From Candidatus Gastranaerophilales bacterium (GTDB lineage: Bacteria > Cyanobacteriota > Vampirovibrionia > Gastranaerophilales > Gastranaerophilaceae): a stretch of 49,902 nucleotides of DNA. A model generated the notes under the pieces. That model was not told where the DNA came from and ran no database searches. It saw only the letters and a program-made list of their open reading frames with translations. This document shows, one piece after another, positions 1 through 49,902 of the stretch. The stretch lies in NCBI GenBank assembly GCA_944322895.1, contig CALUQL010000006.1, positions 1 through 49,902 on the forward strand, in the 5' to 3' direction. Every line of letters starts with the position of its first letter. Within the stretch, counting starts at the first letter, position 1. A program made the translations under genes and the position numbers.

Positions 1-167
1 AGATTCCTTGCACTTGCAAGACCAAGAGCAAACAAAATACTGTCTATGATATTACTTTTACCTGAACCATTTGGACCTGATATTGTAGTAAAACCCTTCA
101 GAAAAGGAATAGTAATATCATTCGCGAAAGATTTAAAGTTGTCGACTTGTAATTCTTTTATATACAT
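1..167 (-). CDS. smc: Chromosome segregation ATPase SMC, N-terminal fragment
   Basis: Partial gene: only the first 55 codons are inside the window and the rest runs off the left edge. The encoded N-terminus carries a Walker A loop (GPNGSGKSN) followed by [15 protein letters not shown], the typical start of the SMC head. SMC organises and compacts the chromosome with ScpA and ScpB. The start is the ATG at 165-167, and it is transcribed divergently from pilT across a 165-bp AT-rich gap. RecF/RecN-type ATPases share the P-loop, but the LGLASAR stretch fits SMC better. Confidence 0.85.
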
Positions 168-295
168 TAACTTTGATGGTACCCATATCTAGATATAACA
201 ATTACACAACAAATACACGTAATAGTCAAAAACATTAAATAATATTAAAAAATAATTGCGAATGTAAACTTATTTTAATTAATTAAAAAAAGTAC

Positions 296-301
296 TATAA
301 T
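296..301 (+). promoter_or_regulatory. Candidate -10 box of the pilT operon
   Basis: A TATAAT hexamer lies about 30 bp before the pilT start and would place transcription start near position 308, just ahead of the GGAG ribosome site at 321-324. No good -35 hexamer is visible at 17 bp, so this is only a candidate. Confidence 0.35.
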
Positions 302-332
302 ATTGTCATACAGTATTTTTTGGAGCAAATAA

Positions 333-1424
333 ATGAGTAATTATACAATAAATTCACTACTTGAAAAAGCACAAGAACTTGGTGCATCTGACCTTCACTT
401 CATAGTGGGTGAAGTTCCATCATTTCGTATAGACGGAAAAATAATAAAATCAAAACTAGAACCCGTAACAGAAGAAGATATGATGCATGCTATTGATGAA
501 ATGGCACCAATTTCAATGCGTGATAAAATATTTCGTTCATATGATTCTGACTTTCCTTATGAAATAGAAGGTATCTCACGTTTTAGGGTTAACCTTGCAA
601 TGTCATTTGGATACCACTCAATGACAGTACGTTTAGTACCATATGAAATTCCAATATTTGAACAATTGAGATTACCCAAAACTATAGAAAAATTCTCAAC
701 ATTAGAAAATGGAATAGTCCTTGTAACAGGTGTTGCCGGAAGCGGAAAGTCAACAACTATTGCTTCAATACTGAATCATATAAACAGTACTCAGAAAAAG
801 CATATTGTTACTATTGAAGACCCTATTGAATATGTTTATAAAAGTCAAAAATCAATATTTACACAAAGACAAATCGGTATTGATACTGCTAGTTTCTTAG
901 ACGGATTAAAATTTGCACTAAGACAAGATCCAGATGTTATATTAATTGGTGAAATAAGAGACATGGAAACTGTGGAAAGTGCTCTTCATGCAGCAGAAAC
1001 AGGTCACTTAGTATTCGCAACCTTACATACATTCAATGCTGTACAAACAATTAACCGTATTTTAAGTTTCTTTCCACCAGGAGAAAGAGCTGCCGTAAGA
1101 AGTCAATTCGCAGAAGTATATAGAGGTTCTGTATCACAAAAACTTCTACCAAGTGCAAATGGAAAAGGAAGAATACCAGCTATTGAACTTCTATATTCCA
1201 CACCTACAATTAAAGACTTTATTTTAAAAGATGAACTTGAAGAAATTTATAAATTAGTCCAAAAAGGTTCTTATAATGATATGATAACATTTAATATGTC
1301 GTTATACGATTTATACAAAAAAGGATTAATTACAAAAGAAGTAGCCCTTGAACATTCAGATACTCCGAATGAACTAATGCACTATATGAGAGGTGTATAC
1401 TCAGGAAGCGAAAATATATTCTAA
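333..1424 (+). CDS. pilT: Type IV pilus retraction ATPase PilT
   Basis: Cytoplasmic hexameric ATPase that depolymerises type IV pili and drives twitching motility. The 363 residues match PilT length. Visible motifs are an N-terminal LGASDLHF segment, Walker A GVAGSGKST (133-141), an Asp box (TIEDPIEY, 160-167), Walker B with a catalytic Glu (DVILIGEIRD, 201-210) and a His box (ATLHT). The later TIKDFILKDEL stretch sits where PilT has its AIRNLI-type retraction motif, which favours PilT over PilB. The start has a GGAG site 8 nt upstream. It is the first gene of pilT-recO-deoC. No pilin or assembly genes lie nearby. Confidence 0.9.
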   Translation: MSNYTINSLLEKAQELGASDLHFIVGEVPSFRIDGKIIKSKLEPVTEEDMMHAIDEMAPISMRDKIFRSYDSDFPYEIEGISRFRVNLAMSFGYHSMTVRLVPYEIPIFEQLRLPKTIEKFSTLENGIVLVTGVAGSGKSTTIASILNHINSTQKKHIVTIEDPIEYVYKSQKSIFTQRQIGIDTASFLDGLKFALRQDPDVILIGEIRDMETVESALHAAETGHLVFATLHTFNAVQTINRILSFFPPGERAAVRSQFAEVYRGSVSQKLLPSANGKGRIPAIELLYSTPTIKDFILKDELEEIYKLVQKGSYNDMITFNMSLYDLYKKGLITKEVALEHSDTPNELMHYMRGVYSGSENIF

Positions 1425-1428
1425 AAAG

Positions 1429-2193
1429 ATGAAAGAGCAATTTACAACAAACGCAATAAATTTAAAATCTTATAGTATCAGTGAATCTGACAAGATTATC
1501 TTGATGTATTCCAAGGAAAAAGGTCTTATAAAAGGTGTAGCCAAGGGAATAAAAAAAACAACAAGTAAACTTGGCGGTAGAATGGATTTGCTTGTAGCGA
1601 ACAAAATGATGCTTAATAAAGGTAAAAATCTTGACACTATTTGTCAGGCTGAAGCACTAAATACCTTTTTTAATCTTAGAAGTGACATGAATAAATTATT
1701 CTATGCAATGTATTGCAGCGAGATTGTCTCTAATTTCGGAACAGAAAATGATCCAAATAGTGAAGAAATATATAATTTATTTTATACATTTCTTGAACAA
1801 ATTTCTAAAGCAAACAAAAAAGAACAAGCAATGCTGAGTGTTCTTCGTTTTCAGCTGAAAATCATGGATATAACAGGATACTCTTTAGAATTAAAAGACT
1901 GTGTAAAATGTTTGAAAGAACCTAATAGTGAAGAGATTTATTTCTCAATTGAACAAGGTGGTATTTTATGCAAAGAATGCGCACAAGATATCTGCAAAAA
2001 AGTGAAAATTCACAATAAAATAAAAGAATTCTTAAAAACTTTATTAGAAGAAGATTTTAATGTTCATACAAAATATGACGATTTAGCAACAGAAAAAATT
2101 TGCGATATATGTATAAATCTTCTTAGAAATTATATAGAATATTATTCACCTAAAAAATTCAAAACAACACAAATATTGGAGAGCATAAGATAG
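1429..2193 (+). CDS. recO: DNA repair protein RecO
   Basis: RecF-pathway mediator that loads RecA on gapped DNA and anneals strands. It has about 254 residues, as usual for RecO. An N-terminal OB-fold segment (SDKIILMYSKEKGLIKGVAKG) is followed by a helical domain and a four-cysteine zinc site (DCVKC and LCKEC) near residues 157-187. I chose the ATG at 1429, four bases after the pilT stop. An in-frame ATG at 1393 would add 12 residues inside pilT and lacks family support. Its stop is one base before deoC, so the three genes are probably co-transcribed. Confidence 0.88.
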   Translation: MKEQFTTNAINLKSYSISESDKIILMYSKEKGLIKGVAKGIKKTTSKLGGRMDLLVANKMMLNKGKNLDTICQAEALNTFFNLRSDMNKLFYAMYCSEIVSNFGTENDPNSEEIYNLFYTFLEQISKANKKEQAMLSVLRFQLKIMDITGYSLELKDCVKCLKEPNSEEIYFSIEQGGILCKECAQDICKKVKIHNKIKEFLKTLLEEDFNVHTKYDDLATEKICDICINLLRNYIEYYSPKKFKTTQILESIR

Positions 2194-2194
2194 T

Positions 2195-2839
2195 ATGAAA
2201 CTTGAACAATATATAGAGCATACATTGTTAAAACAAGATGCAACAGAAAAAGAATTAATAAAACTATTAGAAGAAGCAAAAGAACACAATTTCAAAGGAG
2301 TTTGTGTTAATAGTTCAAACGTAAAACAAGCAAAAGAATATTTAAAAGACACTAATGTAAAAGTAGTTACAGTAGTAGGTTTTCCTCTTGGAGCTTGTTT
2401 AAGTGAAGTAAAAGCATTTGAAGCACAAAAGTCAATTGAATGTGGTGCTGATGAAATAGATATGGTCATTTCTGTTCAATCAATTAAAGACAAAAATTAT
2501 GCATATACAAAAAACGATATTGAAACAGTAAAGAAAGCATGTGGAAATATTCCTCTAAAAGTCATTATTGAAACCGATTTGTTAACAAAAGAAGAAATAA
2601 TAAAATCTTGCGAAATAATAAAAGAAGCAAAAGCTGATTTTGCAAAAACATCCACAGGCTTTGTAAAAAATGGAGTCGGAGCAAAAGTAGAAGATATAAA
2701 ATTAATGTATGAAACATTAAAAGACAGTAATGTAAAAATCAAAGCATCAGGTGGCATAAAAACTAGAGAACAAGCTATTGATTTAATAAATGCCGGTGCA
2801 TCAAGATTAGGAACAAGCTCAGGTGTTAAACTCCTATAG
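2195..2839 (+). CDS. deoC: Deoxyribose-phosphate aldolase
   Basis: Class I aldolase that splits 2-deoxyribose 5-phosphate into glyceraldehyde 3-phosphate and acetaldehyde, the last step of deoxynucleoside catabolism. At 214 residues it is a normal short bacterial form. The Schiff-base lysine is K151 in DFAKTSTGF, the relay lysine is K183 in KIKASGGIKT, and the acidic partner is D89 in DEIDM. The ATG follows the recO stop by one base with a TTGGAG site inside recO. Partner phosphorylases lie elsewhere in the window (24765 and 38580), not in this operon. Its 3' end overlaps the convergent small gene by 14 bp. Confidence 0.93.
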   Translation: MKLEQYIEHTLLKQDATEKELIKLLEEAKEHNFKGVCVNSSNVKQAKEYLKDTNVKVVTVVGFPLGACLSEVKAFEAQKSIECGADEIDMVISVQSIKDKNYAYTKNDIETVKKACGNIPLKVIIETDLLTKEEIIKSCEIIKEAKADFAKTSTGFVKNGVGAKVEDIKLMYETLKDSNVKIKASGGIKTREQAIDLINAGASRLGTSSGVKLL

Positions 2840-3149
2840 CACCTAGTTCATCAATTTTAATACTCATTAACTGAGGTGTTGGAACTATCTGTTTCGCAAG
2901 TTCGGCAAGCTTTCTTTCTGCAGCCTTAATCTTATTTATTTTTATATTTCTTTTCATTGCAAAATATAATATAACTAAACCAAAAACAACATACTTACAC
3001 TCAGAAATAGCTTTTTTTGTTTTTGCAGTTATAATCTCATCTTTTGTTGGTTTTACATAAATATCGGACTTAACCTCATTTGCCTTTTTTCGGGACATAA
3101 ATGAAGTGTTATTATAATAATTAGATATATAATTAGAACCAATTTGCAT
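2826..3149 (-). CDS. Small single-pass membrane protein, function unknown
   Basis: A 107-residue protein I do not recognise. It has a polar, Asn/Tyr/Ser-rich N-terminus, one clear transmembrane helix around residues 53-67 (VVFGLVILYFAM) followed by a basic stretch, and a helical Lys/Ala/Glu-rich tail. It is the last gene of the minus-strand operon 8361-2826, eight bases behind the GH13 gene, so it may be a membrane partner of that group. The 3' end overlaps deoC, which is convergent. It is supported as a gene by its position and a plausible membrane topology. Confidence 0.65.
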   Translation of the reverse strand: MQIGSNYISNYYNNTSFMSRKKANEVKSDIYVKPTKDEIITAKTKKAISECKYVVFGLVILYFAMKRNIKINKIKAAERKLAELAKQIVPTPQLMSIKIDELGAIGV

Positions 3150-3157
3150 GTTAACAC

Positions 3158-4912
3158 CTATTGTTTTTGTTTTAAAACTTCCACACCTGAAGATTCAATA
3201 TTTGGTGTATCGATTTCAAATAAATGAATACGACCAGAACCCAAATCAACGTTTAATCTTCCGTCTGCTGCTTGAAGGGTTGAATTTTCACCATATGACT
3301 TAAATAAATTATTTAGCTTTTGCGTTTCTTTTAATCCTGGAATAATAATACTTCCGCCTTGTCTAGCATTAACATCTCTATTAGCAACAACTAAAAGCGT
3401 TTTACCATTCAGATGACGTGCAAATGCAATAATTTGATCATTATCATTTCCCATTACATCTAAAGGAATAAATGAACCTTTAGTTAATACATCATGATAT
3501 TTCTTATCATTTCTAACATCTAATGTATTTTTCATGAAATCACCGCATTCCGGATAATCACCAATTAACGGTCTTGAATAATTAAATATATCCGGTTTAC
3601 TTTTATGAACAGTACATTCGTTAGAATCTGTTTCGGTTTGTTCATCCGTAGTACCTTCAAAATCATACATATAATAATCACCTGATTGATATCCATCAAA
3701 ATAATATGGATTCAACATAGGAAGTGTTGCTTGTAAACCAGAAACTAAATTAGTAAATGTAACTCCGCCATGATTCATAATCGATATATCATCATGCGTT
3801 CCGAATGAACCGATTAAAGATTTACCAGGCTCAAGTTCCTGCGACATATTTATATTTTCTCTTACATAATTAAATAAATCTTGTGCATTTGTCCATTCAT
3901 GGAAAATATGATATTGACCATAGTAACTGTCAAAACCAGCTCTTAATGAATCTTGAGGCCTATCATAATTCATATTCAATTGTGGAGAAGCATCTTCGTA
4001 TGTATAACTTTCAGCAAGCCAAGCAAACTCAGGATCAAGCTTACGTGAATAATCTGTTAAAATATGCCAAAATTCAGTTGGTTTCGTTCTGGCTACATCG
4101 CTTCTAACACCATCAACACCCCAATTTCTAATACATTTATCAACAAATTTAATATGATAATCCAATAACTCTTTATTTAATTCACGTTTAGATTCATCTT
4201 TCCAAGGATTAAACATTCTAATATCATTCCAACCACCAGGAGTTTTTGGAGTGCCATCTTTTTCAAATGCCATTAACTCAGGTCTTTCCAAAAATAAATC
4301 ATAAGAAGCACAACTTGGAAGGTCAAGCATTACACTAATACCACGCTTATGACATTCATCAGTAAAATATTTAAATTGTTCATCAGGTGTTCTCGGATCA
4401 TTAGGATCAACAATAGCTGGATCCACCTTCAATAAATCAGCAGGCGCATAAACTGAACCGGCTGTACCAAAGGCATTCTTTTTACCTGGAGGATTTATTG
4501 GTAATACGTGTAAAGTATTAATACCTAATTCTTTCAATTCATCAAGTCTGTCAACAGCATTAATGAAATTACCACGTACATCACCTTCTCTTATTAGTTC
4601 ATTGCCAACATTATTTTTAGCACCCAATGAACGGATAATAACGCCCATTATAGTAGCTTCATTATTTTGGAACTTTGTTCTTAAATTATTTTTATAACCT
4701 TGAACATTGTTAGAATTATTTACAGCATTTACTTGTGTTGCGCCTACTATACCTTGATTTTGTAGATAACGTTCTAACACATTTGTCCCCATAGGCTGAA
4801 CTGCTGAAGGCTGATTATTATTAGGTAACATAACAGCTGTAGGTTCGGGCATTTTCTGAACCACGGTCATTGTTGGAGTTAAATTAAGATACTTATCTAA
4901 ATAATTAGCCAT
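3158..4912 (-). CDS. GH13 alpha-amylase-family enzyme, GlgE-like, with long disordered N-terminus
   Basis: A 584-residue protein with a GH13 (beta/alpha)8 barrel from about residue 85 to 400 and a beta-rich C-terminal domain. The catalytic triad is present: nucleophile D272 (GVRSDVAR), acid/base E301 (WLAESYT) and D374 (FGTHDD). The TKPTEFW stretch after the nucleophile resembles the TKPxxFW segment of GlgE maltosyltransferases. Region I is unusual: D197 is kept (MLDLPS) but the usual Asn-His pair is absent. There is no signal peptide. Residues 1-85 are Asn/Gln/Pro-rich and contain two similar copies of an NxL-(D/E)-(K/R)-YL motif (3-9 and 44-50). It overlaps the upstream membrane-protein gene by 8 bp. 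A cytoplasmic alpha-glucan enzyme is likely; the exact substrate is unknown. Confidence 0.82.
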   Translation of the reverse strand: MANYLDKYLNLTPTMTVVQKMPEPTAVMLPNNNQPSAVQPMGTNVLERYLQNQGIVGATQVNAVNNSNNVQGYKNNLRTKFQNNEATIMGVIIRSLGAKNNVGNELIREGDVRGNFINAVDRLDELKELGINTLHVLPINPPGKKNAFGTAGSVYAPADLLKVDPAIVDPNDPRTPDEQFKYFTDECHKRGISVMLDLPSCASYDLFLERPELMAFEKDGTPKTPGGWNDIRMFNPWKDESKRELNKELLDYHIKFVDKCIRNWGVDGVRSDVARTKPTEFWHILTDYSRKLDPEFAWLAESYTYEDASPQLNMNYDRPQDSLRAGFDSYYGQYHIFHEWTNAQDLFNYVRENINMSQELEPGKSLIGSFGTHDDISIMNHGGVTFTNLVSGLQATLPMLNPYYFDGYQSGDYYMYDFEGTTDEQTETDSNECTVHKSKPDIFNYSRPLIGDYPECGDFMKNTLDVRNDKKYHDVLTKGSFIPLDVMGNDNDQIIAFARHLNGKTLLVVANRDVNARQGGSIIIPGLKETQKLNNLFKSYGENSTLQAADGRLNVDLGSGRIHLFEIDTPNIESSGVEVLKQKQ

Positions 4913-7241
4913 TTACTTTACTTTCTTTTTCAACTTGTTTTTCTGTCTTACCCTTACGCCCAATTGCCAAACCAGCAAGTAATGTAACTGCAGTTAAAGC
5001 AACCATGGCTCCGCCAAATATCTTTAGCCATTTTTGTGAATTATATGTCTGTTTCGCAACATCTTCAATTAAAGTTCTAATTGGCTTTCCGGCTAAGTTA
5101 TTTCTTTCAACAGCATTTGCAGCATTTGTTACACCATCAACAGTACGTCTTGATAGTTCTGTAGTCATACCATTTTGCCAATTTGCAACTTTACTCATGA
5201 ATTCTTTTCTATAAGAATTAAAGCCTTTCATTACATCATCAACCTTATCTGCTCCAAGTGTTCTTGAAAGACTTTCAGCAATTGTTGTATCTGCTTCACT
5301 ATCAAATAAAGCTTTCATCACTGTTTTATATTCTATTTCAGATAAGTTAAATCCTGCAGTTTTAAGTTTTTCAACATAATCTGTAGTTGTCGCATTTAAT
5401 ACAAGATCTTGGCACGCTTTTACCATTCTTTGAAGAGTTTCTTTATCAGCCAAAATACCTTCTGTTTTAAGCATTGATGCCAATTGACTTTCCAAACTGC
5501 CATTTTTAGCTTTTCTAAATACATCAAGAGACTGTAATAATCTATAGAACGAAGATTGAGCTCCTGAAATTCTTTCAGCTGTATTTACATTAATAACATT
5601 TTCAACGGTTCCCTTCTTTACAGTTGAAGAGATTTTTTCAGCTAATTTAACAAAACCGTTCGTTTTCAAACCATTACTTGCAGTAGTACATACAGACTTA
5701 GCTTTATTTTGAACATTTGAAACAAAATTAGCATCAGTTGTATTTTCATAATCTCCAATTAACTTCATTAATTGTTTGATTACTTTATCAAATTCCGCAT
5801 CATTTGATGCCAAAGCTGAAAGTTTATCAAATATAATATCTACATTACCTTTGGAAACAGCCTTTAATTCTTGCCCATTAAGTTTTAGAGCTTTTATTAA
5901 TTTATCACCAACTCTTCCCCATTGGTTAGCGATATAAGTTCCGGCTTGATCTCCGACTCTTGCATTTATATACCTATCAAGAACTCTTTTACCTGAAGCA
6001 AAATCAAGCATATTTGCATGTAAAGCTTTAATTTGATTTGATATCTGAGACAAAGTAGGTGTCTCAGCTGACATTTTAGCTTTTCCTAAAATTTGAGATA
6101 ATTCTCTCGACAATTTTATTTGTTCTTTTTTAGAACCACCTGCTGCCTTAGATAATATCTCTGCAATATTTGCAAATGATTTATTATTTATTGCTTTATT
6201 TAATAAAGATTTTTGTTGTTCGGTTAATGAAGCAAAAACAGAATCATCAATTTTACCCTTTAATGCATTACGTATAAATGATTCATCTATTTTTACGTTA
6301 TTTTTCAAAGCAGCCAATTCATCTTTTATCGCTGTTTGTACTAATGCTGAATTTGCTTTTCCACCAAGTTTTGAAGCTAATTCGGATATAGCTTTATCAT
6401 CCATCACTTTATCAGCATTTTTAGCAAGATAATTATCAAATCTTCTTAAAGATACAAATTCTCTAAATCTATCTGATAAACTTTGATAATTACCATTTTG
6501 GATTGCTTTTTCTGATGAAACCATTTCAAATTTTTCAATGGCCTTTCCAATCGGCTTTTCTAATCTGTTACACAAAAGCGCACTCATTAATGGAGAAGCA
6601 AGACCTGCAGTCATCATCCATAAAGTATTACCTTGAAGAGCAGTTTTTTGTGCTCTTTGTTTTATAAAATTATCCCTATCAGGTATATTTTTACTTACAC
6701 CTAATTTGTCACCAATTCTGTCCAAATCTTCTCTTGAATACAAATCAGTTAAAACATATTGAGGATCTTGGAATAACATTTTTTTACGGCCTTGAGAATC
6801 AACATATTTTTGATGTATATCAACACCTGTTCTTGCTTTTAAAGGAGCTTGTATTGCTAACTTTGGCCATAAAGACATTGAGGCAAAGAAGGTTCCAAAA
6901 CCGACAAATTCCATTGCCTTACTCAATTTTAAAGGATTTTTAACAAATAAATAAGAAGCTAAAGCTAAAGAACCTAATTTCATAGCTAAATCATTAATTC
7001 TACCCAGTTCATGGTCATTAGCCTTACCTTTTGCAGCTTTTCCTATACTTACAATATCTTTCTTCAAATCCTTTGCATATTCGACAGGAGAACCAAAAAC
7101 CTTTGAAGGAAGTAATCTACCCTTATCTTTCATTGGTTTTATTTTGCCTTCACTAGTAAAAACAAAGGCAGAATTAGCACTCTGATTTACAGATTTATTA
7201 ATAGGTTGATTTGCAAGTATCGAATTTAAAACGTTTGTCAT
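4905..7241 (-). CDS. Large membrane-anchored protein related to the neighbouring 372-residue protein, function unknown
   Basis: A 778-residue protein with no recognised catalytic motif. Residues 1-60 are a polar Asn/Ser/Lys-rich leader. Residues about 85-240 form a domain with two hydrophobic pairs separated by conserved basic text (APLKARTGVDI at 132-142, REDLDRIGDKLGV at 170-182). A long Lys/Ala-rich helical region follows (about 240-735), then one C-terminal transmembrane helix (about 741-761) and a charged tail. The same plan, with matching motifs, is seen in the gene at 7243-8361, so the two are likely paralogues. It starts one base after that gene stops and overlaps the GH13 gene by 8 bp, which implies translational coupling. 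Confidence 0.75.
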   Translation of the reverse strand: MTNVLNSILANQPINKSVNQSANSAFVFTSEGKIKPMKDKGRLLPSKVFGSPVEYAKDLKKDIVSIGKAAKGKANDHELGRINDLAMKLGSLALASYLFVKNPLKLSKAMEFVGFGTFFASMSLWPKLAIQAPLKARTGVDIHQKYVDSQGRKKMLFQDPQYVLTDLYSREDLDRIGDKLGVSKNIPDRDNFIKQRAQKTALQGNTLWMMTAGLASPLMSALLCNRLEKPIGKAIEKFEMVSSEKAIQNGNYQSLSDRFREFVSLRRFDNYLAKNADKVMDDKAISELASKLGGKANSALVQTAIKDELAALKNNVKIDESFIRNALKGKIDDSVFASLTEQQKSLLNKAINNKSFANIAEILSKAAGGSKKEQIKLSRELSQILGKAKMSAETPTLSQISNQIKALHANMLDFASGKRVLDRYINARVGDQAGTYIANQWGRVGDKLIKALKLNGQELKAVSKGNVDIIFDKLSALASNDAEFDKVIKQLMKLIGDYENTTDANFVSNVQNKAKSVCTTASNGLKTNGFVKLAEKISSTVKKGTVENVINVNTAERISGAQSSFYRLLQSLDVFRKAKNGSLESQLASMLKTEGILADKETLQRMVKACQDLVLNATTTDYVEKLKTAGFNLSEIEYKTVMKALFDSEADTTIAESLSRTLGADKVDDVMKGFNSYRKEFMSKVANWQNGMTTELSRRTVDGVTNAANAVERNNLAGKPIRTLIEDVAKQTYNSQKWLKIFGGAMVALTAVTLLAGLAIGRKGKTEKQVEKESKVNG

Positions 7242-7242
7242 C

Positions 7243-8361
7243 CTAACATACTACCTTTTCTTTACTTTCATCAATTAAAGATGATGATGCTTGAGAGTCA
7301 GCCCCTCTACTTTTATTAAAGTCTAAAAGTGTTGATAAATTGCCTAATAAAGTCATACCAACAGCCAAACCAAGTAGGCTACGACCGGCTATTTTCACGC
7401 TTTTATTCTTATTATTAACAAACTCTTTACAACTATTAATAAATCGTTTGCCAAAATCTTTTGCAAAATTATCATATTTTGCAATATTTTTACCTTCTTG
7501 TTTTGCTACTTCAGCTATTTTCTTATAATTTTGATAATTAGCAATTCTTTTTGCAGGATTAACTACAAAATTTTCCCACGGCTTTTGCATTGCAACGCCA
7601 ACACCTATTGCTGCCCAGAAGTATGAGCTCAATGTAGAGAACAATTTAGTTTTAATAACTTTTTCCTTTATTAATGGTTTTACTTTTTGATCAGCATGGT
7701 CTAAATCTTCATCCTTTATGCCCATTTTCTTTCCGACATTTTTATAGTAACTGTTTCTGTCAGGTCCAAAACTCTTATTATTATAGAATAAGTCCCAACG
7801 AGGAAAATCTACACTCTCATATGCTTTATGATATTCATGTGTAAGCAAATTATCAGTGTTATCCCCATCCGGAAGTTCATGAATTGCTTTCTTATACGGC
7901 AGATTAACGTCTATACCATATTTCAGATTAACAGGTGTTTCAATCATTTTTTTTGAAAGAGTTTTACCAATACCATAGAACAGAACACCTAATCCCATCT
8001 TCTTGCCAAGCTTTGAAGCATTGACAGCAGCTGGAGTATCAAAAAACTTACTTGCCAAGTTAAAAACAGCAATCATCATTGCACTACCTGTCAAATAAGG
8101 AACCATTCCCATAGTCAAAAATTCGTAGAAATTAGAATTTTTACTACCTTTCAAACCTTTTTGCGGATATTCAGTAAAAGCTTTTACAAATTTATCAGCC
8201 TGAATTTTTAAATTAGTAGTTATCGGATGTTTTCTTTTCTCATCGTACATTAAAACATCTTTATTTTCACACTCGCTTCTCTTTGTCTCTTCTTGCTTCC
8301 CAAACGACAAAGAGTTTGAACCTCTAGTATTTCTAATTTGAACCCCTACTATATTGACCAT
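7243..8361 (-). CDS. Multi-pass membrane protein, paralogue of the 778-residue neighbour
   Basis: A 372-residue protein of unknown function. Hydrophobic segments lie near residues 82-105, 121-138, 241-258 and 325-347. Between them are TPVNLKYGIDV (142-152) and RNSYYKNVGKKMGI (202-215), which align with APLKARTGVDI and REDLDRIGDKLGV in the downstream 778-residue protein. The polar N-terminus contains SLSFGK. It is the first gene of the four-gene minus-strand operon. A GAGGA site sits 5 nt before its ATG, and an imperfect palindrome lies just upstream (about 8371-8386). No homology to a characterised transporter is evident to me. Confidence 0.75.
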   Translation of the reverse strand: MVNIVGVQIRNTRGSNSLSFGKQEETKRSECENKDVLMYDEKRKHPITTNLKIQADKFVKAFTEYPQKGLKGSKNSNFYEFLTMGMVPYLTGSAMMIAVFNLASKFFDTPAAVNASKLGKKMGLGVLFYGIGKTLSKKMIETPVNLKYGIDVNLPYKKAIHELPDGDNTDNLLTHEYHKAYESVDFPRWDLFYNNKSFGPDRNSYYKNVGKKMGIKDEDLDHADQKVKPLIKEKVIKTKLFSTLSSYFWAAIGVGVAMQKPWENFVVNPAKRIANYQNYKKIAEVAKQEGKNIAKYDNFAKDFGKRFINSCKEFVNNKNKSVKIAGRSLLGLAVGMTLLGNLSTLLDFNKSRGADSQASSSLIDESKEKVVC

Positions 8362-8370
8362 TGATTCCTC

Positions 8371-8386
8371 ACAGATATATACCTGT
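8371..8386 (-). promoter_or_regulatory. Imperfect palindrome before the membrane-protein/GH13 operon
   Basis: The 16 bp ACAGATATATACCTGT have arms that match at 7 of 8 positions. They contain a TATATA core that could serve as a -10 on the minus strand a short distance before the SD of the gene starting at 8361. The remaining gap up to 8617 is AT-rich and holds no gene; a TATAAT at 8523-8528 may serve the zinc-ribbon gene. Palindromes of this size arise by chance in AT-rich DNA, so this is weak. Confidence 0.25.
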
Positions 8387-8617
8387 AATCATAAATATCC
8401 TAAAACAATATTATTGCTACATGATAAAAATAAAAAAAATATTTTTTACATATCTTAATATTAATCATAAAATTTGAATTTAAAAATATTCTTCTTGCTA
8501 AAAATAATGTTCAATTATACAATATAATCTTGTAGATAACTAATTTTAGTAATTAAACTTTTAATTCCTATCGCAAATTATTTACAAGCATTACCCAATT
8601 TAAGGAGAAGACAAAAA

Positions 8618-8890
8618 ATGTACGAAGACGAAAAGCTTATTTGCGAAGATTGCGGAAGTGAATTTGTGTTTACTGCAGGTGAACAAGAATTTTACGCAGC
8701 AAGAGGACTTGTTAACAAGCCAAAGCGTTGTCCTGAATGCAGAAAAAACAGAAGACAAAAAAATAGAAAGAAGTTATACGAAGTAACTTGTTCTAGATGT
8801 GGATGTCAAACAAAAGTTCCATTTAGACCAATCGAAGGAAAAGAAGTATATTGTAAAGATTGCTATAGCACAATTAAAGATGCTCAATAA
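8618..8890 (+). CDS. Double zinc-ribbon protein (zf-trcl-like)
   Basis: A 90-residue protein with two four-cysteine zinc sites. The first is C9/C12 plus C38/C41 around a central FVFTAGEQEFYAARG segment, which matches the probable zinc-ribbon family zf-trcl. The second is C58/C61 plus C79/C82 with a Lys/Arg-rich linker between the two. The basic linker suggests nucleic-acid binding. The ATG has a clear AAGGAG site. It stands alone and is closed by a strong hairpin terminator at 8908-8935. Proteins of this type are common and small, and their role is mostly unknown. Confidence 0.85.
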   Translation: MYEDEKLICEDCGSEFVFTAGEQEFYAARGLVNKPKRCPECRKNRRQKNRKKLYEVTCSRCGCQTKVPFRPIEGKEVYCKDCYSTIKDAQ

Positions 8891-8907
8891 GATTTTTATA
8901 AAATACA

Positions 8908-8935
8908 AAAAGAGATGCTTTTCAGCATCTCTTTT
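8908..8935. terminator. Bidirectional intrinsic terminator
   Basis: A 9-bp stem (8911-8919 with 8924-8932), extended by A/T pairs, with a TTTC loop and a T-run. It follows the zinc-ribbon gene and can also end the minus-strand 78-residue gene. Confidence 0.85.
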
Positions 8936-9010
8936 ATTATGAATTTCTCTTGCTATTATCTGTCTCACTTAATTGTTACAGAATCACAGTATAACCGGTA
9001 TCTCTTTTTA

Positions 9011-9247
9011 TTATGCTATAGCAGAAAAGGAACAGCCACTGCTTCCGCAAGAAGAATATCCACCAGAAAAACTATTTGCAACACTACCTGCAGTTTCCCC
9101 ACCCTGATTTGAGAATCTTGATTTAGCTGCTGTTGAACCGAAAGCAATACTACCTGCTGTTTCTCCACCCTTAGACGAAGAAAATAAAGAAACGTATCCA
9201 AATGTTCTGCTTGAATTCAATAAAGAAATATAATTGCCAGCACCCAT
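9011..9247 (-). CDS. Small Gly/Ser-rich repeat peptide with two C-terminal cysteines
   Basis: A 78-residue protein supported as a real gene by a strong AGGAG site 6-7 nt before its ATG. It has two copies of a GGETAGS(I/V)A repeat (27-35 and 49-57, period 22), each preceded by a Phe-Ser step, and ends with CGSSGC (67-72) followed by SFSAIA. There is no transmembrane segment. The Gly/Ser/Thr-rich content and cysteine tail recall a precursor peptide or a surface/structural peptide. No modifying enzyme or exporter is adjacent, so I assign no function. An overlapping shorter frame (9016-9201) has no such support. Confidence 0.6.
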   Translation of the reverse strand: MGAGNYISLLNSSRTFGYVSLFSSSKGGETAGSIAFGSTAAKSRFSNQGGETAGSVANSFSGGYSSCGSSGCSFSAIA

Positions 9248-9428
9248 TTCAAATCTCCTAATATCTTGATAGTGTTTACATATATATAAAAACTTTTTTT
9301 AATACCTAAAATCAGAGAAAGATCTTTTTGTTACATTTCTTAATTATACTCTTAAATCACTATGATATTTATGTTTTTTCAAGTTAGTTATGGTTTAATT
9401 ATTCTATAAAAAGATAATCGGAGTAGTT

Positions 9429-10700
9429 ATGAAATCACTAAAAGTCGGAATTATAGGTTTTGGAACAGTCGGAACAGGGGTATACAAGGTACTTCAATCA
9501 TTTCCAAATATTGAGATCAAAAAAATTGCAGTAAAAAATATTACTAAAAAAAGAAATATTGAGAACTTCAATACAACCTTATTAACCCAGGATCCATACG
9601 AAATAGTTAATAACACTGAAATTGATATAGTAATTGAAGTTGCAGGTGGCGTAACTCCAACCTTTGACATTTTAACTGCAGCTATTAAAAACAAAAAGCA
9701 TATAGTTACTGCGAACAAAGAATTACTTGCAAAAAAAGGAAGTGAATTATTCCAACTTGCAAAAGAAAATAAAGTAGTAATATTATATGAAGCAGCAGTA
9801 GCCGGCGGTATACCTATCATTATGCCTGTAAAAACTATCTTATGTGCTAATAAAACTACTAAAATAGCTGCCATATTAAACGGTACTACAAATTATATTC
9901 TGACAAAAATGGCAGAAAAAGAATTATCATATGAAACAGCACTAAAACAAGCTCAAGAATTAGGCTATGCTGAAACCGATCCTACCGGTGATGTTGAAGG
10001 ATATGATGCAGCTTATAAAATAGCCATTTTATCAACAATTTCTTTTAATAAAAAAGTTGATATTAATAAAATATACCGTGAAGGTATCACCAAAATAACA
10101 GCACAAGATATTAAATCAGCAAAAGAATTGGGATATACAATAAAACTTATTGCAATGGGACAAGTATTAGAAAACGGTAAAATTGACGTAAGAGTTCACC
10201 CTATGCTTGTTGCAAAAAAGCACTTGTTAGCAAAAGTTAAAAATGCAACAAATTCTATCATGCTTACAGGATACCCGGTTGGAGACTTAATTTTTACTGG
10301 GGCTGGAGCTGGAGCTGAACCTACAGCAAGTTCTGTAGTAGGTGATTTACTTGTATTAGCTGCCGAACTTGAAGCATCAGATTCACCTATTCCTCAAGCA
10401 ATTTGTAACCATAATGAAATCGCTGATCAAATAAATATAGGTGACACTTATAACGAATATTATATAGCTATAAATGCAAGTAATAATCCTGGTGCAATTG
10501 GCGTTATAGGTACAATTTGCGGTAAAAACAATATAAACATTTCAACAATTATGCAAAAAGGCACAAAAGATGATAATACTGCAGAAATTGTTGTTATTAC
10601 AGAAAGAAGCAGAGAAGCTGATGTACAAAATGCACTAAAAGAATTATTAAAATCTGATTGTATTAAGAATATCGACAACCTATTAAGAGTTATGAACTAG
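9429..10700 (+). CDS. hom: Homoserine dehydrogenase
   Basis: NAD(P)-dependent enzyme reducing aspartate semialdehyde to homoserine on the threonine/methionine branch. The 423 residues hold a Rossmann domain (GFGTVGTG, 10-17), VTANK (93-97), the GTTNYI catalytic-domain signature (152-157), AETDPTGDVEGYDAAYK (181-197) and a C-terminal ACT domain (about 348-423), so feedback control by threonine is likely. A GGAG site precedes the ATG. It is followed after 9 bp by thrC. No aspartokinase or homoserine kinase gene lies in the window. Confidence 0.95.
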   Translation: MKSLKVGIIGFGTVGTGVYKVLQSFPNIEIKKIAVKNITKKRNIENFNTTLLTQDPYEIVNNTEIDIVIEVAGGVTPTFDILTAAIKNKKHIVTANKELLAKKGSELFQLAKENKVVILYEAAVAGGIPIIMPVKTILCANKTTKIAAILNGTTNYILTKMAEKELSYETALKQAQELGYAETDPTGDVEGYDAAYKIAILSTISFNKKVDINKIYREGITKITAQDIKSAKELGYTIKLIAMGQVLENGKIDVRVHPMLVAKKHLLAKVKNATNSIMLTGYPVGDLIFTGAGAGAEPTASSVVGDLLVLAAELEASDSPIPQAICNHNEIADQINIGDTYNEYYIAINASNNPGAIGVIGTICGKNNINISTIMQKGTKDDNTAEIVVITERSREADVQNALKELLKSDCIKNIDNLLRVMN

Positions 10701-10709
10701 GAGGCTTTT

Positions 10710-11777
10710 ATGGAAAAGAATCATTATCAAGGTTTAATAAATAAATATAGAGAATATTTACCTGTAACAGACAAAACACCTGTTATTACTTTAAATGAAG
10801 GTAATACTCCATTAATAAAAGCTGATAATCTGGCAAAAAAAATAGGTCTTAAAGGTAATGTTTATTTAAAATATGAAGGTGCAAATCCAACAGGAAGCTT
10901 TAAAGACAGAGGCATGACAATGGCAGTTACAAAAGCTGTTGAAGATGGTTCTAAAGCAATAATTTGTGCTTCAACTGGTAACACATCTGCAGCGGCTGCA
11001 GCTTATGGGGCAAAAGCAGGTGTTAGAGTCTTTGTTTTAATTCCTGATGGATACATCGCCCTTGGGAAATTATCACAAGCTATGATGTATGGTGCTGAGA
11101 TTATTGCAATTCAAGGAAACTTTGATGAAGCACTTGAAATGGTTATTGAAATTTCTAAAAATTCTCCTATAACTTTAGTAAACTCTGTAAATCCATACAG
11201 AATAGAAGGACAAAAAACAGGTGCGTTTGAAATTATTGAAGCTTTAGGTGATGCGCCTGACTACCACTTCATTCCTGTAGGTAACGCAGGTAATATTACA
11301 GCTTACTTTAAAGGTTATGAAGAATTCTTCGCACTTAAGAAATCAACTCATTTACCTAAAATGATGGGATATGAAGCTCAAGGTGCAGCAGCTATTGTAA
11401 AAGGAGAAAGGATACCTCACCCTGAAACAATTGCAACTGCAATAAGAATAGGTAATCCTGCAAGCTGGAAACAAGCTGAAAGAGCAAGAGATTTATCAAA
11501 CGGTAAAATTGATTGCGTTACAGATGAAGAAATTATTGAAGCATACAAATTAATGGCTTCTACAGAAGGTATTTTAGCTGAACCGGGTAGTGCTGCTTCT
11601 GTCGCTGGTTTAATTAAAGCGAATAAGATGGGACTTGTAAAAGAAGGTTCAACCTCTGTTTGTATTTTAACAGGTAATGGACTAAAAGACCCTGATAGTG
11701 CAATCAAATACTCAGCTGCTGAAGTTAAGAAAACTAAAGCAGATTTACATGACATTCTAAAAGTTATTAACTTATAA
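10710..11777 (+). CDS. thrC: Threonine synthase
   Basis: PLP enzyme converting O-phosphohomoserine to threonine. The 355-residue length is that of the short bacterial class. PLP binds K65 in TGSFKDRG, and the phosphate-binding region NAGN is visible. It starts 9 bp after hom with an AGGAGG site overlapping the end of that gene, so the two form an operon, closed by a strong hairpin at 11796-11825. thrB is missing here and must be elsewhere if the pathway is complete. Confidence 0.95.
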
Positions 11778-11795
11778 ATGCTTAATTCTTAAAAT

Positions 11796-11825
11796 AAAAA
11801 AGAGGTTTAAAAAAACCTCTTTTTT
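11796..11825. terminator. Bidirectional terminator between thrC and the R3H-AAA gene
   Basis: An 8-bp stem (11801-11808 with 11813-11820), an AAAA loop and flanking A- and T-runs of at least five bases. It can stop transcription from either side. Confidence 0.88.
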
Positions 11826-11834
11826 TATATCGTA

Positions 11835-13433
11835 TTATCCGGCATGCTTAAAATCACTACCGCCGACAATCCTCAATCGTCTTTGAGGACCTTCACCGAC
11901 ACTTTCACTTGATAGATTATGCTGTTCCACAAGTTCATGCTGCATTTTCCTTATTTGCTGATTTTGAGGTTGTAATTCAACATTATCAGCACCTTCTAAT
12001 ATCTTTTGAATAGCTGCTTTTGCTTCATCTAATGCTCTTTCAGCATCATCATAATAACCTTGTAGAGTTTCACTATCTGTTATATGCAATGCTTCTTTGA
12101 CTACTTTTTGTACTTGTGACATTGAATTTGAACGTACATAATATATAGGAAGCTTATAATCATTTGCTATACTTAAAATTTTAGTACCGCCTTTTGCAAA
12201 TGCTTTATGAACTATTACAATGTCGGCATCTTCTATATTTCTTGTAATTTCCGCTTGAAGATTAAGCCGTTCAAGAACTTTATCCAATACGGTTCTACTA
12301 ACTGCATAAATATATATCTTTTTAAAATCTTTTACTTGTTTTACATATTCTTGTCTTGAAAAACTAAACTTAAGTTTCTGACTTGCAAGATCTTCTTCTT
12401 CCTTAATTTTTTCTTGAACTGCAACTTCTTCTACTGCTTTATCTGTGTTTTCATATACTTGATCCACTTTTCTGATTTCAGGTCTTATCGGCCAACCACG
12501 TAATATATAATCAACAGCTTCTGCAGTATTTTTATATACAGCCAAAGTATTCCTATCTATAATTTCTATAACTATATCAAATGTAGGCTGCTTTTCTCTT
12601 TCAAGTACAGTCTTTTGGCTACCACGTCTTTTCGCTTCATCATCACCTAATGTTACAGAACTTACACCACCAACTAGATCTGATAATGTTGGGTTTTTTA
12701 TCAAATTATCCAAAGTATTACCATGAGCAGTAGCAATAAGCATAACACCACGTTCAGCTATAGTTCTCGCCGCTTGTGCTTCTTCTTCTGTACCTATTTC
12801 ATCGACTACAATTACTTCCGGAGTATGATTTTCAACAGCCTCAATCATAACATCTTTTTGATAAATAGGTTGAGAAACCTGCATTCTCCTTGCTCTACCT
12901 ATAGCAGGATGAGGAGTATCTCCATCTCCAGCAATTTCATTTGATGTATCTACTACAACAACCCTTTTCCCTAAATCATCCGCAACTAATCTTGATATTT
13001 CTCTAAGTTTAGTTGTCTTACCAACACCAGGACGACCTAAGAACAATATACTTTTATTTTGTAAAACTATATCTTTTATACAAGCAATAGTACCAGTAAC
13101 AACACGACCGATTCTACAAGTAAGCCCAACTACTTTCGACTGTCTGTTTCTTATTGCACTTATTCTGTGCAATGTCCCAGGTATACCTGAACGATTATCG
13201 CTCGTAAATGGCTGAATTTTTGATGTTATATACTCAATATCTTCATCGACTATATAACTTTCGCCTAAAAAAACTGTTTTCCCATCAGAATAACGTATTT
13301 CTCCAACCCTGCCTAAATCAAAAACTAATTCGATTGCATCATCCAAGTTGTAAGGCCTTAATGCTTCGACAATCTTCGGCGGTAAAATTTCAATTAACCT
13401 TCTTAGGTCATTGTGAAATTGTATTTTGTCCAT
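11835..13433 (-). CDS. AAA ATPase with R3H domain (Ycf45-like)
   Basis: A 532-residue cytoplasmic protein. An N-terminal domain is followed by an AAA-type ATPase with Walker A GRPGVGKTT (133-141), a VVVVDTSNEIAGDGD stretch and Walker B VIVVDEIG (207-214). This layout resembles SpoIIIAA and the cyanobacterial/plastid Ycf45 family. The C-terminus carries an R3H single-strand nucleic-acid-binding motif, R495 and H499 in RKMQH. A role in RNA or single-stranded DNA handling is probable. The ATG at 13431-13433 has an AGGGA site. The leader upstream can form two mutually exclusive hairpins (13462-13509). Confidence 0.85.
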   Translation of the reverse strand: MDKIQFHNDLRRLIEILPPKIVEALRPYNLDDAIELVFDLGRVGEIRYSDGKTVFLGESYIVDEDIEYITSKIQPFTSDNRSGIPGTLHRISAIRNRQSKVVGLTCRIGRVVTGTIACIKDIVLQNKSILFLGRPGVGKTTKLREISRLVADDLGKRVVVVDTSNEIAGDGDTPHPAIGRARRMQVSQPIYQKDVMIEAVENHTPEVIVVDEIGTEEEAQAARTIAERGVMLIATAHGNTLDNLIKNPTLSDLVGGVSSVTLGDDEAKRRGSQKTVLEREKQPTFDIVIEIIDRNTLAVYKNTAEAVDYILRGWPIRPEIRKVDQVYENTDKAVEEVAVQEKIKEEEDLASQKLKFSFSRQEYVKQVKDFKKIYIYAVSRTVLDKVLERLNLQAEITRNIEDADIVIVHKAFAKGGTKILSIANDYKLPIYYVRSNSMSQVQKVVKEALHITDSETLQGYYDDAERALDEAKAAIQKILEGADNVELQPQNQQIRKMQHELVEQHNLSSESVGEGPQRRLRIVGGSDFKHAG

Positions 13434-13461
13434 ATGTCCCTTTCGCTTTATCTAACGAACT

Positions 13462-13509
13462 CGGGTATTTTACTTGTACCGATTAGGACTTTTTATCGCC
13501 CTATATCGG
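13462..13509 (-). promoter_or_regulatory. Structured leader of the R3H-AAA gene (alternative hairpins)
   Basis: Read on the minus strand, the leader forms a 9-bp stem with one bulged base (13500-13509 with 13479-13487, 12-nt loop). The 3' arm of this stem (ATCGGTA in RNA sense) can instead pair with the downstream TACCCGA near 13461-13467. The two pairings exclude each other and the second lies about 30-50 nt before the start codon. This is the geometry of a switch or attenuator, but no ligand or known riboswitch class is recognisable. Confidence 0.4.
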
Positions 13510-13659
13510 GGCTTTCTATCTACACTTTTATTATAACACTTTTTTTTATAACTTTCAAAAATTTTTACTATATTTGTAGTAATGTAACATAATTTATCAT
13601 TTATATATTATTTTCGCTCTTAATATTTCTTAAATTTATCTTTAATTTGTTAATTATGG

Positions 13660-13721
13660 ATTCCTAAAAATTTTTATATATATAACAATTCGGATTAGTA
13701 ATTTAATTAATTTTTAGGAAT
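13660..13721 (+). repeat. 13-bp perfect inverted repeat in the leader of the 147-residue gene
   Basis: ATTCCTAAAAATT at 13660-13672 is repeated in inverse at 13709-13721, with 36 bases between. The right arm ends about 9 bp before the GGAG ribosome site (13731-13734). In RNA this would be a stem with a large AU-rich loop. The rest of the 307-bp gap 13434-13740 is AT-rich with no gene that I can see. Confidence 0.6.
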
Positions 13722-13740
13722 GTAAGTAAAGGAGAAAATT

Positions 13741-14184
13741 ATGACTATTGCATTTAATGGAGTAGATCAATATCTACAACTCACACAAAATACACAAACA
13801 TCTACAAGAAAACCAAATGAAAATTACATTTTTGGAACATTCCAAACGAATAATTCCTTTTCTCCAAAACCAATCGATAAGGTATTAGGTGTAACGCCTA
13901 AAATAAGTATGATTAGAGTTTTATTCAAAAGATTAAACAAAGAACAAATATATGGGGTAAATACATCACGTAATTTACCAAAAAATGCAAAATTTAAAGA
14001 TGATTCTTTGGGTAATCCTAAATTAACTTGGAATTTATTCGATTTTACATCAGGAACTCATAAACTTCCGGAAGGTTATGAGTTAAAAAATGATATTTTA
14101 GGATTTACTCACGTTGTAAGAGAGGGAACAAAAAGCTGGTACTTAAAAGAAAATAAGTTACAGAATGAAATTAATAATGCTTAA
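13741..14184 (+). CDS. Orphan 147-residue protein, function unknown
   Basis: Well supported as a gene by an AAAGGAG site 6 nt before the ATG, a structured leader upstream and a strong terminator downstream. It is soluble, with no membrane segment. The N-terminus (FNGVDQYLQLTQN) resembles the first residues of the GH13 protein at 4912 (LDKYLNLTPT). A low-complexity Thr/Asn stretch follows, then a compact basic region (KISMIRVLFKRLNKEQIYG) and a C-terminal part rich in aromatic and charged residues. It is monocistronic. No family is recognised. Confidence 0.72.
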   Translation: MTIAFNGVDQYLQLTQNTQTSTRKPNENYIFGTFQTNNSFSPKPIDKVLGVTPKISMIRVLFKRLNKEQIYGVNTSRNLPKNAKFKDDSLGNPKLTWNLFDFTSGTHKLPEGYELKNDILGFTHVVREGTKSWYLKENKLQNEINNA

Positions 14185-14192
14185 CCATCACA

Positions 14193-14225
14193 AAAAAAGA
14201 GGCATTATATAATGCCTCTTTTTTA
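14193..14225. terminator. Bidirectional terminator
   Basis: An 8-bp stem (14199-14206 with 14211-14218), an ATAT loop, and A- and T-runs on either side. It lies between the 147-residue gene and the end of fusA. Confidence 0.87.
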
Positions 14226-14241
14226 TCTTTTTTTATTTCAA

Positions 14242-16326
14242 CTAAGCACGAGCGCCTGATTTTGAAATAATCTCTTCTTGAACATTTGTTGGAACTTGTT
14301 CATACTTCAAGAATTCCATAGAGAATGTACCTCTACCTTGAGTATTTGAACGTAAGTCTGTAGCGTAACCAAACATGTTACCTAATGGAACAGTTGCTCT
14401 AACGATTACGTTACCTGTATTACCAATAGGTTCTTGGCCTTCGATACGACCACGACGTCTTGAAATATCACCGATAATTGTACCTGTATATTCATCAGGA
14501 ATTTCAATTTCAACCTTCATCATAGGTTCAAGGATACAAGGTCTTGCTTTTTTACAACCATCTTTGATAGCCATAGAACCAGCAATCTTGAATGCCATTT
14601 CTGAAGAGTCAACATCGTGGTATGAACCATCATAAAGTTCAACTTTAACGTCAATCATAGGATATCCGGCTAAGATACCGCCTTCAAGAGCTTCTTCCAT
14701 ACCTTTTCTTGCTGGTTCGATGTATTCTTTCGGAATAGCACCACCAACGATTTTGTTTTCGAATACAAAACCTTCATTTTCACCGGCTGGAGAAATTCTG
14801 ATTTTAACGTGACCGTATTGACCTTTACCACCTGATTGTCTGATGAATTTAGAATCTTGATCAGCATTTCCTAATATAGTTTCTCTGTATGCAACTTGTG
14901 GTTTACCAACATTTGCATCTACTTTAAATTCTCTTAGAAGACGGTCAACAATAATATCTAAGTGAAGTTCACCCATACCGGAAATAATTGTTTGACCTGT
15001 TTCAGAATCTGATTTAACTCTGAATGATGGGTCTTCTTCAGCAAGTTTTTGAAGTGCAATACCCATTTTATCTTGGTCAGCTTTTGTTTTTGGTTCAATA
15101 GCAACAGAAATAACAGGATCAGGGAATTCCATTTTTTCCAATATTATTGGTGCATTTTCATCACACAATGTATCACCAGTTGTTGTATCTTTCAAACCAA
15201 CTGCTGCACAGATATCACCAGCGTATACTTCTGTAATTTCATTTCTTTGATCAGCATACATTTGAACTAATCTTGAAATACGTTCTTTTTTACCGTTTGT
15301 TGCATTCAATGCATATGAACCGGCTGTCAATTTACCTGAATAAACTCTTAAGAATGTTAAACGACCTACATATGGGTCTGTCATAATTTTAAATGCTAAA
15401 GCTGAGAATGGTTCACTTTCTGAAGAATGTCTTTCTACCTTTGTTCCATTTTCAAGTTCACCTTCAATAGCTTTTACATCTAATGGAGATGGCATATAGT
15501 AAACAACGTTATCCAATAATAATTGAACACCTTTATTTTTGAATGCTGTACCGCAACATACAGGAACGATTTGGTTTGTACAAACTGCTTTTCTCAAAGC
15601 TGTTTTTAATTCATCTACAGTAGGTTCTTCACCTTCCATAAATTTCATCATCAAATCATCATCTGTTTCTGAAATTTTTTCAATCATTTCAGCTCTGTAT
15701 TCTTGAGCTTTTTCAAGCATATCTGCAGGAATTTCTTCTTCTCTGATATCTGTACCCAAGTCATTAGTATAAATTACAGCTTTCATATTCATAAGGTCAA
15801 CTAAACCTGTAAATTTGTCTTCTGCACCGATTGGTAATTGGATAGGAACTGCATTTGCGTTTAATCTATTTTTTAATTGGTCAACAACTCTATAGAAATC
15901 AGCACCTGTTCTATCCATTTTATTAACAAATACCATTCTTGGTACTTCATATCTGTTTGCTTGTCTCCAAACTGTTTCTGATTGTGATTGAACACCACCA
16001 ACAGCACAGAATACAGCAACAACACCATCTAATACACGAAGTGAACGTTCAACTTCAATTGTAAAGTCAACGTGCCCGGGAGTATCGATAATGTTAAATT
16101 GGTGATCTTTCCACATTGCTGTTACAGCTGCAGATTGAATTGTAATACCTCTTTCACGTTCTTGTTCCATAAAGTCAGTTACAGCAGCGCCATCGTGCAC
16201 TTCACCAAGTTTATGAGTTTTACCTGTGTAGAAAAGAATACGTTCAGTGGTAGTTGTTTTACCTGCATCGATGTGGGCAGCAATACCAAAGTTTCTTACT
16301 CTTTCCAATGGAACTTTTCTTGCCAT
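14242..16326 (-). CDS. fusA: Translation elongation factor G
   Basis: GTPase that moves tRNAs and mRNA through the ribosome after peptide transfer. The 694 residues match EF-G. GTP-binding motifs are AHIDAGKTT (17-25), DTPGH and NKMD, and the C-terminal domains include [11 protein letters not shown] and the [11 protein letters not shown] segment. An AAAGGA site precedes the ATG. The gene stands alone here, away from the usual rpsL-rpsG-tuf cluster. The 217-bp gap upstream is AT-rich with T-runs; I see no clear promoter. Confidence 0.97.
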
Positions 16327-16546
16327 TTTCTTTTTCCTTTATTTATCACTACTTAATTTAAATTACACTTAGCTTACGCCATTTTTATCTTTACATAAAC
16401 ACATTTTTTTTTAAAGAACATGCTTCAAAAAGTTAAAAATATAGTTCATCTTTTGTAAAGAAAAATTATTTTTTTTAATAAACTACTAAAGTTTCCTTTT
16501 TTTTGGCCGAATTAGATTTCATATGAGATAAAAAAGGAGAGTTATG

Positions 16547-16777
16547 ATGGCAGAAGTAAACAAAATCAACAATATATACAAAAATATACTAGGTGATACA
16601 AAAGCAACTATTGAAGCAATACAAAAGTATATTAAGAATAATTCTGTCAATAATAAACAAATAATTGAAAATACTCAAATTGAAGAAGAACCGGCTGCTT
16701 CAATTAACAGAATTTTAAACAGCACAATATGTGAAGAAACAAATTCTGAAATCCAAAAAATAATAAATAATTTATAG
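16547..16777 (+). CDS. Small acidic helical protein, function unknown
   Basis: A protein of about 76 residues rich in Asn, Ile, Glu and Lys, predicted to be mostly helical, with no membrane segment or known motif. Two adjacent ATGs (16544 and 16547) are possible. The AAGGAGA site at 16534-16540 is 4 nt from the first and 7 nt from the second, so the second is preferred. Its transcript would end at the hairpin of the leader element 16801-16845. A small regulatory or structural role is possible but nothing shows it. Confidence 0.6.
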   Translation: MAEVNKINNIYKNILGDTKATIEAIQKYIKNNSVNNKQIIENTQIEEEPAASINRILNSTICEETNSEIQKIINNL

Positions 16778-16800
16778 TTATTTATATACATTAAAAAGTA

Positions 16801-16856
16801 TGTTAAAATTAACCCACATAGTCTTTTTATGGGGTTAATTTTTTTATGAAAAAAAT
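16801..16856 (+). repeat. Leader element copy 1 (extended -10 plus hairpin) before the SGNH gene
   Basis: It begins with an extended -10 (TG at 16801-16802, TAAAAT at 16804-16809). It continues as a 13-bp stem with one bulge (16807-16820 with 16828-16840, 7-nt loop) and a T-run that ends at the ATG at 16846. It is almost identical to 17867-17923 in front of asnS, with two substitutions and one T of length difference, and the identity extends seven A's and three T's past the start codon. The hairpin plus T-run is also a good terminator for the gene at 16547. The only SD-like bases (GGGG, 16831-16834) lie in the 3' arm. Confidence 0.8.
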
Positions 16857-17841
16857 TTTATATATTATATTTTTAAATGTATTTATTTGTATATCTATAT
16901 TGGTTTTAATTGATTTTATTCTAGCGAAAAAAGAATACAATATATTCATAAAAAATATTACAAAGAATTATACAAAAAAGGAAAATTTAGAAAGTGTATT
17001 ACCTAAATTTAATTATTCATTAAAATTCAAAAGTTTTAGAAAATATTATAATGAAAATTATGAAACATTTATGCAATTTCCTAGAAAAATCATTCATAAT
17101 GATAATGATCATAAGAAAAAATCGATATTAATACTTGGTTGTTCATATGCAGAAGGAATTTATTTACCTGATAATGAGAAACTAGCAAATAAATTATCAA
17201 AAGCAACTTCAAGAAATGTATATAATTTAGCAATAGCAGGAATGGGACTAGCTACAGCATTATGGGAACTCAGAGAACCAAAAACATACAAAATATTTGG
17301 CTCTGATGATATTGAGTATGTAATATATGTAATTATACCATATCATATACCAAGAATGTGGCATAATAAATATGGAGCATTTACCAGTCCGATTTATATA
17401 AGTTACAAACAAAAAAACAAAACATTAGTTGAAGAAAAATTAAATTTTTTCTTGAGACAAATATGCAGATTAAAATTTCTTAGAGAACATATCGCTATTG
17501 AAGAAGGTAAAAAATATAATGATACAAATACATTTGACTTACTTAAAGATTACCTGATTAATATTAAAGATGAAACAAAAAAACACTACCCAAATTCAAA
17601 ATTCATATTAGTAAAACATCCTTCGTCAAAAGACGTTTATATAAATGATAAGGAAATAGTAAGAATATATAATACTGAGCGATGGAAAGAACTTGAGGAT
17701 GAAGGTTTTATTATATATGATGTACAAAAAAATATTAAAGAAGACCTATCGGAAGACAAATATATGCTTCCAGATAAACATCCTACAGCCGAATCTTGGG
17801 ATATATTTGTCAAAAATTTTATAGAAGATTTAAACTTATAG
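16846..17841 (+). CDS. Membrane-anchored SGNH-hydrolase-like protein
   Basis: A 331-residue protein with an N-terminal signal anchor (residues 5-26) and an extracytoplasmic domain. The block ILILGCSYAEG has a GxS-type serine (S100). LPDKHPTAES near the end gives a candidate D310/H312 pair. This is the pattern of SGNH/GDSL esterases and acyltransferases that modify cell-surface glycans, but the sequence is divergent and the family call is by motif only. It is very AT-rich with many Lys/Asn codons. The gene lies between two direct copies of a 57-bp leader element. No separate SD is present. Confidence 0.6.
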   Translation: MKKILYIIFLNVFICISILVLIDFILAKKEYNIFIKNITKNYTKKENLESVLPKFNYSLKFKSFRKYYNENYETFMQFPRKIIHNDNDHKKKSILILGCSYAEGIYLPDNEKLANKLSKATSRNVYNLAIAGMGLATALWELREPKTYKIFGSDDIEYVIYVIIPYHIPRMWHNKYGAFTSPIYISYKQKNKTLVEEKLNFFLRQICRLKFLREHIAIEEGKKYNDTNTFDLLKDYLINIKDETKKHYPNSKFILVKHPSSKDVYINDKEIVRIYNTERWKELEDEGFIIYDVQKNIKEDLSEDKYMLPDKHPTAESWDIFVKNFIEDLNL

Positions 17842-17866
17842 TTTTATTCAATTTATAGTGAAATTG

Positions 17867-17923
17867 TGTTAAAATTAACCCGCATAGTATTTTTATGGGG
17901 TTAATTTTTTATGAAAAAAATTT
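17867..17923 (+). repeat. Leader element copy 2 before asnS
   Basis: Same layout as the copy at 16801: extended -10 (TG at 17867-17868, TAAAAT at 17870-17875), a 13-bp bulged stem (17873-17886 with 17894-17906, 7-nt loop), and a T-run ending directly at the asnS ATG (17911). The hairpin is a good intrinsic terminator for the SGNH gene. Initiation from the internal -10 would remove most of the 5' arm and leave a leader of about 30 nt. Confidence 0.8.
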
Positions 17924-19197
17924 GGATTGAAGACATTAAAGATTATGAAAACCAAGAAGTAGTATTACAAGCGTGGCTATATAACAAACGTTCAAGCGGA
18001 AAACTTCATTTTCTTCAGCTTCGTGACGGAACTGCTGAAATTCAGGCTGTAGTTTTTAAAGGCAATGTATCTGATGAAGTTTTTGAACTTGCAGACAAAA
18101 TTTCACAAGAAAGCGTTGTTGAAGTAAAAGGAACGGTAAAAAAACATGATCGTTCAAAAATCGGTTATGAAATTGATGCTACAGATGTTAAAGTTATAAG
18201 TGTTGCAAACGACTACCCAATAACCCCAAAAGAACATGGTCCTCATTTTCTTATGGAACACCGCCATTTATGGCTTCGTTCTTTAAAACAAAAAGCAATA
18301 TTAAACATTCGTCATACAATTATAAAATCCGTAAGAGACTTTTTTGATTCTCACGGATTTACACTTGTTGATGCTCCAATTTTTACTCCAAATGCCTGTG
18401 AGGGTTCTACTACATTATTTGAAACCGATTATTTTGATCAAAAAGCATATTTAAGTCAATCAGGACAATTATATATGGAAGCCGCAGCTATGGCTGTCGG
18501 TAAAGCTTATTGTTTTGGTCCGACATTCAGAGCTGAAAAATCAAAAACCAGACGTCACTTAACAGAATTCTGGATGGTAGAACCGGAAATGGCTTTTGCT
18601 GATATTTGGGACGATATGGATTTAGCTGAAGAATTTGTTGAATATATTGTTGCTAAAGTACTTGAAAATAACCGTCAAGATTTAGAAACCCTTGAAAGAG
18701 ATATTTCTAAACTTGAAAATATTAAACGTCCATTTCCTAGAATTTCTTATGATGAAGCTATTGAAATACTTCATAAAAAAGGTAATGACACTCCATATGG
18801 AGAAGATTTTGGGGGTGACGAAGAAACTCTTATTTCTGAAGAATTCGATAGACCCGTTATGATTCACCATTACCCAATGAGCGTTAAAGCTTTTTACTTT
18901 AAACAAGCAGAAAATGATAAAGCGGCTTGTGTTGATATGATTGCTCCTGAAGGTTACGGCGAAATTATTGGCGGCGGTCAAAGAGAAGAAGACATTGATA
19001 AATTAATGGCTAAAATAAAAGAACAAAATCTTAATCCTGAAACTTTTGACTGGTATTTAGATTTAAGAAAGTATGGAAGTGTTCCTCATGCCGGCTTTGG
19101 TTTAGGTATAGAAAGAACTGTCGCCTGGATATGTGGTCTTCACCACGTACGTGAAACTATTCCATTTCCAAGACTAATGGATAGAATAAGACCATAA
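17911..19197 (+). CDS. asnS: Asparaginyl-tRNA synthetase
   Basis: Class IIb synthetase charging tRNA-Asn. The 428 residues contain an N-terminal OB anticodon-binding fold, motif 2 ([16 protein letters not shown]) and motif 3 ([12 protein letters not shown]), and it ends in [10 protein letters not shown], as AsnRS proteins do. A non-discriminating AspRS is a less likely alternative. Translation starts straight after the hairpin and T-run of the leader element, without a normal SD. Only the GGGG at 17897-17900 could serve. A strong terminator follows at 19261-19290. Confidence 0.94.
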
Positions 19198-19260
19198 TTT
19201 TTAAATTATACCATTTTATAATTTTTCAGTTATCTAGACTAAATTTATATTTTTAAAACT

Positions 19261-19290
19261 AAAAGACCGTACTATTTATTACGGTCTTTT
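19261..19290. terminator. Bidirectional terminator after asnS
   Basis: An 11-bp perfect stem (19261-19271 with 19280-19290) with an 8-nt AT loop and A/T flanks. It separates the convergent asnS and the 103-residue gene. Confidence 0.85.
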
Positions 19291-19324
19291 GGTTTTGAAA
19301 AATTCTGTATACTTACTCAGGAAG

Positions 19325-19636
19325 TTATTCTTTTTTATTTTTAATACCATTAAGAATAGAACCGACACCTAATCCAATTGCGGATCCGACTGCCATTAAA
19401 ACTCCGGCGCCAACAGCCATACCGGCAATTAATGCACCTTTTGATGCATTTTTTCCCAACGTTTTTGAGCTTTTTTCGAAAATATCTTTTATAAATTGTT
19501 TATTTGTTAATGCATTTTTTGTTGCAATACCAGCACCTGCAACTGCACCGATTTTAGCTCCGGTTTTTGCATAATTACCTTTATTTTGATAAACTTGTGA
19601 ATCATTTGTTCCTAAATTTACCTGAGATACACCCAC
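19325..19636 (-). CDS. Glycine-zipper-like small membrane protein
   Basis: A 103-residue protein with two Gly/Ala-rich hydrophobic stretches (about 27-37 and 68-92, with GMAVGAGVLMAVGSAIGLGVG). Small residues recur every three to four positions, as in glycine zippers of membrane-inserting or oligomerising peptides. The N-terminus is polar. The start is GTG, with an AAGGAGAA site about 7 nt upstream and no ATG near. It stands alone between a terminator and a 195-bp AT-rich gap. Function unknown; bacteriocin-like, phage-holin-like and structural roles all remain open. Confidence 0.68.
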   Translation of the reverse strand: MGVSQVNLGTNDSQVYQNKGNYAKTGAKIGAVAGAGIATKNALTNKQFIKDIFEKSSKTLGKNASKGALIAGMAVGAGVLMAVGSAIGLGVGSILNGIKNKKE

Positions 19637-19819
19637 GATATACTTCTCCTTATCTACTTTTTCTATACCATTATTTATTTAAAAAAAGAGAAATGCCACA
19701 AATTGCCTAAATAAAGGAAAAACTATTACAAAATTTTACAAAATTTACATTTAGAAATTAATTACTATATATTTTTATTACAAAAATTTAAATTATTAAT
19801 ATTTAATAAAAATCTAAAA

Positions 19820-19825
19820 TATAAT
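19820..19825 (+). promoter_or_regulatory. Candidate -10 of ruvC
   Basis: A TATAAT hexamer ends six bases before the ruvC ATG, so transcription would begin at or next to the start codon. No -35 or SD is visible. Confidence 0.35.
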
Positions 19826-19831
19826 TAAAGA

Positions 19832-20305
19832 ATGAGAATATTAGGAATTGACCCGGGACTTGCTATTGTAGGTTATTCGGTAATAGATATTGTAAAAGAT
19901 AAAAATATTTTAATTTCATCAGGTTCTATACAAACAGACAAAGATAAAACTGATGCTGAGCGACTTTTAGAAATAGAAACTGATATGCAAACAATTATAG
20001 AAAAATTCCAACCGGATTTTGCCAGCATAGAAAAATTGTTCTATTTTAAAAATCAAAAAACAATAATCCCTGTAGCTGAAGCAAGAGGTGTTATCCTTTC
20101 TGTTTTACAAAAAAATCAAATTAAAATACAGGAATTCACTCCGATTGAAGTAAAACAAATAATAACAGGTTATGGAAGAGCAACAAAAGATGAAGTAGCA
20201 AAAATTGTACAAATGAGTATTGAATACAAAAAATTACCAAAACTGGATGACACTTTAGACTCTATAGCTATTGCACTTTGCTTTGCTCGTAATAACATAA
20301 ATTAA
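19832..20305 (+). CDS. ruvC: Crossover junction endodeoxyribonuclease RuvC
   Basis: Cuts Holliday junctions with RuvAB during recombination. The 157 residues are of family length. The acidic catalytic residues are D7 (GIDPG), E67 (ASIEKLF), D140 and D143 (LDDTLDSIAIAL). No SD precedes the ATG and a TATAAT lies only six bases upstream, so a leaderless transcript is possible. It is followed after 11 bp by a membrane-protein gene and mtnA. ruvA and ruvB are not in the window. Confidence 0.93.
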   Translation: MRILGIDPGLAIVGYSVIDIVKDKNILISSGSIQTDKDKTDAERLLEIETDMQTIIEKFQPDFASIEKLFYFKNQKTIIPVAEARGVILSVLQKNQIKIQEFTPIEVKQIITGYGRATKDEVAKIVQMSIEYKKLPKLDDTLDSIAIALCFARNNIN

Positions 20306-20316
20306 AGGAAACTATA

Positions 20317-20760
20317 ATGATAAATAAAGCTTTACTAAAAATCATTTTCATTTGTTCATTTATAATAGGAGGTATTCTTGGAGTAATACCTTTAATACCT
20401 GCTTTTACCTGGATTGCTTTTTTAGCTGTAATGTTCTTAGTGGCACCATTTATCATAATATACTTACATAAACTAAAACTAATAGAAGATGTAGAAACAG
20501 AAAAATGTTTAACTATTGGTGCTATATCAGGCGCAAGTGCTTTTTTAGGCTTTGCTACTATATATTTTCCTATAGCTTTTATTTTGAATTTGATATTTAA
20601 AATCCAATCTTTTCTATGGATAAAAGTTATTTTTATGAATATTGGATTTTTAATACCAATGATTATTCTAATTGCACTTTTATGCGGATTAATGAATACA
20701 TTTTCAGGCTTTTTAACAGCATATTTCTATGAATATTTTAAACCGAGAAACAGAGGATAA
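20317..20760 (+). CDS. Small integral membrane protein, function unknown
   Basis: A 147-residue protein with four predicted transmembrane helices (about 7-27, 31-50, 66-94 and 105-132) and short polar loops. The N-terminal helix pair has GGILGVIPLIPAFTW, with Gly/Pro kinks. An AAGGAAAC site precedes the ATG. It lies between ruvC and mtnA (one base gap to the mtnA ATG), probably in one operon. I do not recognise a family. Confidence 0.72.
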   Translation: MINKALLKIIFICSFIIGGILGVIPLIPAFTWIAFLAVMFLVAPFIIIYLHKLKLIEDVETEKCLTIGAISGASAFLGFATIYFPIAFILNLIFKIQSFLWIKVIFMNIGFLIPMIILIALLCGLMNTFSGFLTAYFYEYFKPRNRG

Positions 20761-20761
20761 A

Positions 20762-21817
20762 ATGGCTTTTGAATCAAAAATTAAAACTATCGAGTGGGTA
20801 GATAATGTATCAAGAATGATAGACCAAACTGTTTTACCAAAAGAATATAAAACTGTAGACATAAAAACTGATGAAGAAATGTTTTTTGCAATCAAAGATA
20901 TGATAGTTCGAGGTGCCCCTGCAATAGGAATAGCAGGTGTACATGGTGTTTCACTTGCAGCTATAGAACTATCTAAATCAATAACTGACAAATCAGAATT
21001 TCTTGCAAAATTAAAAGAAAGAGGCGAATACTTAAAATCATCAAGACCAACAGCTGTAAATTTAATGTGGGGAGTTAATCAACAAATAGAACTTGCATCA
21101 AAAATACAAGGAAATATTGATGAAATAACCAAAGCTTTAATTGAAAACGGAATTAAACTTGAAAATGAAGATATAGAAATAAATAAAAAAATGGGAGATT
21201 ATGGAGCACAAGTAGTTCCAAAAGGTGCAACAATATTAACTCACTGTAATGCTGGTGCTTTAGCGACCGTAGGCTATGGTACCGCCTTAGGTGTTATTAG
21301 AAGTGCATTTGCAAAAGATCCTACAATTAAGGTTTTTGCTGATGAAACAAGACCAAGACAACAAGGTGCAAGATTAACAACCTGGGAACTTACCAGTGAC
21401 GGAATACCTACAACTTTAATAACTGATGGCATGTGTTCATACTTTATGTCAAAAGGAATGATTGATATGGTTGTAGTAGGAGCAGACAGAATTGCAGCAA
21501 ATGGTGATACGGCTAATAAGATAGGTACATATACAGTTGCAATTGCAGCAAAATACCATAATATTCCTTTCTATATTGCAGCTCCATTATCAACAATAGA
21601 TATATCTATAAAATCAGGTAAAGAAATACCTATCGAAGAACGTTCACACGAAGAAGTAACACATATAAACGGCGACTGGATTTGTGCAAAAGACGTTAAT
21701 ATAATAAACCCCGGATTTGATGTTACCCCTAATGAACTTATTACAGGTATTATTACAGAAAAAGGAATTCTAAAACCTGATTTTAAAACATCTATAAGCA
21801 ATGCATTTAAGAGTTAG
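20762..21817 (+). CDS. mtnA: S-methyl-5-thioribose-1-phosphate isomerase
   Basis: Converts methylthioribose 1-phosphate to methylthioribulose 1-phosphate in methionine salvage. About 351 residues. Visible motifs are RGAPAIGIAG (50-59), HCNAGALATVGYGTALG, DETRPRQQGARLT and GADRIAANGD, which separate it from the related eIF2B subunits. I chose the ATG at 20762, with an AGAGGAT site and family-consistent N-terminus. An in-frame ATG at 20729 lies inside the preceding gene. No other salvage gene is adjacent, so it may act on 5-deoxyribose 1-phosphate or be part of a dispersed pathway. Confidence 0.92.
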   Translation: MAFESKIKTIEWVDNVSRMIDQTVLPKEYKTVDIKTDEEMFFAIKDMIVRGAPAIGIAGVHGVSLAAIELSKSITDKSEFLAKLKERGEYLKSSRPTAVNLMWGVNQQIELASKIQGNIDEITKALIENGIKLENEDIEINKKMGDYGAQVVPKGATILTHCNAGALATVGYGTALGVIRSAFAKDPTIKVFADETRPRQQGARLTTWELTSDGIPTTLITDGMCSYFMSKGMIDMVVVGADRIAANGDTANKIGTYTVAIAAKYHNIPFYIAAPLSTIDISIKSGKEIPIEERSHEEVTHINGDWICAKDVNIINPGFDVTPNELITGIITEKGILKPDFKTSISNAFKS

Positions 21818-21830
21818 TCATAAGGATAAT

Positions 21831-21859
21831 TTGAAAAAGTCAACCTAAAATGCTATAAT
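21831..21859 (+). promoter_or_regulatory. Promoter of the Skp-like gene
   Basis: TTGAAA (21831-21836), a 17-bp spacer and TATAAT (21854-21859), the latter preceded by TG at 21851-21852 as an extended -10. This is the best sigma-70-type promoter seen in the window. The AAGGAG site lies at 21871-21876. Confidence 0.7.
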
Positions 21860-21882
21860 CAACACATTAAAAGGAGTACAAA

Positions 21883-22350
21883 ATGAAAAATAGTCTAAAA
21901 TTTTTAACGGTATCTATAGTAGCATTTGCGATTGGTCTTGCTGCAGGTAACTATGCAATATCAGATGTACCTTCAAATTTTAAAGTAGCTGTTGTTGATG
22001 TTCAAAAAGTTGTAGCATCTTCTTCTCAAGTTAAGGCTTTAAAAGATGAACAAAAGAAAAAAGGTCAAGAATTAGCTAAATTTATTGAAACAGCTAAAAC
22101 AAATCTTGATAAAGAAAAAGATGCTAAAAAGAAGAAAGCTTTAGAAGAAAAATATAATAAAGAATTTCATGCAAAAAGAGACGCTATTGCGAAAAATTAC
22201 GAAACAAAGTTACTTGCTATTGATAAAAACATATCAAGCGTAATTGATAAAAATGCAAAAGCAAACGGATATAACTTAGTTCTTGCAAAAGGTGTTGTAT
22301 TATCAGGCGGTATTGATATTACTGATGCTATATCTAAAGAAGTCAAATAA
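21883..22350 (+). CDS. OmpH/Skp-family periplasmic chaperone (copy 1)
   Basis: A 155-residue exported protein. A signal peptide (about residues 1-25, hydrophobic FLTVSIVAFAIGLAAG) is followed by the Skp core: a beta strand KVAVVDVQKV, two long charged coiled-coil helices rich in Lys/Glu/Ala, and a C-terminal GYNLVLAKGVVLSGGIDIT. Skp chaperones unfolded outer-membrane proteins. It has its own promoter and terminator, not the usual bamA-lpxD setting. A second homologue lies at 26161-26613. AAGGAG precedes the ATG. Confidence 0.85.
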   Translation: MKNSLKFLTVSIVAFAIGLAAGNYAISDVPSNFKVAVVDVQKVVASSSQVKALKDEQKKKGQELAKFIETAKTNLDKEKDAKKKKALEEKYNKEFHAKRDAIAKNYETKLLAIDKNISSVIDKNAKANGYNLVLAKGVVLSGGIDITDAISKEVK

Positions 22351-22370
22351 ATTTATTAAAATTTTATTCT

Positions 22371-22399
22371 AAAAAAGGAAGCTAAAGCTTCCTTTTTTT
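22371..22399 (+). terminator. Intrinsic terminator after the Skp-like gene
   Basis: A long stem (22371-22382 with 22387-22398) with a 4-nt TAAA loop and a T-run of seven. Confidence 0.88.
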
Positions 22400-22484
22400 A
22401 TTAACAATAAACAATATAATTAACTCTTTTGTATTTGAAAAAAACAATTTAAGTGCTACCCTTAAATAGAGAAAGAGGCATATT

Positions 22485-23477
22485 ATGTCAAAGAAAATTC
22501 TTTTTATTATAGATGAAGTTGAATTAAAATACTTTGAGTTTAATGATTTAGTAACAAACTTTTGGTTTATAAAAGAGTTCTTAAAAAGAAATTATAAAGT
22601 ATCAATAGCTATAAAGAGTGATTTATTTATAGAAAATGCACAAGCATATGTACTTAGCAGAGAATCATACTTAAAAGAAGAGAATATTTTCTACAACAAA
22701 GAACAACAAAAACAACTGATAAATGATTTTGATGTTGTATTTTTCCGTCCTGATCCTCCTGTTGATATCAATTATATAAATGCTTGTTATATCTTTGACT
22801 ATGTAGATAAAGAAAAAACGCTTTTAATAAATGACCCGACTGAAATAAAAAACTTTAACGAAAAATTCCATATTAATTATTTCAATAAATTTGTACCAAA
22901 GAATATAGTTACAAGCTCGGCAGAATTAATTATAGATTTTGTAGAAGAAAATAAAGAAGCCATTTTAAAACCATTAAACAGATGTTTTGGCAATGGGGTC
23001 TATTATTTAAACAAAGAAGATAAGAATCTTCTTACAATTATTAATAATATGACTGAGAACGGAAAAACTCCTGTTATGATTCAAGAATATCTTCCGGAAG
23101 CAAAATTCGGAGATAAAAGAGTATTAATAATAGGCGAAACTGTATTAGAAGAATGTATACAAAAACTACCAGGAGACCATAATTTTAAATTTTCAATACA
23201 TTCAGACAGATATTTTAAAGATGCTTTATTATCTCCAAAGGAAATAAAATTAGCACAGACAATAGCAAAAAAATTATCCGAAAGAGGATTATATTTAGTA
23301 GGGCTCGATGTTATAAATGAAAAAGTAATAGAAATAAATGTAACAAGCCCTTGTTATTTTATCAGAGAAATAAATCAACATTATAATATTCACTTTGAAG
23401 ATAAAATAATGACTTGTATAGAAAAATTAATTGAAAAGCATTTTTCAAAAGAAAGGCTCTATGCTGTTAACAAATAA
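22485..23477 (+). CDS. gshB: Glutathione synthetase-like ATP-grasp enzyme
   Basis: A 330-residue ATP-grasp ligase, likely adding glycine to gamma-glutamylcysteine. FFRPDPPVD and INDPTEIKNFNEK are GshB-type segments. The ATP-binding strand has KPLNRCFGNGV (162-172) where classical GshB has KPLDGxGGxG, so the loop is divergent. VGLDVINEKVIEINVTSP is the C-terminal metal-binding part. AGAGG precedes the ATG. It overlaps the following gshA by 17 bp, so the pair is co-translated. The product could be glutathione or a related gamma-Glu-Cys thiol. Confidence 0.82.
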   Translation: MSKKILFIIDEVELKYFEFNDLVTNFWFIKEFLKRNYKVSIAIKSDLFIENAQAYVLSRESYLKEENIFYNKEQQKQLINDFDVVFFRPDPPVDINYINACYIFDYVDKEKTLLINDPTEIKNFNEKFHINYFNKFVPKNIVTSSAELIIDFVEENKEAILKPLNRCFGNGVYYLNKEDKNLLTIINNMTENGKTPVMIQEYLPEAKFGDKRVLIIGETVLEECIQKLPGDHNFKFSIHSDRYFKDALLSPKEIKLAQTIAKKLSERGLYLVGLDVINEKVIEINVTSPCYFIREINQHYNIHFEDKIMTCIEKLIEKHFSKERLYAVNK

Positions 23478-24750
23478 CTCTGCAAATATAATCTTAAATA
23501 AAAGTCAGCTGATTGAAACATTTTTCTCAGGATGTAAAACCACAAAAACAATAGGTGTTGAATCAGAAAAACTTCTTGTATACAAAAATAATTTTAAGGC
23601 AGTTAAATATGAAGATATAGTTAAAGTCTTAGAACTTTTTGATGAGAATAAATGGCAAAGAATATATGAAAATGATAACTTACTTGGCTTAAAAAGTGAT
23701 ATTGGGACAATTTCACTTGAGCCGGGAAGCCAGATTGAATTAAGCCTTATTCCTTATGACACTTTAGATGAAATAAGTTTAAAGTTAAAAGATTTCTATA
23801 CAAATCTTGCAACTTATGCAGACGAAATAGGAGCTTGTGTTTTAGATAGCGGAATTCAACCTGTTTCAACATATGAAGATATAACAATCATACCGAAAAA
23901 ACGGTATGAACATATGACCAAATATCTTCCGACAAAAGGTTTAACTCCATTTGTTATGATGAGAGAAACTGCCGGGGTACAAGCAAATTTTGACTATAAT
24001 AGTGAAGAAGACGCCATAAAAAAGCTTTCTCTTGCTTTAAAAATGAGTCCTATAATCAGCAGTATATATGCTAATTCTCCAATAAGAAAATCAAAACTTA
24101 CAGGATATAAATCTTTCAGAGCAAACTCTTGGCTGAATGTAGACGAAGACAGATGCGGTTATATAAATGCTAAATTATTTGATAAAAAAACAGATTTTTC
24201 TTTTGCTGATTATACAGAAGTTCTTCTTGATGTTCCTATGATATTTATTCAAAGAGGAAATAATTGTTTTGCAACACAGCAAACATTTAGAGATTTTATG
24301 TTAAACGGATATATGAGACTTAATGCAACAATTCAAGATTGGCAAAATCATATAAGTTTATATTTCCCCGATGTAAGATTAAAAAGTTACGTTGAAATAA
24401 GAAATCATGATGCGCAAAATACTCTTATGACTCTTTCTATTCCTGCTTTTTGGAAGGGTATTATGTATAATTCCGATGCAATGGATGAAATAAATAAGAT
24501 TTTATCAAATTATGAATATGAAGATTTTATGAATTTGAGAAAAGATTCACCTATTCAAGGTATTCAATCAAAATTAAAGAATATTGTCATAATTGATTTA
24601 ATAAAAGAATTCTTCGATATTTCATATTATTCTTTAAGAGAAAATAAAAAAAGCGAAGAAAAATATCTTGAACCTGTTTATGAATATATTGCACTAAAAA
24701 GAGTTCCTGCTGATAACTTGATTGAAGAATTCAACAGAAAAATAAGCTAA
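23461..24750 (+). CDS. gshA: Glutamate-cysteine ligase (GCS2/plant-type)
   Basis: Forms gamma-glutamylcysteine from Glu and Cys with ATP. About 429 residues. GVESEKLLV, SLEPGSQIELSL, MMRETAGVQANFDY and YANSP are conserved steps of the GCS2 family shared by plants and some bacteria. I chose the ATG at 23461, with an AAAGG site just before it. An earlier in-frame ATG at 23431 would overlap gshB by 47 bp. gshB comes first in the pair. The gene ends 14 bp from the convergent phosphorylase, with no terminator hairpin. Confidence 0.85.
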   Translation: MLLTNNSANIILNKSQLIETFFSGCKTTKTIGVESEKLLVYKNNFKAVKYEDIVKVLELFDENKWQRIYENDNLLGLKSDIGTISLEPGSQIELSLIPYDTLDEISLKLKDFYTNLATYADEIGACVLDSGIQPVSTYEDITIIPKKRYEHMTKYLPTKGLTPFVMMRETAGVQANFDYNSEEDAIKKLSLALKMSPIISSIYANSPIRKSKLTGYKSFRANSWLNVDEDRCGYINAKLFDKKTDFSFADYTEVLLDVPMIFIQRGNNCFATQQTFRDFMLNGYMRLNATIQDWQNHISLYFPDVRLKSYVEIRNHDAQNTLMTLSIPAFWKGIMYNSDAMDEINKILSNYEYEDFMNLRKDSPIQGIQSKLKNIVIIDLIKEFFDISYYSLRENKKSEEKYLEPVYEYIALKRVPADNLIEEFNRKIS

Positions 24751-24764
24751 ATTTATATTTTTAT

Positions 24765-26069
24765 TTAGTGAATTATTTTATATATCAAAGATTGAGCTTT
24801 AGGTTCTTCATCTGAAATTTCAAACGCATCAATAACTAAAGCTTCCGCATCTTTAATTGCATCTTGTTTATTTGTATATAAAACAGCAATTGTTTCACCT
24901 TTACAAACAGGTTCACCATATTTTTGAGTCAAATATATACCTGCAGAATAATCAATAGAATCTGATTTCTTTTCTCTTCCGGCACCTAAGTTTTTACAAG
25001 CTTTAGCCACCTTCAGAGCATCAATATTTTTTACAAAACCGTCTTTAAGAGATTTAACTTCATACTTAACTGATGCTTGAGGAAGTTTTGTATAATCATC
25101 ACAAATTGAAATATCACCATTTTGTGAAGCAACAATCTCCTTAAATTTTTCAAGTGCAGCACCTGAAGAAATAAGATTTTCCAAATACTTAAATCCTTCC
25201 TCTTTAGAAGAAAATTTACCTGTTTTTTCAAAAGCAGTCTGAGCCAAAGTAAATGTAATTTCTTTCAAATCAGGTTCCATATTACCTTTTAAGAATTCAA
25301 TAACTTCTTGAATTTCCACTGAATTTCCGATAGCTCTACCTAAAGGCTGATTCATAGAACTTATTACAGCACAAATATTTCTATTTAATCTTTTACCTAC
25401 TTCAACCATAACTTCAGAGAGTTTCTGTGCTTCTTCTGGAGTCTTTAAAAATGCGCCTGAACCGTATTTAACATCCAATATTATATGATTTGCACCTGAT
25501 GCTATTTTTTTAGAAACAACAGAAGATGCAATCAAAGGAATAATATCAACAGTAGAAGTTACATCACGAAGCGCATACAATTTACCGTCAGCAGGGGCTA
25601 ATGATAATGTTTGAGCAGCAATTGCTGTTTTATGTTCTTTAACTTTTGATTTAAATTCATCAATAGATAAATCAGTTCTAAAGCCTGGAATAGATTCAAG
25701 TTTATCAATTGTACCGCCTGTATGACCTAAACCTCTACCTGACAATTTTGCAGTATATAAATCAGATGCAGCCATTAAAGGTAAAAACATTAATGTTATT
25801 TTATCTCCAACACCGCCTGTAGAGTGTTTATCCACAATATTATTAGAAATAGATGATAAATCTAAAATTTCACCTGATTCAACCATATATTTTGTAAGGA
25901 AAGTTGTCTCATCTATATTCATTCCTTGAAAATAAATAGCCATTAATAATGCACTGGTTTGGTAATCTTCTATAGAATTATCCATTATACCGTTAATGAA
26001 AAATTTAATTTCATCTTCAGTTAAAACTCCGCCTTTTTTCTTTTTTTCAATAATGTCAATAATTTTCAT
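24765..26069 (-). CDS. pdp: Pyrimidine-nucleoside phosphorylase
   Basis: Phosphorolyses thymidine/uridine/deoxyuridine to base and (deoxy)ribose 1-phosphate. The 434 residues are typical of the Pdp/DeoA family. The phosphate site KHSTGGVGDK (81-90), GRGLGHTGGT (111-120) and the C-terminal domain are present. A GGGG site lies 6 nt before the ATG. It supplies substrates for DeoC through a phosphopentomutase not seen here. A DeoA (thymidine-specific) assignment cannot be excluded from sequence alone. Confidence 0.92.
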   Translation of the reverse strand: MKIIDIIEKKKKGGVLTEDEIKFFINGIMDNSIEDYQTSALLMAIYFQGMNIDETTFLTKYMVESGEILDLSSISNNIVDKHSTGGVGDKITLMFLPLMAASDLYTAKLSGRGLGHTGGTIDKLESIPGFRTDLSIDEFKSKVKEHKTAIAAQTLSLAPADGKLYALRDVTSTVDIIPLIASSVVSKKIASGANHIILDVKYGSGAFLKTPEEAQKLSEVMVEVGKRLNRNICAVISSMNQPLGRAIGNSVEIQEVIEFLKGNMEPDLKEITFTLAQTAFEKTGKFSSKEEGFKYLENLISSGAALEKFKEIVASQNGDISICDDYTKLPQASVKYEVKSLKDGFVKNIDALKVAKACKNLGAGREKKSDSIDYSAGIYLTQKYGEPVCKGETIAVLYTNKQDAIKDAEALVIDAFEISDEEPKAQSLIYKIIH

Positions 26070-26096
26070 ATAAACCCCGATTTCTGTTAGAACTAA

Positions 26097-26141
26097 TAAG
26101 AGAAGCCTTTATAAATATATTAAATATTCGGGCTTCTCTTA
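26097..26141. terminator. Weak hairpin between the second Skp-like gene and pdp
   Basis: An 11-bp stem (26097-26107 with 26131-26141) with a 23-nt AT-rich loop. The T-run after it is poor on both strands, so termination may be partial. Confidence 0.45.
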
Positions 26142-26160
26142 TGTAAAAAACTACAAAATA

Positions 26161-26613
26161 TTATTTCTTTTGAGTATTTAAATATTGAATAATATCGTTA
26201 GTAACGTCAACACCGCCTGCGTATACAACACCATAGTCAAGAATTACATCTAACTTTTTAGCAGCAGCTACTGATTTACAAGCAGCTAAAATGTTGTCAC
26301 GAATAGTTTTTTCTTTTTGTGTTTTTAAATTATAAATTCTTTCTTCTTTAGCTCTAAATTCTTTTTGAATTTGTTCTTCAAAAGTTTTCTTTTGAATTGG
26401 CGATTCAATAGCTTTATATTGCTTATCTTTACTAATTGCATATTCTTGAAGTTCAACTAATTTATTATCAATATCTTTATAAGCGTTACGAGCATATGAA
26501 TAGTCATTAATTACTTTTTGAAAATCAGCATAACCGATTGTACCTGCATTAGCAGAAAGATTAGCAGCAAACATTATTAATAAAGCTGTTAAGATAAATT
26601 TAATTTTAAACAT
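26161..26613 (-). CDS. OmpH/Skp-family periplasmic chaperone (copy 2)
   Basis: A 150-residue exported protein with a signal peptide (FKIKFILTALLIMFAANLSANA) and the Skp layout: a beta strand GYADFQKV, charged coiled-coil helices and a C-terminal LDVILDYGVVYAGGVDVT. Its tail aligns with that of copy 1 (21883), so they are paralogues. I chose the ATG at 26611-26613, which has a perfect AGGAGG site and opens a proper signal peptide. A start at 26664 would add 17 residues ahead of it. It lies upstream of pdp on the same strand. Confidence 0.83.
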   Translation of the reverse strand: MFKIKFILTALLIMFAANLSANAGTIGYADFQKVINDYSYARNAYKDIDNKLVELQEYAISKDKQYKAIESPIQKKTFEEQIQKEFRAKEERIYNLKTQKEKTIRDNILAACKSVAAAKKLDVILDYGVVYAGGVDVTNDIIQYLNTQKK

Positions 26614-26744
26614 TATAACCTCCTGTTTATAATACATTCTAGCAAATGATATATTTAAATACAAGAAATTTATGTAATAGAAAAATTTATAATTAATTCA
26701 TTAATTGCATGTCTATTATATAATCAAGTTAAGGAGAGTTAAGT

Positions 26745-27758
26745 ATGTTAATAGTAATGCAGCCAAACGCAGGCGAAGAAAAAATACAAAAAGTTATCGA
26801 TTTTATAAAACAAAAAGGATTTGATGCTCATATATCAAAAGGTGCCGATCATACAGTAATTGGCGCTGTAGGAAGAAAAGTAATTGATAAAAGAGATATT
26901 GAACTTTTAGATGGAGTTAAAGAAGTTATAAGGATTTCTTCTCCATATAAACTGGTAAGCAGAGTTTTCAAACCAACAGACACAATTATCGATGTTAAAG
27001 GTGTTAAATTTGGCAGTGACCATATAGGTATGATTGCAGGACCTTGTACGGTTGAAACATATGAACAAATGGATGAAACCGCAAAAAAACTCAAAAGCTA
27101 TGGAGTTAAAGTATTAAGAGGTGGCGCATTTAAGCCAAGAACATCACCTTATGCTTTTCAGGGGCTAGGTGAAGAAGGTTTAAAAATTCTAAGAGAAGTA
27201 GCTGATAAATATGATATGGTAGTAACTTCAGAAGTAATGGAAGTTGCTCAAATTCCTATGTTCTTAAAATACGTTGATATTCTTCAAGTAGGTGCAAGAA
27301 ATATGCAAAACTTTAACTTATTAAAGAGTCTTGGAGAAGTAAGAAAACCTGTATTATTAAAAAGAGGTTTAAGTGCAACAATTGAAGAATGGTTAATGTC
27401 TGCAGAATACATTATGGCAGGTGGAAATAGAGAAGTTATATTGTGCGAAAGAGGTATAAGAACTTTTGAGCATATAACAAGAAATACTCTTGATATAAGT
27501 GCAATACCCGTTGTGCAGAAAATAAGCCACTTACCTGTTGTTGTTGATCCAAGCCACGCAACAGGATTAAGAGATAAAGTTGCGCCTATGTCAAAAGCTT
27601 CAATTGCAGCTGGTGCCAACGGTTTAATAATTGAAGTTCATAATTCACCTGAAACAGCAGTTTGTGATGGAGCTCAATCTTTGTATCCTGAACAATTTGC
27701 AGAACTTTTTGATGAACTAAAAGCTCTTGCGGTTGTTCTAAAAAAAGAATTTAATTAG
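26745..27758 (+). CDS. aroF: 3-deoxy-7-phosphoheptulonate (DAHP) synthase, type I beta
   Basis: Condenses phosphoenolpyruvate and erythrose 4-phosphate in the first shikimate-pathway step. Of 337 residues, the first 70 form a ferredoxin-like regulatory domain, typical of the Thermotoga-type class. The barrel shows AGPC (C101, metal ligand), RGGAFKPRTSPYAFQG and DPSHATG. An AAGGAG site precedes the ATG, and a TATAAT lies at 26719-26724. Tyr/Phe feedback through the N-terminal domain is known for this class. The 3' end overlaps the convergent membrane-protein gene by 8 bp. Confidence 0.95.
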   Translation: MLIVMQPNAGEEKIQKVIDFIKQKGFDAHISKGADHTVIGAVGRKVIDKRDIELLDGVKEVIRISSPYKLVSRVFKPTDTIIDVKGVKFGSDHIGMIAGPCTVETYEQMDETAKKLKSYGVKVLRGGAFKPRTSPYAFQGLGEEGLKILREVADKYDMVVTSEVMEVAQIPMFLKYVDILQVGARNMQNFNLLKSLGEVRKPVLLKRGLSATIEEWLMSAEYIMAGGNREVILCERGIRTFEHITRNTLDISAIPVVQKISHLPVVVDPSHATGLRDKVAPMSKASIAAGANGLIIEVHNSPETAVCDGAQSLYPEQFAELFDELKALAVVLKKEFN

Positions 27759-29388
27759 TTTCTTTATTCAAAACAAAATTTTCATCAAAAAGACGGGAGA
27801 ACTTAATACTTTTAAGTTCTTCTTCTGTAAATGTTCCACCATTCTCATAGAATTTTTCAATAGCTTTATCTGATACGCAATAAAGCAAATTGTATACATT
27901 ATCATCTTTGTATATGTTGGCATAATAAGCTTGTAAAAAATTATTATAGCGGTCAATAAAACAAAATTCGCCTGTTGGTTTTTTAAACCGGTAGATATCC
28001 CTGTAATTAATATAACCTGGCAGATATGGGACCTCTTTTTTCAAATAATAAAATCGAAATACCTTTTCCAATTTATAGTGAAAAACTTTAAAATTTTCAA
28101 TCTTCTTATAGAAATTTCTATATTCATTACCATTAATTGTTTCGATTAATAAACCTGCAAAAGATACAGAAAGTACCATAATTATCAATGTTATATGATT
28201 AATAATTTTCTTCTTATCCAAAGAATTACAACACTTTAATACCAATGATTTAACAAAGTAACTTAAAAACATTAACATAGGATACATAATCAACACTGAA
28301 AAAATAAACCTTATATGATTATGAACAAGCCAAAACCCACCTGTATAATATGTTTCTTTGCAAAATACTAAAGAAAATATAGTTCCTAATATAGAAATTT
28401 GCAATAAAAACGGCAGTATTAATTTTTTTATTTCGTGTTTTTTATATGCTATAACAACATTTATAACAAACAATACAATAAATAAAATCCAATAAACAAT
28501 TTCATCAAAAAAATAAAGCTGAATATATTGGTTAATAAAGTTTTGCAATAGATCTTTAGTAATCAATATATTTGATAATCCTCTAGACATTGAAACTTCT
28601 TTAAAACCTGAAGATGATACAAAGCTAAAAACCGCTAAACTTAATACTAAAAACATTAAGAAAAAACTTTTACCAATATTAAACTTACATGAATTCAAAA
28701 ATTCAGGTGATTTTTTAAATGACGAAATAGAAAATATAATCAACTGATATAGTAATATTAATATTGAAAAAAGTATTAAAGTTATAAATATAATTTCGCT
28801 TGAAGTACCTGCTATAAAAGCACAAAGAAGAATAAAGAAAATTGATTTAAATCTTGTAATTTTTTTATTTTTTATAAGATTTTCAAATATAAAATAAACT
28901 ACAACACTAAAAAATATAAGAGAAAAAGAATATCTATAATAATTATAACTTACACCAGCTATTAATGTTTCTAATTTACATAAATAAAAGAAATAATAAA
29001 AAATCAAAAAAGAAAAAACTGATATAAAAATTGGTTTCGACCTATAAAAGAAGGTAGAAAATTTCGCAATTAATAATAAAGTAATAATTGTAAAAAATCC
29101 TTTAATCACTAAATGAAAAACAGTAAAGTCACAAGGGTGAATTGATAATAAATTAGGTAGTCCAAAAGATAAGAATTTAGATAAAAAATACCCCAAATAA
29201 CCGCCACCATGACCAAAGTTAAAATTCAAACAATTAAAAATTTTTTCACTTTTATAATATGTTGAATAAACCAAATCATCTTCAAAAATAGCAAAATTAT
29301 GCCCCAGATAAACACTAAATAAAATAACAAACAAAAATAACAGAATATAAAAACAAACTTGCTTATTGGTTATTTTTTCAATTTTCAT
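27751..29388 (-). CDS. Multi-pass membrane protein, DUF6056/GT-C-like
   Basis: A 545-residue protein with about ten to eleven transmembrane helices. An acidic FEDDLVY motif (35-41) comes just after the first helix, where GT-C glycosyltransferases keep catalytic Asp residues, and a soluble C-terminal tail follows the last helix. It resembles DUF6056-type membrane proteins that act on polyprenyl-linked sugars. That is by topology and the DD motif only. It starts 12 bp after the macB permease stop and could be the last gene of that operon, though no SD is evident. Confidence 0.6.
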   Translation of the reverse strand: MKIEKITNKQVCFYILLFLFVILFSVYLGHNFAIFEDDLVYSTYYKSEKIFNCLNFNFGHGGGYLGYFLSKFLSFGLPNLLSIHPCDFTVFHLVIKGFFTIITLLLIAKFSTFFYRSKPIFISVFSFLIFYYFFYLCKLETLIAGVSYNYYRYSFSLIFFSVVVYFIFENLIKNKKITRFKSIFFILLCAFIAGTSSEIIFITLILFSILILLYQLIIFSISSFKKSPEFLNSCKFNIGKSFFLMFLVLSLAVFSFVSSSGFKEVSMSRGLSNILITKDLLQNFINQYIQLYFFDEIVYWILFIVLFVINVVIAYKKHEIKKLILPFLLQISILGTIFSLVFCKETYYTGGFWLVHNHIRFIFSVLIMYPMLMFLSYFVKSLVLKCCNSLDKKKIINHITLIIMVLSVSFAGLLIETINGNEYRNFYKKIENFKVFHYKLEKVFRFYYLKKEVPYLPGYINYRDIYRFKKPTGEFCFIDRYNNFLQAYYANIYKDDNVYNLLYCVSDKAIEKFYENGGTFTEEELKSIKFSRLFDENFVLNKETN

Positions 29389-29400
29389 AGAAGAATTATA

Positions 29401-30630
29401 TCATTCATATCTTAGAGCATCAATAGGATTTAATAATGAAGCCTTGTAAGCAGGATAATATCCGAAAGCGATACCAACAAGCCCCGAAAATCCTAAAGAA
29501 AGAAATATAGAGAATAATGAAATTGAAATACTCATACCTTCAGAGAAAAATTCAACAGACTTTGCCCCTATTATACCGGTAGCTACACCAATTAAACCTC
29601 CGATCATAGATAATAAAAATGATTCAATCAAAAATTGCCATCTGATATCAGAAGCCCTTGCCCCTATTGCCATTCTTATACCTATTTCTTTTGTTCTTTC
29701 TGTAACAGAAACAAGCATAATATTCATAATCCCAATACCGCCAACAAGCAATGATACAGAAGCAATAGATGCCAAAAGAATGGCAAAAGTTTGAACTGTT
29801 GATTTCATTTTTTCCTGAAATTCTGCTGAATTTCTTATTTCAAAGTCATTAACTTGATTTTTACCGATATTATGTCTTTGTTTTAAAAGTTCTTCTATAT
29901 TTTTTTCGACATTATTTAGAGTATCGGCATCTTGACCTTTAACTATTATCATTTTTACAGTACCAGGGAAAGCAACCCCAAATAATTTCTTTTGAGCCGT
30001 TGTTATAGGGATAAAAATTAAATCATCCTGATCAAATGGTCCTGATGAACCTTTAGTTTTTAAAGTACCAAGAACTTTAAATGGAACATTTCCAATTCTT
30101 ATAACCTTATCAATAGGTGAAACATCACCGAATAATTCAGTTGCAACAGTAGAACCTATTAAACATACTTTTGCGCTATTTTTAACATCTTCAAAAGAAA
30201 ATCTTCTGCCTAAATCTATTTCGTAATTTTTAGCATATAAATATTTTGGTGTTGTACCATAAACGGTAGTCTGCCAGTTTTGATTACCGTACATAACCTG
30301 TTTACTCTCATTAGAAACAGGTGCAACTGCATCAATATCGGGAATCATTTTTTCAATAGCTGTAGCATCTTTTAATGTTAAAGATGGACGTGTACCTATA
30401 CCTAAACTTACACCGCCTGTTCTAGCTGATGAAGAACGAATTGTAAGCAAATTACTTCCCATAGATTCCATATTTGCCTGAACTTGTTTACTTGCGCCTG
30501 TTCCTATAGCAAGCATTATGATTACTGCACTTACACCTATAATAATACCTAAACTTGTCAGAGCAGAACGAAGCTTATTCACTTTTAGTGAATTAATCGC
30601 CATTTTAGTTGTAGATTTTAAATCCATCAT
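29401..30630 (-). CDS. macB: MacB-type ABC transporter permease
   Basis: About 409 residues. TM1 (about 20-42) is followed by a large periplasmic MacB-PCD domain, then three C-terminal helices with the conserved ERTKEIGIRMAIGAR segment. Together with the ATPase and MacA it drives efflux of a macrolide, peptide or lipoprotein-like substrate. In Gram-negatives MacB usually fuses both domains; here they are split. I chose the ATG at 30628-30630, two bases after the ATPase stop. A GTG at 30663 would overlap that gene by 31 bp. Confidence 0.9.
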   Translation of the reverse strand: MMDLKSTTKMAINSLKVNKLRSALTSLGIIIGVSAVIIMLAIGTGASKQVQANMESMGSNLLTIRSSSARTGGVSLGIGTRPSLTLKDATAIEKMIPDIDAVAPVSNESKQVMYGNQNWQTTVYGTTPKYLYAKNYEIDLGRRFSFEDVKNSAKVCLIGSTVATELFGDVSPIDKVIRIGNVPFKVLGTLKTKGSSGPFDQDDLIFIPITTAQKKLFGVAFPGTVKMIIVKGQDADTLNNVEKNIEELLKQRHNIGKNQVNDFEIRNSAEFQEKMKSTVQTFAILLASIASVSLLVGGIGIMNIMLVSVTERTKEIGIRMAIGARASDIRWQFLIESFLLSMIGGLIGVATGIIGAKSVEFFSEGMSISISLFSIFLSLGFSGLVGIAFGYYPAYKASLLNPIDALRYE

Positions 30631-30632
30631 AA

Positions 30633-31349
30633 TTACGTCTGCCTTGTCCTTGTTTTTTGCCACTCTTCTCTTGATAAATCCGAAACTATTTTTCCATCTT
30701 TAAAACGAATAATTCTTCTGCAATATTCTGCAATATCAGGTTCATGAGTAACAATTACTATTGTTTTACCTGTTTGTTCATTTAATCTTACAAAAAATTC
30801 CATAACTTCTATACTTGTTTTTGTATCTAAGTTACCTGTGGGTTCATCTGCTAGAATCAAAGGAGCATCATTTACAATTGCTCTTGCAATAGCAACTCTT
30901 TGCTGTTGACCGCCTGACATTTGATTTGGCATATGGTCTTCTCTTTTTTCAAGACCAACAATTTTTAATGCTTCTCTTGCTCTTTTATGACGTTCTTCTT
31001 CCGGAATTCCTTTATATATCATCGGTAATTCTACATTATCTATAGCTGATGTTCTTGAAATCAAGTTAAAACCTTGAAATACAAAACCCAATTTCAAATT
31101 TCTTATATCAGAAAGTTCATCAGGTGAAAGAGAAAGTACATCAATACCATCAAGATAATAACTTCCCGAATTAGGTTTATCTAATGTACCAAGCATATTC
31201 ATACAAGTAGATTTCCCGCTTCCTGAAGTTCCCATTATTGCAACAAGTTCACCTTTTTCTATTGATAAAGAAACATCATCTAAAGCATTAAAGCTTTCTT
31301 CACCTGTTTTATATGTTTTTATAGCATGCTTTACTTCAATTAACGCCAT
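30633..31349 (-). CDS. macB: MacB-type ABC transporter ATPase
   Basis: A 238-residue ATPase of the LolD/MacB/FtsE group. Walker A GTSGSGKST (40-48), the signature MSGGQQQR and Walker B LILADEPTGNLD are all present, and there is an intact H-loop (VTHEP). It energises the permease encoded next. It starts one base after the macA stop and ends two bases before the permease ATG. Confidence 0.95.
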   Translation of the reverse strand: MALIEVKHAIKTYKTGEESFNALDDVSLSIEKGELVAIMGTSGSGKSTCMNMLGTLDKPNSGSYYLDGIDVLSLSPDELSDIRNLKLGFVFQGFNLISRTSAIDNVELPMIYKGIPEEERHKRAREALKIVGLEKREDHMPNQMSGGQQQRVAIARAIVNDAPLILADEPTGNLDTKTSIEVMEFFVRLNEQTGKTIVIVTHEPDIAEYCRRIIRFKDGKIVSDLSREEWQKTRTRQT

Positions 31350-31350
31350 A

Positions 31351-32490
31351 TTATATCCTTGGTACTCTCATATTTTGTTTTTTCTTTGAGCTATTGAGAT
31401 TTCTTGTATACACAAGATCTCCCTCTTTAATTTTATCTGAGATTATTTCAGTATAATTATCATCACTTACACCTGTTTCAATATTTATTCTTACGGGTTT
31501 ACCTTTTTTATTAATCCATATACCTTTTTGATCATACTTTTGTGTATTTCCTGCAACGGTAAATTTCAACGCTACATTCGGAACTGTTAGTATATCTTCT
31601 TTTTTACCGGTAATAATTGAAACATTAGCAGTCATACCCGGGAGCAATTTACCTTCGTTATTCTCAACTTCAATAATAACAGTATAAGTTACTACATTGG
31701 ATTCAGTTGTTGGTGATAACCTTACCTGACTTACTTTTCCCGTAAATACAAGATCAGGATAACCGTCAAGAGTATAGTTTACATCTTGACCTTCTTGAAC
31801 TTTACCGATATCCGCTTCAGAAACACTTGTTTCTATTTGCATTTTCGTTAAGTCTTCTGCAACCGTAAATAATGTAGGAGTTTGAAAGCTTGCAGCAACT
31901 GTTTGACCAACTTCTACTTCTTTTGAAATAACAATTCCTTTTACGGGAGAAACTATTTTTGTATAACCCATATTCGCTGAAGCTGTAGCATAATTAGCTT
32001 CTGCTTGCATTATTGAAGCTCTTGCTGCTGAGACTTGTGCTAAATCTGATTTATAAGCAGATTCCGCCTCATCCAAATCATTTTTTGATACTAAATTTCT
32101 TTCATACAGATTTTTATACCTATGGTAAGTTTTAGTATCATAGTCTAACAATGCTTTATTTTTTTGAAGAGTAGCTCTAGCATTATTAATATTAGCTTCT
32201 GCTTGTTGAAGTTGTGCTTTAAATAATGATGTATCTATTTGCGCAAGTAATTGACCTTTTTCAACATGTGAATTATAGTCTACAAATATTTCATCAATCC
32301 TGCCTGAAACCTGAGAACCTATAGAAACTGTATTGATTGGTTCTATTGTCCCTGTTGCTTCTACTATTTGAGTTATTGTCCTTTTTTGAATAGGCTCTGA
32401 TAAATATTCAGCCTTGCCATTTTTCTTATTCAGAACAAACGGAACAATTATAATCAAAATAACAACAAGTCCAATTATATATTTTTTCAT
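31351..32490 (-). CDS. macA: MacA-type membrane fusion protein
   Basis: A 379-residue periplasmic adaptor. The N-terminal membrane anchor (residues 3-20) is followed by a lipoyl half-motif (VSGRIDEIFVDYNSHVEKGQLL), a coiled-coil hairpin (about 90-175), the second lipoyl half and beta-barrel domains. It links the MacB transporter to the TolC channel. Its stop is one base from the ATPase gene, and its start shares position 32490 with the end of tolC, so the operon order is tolC-macA-macB-macB. Confidence 0.93.
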   Translation of the reverse strand: MKKYIIGLVVILIIIVPFVLNKKNGKAEYLSEPIQKRTITQIVEATGTIEPINTVSIGSQVSGRIDEIFVDYNSHVEKGQLLAQIDTSLFKAQLQQAEANINNARATLQKNKALLDYDTKTYHRYKNLYERNLVSKNDLDEAESAYKSDLAQVSAARASIMQAEANYATASANMGYTKIVSPVKGIVISKEVEVGQTVAASFQTPTLFTVAEDLTKMQIETSVSEADIGKVQEGQDVNYTLDGYPDLVFTGKVSQVRLSPTTESNVVTYTVIIEVENNEGKLLPGMTANVSIITGKKEDILTVPNVALKFTVAGNTQKYDQKGIWINKKGKPVRINIETGVSDDNYTEIISDKIKEGDLVYTRNLNSSKKKQNMRVPRI

Positions 32491-33902
32491 TATTTTTCTC
32501 CCATTGCTGTTTGAAGGTCTGTTAACGCAACATTATATTTATAAATTGTTTGCACATAATCTCTTTGAGCATTATTATAATTTTCTTTTGCATCCTGAAG
32601 TTCTATGAAATTACCCAAGCCAACTTCATATCTTGCATCGGCAAGTTCATAGTTTTCAAGTGTTTGTTTAACTTTTGTCTGCATTAAAGGTATATTTTTT
32701 TCCAATTGAATCATATTAATATAAGCATTCTGAACTTCAAAATATATATTTTGTTTAACCAATTCTACATTTTGTTCTGCTACTTCAAGTTGAGCTTTAC
32801 TTTCTTTTATCATTAAATTTGTATCCATAATATTGAGATTACTCATAGTTAAATATGCACCTAAAGTAATTCCGTTTGTTGAATAGTAATTATTATTACC
32901 CCAGTTATATCCAACAGAACCTGTTAAATCAGGCAGATAAGACTTTTTGGCATATTTAAGATTTTCATTAACAGCATCTTTTGTAGCTTGCATAGAAAGT
33001 AAATCAGGACGGTTTTTATAAGCTCTTTCAATAGATTCTTCAAGTGTATAAGGATATACAGTGAATTTATAATTTTCAAGTATATTAGTTTTTTCAACCT
33101 GCATTGTAAGTACAGCTTCTTTTGGTTCAATAGTTCCATCAGCTTTAGTTGTCGTATTTGCAATATTTAACAGATTAACCTCTGCATAATTACTTTTAAA
33201 ATTAAATGTTTCAGTATTTTCAATATTATAATCAGGAGCATTAACAACAGACATAGCATTATTGAGTTGAACAATTGCATTTTGGTATAAATTTTCCGCA
33301 CTCACTAAATTTATCTTCGCGTCACTCAAATACACTTCTTGGTTAACCAAATCAATTTTAGAAACTAAACCTTCATCGAAGAAAGCTTTTGTTCTGTTAT
33401 ATTGTCTTTCATTTACTAAAACATTTGCTTTTTGAATGTCTACATTTGCTTTTGCACCAAGAACTGCATAATAAGCAGACTTAATACTGTTACTTACATC
33501 AAGAATAGCAGTCTGAAGATCATATTCGGCCGCAATTTTATAGAATTTTTCCATCTTAACTTTTGAAAAAACTTTACCAAAACTGTATATAAGTTGATTC
33601 AGGGCAACTCTTGCAGAAGAACCTCTATTTTGTGTGGCTCTATATCCGGCATCTGAATTTCCATAATCATGTCCAATACTTGCACCTATTGTTGGGAAAT
33701 AACTGGCTTTACTTCTGCCTACAGCATAATCCTGCATTTTTACATACTGTTCATATATTTTTATTTGCGGATTATTCTTTATACCTATTTCAACACAGTC
33801 CTCAACAGATAACGTAGCACCTTGCTGTATCTCATCTATGGCAAATGCTTTAAAAGAACCGGAGAGTATAAATATAAATGCTATTATTATAATTTTTTTC
33901 AT
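32490..33902 (-). CDS. tolC: TolC-family outer-membrane efflux protein
   Basis: A 470-residue exported outer-membrane channel subunit. A signal peptide ends near AFA (residue 21), followed by two repeats of long heptad-rich helices with the typical NPxI start (NNPQIKIYE) and internal RPDLLSM, the OEP-domain pattern. It is first in the operon and supports a diderm envelope. The gap upstream carries an operator-like palindrome (33940-33957) inside a candidate promoter. Confidence 0.92.
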   Translation of the reverse strand: MKKIIIIAFIFILSGSFKAFAIDEIQQGATLSVEDCVEIGIKNNPQIKIYEQYVKMQDYAVGRSKASYFPTIGASIGHDYGNSDAGYRATQNRGSSARVALNQLIYSFGKVFSKVKMEKFYKIAAEYDLQTAILDVSNSIKSAYYAVLGAKANVDIQKANVLVNERQYNRTKAFFDEGLVSKIDLVNQEVYLSDAKINLVSAENLYQNAIVQLNNAMSVVNAPDYNIENTETFNFKSNYAEVNLLNIANTTTKADGTIEPKEAVLTMQVEKTNILENYKFTVYPYTLEESIERAYKNRPDLLSMQATKDAVNENLKYAKKSYLPDLTGSVGYNWGNNNYYSTNGITLGAYLTMSNLNIMDTNLMIKESKAQLEVAEQNVELVKQNIYFEVQNAYINMIQLEKNIPLMQTKVKQTLENYELADARYEVGLGNFIELQDAKENYNNAQRDYVQTIYKYNVALTDLQTAMGEK

Positions 33903-33931
33903 AGTAATTATTATTTCGAAATTAATTATAA

Positions 33932-33960
33932 AATATCAAACTGATTAAGAAATCAGTCAA
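33932..33960 (-). promoter_or_regulatory. Candidate promoter with embedded palindromic operator for the tolC-macAB operon
   Basis: On the minus strand TTGACT (33955-33960) and GATATT (33932-33937) are 17 bp apart. The perfect palindrome ACTGATT-4 nt-AATCAGT (33940-33957) lies over the -35 end and spacer. A TATAAT just downstream (33925-33930) is an alternative -10. The layout suits a repressor of the TetR or MarR type, but no such gene is next to the operon. Confidence 0.42.
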
Positions 33961-34046
33961 CAATATTATATACTCTATAACGAGGTATTATTTTCAAAGT
34001 TCAAAGACTTTTTAAATAACATAGAATCTCATAAAATTTTAAGAAA

Positions 34047-34658
34047 TTATACCAAACCTATTTCTCTAGCAAGTTTTAATGAATCTTCATCAATAGTTAC
34101 GGGAATTTGTTTAATACCCATATCTCTTAAAACAGCAAATCTATGACGCCCATCATAAATATGTGTTTCTATTTCACCGCTGGAAAGTTTTCTTAGATAA
34201 ATAATAGGTGAACGAATTTCTTGACTTGTTTTTAAAAAAGATTTGAACCTGTCATATTTAAGTCCTGAACCATTTCTACCATTATATCCCACATACATTT
34301 CATCATCTTTTTTCAATTCAGAATCAAGTTTTTTAGTATCAACTTTTATTAAAGATTTATCAGCAGCTCCTGCACTTAAGTTAATAATCATTCTCTCAAC
34401 AATTCCATCAGCATCTAATGAATTATTATCTTGAATCTGCTCATATTGTACAAACAGATTTTTTAATAATTTTGTAAATTTAGAATCAAATTGATCTGGA
34501 ATATGAACATACAATTTACCAGGATTTGTATAACAACTTGATTCAAAAGACATATTAAACTCATCTTGTTTTGAAATAATTTTACTAATTTTTTTATTAT
34601 TTAAGTCTTTTTGTTCTATACAAAAAGTACCTTTAAACGAAATAGGACTAATATTCAT
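34047..34658 (-). CDS. ParB/Srx-like domain protein, function unknown
   Basis: A 203-residue protein. The first ten residues (MNISPISFKG) look like a short tag. The middle is helical and charged. The C-terminal part (about 145-190) has IYDGRHRFAVLRDMGIKQIPV, matching the GxHRxxAxxxxGxxxIPV motif of ParB/sulfiredoxin-like nucleotide-binding folds. No ParA partner, helix-turn-helix or parS-like repeat is seen, so it is not a partition ParB. AAGG precedes the ATG. It follows the DedA-like gene after 60 bp on the same strand. Confidence 0.62.
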   Translation of the reverse strand: MNISPISFKGTFCIEQKDLNNKKISKIISKQDEFNMSFESSCYTNPGKLYVHIPDQFDSKFTKLLKNLFVQYEQIQDNNSLDADGIVERMIINLSAGAADKSLIKVDTKKLDSELKKDDEMYVGYNGRNGSGLKYDRFKSFLKTSQEIRSPIIYLRKLSSGEIETHIYDGRHRFAVLRDMGIKQIPVTIDEDSLKLAREIGLV

Positions 34659-34718
34659 ACAACACCTTAACTCAGTGTTTATAAATACAGTAAAAATAAA
34701 AAGTTGCTTATTTATTAA

Positions 34719-35297
34719 CTATTGTTTAATTAAGGATTTTCTTTTCTTATACAAAATAACAAAAAACAAAATAATTAAAATAGTAACTGCAATAATAACA
34801 AGTTCAATATATTGTTTTATAGCTTCACCAAATAACATTAAAACTATACTCACAATAAAAAACCTTAAACCTCTACCTAGAAAACTTGCAAGCATAAACT
34901 TCCAGAAATTCATACTTAAAATTCCGCTTGCAATTGTAAACACTTTATAAGGAATTGGTGTAAAAGCAGAGAAAAATACGGCCAAAGTACCATATTTATT
35001 ATAAAGATTTTCAACAGCTTCAAATTTTTCTTTACCGCCTTTTCTAAATAACCAATTAAAAGCAGGTCTCCCGCCCCAATAGCCAATGCCATATCCGACA
35101 GCACCACCAAAAACTGAAGCTATTGTACAAACTAAAGCATACCAAAGTGCTTTTGCAGGATTTGCCAAATCCATTACTATTAACAAAAAATCAGGAGGAG
35201 GAACTAAAAAGAAACTTTCTACAAAAGAATTTAAAGCTAACCCCCATATTCCCATAGATTTAAAAAAATCTGTCATCTGTACAAAAATTTCGTGCAT
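34719..35297 (-). CDS. DedA/YqaA-family membrane protein
   Basis: About 192 residues of a VTT/SNARE-associated-domain membrane protein. A re-entrant helix with SFFLVPPPDFLL is followed by several helices and the FSAFTPIPYKVFTIASGIL and FLGRGLRFF signatures. DedA proteins act in membrane-lipid flipping and envelope homeostasis. I chose the ATG at 35295-35297, which has a GAGGAG site. An ATG at 35327 would add ten residues ahead of it. It is divergent from malQ. Confidence 0.85.
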   Translation of the reverse strand: MHEIFVQMTDFFKSMGIWGLALNSFVESFFLVPPPDFLLIVMDLANPAKALWYALVCTIASVFGGAVGYGIGYWGGRPAFNWLFRKGGKEKFEAVENLYNKYGTLAVFFSAFTPIPYKVFTIASGILSMNFWKFMLASFLGRGLRFFIVSIVLMLFGEAIKQYIELVIIAVTILIILFFVILYKKRKSLIKQ

Positions 35298-35343
35298 AAA
35301 ATATCTCCTCGAAAAAAATTCTAACACAAAAATGTAAGCGATG

Positions 35344-35379
35344 ATTTTACTTGTAAAATATCTTTGAAGAATATAAAAT
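35344..35379 (+). promoter_or_regulatory. Candidate malQ promoter with a palindrome on the -35
   Basis: TTGTAA (35351-35356) and TAAAAT (35374-35379) are 17 bp apart. A 7-bp-arm palindrome ATTTTAC-TT-GTAAAAT (35344-35359) covers the -35. This is plausible operator placement but modest in an AT-rich gap. Confidence 0.35.
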
Positions 35380-35418
35380 AATAGTTGTAGATAGCTATTA
35401 TTAAGGATGTGTGAAATT

Positions 35419-37335
35419 ATGACTTACTGCGATGAAAAAAATATATCACCGTTTTCAAGTGTTGAAGCAAAAAATATTATTAAAGATGCACTGAAAGTTT
35501 TAGGCAAAAAACACCTGGCTTTTATTGCACACGCAAACAGTTTTCCTGCTGAATCAGGTAAAAATACAGGATTTGGCTCAAGCAATTCAAATGCCGCAAA
35601 AAAATTAATGGATTTTCTTTCAGGCGTTTTTACTGATGTTCAATTAGGACCAGCAGGTAAAACAAAATCTATTGATGCTTCGCCATATACAGGTACTATT
35701 TTTTCAAACAATCCTTTGTTTATAGACTTAGAACAATTAACAACAGATGAATGGTTTAATATTTTATCCGTTGAAACATATAACAAAATCACTGAAAATA
35801 ATCCGAATAAAGATACAAACAAAACCGCTTATTCATACATTTTTAATGAACAAGAAAAAGCATTAAAAGAAGCTTTTGAAAACTTTAAAAAATTAGATAA
35901 CGCAGAATTAAAATCAAAATTTAAAGAATATAAAGAAAAGAATAAATTTTGGCTAGAAAAAGATTCTTTATATGAAGCCTTAATCATTGAGAATGGTAAT
36001 GATTACTGGCCAATGTGGGAATCTGAAACAGATAAATGTTTATTTAATCCTCAAAACGATGAACAAAAAGTTCAATATGCCAAAAGAATTGAAGAATTGG
36101 AAGAAAAATATGCTGATGTAATTGAATATTATTCATTCTGTCAGTTTGTAATATCTGTTCAAAACGAAAAAACAAGAGGATATGCACAATCAAGAGGTCT
36201 AAAAATGATAGCAGACCGTCAGGTAGCATTTTCTGACCGTGACAACTGGGCATATCAGGCATATTTCTTAAAAGGATGGTGTTTAGGCTGTCCACCTGAT
36301 TATTTTTCAGAAGATGGTCAAGCTTGGGGCTTCCCAGTAATGGATCCTGAAAAATTATTCAATCCGGATGGTTCACTTGGTAAAGGCGGATTGTTAATGA
36401 AGGAACTTTATAAAAAAATGTTCACAGAAAACCCCGGTGGTGTAAGAATTGACCATATGGTAGGTTTAATTGACCCTTGGGTTTATGTTTCAGGAAGGAA
36501 ACCCAAAATTGAAGAAGGTGCGGGAAGATTATATTCATCTCCCGAGCATCCTGTTCTTTCAAGATATGCAATTGCAACAATGGACGATTTAAACAATGAA
36601 GTTGAAGCTGATAAAGAAGAAAGAATTATAAAACTAACACCTGAACAAGTAAGAAAATACGGTCGTTTAGTAGAAAAGATAGTAATCGGAGCGGCCAAAG
36701 AAGTAGGTCTTGATAAAGATTCTATTGTTTGTGAAGACTTAGGAACTTTAACAATGCCGGTTGTTAGCGTTATGAAAGAATATGATCTTCAAGGTATGAA
36801 ATTAATTCAATTCGTAGTACCTGAGAAACCAATGCACCCATACAGATGTAAAAACATTAACGAAAGATGCTGGGCAATGGTTGGTACACATGATAATGAA
36901 CCTATTGCAATGTGGGCAAATGCAACTGTACACACAGAAGCAGGTTACTTAAACGGTAAAAATTTAGCAGAAGATTTATATCCTGATGCAAATGATGAAG
37001 AAAGAGAACAAATTGCAGTAAGATGTTCAAATGATGCAGAATTCTTAACTCAAAATAAATTAATTGAATTATTTGCCTGCAAAGCTGAAAATATTCAAAT
37101 ATTCTTTACTGATTTCTTAGGATTATATGATGTATACAATCGCCCCGGTACATCAGGTGATTCAAATTGGTCATTAAGAATTCCTGATAATTATGAAGAA
37201 GTATATTGTAACAACCTAAAATCAGGCAAAGCACTAAATCTGCCTTTAATTCTAAAACTTGCTATTTATGCAAGAGGTAATGAATTTGCTAATGCAAATC
37301 AGGAAATAATTAATAAATTAGAAAGTATAATGTAG
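35419..37335 (+). CDS. malQ: 4-alpha-glucanotransferase (GH77)
   Basis: Amylomaltase that transfers glucan segments between malto-oligosaccharides. Catalytic residues in the 638-residue form are nucleophile D345 (VRIDHM), acid/base E439 (VCEDLG) and D492 (GTHDN). It is longer than the common form of about 500 residues: a charged helical insertion rich in Lys/Glu lies between about 110 and 235. Two ATGs are possible. The one at 35419 has an AAGGA site (35403-35407) 11 nt upstream. The one at 35407 overlaps that site, so the later start is preferred. It leads malQ-queD-uppP-punA. Confidence 0.92.
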   Translation: MTYCDEKNISPFSSVEAKNIIKDALKVLGKKHLAFIAHANSFPAESGKNTGFGSSNSNAAKKLMDFLSGVFTDVQLGPAGKTKSIDASPYTGTIFSNNPLFIDLEQLTTDEWFNILSVETYNKITENNPNKDTNKTAYSYIFNEQEKALKEAFENFKKLDNAELKSKFKEYKEKNKFWLEKDSLYEALIIENGNDYWPMWESETDKCLFNPQNDEQKVQYAKRIEELEEKYADVIEYYSFCQFVISVQNEKTRGYAQSRGLKMIADRQVAFSDRDNWAYQAYFLKGWCLGCPPDYFSEDGQAWGFPVMDPEKLFNPDGSLGKGGLLMKELYKKMFTENPGGVRIDHMVGLIDPWVYVSGRKPKIEEGAGRLYSSPEHPVLSRYAIATMDDLNNEVEADKEERIIKLTPEQVRKYGRLVEKIVIGAAKEVGLDKDSIVCEDLGTLTMPVVSVMKEYDLQGMKLIQFVVPEKPMHPYRCKNINERCWAMVGTHDNEPIAMWANATVHTEAGYLNGKNLAEDLYPDANDEEREQIAVRCSNDAEFLTQNKLIELFACKAENIQIFFTDFLGLYDVYNRPGTSGDSNWSLRIPDNYEEVYCNNLKSGKALNLPLILKLAIYARGNEFANANQEIINKLESIM

Positions 37336-37342
37336 GGAAATA

Positions 37343-37699
37343 ATGCACGAACTAAAAGTAGAAAGTTCATTTTCAGCAGCACATCATCTTTTAAACTATG
37401 ACGGTGAATGCGAAAATCAACACGGACATAATTGGAAAGTTGAAGTTTATGTAAAAGGAACAGCGCTTGATAAATCAAACTTATTGATAGATTTTAAGAT
37501 ACTAAAAAAAGAACTTAATAGTGTATTAGATTTACTTGATCATAAGGATATAAATACTTTAGATGATTTCCAAAATGTAAGTCCAAGTAGTGAAATACTA
37601 TCAAAATATATTTTTGAAAAATTAAAATCAAAAATACCTTGCATTTCAAAAGTATCAGTATGGGAAACAGAAAAAGCTTGTGCAAGTTATTACGAATAA
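37343..37699 (+). CDS. queD: 6-carboxy-5,6,7,8-tetrahydropterin synthase QueD
   Basis: Makes the pterin precursor of queuosine. Its 118 residues match the family. The zinc ligands H14, H27 and H29 and the catalytic C23 (GECENQHGHN) are present, with VWETEKACASY at the C-terminus. The ATG follows the malQ stop by 7 bp with a TAGGGA site. The other queuosine genes are not nearby. Confidence 0.92.
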   Translation: MHELKVESSFSAAHHLLNYDGECENQHGHNWKVEVYVKGTALDKSNLLIDFKILKKELNSVLDLLDHKDINTLDDFQNVSPSSEILSKYIFEKLKSKIPCISKVSVWETEKACASYYE

Positions 37700-37722
37700 A
37701 CTTCTAGAATAGGGGATTAATA

Positions 37723-38577
37723 ATGCATATATTGCAATCAATTATAATGGGTATAGTGCAGGGACTTAGTGAGTTCCTGCCTATTTCAAGTTCAGCACAC
37801 CTTGTTATTACATCAAATTTATATAAAGTGCTAAAAGGTTTAGAATTGACACAAGAATCTTCTCAAGAAATATTTCTTGATATTATGCTCCATTTTGGTA
37901 CTTTAATTGCAGTATTGATATATTTCAGAAAAGATATTATTGAAATTATAAAAGCTTTTCTGTCTGCAGTTAAATCGAAAGATTTTTCTGATAACAATGC
38001 AAAAATGGCATTATACATTTTAATAGGTACAATAATTACTGTTGTTATTGCTTTTCCATTGCATGATGTTGCAGAGAACTTAGTATATTCTCCAGCTATT
38101 GTAGGTTTGCTTCTTATATTTACGGGGATTTTGTTATTTTCAGCAGAAGCATTTTCAAAAAGAATACAAGATAAATCAGATAAAATAGATTTCAAAACAT
38201 CAATATTTATAGCTATTGCACAGGGTTTAGCTGCATTACCGGGATTTTCCCGTTCAGGTTTAACAATCGCAACCGGGTTATTAAACAAAAAAGACAGATT
38301 AACCTCTGCAAGATACTCATTTTTACTAAGTATTCCAATTATATTGGGTGCTTCAATGGTATATCCTATAATAAAAATCGATTTCCATGAATTTTCAAGT
38401 TACAATTGGAATGCAATTATATTAGGAACAATAACTTCCGCAACAGTAGGTTATTTATGCATAAAATACTTCTTAAAATTTGTAGGAAAATATTCTCTTG
38501 CATTTTTTGGATATTATTGCATAATAATAGGAGCATTATCTTTTGTGTTTTTTAATATTTATGCAAACGGGGTATAA
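37723..38577 (+). CDS. uppP: Undecaprenyl-diphosphate phosphatase
   Basis: Integral membrane enzyme that recycles the C55 lipid carrier for peptidoglycan and surface polysaccharide synthesis. It has 284 residues and about eight helices. The active-site signatures are GLSEFLPISSSAHL (15-28) and PGFSRSG (173-179, with R177). It lies 23 bp after queD with a GGGG site. It also gives bacitracin tolerance in many bacteria. Its stop is two bases before the purine phosphorylase start. Confidence 0.95.
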   Translation: MHILQSIIMGIVQGLSEFLPISSSAHLVITSNLYKVLKGLELTQESSQEIFLDIMLHFGTLIAVLIYFRKDIIEIIKAFLSAVKSKDFSDNNAKMALYILIGTIITVVIAFPLHDVAENLVYSPAIVGLLLIFTGILLFSAEAFSKRIQDKSDKIDFKTSIFIAIAQGLAALPGFSRSGLTIATGLLNKKDRLTSARYSFLLSIPIILGASMVYPIIKIDFHEFSSYNWNAIILGTITSATVGYLCIKYFLKFVGKYSLAFFGYYCIIIGALSFVFFNIYANGV

Positions 38578-38579
38578 AT

Positions 38580-39380
38580 ATGGAATCAACAATTAATTAT
38601 ATAAAAGAAAAAATTCAGGATTTTCAACCGGAAATAGGAATTATATTAGGCAGCGGTTTAGGTGATTTTGCTGATGGATTTGAATCTATAATAATTCCTT
38701 ATAATGATATACCGGGATTTGAAAAATCAAATGTTCAAGGTCATAAAGGTCAGCTTGTTTTTGCTCAAATAAACGGAAAAAAAGTTGTAATGATGCAGGG
38801 AAGATACCATTTTTATGAAGGTTACTCTATGCAAACAGTAACATTTCCTGTAAAAGTTATGAAAAAACTTGGAGTAAAAACTCTTATAATAACAAATGCA
38901 GCAGGTGCTGTTACTCCAGAATTTGCTCCCGGAGACTTAATGTTAATTACTGACCATATAAACTTTATGGGAACAAACCCATTAATCGGAAAAAATGATG
39001 AAGCTTTAGGAACACGCTTCCCTGATATGAGTGAAGTTTATTCAAAAGAATTAATACAAAAAGCTGAAACAATTGCTCACAAACTAAACATCAATTATCA
39101 AAAAGGTGTTTATGCTGCAACAACAGGTCCAAGTTACGAAACTCCGTCAGAAGTTAAAATGTTCAGAATGCTTGGAGCAAATGCTGTTGGAATGTCTACT
39201 GCACCTGAAGCAATTGTGGCAAACTATTGTGGCTTAAAGATATTAGGTATAAGCTGCCTTACAAACTATGCAGCCGGAGTCAGTGAAACACCGTTAAATC
39301 ATCAAGAAGTTATTGATACTGCAAATAGAGTTAAAGAAAGCTTTAAAAATCTTTTGTCTGAAATATTAAAATCTATTTAA
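38580..39380 (+). CDS. punA: Purine nucleoside phosphorylase (PNP-I, trimeric type)
   Basis: Phosphorolyses inosine and guanosine (and deoxy forms) to base and pentose 1-phosphate. The 266 residues show GSGLG (24-28), the phosphate-binding QGRYHFYEG, ITNAAGAV and the GPSYETPSE segment of the trimeric family. It starts two bases after uppP and ends three bases from the convergent mazG. Methylthioadenosine phosphorylase is the close alternative; the ScxTNYAAG and GPSYETP residues favour PNP. Confidence 0.93.
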   Translation: MESTINYIKEKIQDFQPEIGIILGSGLGDFADGFESIIIPYNDIPGFEKSNVQGHKGQLVFAQINGKKVVMMQGRYHFYEGYSMQTVTFPVKVMKKLGVKTLIITNAAGAVTPEFAPGDLMLITDHINFMGTNPLIGKNDEALGTRFPDMSEVYSKELIQKAETIAHKLNINYQKGVYAATTGPSYETPSEVKMFRMLGANAVGMSTAPEAIVANYCGLKILGISCLTNYAAGVSETPLNHQEVIDTANRVKESFKNLLSEILKSI

Positions 39381-39383
39381 ACT

Positions 39384-40148
39384 TTAGTTTTTTTGAACAT
39401 CTTTCTTTGCTTTTTTCCAAAGTTCATCCCACTCTTCAAGAGTAAGATGTTCAAGTTCTTTATTGGCATTTTTCTCCATAGATTTAAATCTGTTAATAAA
39501 TTTTTTATTAGCTTTCAATAATGCTTGTTCAGCATCAAGCTTATTCCATCTTGCCAGATTTACAACCGCGAATAATATATCGCCGAGTTCTTCTTCTTTT
39601 TCTTCTTGTGTTTTTGCGTCTTTAAATTCTTTTATTTCAGAATAAACACAATCATACAATGAATCCTCATTTGGCCATTCAAAACCCACATTAACAGCTT
39701 TTTTACTTATTTTTTGAGCACTCATTAATGCTGATTGCGCCTTTGAAATACCATCCATAATTGATGTACGGTGTGGTTTTTCTTCTTTCTTCAGTTTTTC
39801 CCAATTATCTAATATTTCAGATGTAGAACTAACTTTAACATCACCAAAAACATGAGGATGACGATGTACAAGTTTATCAGATATTCCTTTTGCAACATCT
39901 TCTATATTAAAAGCTTTTTCTTCTTTTGCTATTTGAGAATGCAATACAACTTGCAACAATACATCACCAAGTTCTTCTTGAAGATGTTTAAAATCATTAT
40001 CATCTATTGCATCAACTGCTTCATAAGCTTCTTCAAGCATATTTTTTCTTAAAGATGAATGAGTTTGTTCTCTATCCCATTTACATCCGTTTTCACTGCG
40101 AAGAATATCAATTATTTCAATTAAACGTTCTAAATTAGGATAATTCAT
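39384..40148 (-). CDS. mazG: MazG nucleotide pyrophosphohydrolase
   Basis: Hydrolyses (d)NTPs to monophosphate and pyrophosphate. The 254 residues hold two MazG domains: CKWDREQTHSSL with EEAYEAVDAID and EELGDVLLQ in the first, and EELGDILFAVVNLARW in the second, both with metal-binding Glu/Asp. Its ATG shares one base with the hisG stop (TAATG), so the two are translationally coupled. Because HisE, which follows HisG in the pathway, belongs to the same superfamily, a role on phosphoribosyl-ATP is conceivable. General house-cleaning is the default. Confidence 0.93.
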   Translation of the reverse strand: MNYPNLERLIEIIDILRSENGCKWDREQTHSSLRKNMLEEAYEAVDAIDDNDFKHLQEELGDVLLQVVLHSQIAKEEKAFNIEDVAKGISDKLVHRHPHVFGDVKVSSTSEILDNWEKLKKEEKPHRTSIMDGISKAQSALMSAQKISKKAVNVGFEWPNEDSLYDCVYSEIKEFKDAKTQEEKEEELGDILFAVVNLARWNKLDAEQALLKANKKFINRFKSMEKNANKELEHLTLEEWDELWKKAKKDVQKN

Positions 40149-41014
40149 TATCTCACCATTTGGTCAACTGTCATAATTAATATACCTTGACCGCCAAGTT
40201 TTTTAAGTTTATCAATACTGTCAAAAACTTTATCAGCATCAACAACTACGTGCATTACAACGTGTTCGTCATCACCTGCAAGAGTCATAATAGTAGGTGA
40301 TGATAATCCGGGTAAAAATGCTCTTATTTCATCCAGCGATGCTTTTGGTACATGTGCCATTAAGTATTTTTTTTCTCTTGCATCTATTACAGATTTTAAT
40401 GCTCTCAATATTACTTGAGTTTTTTCTTGCTTTTCTTCACTTAAATTTTTATTTGAAATTACAATAGCAGTAGACTCTAAAATCTTATCTATAATTCTTA
40501 ACTTATTTGATTTTAAAGTAGACCCTGATGAAGTAATATCAACAACTACATCAGATAAACCAAGACGCGGAGTAATTTCTGTAGCACCTGATACTTCTAT
40601 TATTTTAGGATTCTTACCTAATTTCTCAAAATATTCTCTTGCTATATTCGGAAATGATGTTGCTATTTTCAAGTTTTGAGGTAAATCCATTGAAGTTTTA
40701 TAACTATCTTCTTCTTTTACGGCAACTACCATCTCACAATAACCGAAATCTAAATCCATTATTTTATCAACATTTGATTTTAATTCAGTTAAAATATCAA
40801 ATCCTGTAAAACCGATATCTGCAATACCATTTTCTACAAACATAGGTATATCTTGAGTTCTTACAAATATTATTGAGTATTTCTTATCTTTTGTTATAAC
40901 TTGCAATGTTCTTTCATCTTTAGATGGAAAAACAAGTCCTGCGCAATTTAATAAATCATATATTTTTTCTGATAATCTTCCTTTATTTGGTATTGCTATC
41001 TTTAACATTTCCAT
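40148..41014 (-). CDS. hisG: ATP phosphoribosyltransferase (long form)
   Basis: First enzyme of histidine synthesis, joining ATP and PRPP. At 288 residues it is the long form with a C-terminal regulatory domain (about 215-288), so it does not need HisZ. NKGRLSE, DIGFTGFD, VEVSGATE-like EVSGATEITPRLG and VVDITSSGSTL (phosphate loop) are visible. An AAGGA site precedes the ATG. It is the only his gene in the window. Confidence 0.95.
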   Translation of the reverse strand: MEMLKIAIPNKGRLSEKIYDLLNCAGLVFPSKDERTLQVITKDKKYSIIFVRTQDIPMFVENGIADIGFTGFDILTELKSNVDKIMDLDFGYCEMVVAVKEEDSYKTSMDLPQNLKIATSFPNIAREYFEKLGKNPKIIEVSGATEITPRLGLSDVVVDITSSGSTLKSNKLRIIDKILESTAIVISNKNLSEEKQEKTQVILRALKSVIDAREKKYLMAHVPKASLDEIRAFLPGLSSPTIMTLAGDDEHVVMHVVVDADKVFDSIDKLKKLGGQGILIMTVDQMVR

Positions 41015-41034
41015 TCTTATATTCCTTACTTATT

Positions 41035-42363
41035 TTAATCATTCTTTATTGTTATAACTATATCACTATTATTGCAATAACTTCTTACAGGACTATGAAC
41101 ATAATTAAAGTCTGCTATTTCAGGAACTTTTTTCTGCATTGCTCGAATCATATCCTTTGAGACTTGTGTGTTATAACCAATAATTTGAGATTCCTCAATC
41201 ATTGAAGATTTACCTGTACAATTCACATCATAACCAAAACTTTTTAATTGCTCACGTATTGCCATCGCTTCGATTTCTTTCATTCGTGAATACATTAAAC
41301 CGACAGAAAATTCATTTTGAGCAATATCAGTTTTTTGTCTATATATCAATCTATTTATTACTTGCTGCGTTTTTTCAGGATCCAAAATCCAATAACTTAT
41401 AATTCCCTTTTTATTAGGACCGCCGGGCAACATAACAAATTCTACTTTATTTAAGTCTATATCTCTTGCTGCAGCAGCATATTGTGACATTTGATATAGA
41501 TTCAAATCAGTTCTTGTATATAAACTTGCTATTTTTAAGGCTTCAGGTATTTTTCTTAAAGCTTCAGGCGATTTCGCTTGTTCAATTAAAGCTTTTATAA
41601 ATTTTTGCTGACGATGAACTCTACCTATATCACCTAATGCATCTTTTCTAAATCTCAAATATTCTTCAGCTTGTTTTCCTGATAATACATAATCACCTTT
41701 AGAAAAATCAATATGCAATCCTGCAGAGTAATCGTGATAGTGCATATTTTGATCTATATGAATAGGAACACCGCCAATAGCGTCAATTAACTTTCTTACT
41801 CCTTCTGCATTTACAATTACATAGTTATGAATCTTAATACCAAGTGTTTCTTCAATTGTCTTTTTTGTTAAATCAATACCGCCAAGCGCATATGCAGAGT
41901 TGATTTTTTGTACCCCATGACCTTCTGCAATATATACTTTACTATCTCGAGGAATAGAAATAGCATTTACGCTTTTTCCGTGTAAATCAACACTCAATAT
42001 AATCATTGTATCAGAACGCACACCTGAAAATGGAAGAGTATTCGGCCCATTAGAATCAACACCTAAAAGTAATATATTTTGGTATCGGCTTAACATTTTA
42101 AAATTAAACTTTGATGGGGTTAAATCCGGTTTCTGACTAATTTTTACACCGGCAAGCTTTTTATCAGTAAAACTATCAATTATTGTAGATATATCATCAT
42201 AGTTAGTAACAATAAACATTGTAAGAGCTGTTATTGCAACCATGAAGAACATTACAAATACTACTCTAAGAGCTATTATTAACTTACTTTCATCATTTTC
42301 ATCATTTTCTTTGTACTTTAAGAAAGTACTATATTGTTCATCTTTATCCTTAAGCTCTGCCAT
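41035..42363 (-). CDS. LytR-CpsA-Psr (LCP) family cell-wall ligase
   Basis: A 442-residue type II membrane protein. The anchor is at about 28-52. The LCP domain follows (LLGVDSNG, SDTMIILSVDLHGKSVNAISIPRD, GGVPIHID, RFRKDALGDIGRVHRQQKFI). The C-terminal part is a LytR_C domain. LCP proteins transfer polyprenyl-linked glycopolymers to peptidoglycan. Key Arg and Asp residues of the pyrophosphate-binding pocket are kept. It ends 20 bp before hisG on the same strand. Confidence 0.9.
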   Translation of the reverse strand: MAELKDKDEQYSTFLKYKENDENDESKLIIALRVVFVMFFMVAITALTMFIVTNYDDISTIIDSFTDKKLAGVKISQKPDLTPSKFNFKMLSRYQNILLLGVDSNGPNTLPFSGVRSDTMIILSVDLHGKSVNAISIPRDSKVYIAEGHGVQKINSAYALGGIDLTKKTIEETLGIKIHNYVIVNAEGVRKLIDAIGGVPIHIDQNMHYHDYSAGLHIDFSKGDYVLSGKQAEEYLRFRKDALGDIGRVHRQQKFIKALIEQAKSPEALRKIPEALKIASLYTRTDLNLYQMSQYAAAARDIDLNKVEFVMLPGGPNKKGIISYWILDPEKTQQVINRLIYRQKTDIAQNEFSVGLMYSRMKEIEAMAIREQLKSFGYDVNCTGKSSMIEESQIIGYNTQVSKDMIRAMQKKVPEIADFNYVHSPVRSYCNNSDIVITIKND

Positions 42364-42484
42364 AATAATACCTCAATACCTTTTTTATTTTACTTCAAAA
42401 AACATAAAATTAGTACATACAAGAGAAGGAAATAAAAATAACCCATCTGTTGAATATAATATCTATTTATGATTTCATTTAAGT

Positions 42485-43711
42485 ATGGATAAGAAATTTA
42501 TAGTAAATAATGCAGAAGCAAAAGTAAAAAAATATTTTGAACTTGTTGATGAAATAAAAGAATACAATCAAGAAAAGGTTCTAAAAGCATTTTGTAAGAA
42601 CAAAATAGGGCTTGAACATTTCTCAACAGTATCAGGATATGGTCATGATGATATGGGCAGAGAAGCTTTAGATAATGTATTTGCCGATATATTTAAAGCT
42701 GAAAAAGCTGTTGTAAGAAATCATTTTGTATCAGGTACTCACACTTTAGCATGTTGTTTATTCGGGAATTTAAGATATGGGGAAAAACTTGTTTCTGTCG
42801 CAGGAAAACCTTATGATACGATGGAAGAAGTTATTGGTACAAGAGGTGATAAAAGAGCTTCTTTAATTGGTCACGGTATTTTATATGATGAAGTTGACCT
42901 AATTAATGAAACAGATGTTGATTTTGAAGGTATAAAAAATAAAATTGACGATAAAACCAATATGGTTTTAATCCAACGTTCAAGAGGATACTCTTTAAGA
43001 AAATCATTAAATATTGAAACTATAAAAAAAATAATTGAAATAGTAAAATCCAAAAATCCAAAATGTATTTGTTTTGTAGATAATTGCTACGGTGAATTTG
43101 TCGAAAAATTTGAACCTTTAGAAGTAGGAGCTGATTTAATAGCAGGTTCATTAATAAAAAACCCTGGAGGCGGAATTGTTGAAGCAGGCGGTTATATAGC
43201 AGGTAAAGAAGAATATGTAAATCAAGCAGCTTATAGATTAACTGCTCCGGGTATCGGCAGCGAAGGCGGTGCTATGCTTAATCAATCAAGGTTGATTTTT
43301 CAAGGTATATTTATGGCACCATCTATTGTTTCTGAAGCTGTTAAAGGTGCTATTTTGGCATCACAAGTTTTTGAAGATATCGGGTTTATTTCTACTCCAA
43401 AACCTTATGAAATAAGAACTGATTTAATTCAAACCATAAAATTTGGTGCAGCTGAACATTTAATAGAATTTTGTAAAACTCTTCAATCTTTTTCACCGAT
43501 TGAATCATATTTAACTCCTGTGCCGGATGAGGTTCCAGGGTATGATGATAAATTAATAATGGCAGGCGGCTCATTTATTGAAGGCTCAACTTTAGAATTA
43601 TCAGCAGATGGTCCAGTAAGAGAACCTTATGCGGTTTACATGCAAGGCGGTTTGAATTACGCCCACGTTAAAATAGCACTAAAAGGCATAGTTGAAAAAT
43701 TAGTTAAATAA
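42485..43711 (+). CDS. Methionine gamma-lyase/aluminium-resistance family PLP enzyme
   Basis: A 408-residue PLP-dependent protein of the family often called aluminium resistance protein, found in Firmicutes and cyanobacteria. The likely PLP lysine is K225 in GSLIKNPGGG; GYGHDDMGR, RNHFVSGTH and VDNCYGEF are further family marks. A TATAAT lies at 42455-42460, about 25 bp before the ATG; no strong SD is seen. The true substrate of the family is poorly known; a carbon-sulphur lyase is usual. The gene ends 8 bp from the convergent korC. Confidence 0.88.
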   Translation: MDKKFIVNNAEAKVKKYFELVDEIKEYNQEKVLKAFCKNKIGLEHFSTVSGYGHDDMGREALDNVFADIFKAEKAVVRNHFVSGTHTLACCLFGNLRYGEKLVSVAGKPYDTMEEVIGTRGDKRASLIGHGILYDEVDLINETDVDFEGIKNKIDDKTNMVLIQRSRGYSLRKSLNIETIKKIIEIVKSKNPKCICFVDNCYGEFVEKFEPLEVGADLIAGSLIKNPGGGIVEAGGYIAGKEEYVNQAAYRLTAPGIGSEGGAMLNQSRLIFQGIFMAPSIVSEAVKGAILASQVFEDIGFISTPKPYEIRTDLIQTIKFGAAEHLIEFCKTLQSFSPIESYLTPVPDEVPGYDDKLIMAGGSFIEGSTLELSADGPVREPYAVYMQGGLNYAHVKIALKGIVEKLVK

Positions 43712-43719
43712 AAATTAAT

Positions 43720-44256
43720 TTAGTTAACTGCTGCAAAACCTTGTTCTAAGGCCTTAATATTGCCTTCAAGCATTTCTGCCTTTTTACCTGTCAATTTTTG
43801 CTTCATTAAATCAATTATGCTGTCTTTCTTCACAATAGGAAATGCCTTTATAAAAGCACCTAATGAAACAATGTTAGCCATCTTTTGATTTCCTACGGTA
43901 TTTGCTATATCTGTCATAGGAACAAATTTATAAGTAATATCTTTTCTTTTAGGTTCAGACTTTACCAAAGAAGAATTAACAACCATTAATCCGCCCGGAA
44001 CAATTTGACTTTCAAATCTTTCAAAAGAAGGCCCATTTAAAGCAATTACATTTGTAGGTTTATCAACAAACGCACATGCTACTTCTTCATCAGACATGCA
44101 AACAGTACAATTAACAGTTCCACCCCTCATTTCAGCACCATATGCAGGAAACCATGTAACATTTAAACCTTCATTCATACAAGCACTTGCAAATAATTGA
44201 CCTATAAATAATACCCCCTGACCGCCAAAACCGGCTATTAATACATTAGAATCCAT
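43720..44256 (-). CDS. korC: 2-oxoacid:ferredoxin oxidoreductase, gamma subunit
   Basis: A 178-residue gamma subunit. GFGGQGVLFIGQL (9-21), AEMRGGTVNC and the C-terminal KxNxxALG-like end match the KorC/VorC/PorG family. It is the last of four subunits. Its start overlaps the korB stop by one base. Confidence 0.93.
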   Translation of the reverse strand: MDSNVLIAGFGGQGVLFIGQLFASACMNEGLNVTWFPAYGAEMRGGTVNCTVCMSDEEVACAFVDKPTNVIALNGPSFERFESQIVPGGLMVVNSSLVKSEPKRKDITYKFVPMTDIANTVGNQKMANIVSLGAFIKAFPIVKKDSIIDLMKQKLTGKKAEMLEGNIKALEQGFAAVN

Positions 44257-45011
44257 TATTTTGCCTCGCTTACTTTATCTTTATATATTCCTGGTTTAAA
44301 TATTTCAGACATTTCACCTCTAACACGAGCATGAGCTTCTTGAGGTGTCATTTTCCAGTTAGTAGGACAAGTTGCCAAAATTTCAACAAACCCTGTTCCC
44401 AATCCTTTTAGTTGTGCTTCGAATGCTTTTTTTATACATTTTTTTGCATTCATAATTGCTTGAGGACTATCTAAAGTGACTCTTGCAACAAAAGCAGTAC
44501 CATCTATTTCTTTTAAGATTTCAGAAACTTTTAAAGGATAACCTGAAATCTCAACCTTACGACCTTTAGTTGTTGTTGTAGTTACCTGACCTATAAGTGT
44601 AGTAGGACCTGCTTGACCACCGGTCATACCGTATGTTGTATTATTTATACATATAGCAGTAACTTTTTCACCCCTTGTCATAGCATGGATTGTTTCACCA
44701 ATACCAATACTCGCCAAATCACCATCACCTTGATATGTGAATACAACTTTATCCGGTTTTGAACGCTTAACTCCTGTAGCTACAGCTAAGGAACGACCGT
44801 GTGGAGCTTCTACTATATCAACATTGAAAAAATCGTATGAAAAAACACTGCATCCAACAGATGCTATACCAATTGTATTTTCTCTTACACCAAGCTCATC
44901 AAGAACTTCAGCTACCAGTTTAACTGCAACTCCATGATCACAACCGGGGCAAAAAGTTATCTTAAAATCATCCCTTATTGAATCGGGCTTTTTATATACA
45001 AGCTGTTCCAT
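44256..45011 (-). CDS. korB: 2-oxoacid:ferredoxin oxidoreductase, beta (TPP) subunit
   Basis: A 251-residue thiamine-pyrophosphate subunit. FCPGCDHG (20-27) and the TPP motif GDGDLASIG ... NNTTYGMTGGQ are clear, with PTNWKMTP near the end as in Kor/Vor beta. It overlaps the korA 3' end by 20 bp and shares a base with korC, so the subunits are translated together. Confidence 0.94.
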   Translation of the reverse strand: MEQLVYKKPDSIRDDFKITFCPGCDHGVAVKLVAEVLDELGVRENTIGIASVGCSVFSYDFFNVDIVEAPHGRSLAVATGVKRSKPDKVVFTYQGDGDLASIGIGETIHAMTRGEKVTAICINNTTYGMTGGQAGPTTLIGQVTTTTTKGRKVEISGYPLKVSEILKEIDGTAFVARVTLDSPQAIMNAKKCIKKAFEAQLKGLGTGFVEILATCPTNWKMTPQEAHARVRGEMSEIFKPGIYKDKVSEAK

Positions 45012-46089
45012 ATTTTTTCTCTACTATCTTTTTGTATGCTATTTCAATTTGTTCATAAATTTCTTCAACAGTCATCATCATACCTGCAGGTCTTCCGAAA
45101 AATTCTACAGGAATACTTGCAACACCTGCAATACTTGCTTTTATATCTTGAAGCATTTGACCGCAATTAAGCTCAATATCTAAAATACCATCTACCTTTT
45201 GTGCTATTTCAGCAACAATTTTTTCTGGGAACGGATTTAGCATAATAGGTCTGAATAAACCAACTTTTAAACCTTTTTTTCTTGCCATTTTAACCGCAGC
45301 CTTTGCAATTCTTGCTATACTTCCGAATGCCGTTATTACAAGTTTTGCACCGTCAATTTCATATTTTTCAAACAAATTTTCATTTTCTAAAATTTGATTA
45401 TATTTTTCAAAAATCTTAACTACACGTTTTCTTAAAGTTTCTTGTTCACGTTCAATAGAAGCAATATATCTCGGTTCTCTATCTTTAGCTCCATCTAATG
45501 CCCAAGAAGATTGATCAATTTCTTCATACGGATATTCACCTACAACAGCAGGTTCCATCATTTGACCCAACATACCGTCTGCTAACAAGCAAACAGGTGT
45601 TCTGTATTTTTGAGATACGTAAAAACACTTATATGTTAAATCAACACATTCTTGAACACTGCTCGGAGCAAAAGTAACAATTTTATAATCACCGTTACCG
45701 CCACCTTTTGTAGCTTGATAATAATCACCTTGAGAAGGATAAATATAACCCAAACCGGGTCCACCTCTCATAACACTAACAAGCACACAAGGAATTTCAT
45801 CACCTGCAATAAATGACAAACCTTCTTGCATTAAAGCAACTGCACAAGAAGATGATGATGTCATTGCCTTAACACCTGTAGAGCCAGCTCCTAACAGCAT
45901 ATTAATTGCAGCCACTTCACTTTCTGCTGCTACAAATACTCTGCCATTTTCTGGCATTTTTTCACTTAAATATTCACCAATCTCACTTTGAGGTGTTATC
46001 GGATAACCAAAATAACTCTGACACCCTGCTTGAATTGCTGCCTGAGCAATAGCATAATTACCTTTTAAAAGTTCTTTTTCTTTTTTCAT
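44992..46089 (-). CDS. korA: 2-oxoacid:ferredoxin oxidoreductase, alpha subunit
   Basis: A 365-residue alpha subunit. GNYAIAQAAIQAGCQSYFGYPITPQSEI, AGSTGVKAMTSSSS and GPGLGYIYPSQGDYYQATKGG are conserved steps. The last is typical of proteins named VorB (3-methyl-2-oxobutanoate), so branched-chain 2-oxoacid or 2-oxoglutarate are both possible substrates. It overlaps the ferredoxin-like korD by 4 bp (ATGA). Confidence 0.93.
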   Translation of the reverse strand: MKKEKELLKGNYAIAQAAIQAGCQSYFGYPITPQSEIGEYLSEKMPENGRVFVAAESEVAAINMLLGAGSTGVKAMTSSSSCAVALMQEGLSFIAGDEIPCVLVSVMRGGPGLGYIYPSQGDYYQATKGGGNGDYKIVTFAPSSVQECVDLTYKCFYVSQKYRTPVCLLADGMLGQMMEPAVVGEYPYEEIDQSSWALDGAKDREPRYIASIEREQETLRKRVVKIFEKYNQILENENLFEKYEIDGAKLVITAFGSIARIAKAAVKMARKKGLKVGLFRPIMLNPFPEKIVAEIAQKVDGILDIELNCGQMLQDIKASIAGVASIPVEFFGRPAGMMMTVEEIYEQIEIAYKKIVEKKYGTACI

Positions 46090-46292
46090 CTGTACACCTT
46101 TTCAATCGCAATATCAGGGCAAACCCTTGCACACATTGCACAACCTATACACGTTTTATCAGGATTCACCTTTATCGGGTAGTACCCCAAAGCATTAACA
46201 CTTTTGTCTACTTCCAAAACCTTATTAGGACAAGCATCAACACATAAATAACAAGCCTTGCATTTATCTCTGTTTAAAACAATTCTTCCCAT
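46086..46292 (-). CDS. korD: 2-oxoacid:ferredoxin oxidoreductase, delta (2[4Fe-4S]) subunit
   Basis: A 68-residue ferredoxin-type subunit with two complete CxxCxxCxxxCP sets (C11, 14, 17, 21 and C48, 51, 54, 58). It carries electrons from the oxidative decarboxylation to ferredoxin. It is the first gene of korD-A-B-C. The operon order and the presence of a separate delta subunit are typical of anaerobes. The SD is weak (GGA). Confidence 0.93.
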   Translation of the reverse strand: MGRIVLNRDKCKACYLCVDACPNKVLEVDKSVNALGYYPIKVNPDKTCIGCAMCARVCPDIAIEKVYR

Positions 46293-46440
46293 ACTTAAAA
46301 TCCATTTATATGTTCTTACATATATGTTACTACTGATATAAATTTAAAGCAATTAATATTTAGCTTAGTAAAATTAAGCAATTTTGCCCGTCATCAATCT
46401 TTGTGTTATTATTTAAATTATAGAGGGAGATTTTGAGTTT

Positions 46441-47373
46441 GTGCCTAAGAAAAAGTGTATTGAAATAGTTTTAGATGTTGAGACAACAGGTTTAGATCAT
46501 ACAAAAGAAAAAATGGTTGAATTTGCCGCTATTAGGTTAGAAAACGGCAAGATGAAAGACAGATTTGAAACTTTAATTAATCCGGAACAACACATTAGAA
46601 AATCAAGTATTGCTGTTCATGGTATTACAGAAGAGGATGTTAAAGATGCGCCAACGGAAGCTCAAGTCATGCCTATGATTTTAGATTTCATTGCTGATTA
46701 TCCTATTGTTGCTCATAATGCTATTTTTGATTACTCTTTTATTAATGAAGCAAGTATCAGAACTACAGGTAATCCTATTTCTAACCCAAGAATTGATTCT
46801 CAAATGATGTTTAAGGAAGTATATCCTGATATTGAATCTTGCGGTTTAGAGAGTCTAATGAATAAATTTAATGTAGAGTTTTCAACACGCCATAGAGCAA
46901 TGGCTGATACTGAAGGACTTGCTAAAGCATATCCAGAACTTAAAAAACTTTATGAAAAGAAATATGCTTGGCAAATTCAACAGCTTGATAATGTTGATTA
47001 TTTATTTGAAAGATATCTTAGAATTCAGCAGGCTGTTCAAACTATGCAGTCTGAAATGCAGGATTTAAAATCTATCTTCAGACTATATTTTGAAAAAGGC
47101 GGAGAAAGCATTCATTCTCCAAATGGTGAAACGCTTGTATATCAATCTAAACAATCTTATGCATACGATTTTGTTGAAATTAAAGATGTTTTAGATGAAA
47201 TAGGGGCACTGCCTAAAGCTGTAAAACTAAATAATAATTTTGTAGACAGACTTATTGCATCAGGAAGCATCAGCAAAGAAAACAGAGAAAAATTAGCTGC
47301 TGCAAGACAAATGCTTTCTGAAACCAGAAATATTCATATTATTAAATCAGACAGAAGACCTGAACACGTATAA
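46441..47373 (+). CDS. DnaQ-like 3'-5' exonuclease with extra C-terminal region
   Basis: A 310-residue DEDDh exonuclease. The catalytic set is D12 and E14 (DVETTG), D97 (HNAIFDYSF), H151 and D156 (HRAMADTEG). About 140 residues follow the exonuclease domain. They are helical and then contain a segment on starch-like polar residues, without a known domain; they may bind DNA or a partner. The start is GTG with a GAGGGAGA site 10 nt upstream; no in-frame ATG is nearby. It could be a Pol III epsilon subunit or a stand-alone repair nuclease. Confidence 0.85.
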   Translation: MPKKKCIEIVLDVETTGLDHTKEKMVEFAAIRLENGKMKDRFETLINPEQHIRKSSIAVHGITEEDVKDAPTEAQVMPMILDFIADYPIVAHNAIFDYSFINEASIRTTGNPISNPRIDSQMMFKEVYPDIESCGLESLMNKFNVEFSTRHRAMADTEGLAKAYPELKKLYEKKYAWQIQQLDNVDYLFERYLRIQQAVQTMQSEMQDLKSIFRLYFEKGGESIHSPNGETLVYQSKQSYAYDFVEIKDVLDEIGALPKAVKLNNNFVDRLIASGSISKENREKLAAARQMLSETRNIHIIKSDRRPEHV

Positions 47374-47376
47374 TAA

Positions 47377-48204
47377 ATGTATAAAAAATTCTATAAAACA
47401 ATAGGGTATTTAATACTGATTATTGGTGCAATATCAATGTTATTGCCGTTTGTTTACATGTTAAGCTTATCTTTTATGACTGATAAGCAAATTTTTACAA
47501 ACAGTTTTAATCTTTTTCCAAACCCGACTACACTAGAAAATTATACTTATGTAATAAATAATGTTGATATTTTCAGATATTTTTTCAACAGCATGTTTGT
47601 TGCAATTGCAACGACAATTGGACAGGTGATAATTTCTGCTCTGGCTGGTTATGCTTTTGCTCGATTTGAGTTCAAAAACAAAGAAATATTATTTATTTTA
47701 ATACTTGTTTCAATGATGATACCGCCACAGGTAAACATTGTACCTTTATTTTTTATTATGAAACAATTTCATTGGATTGATACATATTGGGCATTAATAG
47801 TCCCCGGATTATTTGGAGGATTTGGGGTGTTTATGATGCGCCAATGGTTCAAATCAATGCCTGACGATATGGAATCATCTGCAAAAATAGACGGGTGTAA
47901 TACATTTCAAGTTTTTTACAAAATAGCACTTCCTTTAGCACTTCCGGCTTTAATGACGTTAGCTATCTTCACTTTTATTACTACTTGGAACAGTTTTATG
48001 TGGCCTTTAATTGTCACTAATTCAGACTCTATGAGAACTTTGCCGTTAGCACTTGCTAACTTTAAAGGAAGTTTTAGAGAAATTACAGACTGGGGAGCCC
48101 TTTGTGCTTTCTCTGTCATATGCTGCCTTCCCGTAATTGGAGTATTTCTGCTTGGAAGAAAATATTTTATAAACGATATATTAAATGGCGGAATAAAAGA
48201 ATAA
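47377..48204 (+). CDS. Carbohydrate ABC transporter permease (MalG-like)
   Basis: A 275-residue inner-membrane permease with six helices. The EAA loop (DGCNTFQVFYKIALPLALPAL, about 170-188) matches MalG/UgpE-type sugar transporters. It follows the exonuclease gene by 3 bp without a good SD. No partner permease, binding protein or ATPase is in the window, so the rest of the transporter is encoded elsewhere. Substrate unknown; alpha-glucosides fit the malQ and GH13 content but this is inference. Confidence 0.85.
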   Translation: MYKKFYKTIGYLILIIGAISMLLPFVYMLSLSFMTDKQIFTNSFNLFPNPTTLENYTYVINNVDIFRYFFNSMFVAIATTIGQVIISALAGYAFARFEFKNKEILFILILVSMMIPPQVNIVPLFFIMKQFHWIDTYWALIVPGLFGGFGVFMMRQWFKSMPDDMESSAKIDGCNTFQVFYKIALPLALPALMTLAIFTFITTWNSFMWPLIVTNSDSMRTLPLALANFKGSFREITDWGALCAFSVICCLPVIGVFLLGRKYFINDILNGGIKE

Positions 48205-48286
48205 AAATTATAAAGATTATATAAAGACAGTATTTATATGTGCTAAACTATTTATATAGTTGGTAGTAAGTTTATAGGAGAAAATT

Positions 48287-49405
48287 ATGATACCTATTCT
48301 GGATTCAAAAAGACAATATGCAAAAATCGGCAAAGAAATTGAAAAAGAAGTTCTTGAAGTATTAGCTTCAGGTTCATATATTTTAGGCAAACACAATAAA
48401 GCACTTCAAGAAGAGTTTGCAAATTATGTAGGTTCTAAATTTTCACTTGGTTTAAATTCAGGAACAGATGCTCTTCATTTAGCTTTAAGAGCATTAAACA
48501 TCGGCAGAGGTGACGAAGTTATCACAACAGCATTTACTTTTGTTGCTACAGCCAGTGCAATTGGTTTAGCAGGTGCTACTCCTGTTTTTGTTGATATTAA
48601 TCCTGATACATTCAATATTGATGCAGATAAAATTGAAGCTGCAATTACTCCAAAAACTAAAGCAATTATTCCTGTTCATTTATACGGACAACCTGCTGAA
48701 ATGGATAAGATTATGGGTATTGCAAAAAGACATAATTTAAAAGTTGTTGAAGACTGCTGCCAAGCTATCGGTGCTGAATATAAAGGTCAAAAAGTTGGTA
48801 CATTCGGTGATTTTGGTTGTTTCAGCTTCTATCCTACTAAAAACCTTGGCGGTATGGGTGATGGCGGTATGATTACTTGCAATGATCAAGCTTTATTTGA
48901 TAGAGTTGTTGCTTTAAGAAATCATGGTGGTGCTGTTAGATATTATCACGATGAACTTGGTGTTAACTCAAGATTAGATGAAATCCAAGCTGCTATTTTA
49001 AGAGTTAAATTAAATTATATTGATGAATGGAATAAAGCAAGAAGAGAAAATGCTTACAGATATAATGAATTATTTGCTAAATATCCTGAAATTTTAACTC
49101 CGAAAGAAATTCACGATTCATATTGTGTTTACCATCAATATACAATCAGAATTGAAAATCGTGATGAAGTTCATAAACTTCTTCAAGAAAACGGTGTTGG
49201 TGCTATGATTTATTATCCTGTTCCTTTACACTTGCAGAAATTACACAAAGATTTAGGATATAAAGAAGGTGATTTACCTCTAACTGAAAAAGATACTAAA
49301 CTTGTTATGTCACTTCCTATGTTTGCAGAGTTAACTGAAGAAGAACAAAAAACAGTTGTTGAAACAGTTATTAAATGTTTGAATATGACTAAACAAAAAG
49401 TTTAA
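48287..49405 (+). CDS. DegT/DnrJ/EryC1/StrS-family aminotransferase
   Basis: A 372-residue PLP-dependent sugar aminotransferase. PLP binds K185 in FYPTKNLGG. D156 is in EDCCQAIGAEYKG, and LNSGTDALHLAL, VHLYGQPAEMD and NSRLDEIQAAIL are family signatures. It probably aminates a nucleotide-linked keto-sugar for surface polysaccharide. A GGAG site precedes the ATG. It is monocistronic and ends at a strong terminator. Confidence 0.9.
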   Translation: MIPILDSKRQYAKIGKEIEKEVLEVLASGSYILGKHNKALQEEFANYVGSKFSLGLNSGTDALHLALRALNIGRGDEVITTAFTFVATASAIGLAGATPVFVDINPDTFNIDADKIEAAITPKTKAIIPVHLYGQPAEMDKIMGIAKRHNLKVVEDCCQAIGAEYKGQKVGTFGDFGCFSFYPTKNLGGMGDGGMITCNDQALFDRVVALRNHGGAVRYYHDELGVNSRLDEIQAAILRVKLNYIDEWNKARRENAYRYNELFAKYPEILTPKEIHDSYCVYHQYTIRIENRDEVHKLLQENGVGAMIYYPVPLHLQKLHKDLGYKEGDLPLTEKDTKLVMSLPMFAELTEEEQKTVVETVIKCLNMTKQKV

Positions 49406-49424
49406 TATAATATTTATTCAAAAG

Positions 49425-49453
49425 AAAAAGACCTATAAAATATAGGTCTTTTT
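49425..49453. terminator. Bidirectional terminator between the aminotransferase and radA
   Basis: A 13-bp stem (49425-49437 with 49441-49453; a 3-nt loop, or somewhat larger with inner AT pairs open) and a T-run of eight. It serves both convergent genes. Confidence 0.88.
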
Positions 49454-49466
49454 TTTATTACATAAA

Positions 49467-49902
49467 TTATTTTTTTGAAACACAAGCTGAAATAGCATCC
49501 ATTAAACGAGGAACTTGAATAATTTGTATATCAAAATTATCCGGAAGTTTTTTTGTAAGTTTAGGAATAATTGCTTTTTTAAATCCTAACTTTTGAGCTT
49601 CATAAATACGTTTTTCAATATTTGATACATTTCTTATTTCGCCTGATAAACTTATTTCACCAATTATTACACAATCAGAATCTACTACAACATCTCTATA
49701 GCAAGTCGCAACTGCCAATGCTATACCTAAATCGGCAGCAGGTTCATCTATTTCTATACCACCTATAACATTTACATATACATCATGTTTAGAAAGGTTT
49801 AAACCTATTCTTTTTTCTAAAACTGCTATAATTTGAAGAAGTCTGTTATATTCAACGCCCGTTGAAACTCTTCGTGGAGAAGGATATGATGTTGTTCCTA
49901 CT
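49467..49902 (-). CDS. radA: DNA repair protein RadA, C-terminal part
   Basis: Partial: about 145 codons are inside the window and the N-terminus (zinc finger and P-loop) lies beyond the right edge. The visible part is the Lon-like domain. It has RRVSTGVEYNRLLQIIAVLEKR, DVYVNVIGG and EPAADLGIALAVA, then GEISLSGEIRNV and a C-terminal LGF-KKAIIPK. RadA helps branch migration in recombination. A TTG at 49716-49718 is not a start: the frame runs through it. Confidence 0.93.
   Translation of the reverse strand, partial: VGTTSYPSPRRVSTGVEYNRLLQIIAVLEKRIGLNLSKHDVYVNVIGGIEIDEPAADLGIALAVATCYRDVVVDSDCVIIGEISLSGEIRNVSNIEKRIYEAQKLGFKKAIIPKLTKKLPDNFDIQIIQVPRLMDAISACVSKK

Follow-up and report, generated by a model that had tools for sequence, protein, structure and literature searches.

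The order Gastranaerophilales comprises non-photosynthetic relatives of cyanobacteria. The DNA analysed here (the window, a stretch of 49,902 nucleotides) comes from a member of this order whose genome assembly amounts to 2.15 Mb in 159 contigs, and it carries at positions 9011-9247 a short, repetitive open reading frame (ORF). The locus raises two questions: whether this frame is a gene and, if so, what a small protein of this kind may do.

The gene and its immediate surroundings

The ORF lies on the minus strand, with its ATG at 9247-9245 and its stop codon at 9013-9011, exactly where a preliminary description of this DNA had placed it, and is translated into MGAGNYISLLNSSRTFGYVSLFSSSKGGETAGSIAFGSTAAKSRFSNQGGETAGSVANSFSGGYSSCGSSGCSFSAIA, 78 residues followed by the stop; the plus-strand frame across the same positions contains several stops. 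A Shine-Dalgarno (SD) sequence, AGGAG, is located at 9255-9259 (minus strand), 7 nt 5′ of the ATG. Two near-identical repeats with a period of 22 residues are recognised from the translation, the alignment and shuffles, namely GGETAGSIA at residues 27-35 (9143-9169, minus strand) and GGETAGSVA at residues 49-57 (9077-9103, minus strand); the best 9-mer match of the repeats is 8 of 9, which was equalled by 1 of 2000 residue shuffles. Both the SD sequence and the repeats had been named in the preliminary description, and both are borne out. The same description took CGSSGC for the end of the protein, but six further residues, SFSAIA, come after that stretch, and it is these that are conserved; the last eight residues, GCSFSAIA (residues 71-78, at 9014-9037, minus strand), follow the C-terminal pattern of the relatives considered below.

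The length of the ORF is by itself just mildly surprising, since 24 of 2000 shuffled versions of the intergenic region (538 bp) also contain an ATG-initiated ORF of at least 78 residues, and this speaks for reading it as a chance open frame. That reading is refuted by conservation and has a virtually nil probability: homologues occur in many genera, the gene as a whole is under purifying selection (dN/dS 0.10-0.39 in 11 pairs from the genus), and the SD sequence and a conserved upstream element also oppose it. The lack of frame conservation that the preliminary description had put forward as evidence against a gene was not found, since the reading frame is kept in relatives and synonymous changes are favoured. 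Judged by its homologues in the genus and by these substitution ratios, the ORF is a real gene, here called the TAG gene after its motif; a protein 87% identical to its product is encoded by the Candidatus Gastranaerophilales MAG CALUUJ010000005.1.

About 76 nt past the stop codon, a hairpin resembling an intrinsic terminator (8908-8935, minus strand; one found where 0.5 were expected) is followed by T residues and separates the TAG gene from a convergent plus-strand gene at 8618-8890, whose 90-residue product carries zf_Tbcl and zf_Tbcl_2/TIGR04272 zinc domains. Farther along, the minus strand at 3158-8361 holds a row of three genes encoding proteins of 584 residues (weakly alpha-amylase-like), 778 residues and 372 residues, the latter two without a family; this row looks like an undescribed operon, as its order is kept in eight loci examined from the genus and in one locus (L092) from another genus.

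An undescribed family with a conserved motif and tail

No match to the window protein was found in Pfam, NCBIfam, PHROGs or PADLOC, and two relatives (L039 and L050) gave just sub-threshold matches in searches of known families. Two of these, both for L039, were rejected as chance: NF058583, a LAXTG-motif small protein (E 0.13; 12 bits, cut-off 65), and PF21937, a YscD/CdsD-like domain (E 0.0057; 16.8 bits, cut-off 27, over 14 residues). A profile built from alignment A1, which comprises 22 sequences including that of the window and was assembled after the frames had been read, found no PDB sequence at E ≤1 and no relative on viral contigs, and the one Rfam match fell far below its cut-off. 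Full-text literature searches with the motif strings returned no description of the family, nor is it named among the matches listed for the Gastranaerophilales/Melainabacteria literature on promoters, type III secretion, small proteins and RiPPs. The TAG-motif proteins are thus, as far as sequence comparison goes, an undescribed family without a match among database families, in agreement with the earlier view of the window protein as a compact, repetitive small protein lacking a known counterpart.

Counts of family features refer to 69 distinct proteins with at least two strict motifs, single-motif members lying outside these counts. Members are 52-145 residues long (median 76), and the motif has the consensus E[TS]AG[ST][VIL]A, which is present twice in 46 members, three times in 8, four times in 1, five times in 3, six times in 3, seven times in 7 and eight times in 1. 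Position 1 is E in 205 of the 210 motifs; the invariance of G at position 4 and A at position 7 over the 69 members is circular, because the search expression requires both. In alignment A1 (22 rows, from the genus) the invariant residues are A31 and G32 of the first motif region and E51, T52, A53, G54, S55 and A57 of the second. Motifs start 8-50 residues apart, most commonly 10, 11, 21 or 22, and spacers and N-termini vary, the latter differing from genus to genus. Inside the motifs dN/dS is 0-0.18, against 0.13-0.55 outside (11 pairs, one of which, G036-G022, shows no difference). Across 40 genomes of the genus a coding pattern for a single motif gave 44 matches, 42 of them within the TAG gene and the other two both in one genome (G032), while the reversed control gave none.

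The C-terminus mostly reads GGSF[SC]A[IVM]A, a pattern found in 49 of the 69 members and in none of 716 neighbouring proteins, with the proviso that it was drawn from the members themselves; some members end in FVC, SYSC or similar, and L106 has no such tail. The last residue is Ala in 54 members and Cys in 9, mostly after I, V or M. Cysteines number none in 12 members, one in 27, two in 18, three in 9, four in 1 and five in 2, so that neither a conserved disulfide nor the two-cysteine tail once taken as a defining feature is retained. An N-terminal pattern present in 21 of the 69 members and in 30 of 630 genes of the background was likewise discounted, having been drawn from the members.

Members are rich in Ser (19%), Ala (14%) and Gly (14%), contain no Trp, and have N-termini that are Ser/Asn-rich and poor in charge. 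A 15-residue stretch with a mean hydropathy above 1.5 occurs in two members (L106 and L018), the median maximum being 0.84; the other 67 have no Sec-like hydrophobic stretch, in which they differ from Sec-exported surface proteins or adhesins. The protein of L106 (6324-6761, plus strand), from another genus, has 145 residues with two TAG motifs and a hydrophobic, membrane-like segment, and a start resembling its own (MNNVSFMGGESAGSIA) is present in L118 at 8119. AlphaFold gave the window protein a mean pLDDT of 38.9 and no confident fold, which is weak evidence for disorder because the alignment held just two close sequences.

Distribution of the family

Members were found in the genus of the window, in other genera and in one other family of the order. 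Used as a query, the window protein gave matches at E ≤1 in 25 of the 41 genus genomes; three of these matches (L022, L025 and L026) are chance frames and were left out of alignment A1, and a fourth (L024) is a diverged member kept in the family but outside the alignment. Next to the zinc-finger gene, at the conserved position, 23 of 30 genus loci have a TAG ORF and 7 have none, so the gene is dispensable; the loci linked to the zinc-finger gene add members in four genomes (G020, G025, G034 and G037), giving 27 of 41 genus genomes in all.

At the level of the family Gastranaerophilaceae, matches to profile A1 at E ≤0.1 came from 69 of the 191 genomes, which belong to 22 of 41 genera; the 25 new loci read among these matches (L030-L054) all have the motif, and the weaker matches are mostly unread. 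A DNA pattern of two motifs 6-36 nt apart was found in 25 of 286 genomes and 11 of 50 genera of the order (reversed pattern, none), including one genome (G229) from another family. In the phylum the same pattern occurred in 16 of 386 genomes, all from the window's own family (reversed control, twice in one genome), and none of the phylum genomes drawn from outside the order had it; it undercounts, since the window gene itself is missed owing to its long spacer. As far as genomes were sampled, the TAG family is confined to the order Gastranaerophilales.

A conserved element upstream of the gene

Comparison of upstream regions set side by side revealed three boxes before the TAG gene, TTAAGAAATGTAACAAAA, TGAAATT and GTTTTTATATAnATGTA, whose mutual distances are fixed to about one base and whose consensus (TnAAgAA(a/t)TGTAACaAAA, TGAAATT and GTTTTTATATAnATGTAag) ends tens of bases before the start codon. 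In the window the whole element spans 9275-9347 (minus strand, as are the boxes), with box A, TTAAGAAATGTAACAAAA, at 9326-9343; box B, here TGATTTT and -35-like, at 9308-9314; and box C, GTTTTTATATATATG, which is -10-like, at 9279-9293. Box A is a partial dyad, the fullest form of which is TGTTA-N7-TAACA, as in L021. A box score of at least 3 was reached by 61 of the 69 members and by 6 of 660 neighbouring genes, and the full score by 55 members and 2 neighbouring genes, one of which is the L118 gene with the L106-like start.

Two sequence-only models were made from these regions. The first, R1, was built from 45 of 61 upstream elements, that of the window included, and scores the window gene at 49 bits (E 1.1e-12), a training sequence in this case, with the next sites in the same genome at 23.1, 22.6 and 19.0 bits (E 1.3e-4, 1.9e-4 and 2.6e-3). 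The second, R2, was built from 23 sequences of other genera, the window's genus being held out, and recovered the window element at 35.3 bits (E 3.1e-9). In the held-out genus, where the test took in 21 of the 27 members, R2 found 21 of 21 TAG loci at 30.6-45.4 bits (E ≤9.1e-8 over 318,881 bases), with no match at any of the 7 genus places that lack a TAG gene; a 9.4-bit match lies elsewhere in one of those loci (L132). Eight of the 69 members fail the box test, of which one (L005) is found by R2 and two (L107 and L110) by R1. The other five (L033, L035, L071, L094 and L122) belong to one genus (g22), lack the three-box element and have other upstream sequence; most of them have in common a string close to TTTTGTGGAATATA. 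The element is probably a promoter with an upstream activator-like site, and its model can be used by anyone to seek further genes under the same regulation.

Gene neighbours and the possibility of a modified peptide

Neighbouring genes were clustered for 35 loci, the nearest genes were read in 21, and 18 neighbours were run against Pfam. The neighbourhoods differ between genera: the commonest neighbour, the convergent zf_Tbcl gene, flanks the TAG gene at 14 of the 35 loci and remains in 7 genus loci that have no TAG gene, and the other side differs in g1, g6/g20/g34 and g33, so that a single conserved gene neighbourhood was dropped.

These observations bear on the proposal, made in the preliminary description, that the protein serves as precursor to a ribosomally synthesised and modified peptide (RiPP), here with several core repeats. 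Graspetides are ester-linked peptides in which Glu is involved with Thr or Ser, and each TAG motif likewise pairs Glu with Thr/Ser; multi-core precursors such as those of graspetides and cyanobactins, as generally pictured, are also small, and their conserved cores recur and contain both hydroxyl and acidic residues. The short length, the strong SD sequence and the near-identical tandem cores of some members point the same way. Unlike such precursors, the TAG protein has no conserved leader beside a variable core, for its N-termini vary across genera and conservation is concentrated in the repeats and the C-terminus. Neither among the nearest genes of the 21 loci nor among the 18 neighbours compared with Pfam was a peptide-modifying enzyme recognised. 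An MNIO subfamily of RiPPs reaching Cyanobacteriota has precursors with a C-terminal CPxCGxG, according to PMC12636315, and this ending is absent from the TAG members read.

The preliminary description had also suggested looking for radical SAM and peptidase genes. Co-occurrence of maturation enzymes was followed for SPASM-type radical SAM proteins (TIGR04085) only. SPASM proteins are present in 24 of 40 genus genomes and show no association with the gene, since they occur in 16 of the 24 TAG carriers and in 8 of the 16 non-carriers (p 0.34), and eight carriers have none. Peptidase genes do adjoin the TAG gene in some genera, with a U32 peptidase upstream on the same strand in L115 (the same cluster in L116) and a trypsin-like peptidase on the opposite strand in L099 (the same cluster in L100 and L113). 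Given this balance, a RiPP precursor has little support and is quite improbable.

Possible export through a flagellum-type apparatus

According to two reports (PMC3787301 and PMC4040986), gut members of the lineage have partial flagellar gene sets. In the family, 190 of 191 genomes, that of the window among them, encode FHIPEP (FlhA/SctV, PF00771) with a score above the cut-off, and among the matches listed two score classes can be distinguished, one at about 820-885 bits and the other at about 724-736 bits. In one genome (G045) the gene of the second class adjoins genes for a type III secretion system (T3SS)-type ATPase, FliH and YscJ/FliF. A compact row of export genes (ATPase, FHIPEP, FliH, an uncharacterised protein and YscJ/FliF) was observed in three genomes of two genera, at L194:8387-15635, L196:7892-15260 and L199:7367-14513, the assignment being by Pfam for L194 and by likeness of length and sequence ends for the other two.

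It could be supposed from the near-universal gate, and from the setting in G045, that the TAG protein leaves the cell without a Sec signal via such an apparatus and acts outside as a surface or host-directed ligand with several motifs. The known substrates of flagellum-type export (flagellin, FliD and FlgM, as generally understood) are similar in having no Sec-like stretch and a Ser/Asn-rich N-terminus, features that the TAG members have in common with them. The TAG protein differs in having no flagellar domain, and one flagellin gene (L093) and one FliD gene (L123), both confirmed by Pfam, lack the upstream element, so that co-regulation with flagellin and FliD was dropped. A search of the export loci for the element gave no strong match, a partial match of 20.6 bits in L196 lying between other genes; of the element-linked proteins, those in which a domain was recognised are of the ribbon-helix-helix kind, plus a LysM protein; and FHIPEP is also encoded by genomes in which no TAG gene was matched. 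Export by this route is possible but unsupported, and the whole reading, ligand included, is an unlikely one. A more far-reaching version, in which an order-wide motif-repeat family with its own promoter would be exported by an apparatus kept after loss of the flagellum and would serve as the main multivalent ligand facing the surface or the host, is a long shot; if export did take place, it would give a purpose to genes that have been reported as incomplete flagella.

A proposed multivalent display of a short motif

The most likely reading of these sequences, held tentatively and at somewhat less than an even chance, is that the TAG protein is a small, disordered, multivalent display of a short binding motif under its own promoter. 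Two copies of E[TS]AG[ST][VIL]A, or up to eight in relatives, would be presented on freely varying spacers rich in Ser, Gly and Asn, with the hydrophobic-Ala C-terminus conserved beside the motif array. Each motif would act as a docking peptide for the same partner, the protein as a whole being a multivalent ligand or scaffold, and motif copy number would then set avidity because every motif docks the same partner. The amount of protein may be set by the dedicated promoter, in which boxes C and B would be the paired -10 and -35 sites for one sigma factor, with the partial dyad of box A as an activator site. A short conserved motif on fast-changing linkers, as seen in alignment A1, in the substitution ratios and in the counts over 69 members, is one feature of a multivalent protein with short linear motifs (SLiMs). 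CsoS2-type scaffolds, disordered proteins with multivalent SLiMs as usually described, similarly combine a repeated short motif with variable linkers and a separate conserved C-terminal peptide; the TAG protein differs in having neither a PDB sequence match nor a known partner or organelle. It counts against the display that the motif hardly occurs elsewhere in the genus, which leaves no other setting for watching it dock, and so does the absence of the gene from 7 of 30 genus loci. The motif is short enough for direct use as bait for the partner.

The near-regular 10-residue spacing in L039 and L044 counts against the disordered display, in that it would also fit a repeat fold, whereas spacings of 8-50 residues over the family speak against one fixed solenoid. 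Together with the low-complexity Ser/Gly/Ala composition, the same regular repeats could indicate a self-assembling structural peptide of an amyloid- or silk-like kind. This is distinctly improbable, as 46 of 69 members have just two motifs, the spacings vary as stated, 67 members have no Sec-like stretch, and the strict E-T-A-G-S identity would seem to exceed what assembly needs. The Gly/Ser/Thr-rich repeats with TAG or GGx strings also recall RTX nonapeptide and ice-nucleation repeats, from which the TAG protein differs in having neither GGxGxDxUx nor a fixed period; in PMC3787301, gut members of the lineage are reported to be without type I secretion genes.

The tail suggests a further alternative, in which the protein is a short-lived regulator and its C-terminus a degradation signal like that added by ssrA. 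The preponderance of final Ala or Cys after I, V or M fits this, and the tmRNA of a relative (L105:2824-3215, plus strand) encodes the tag ANNVVKADFSRAQALAA. The tails of members do not end in LAA, however, and such a signal would account for the tail while leaving the motif unexplained, so it is very unlikely. Motif, tail and recognisable upstream element together define, by sequence, an undescribed gene family in a gut-dwelling order for which experimental tools are scarce.

Other genes bearing parts of the element

Other genes, too, have boxes B and C upstream. In the window's own genome and its relatives these encode a 201-residue protein beginning MTVSFQNGSF, a coiled-coil-like family of 172-184 residues beginning MGYALF or MRKLQLTQ, proteins beginning MPNG(I/V)SCA, and small ribbon-helix-helix proteins; none of the element-linked proteins run scored above a family cut-off except the ribbon-helix-helix proteins and the LysM protein. 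The coiled-coil-like family, exemplified by L168:1578-2093 (own genome, C35) and L097:10793-11317 with boxes B and C upstream, is conserved at both ends (M[GV]YA[LI]F..RK at the start, TPK[YF] or APKY at the C-terminus) but variable in between, and had no match above a family cut-off; its identification with a solved type III component was dropped, the best PDB match having E 0.15.

Box C alone is weakly enriched in the window's genome, where 7 sites compare with 4 for its reversed pattern; the corresponding numbers in three relatives from the genus are 8 and 0, 4 and 1, and 10 and 5. In the own genome a full-length element match of 22.6 bits on contig C19 (L164:1501-1572, minus strand) has no clear gene behind it and may precede a small RNA. 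In two genomes of two other families, box C outnumbers the reversed pattern by 35 to 2 (G223) and 13 to 2 (G224), and in G223 (for example L205, L211, L217, L223 and L228) there is perhaps a large set of genes with a promoter-like element of the box C type.
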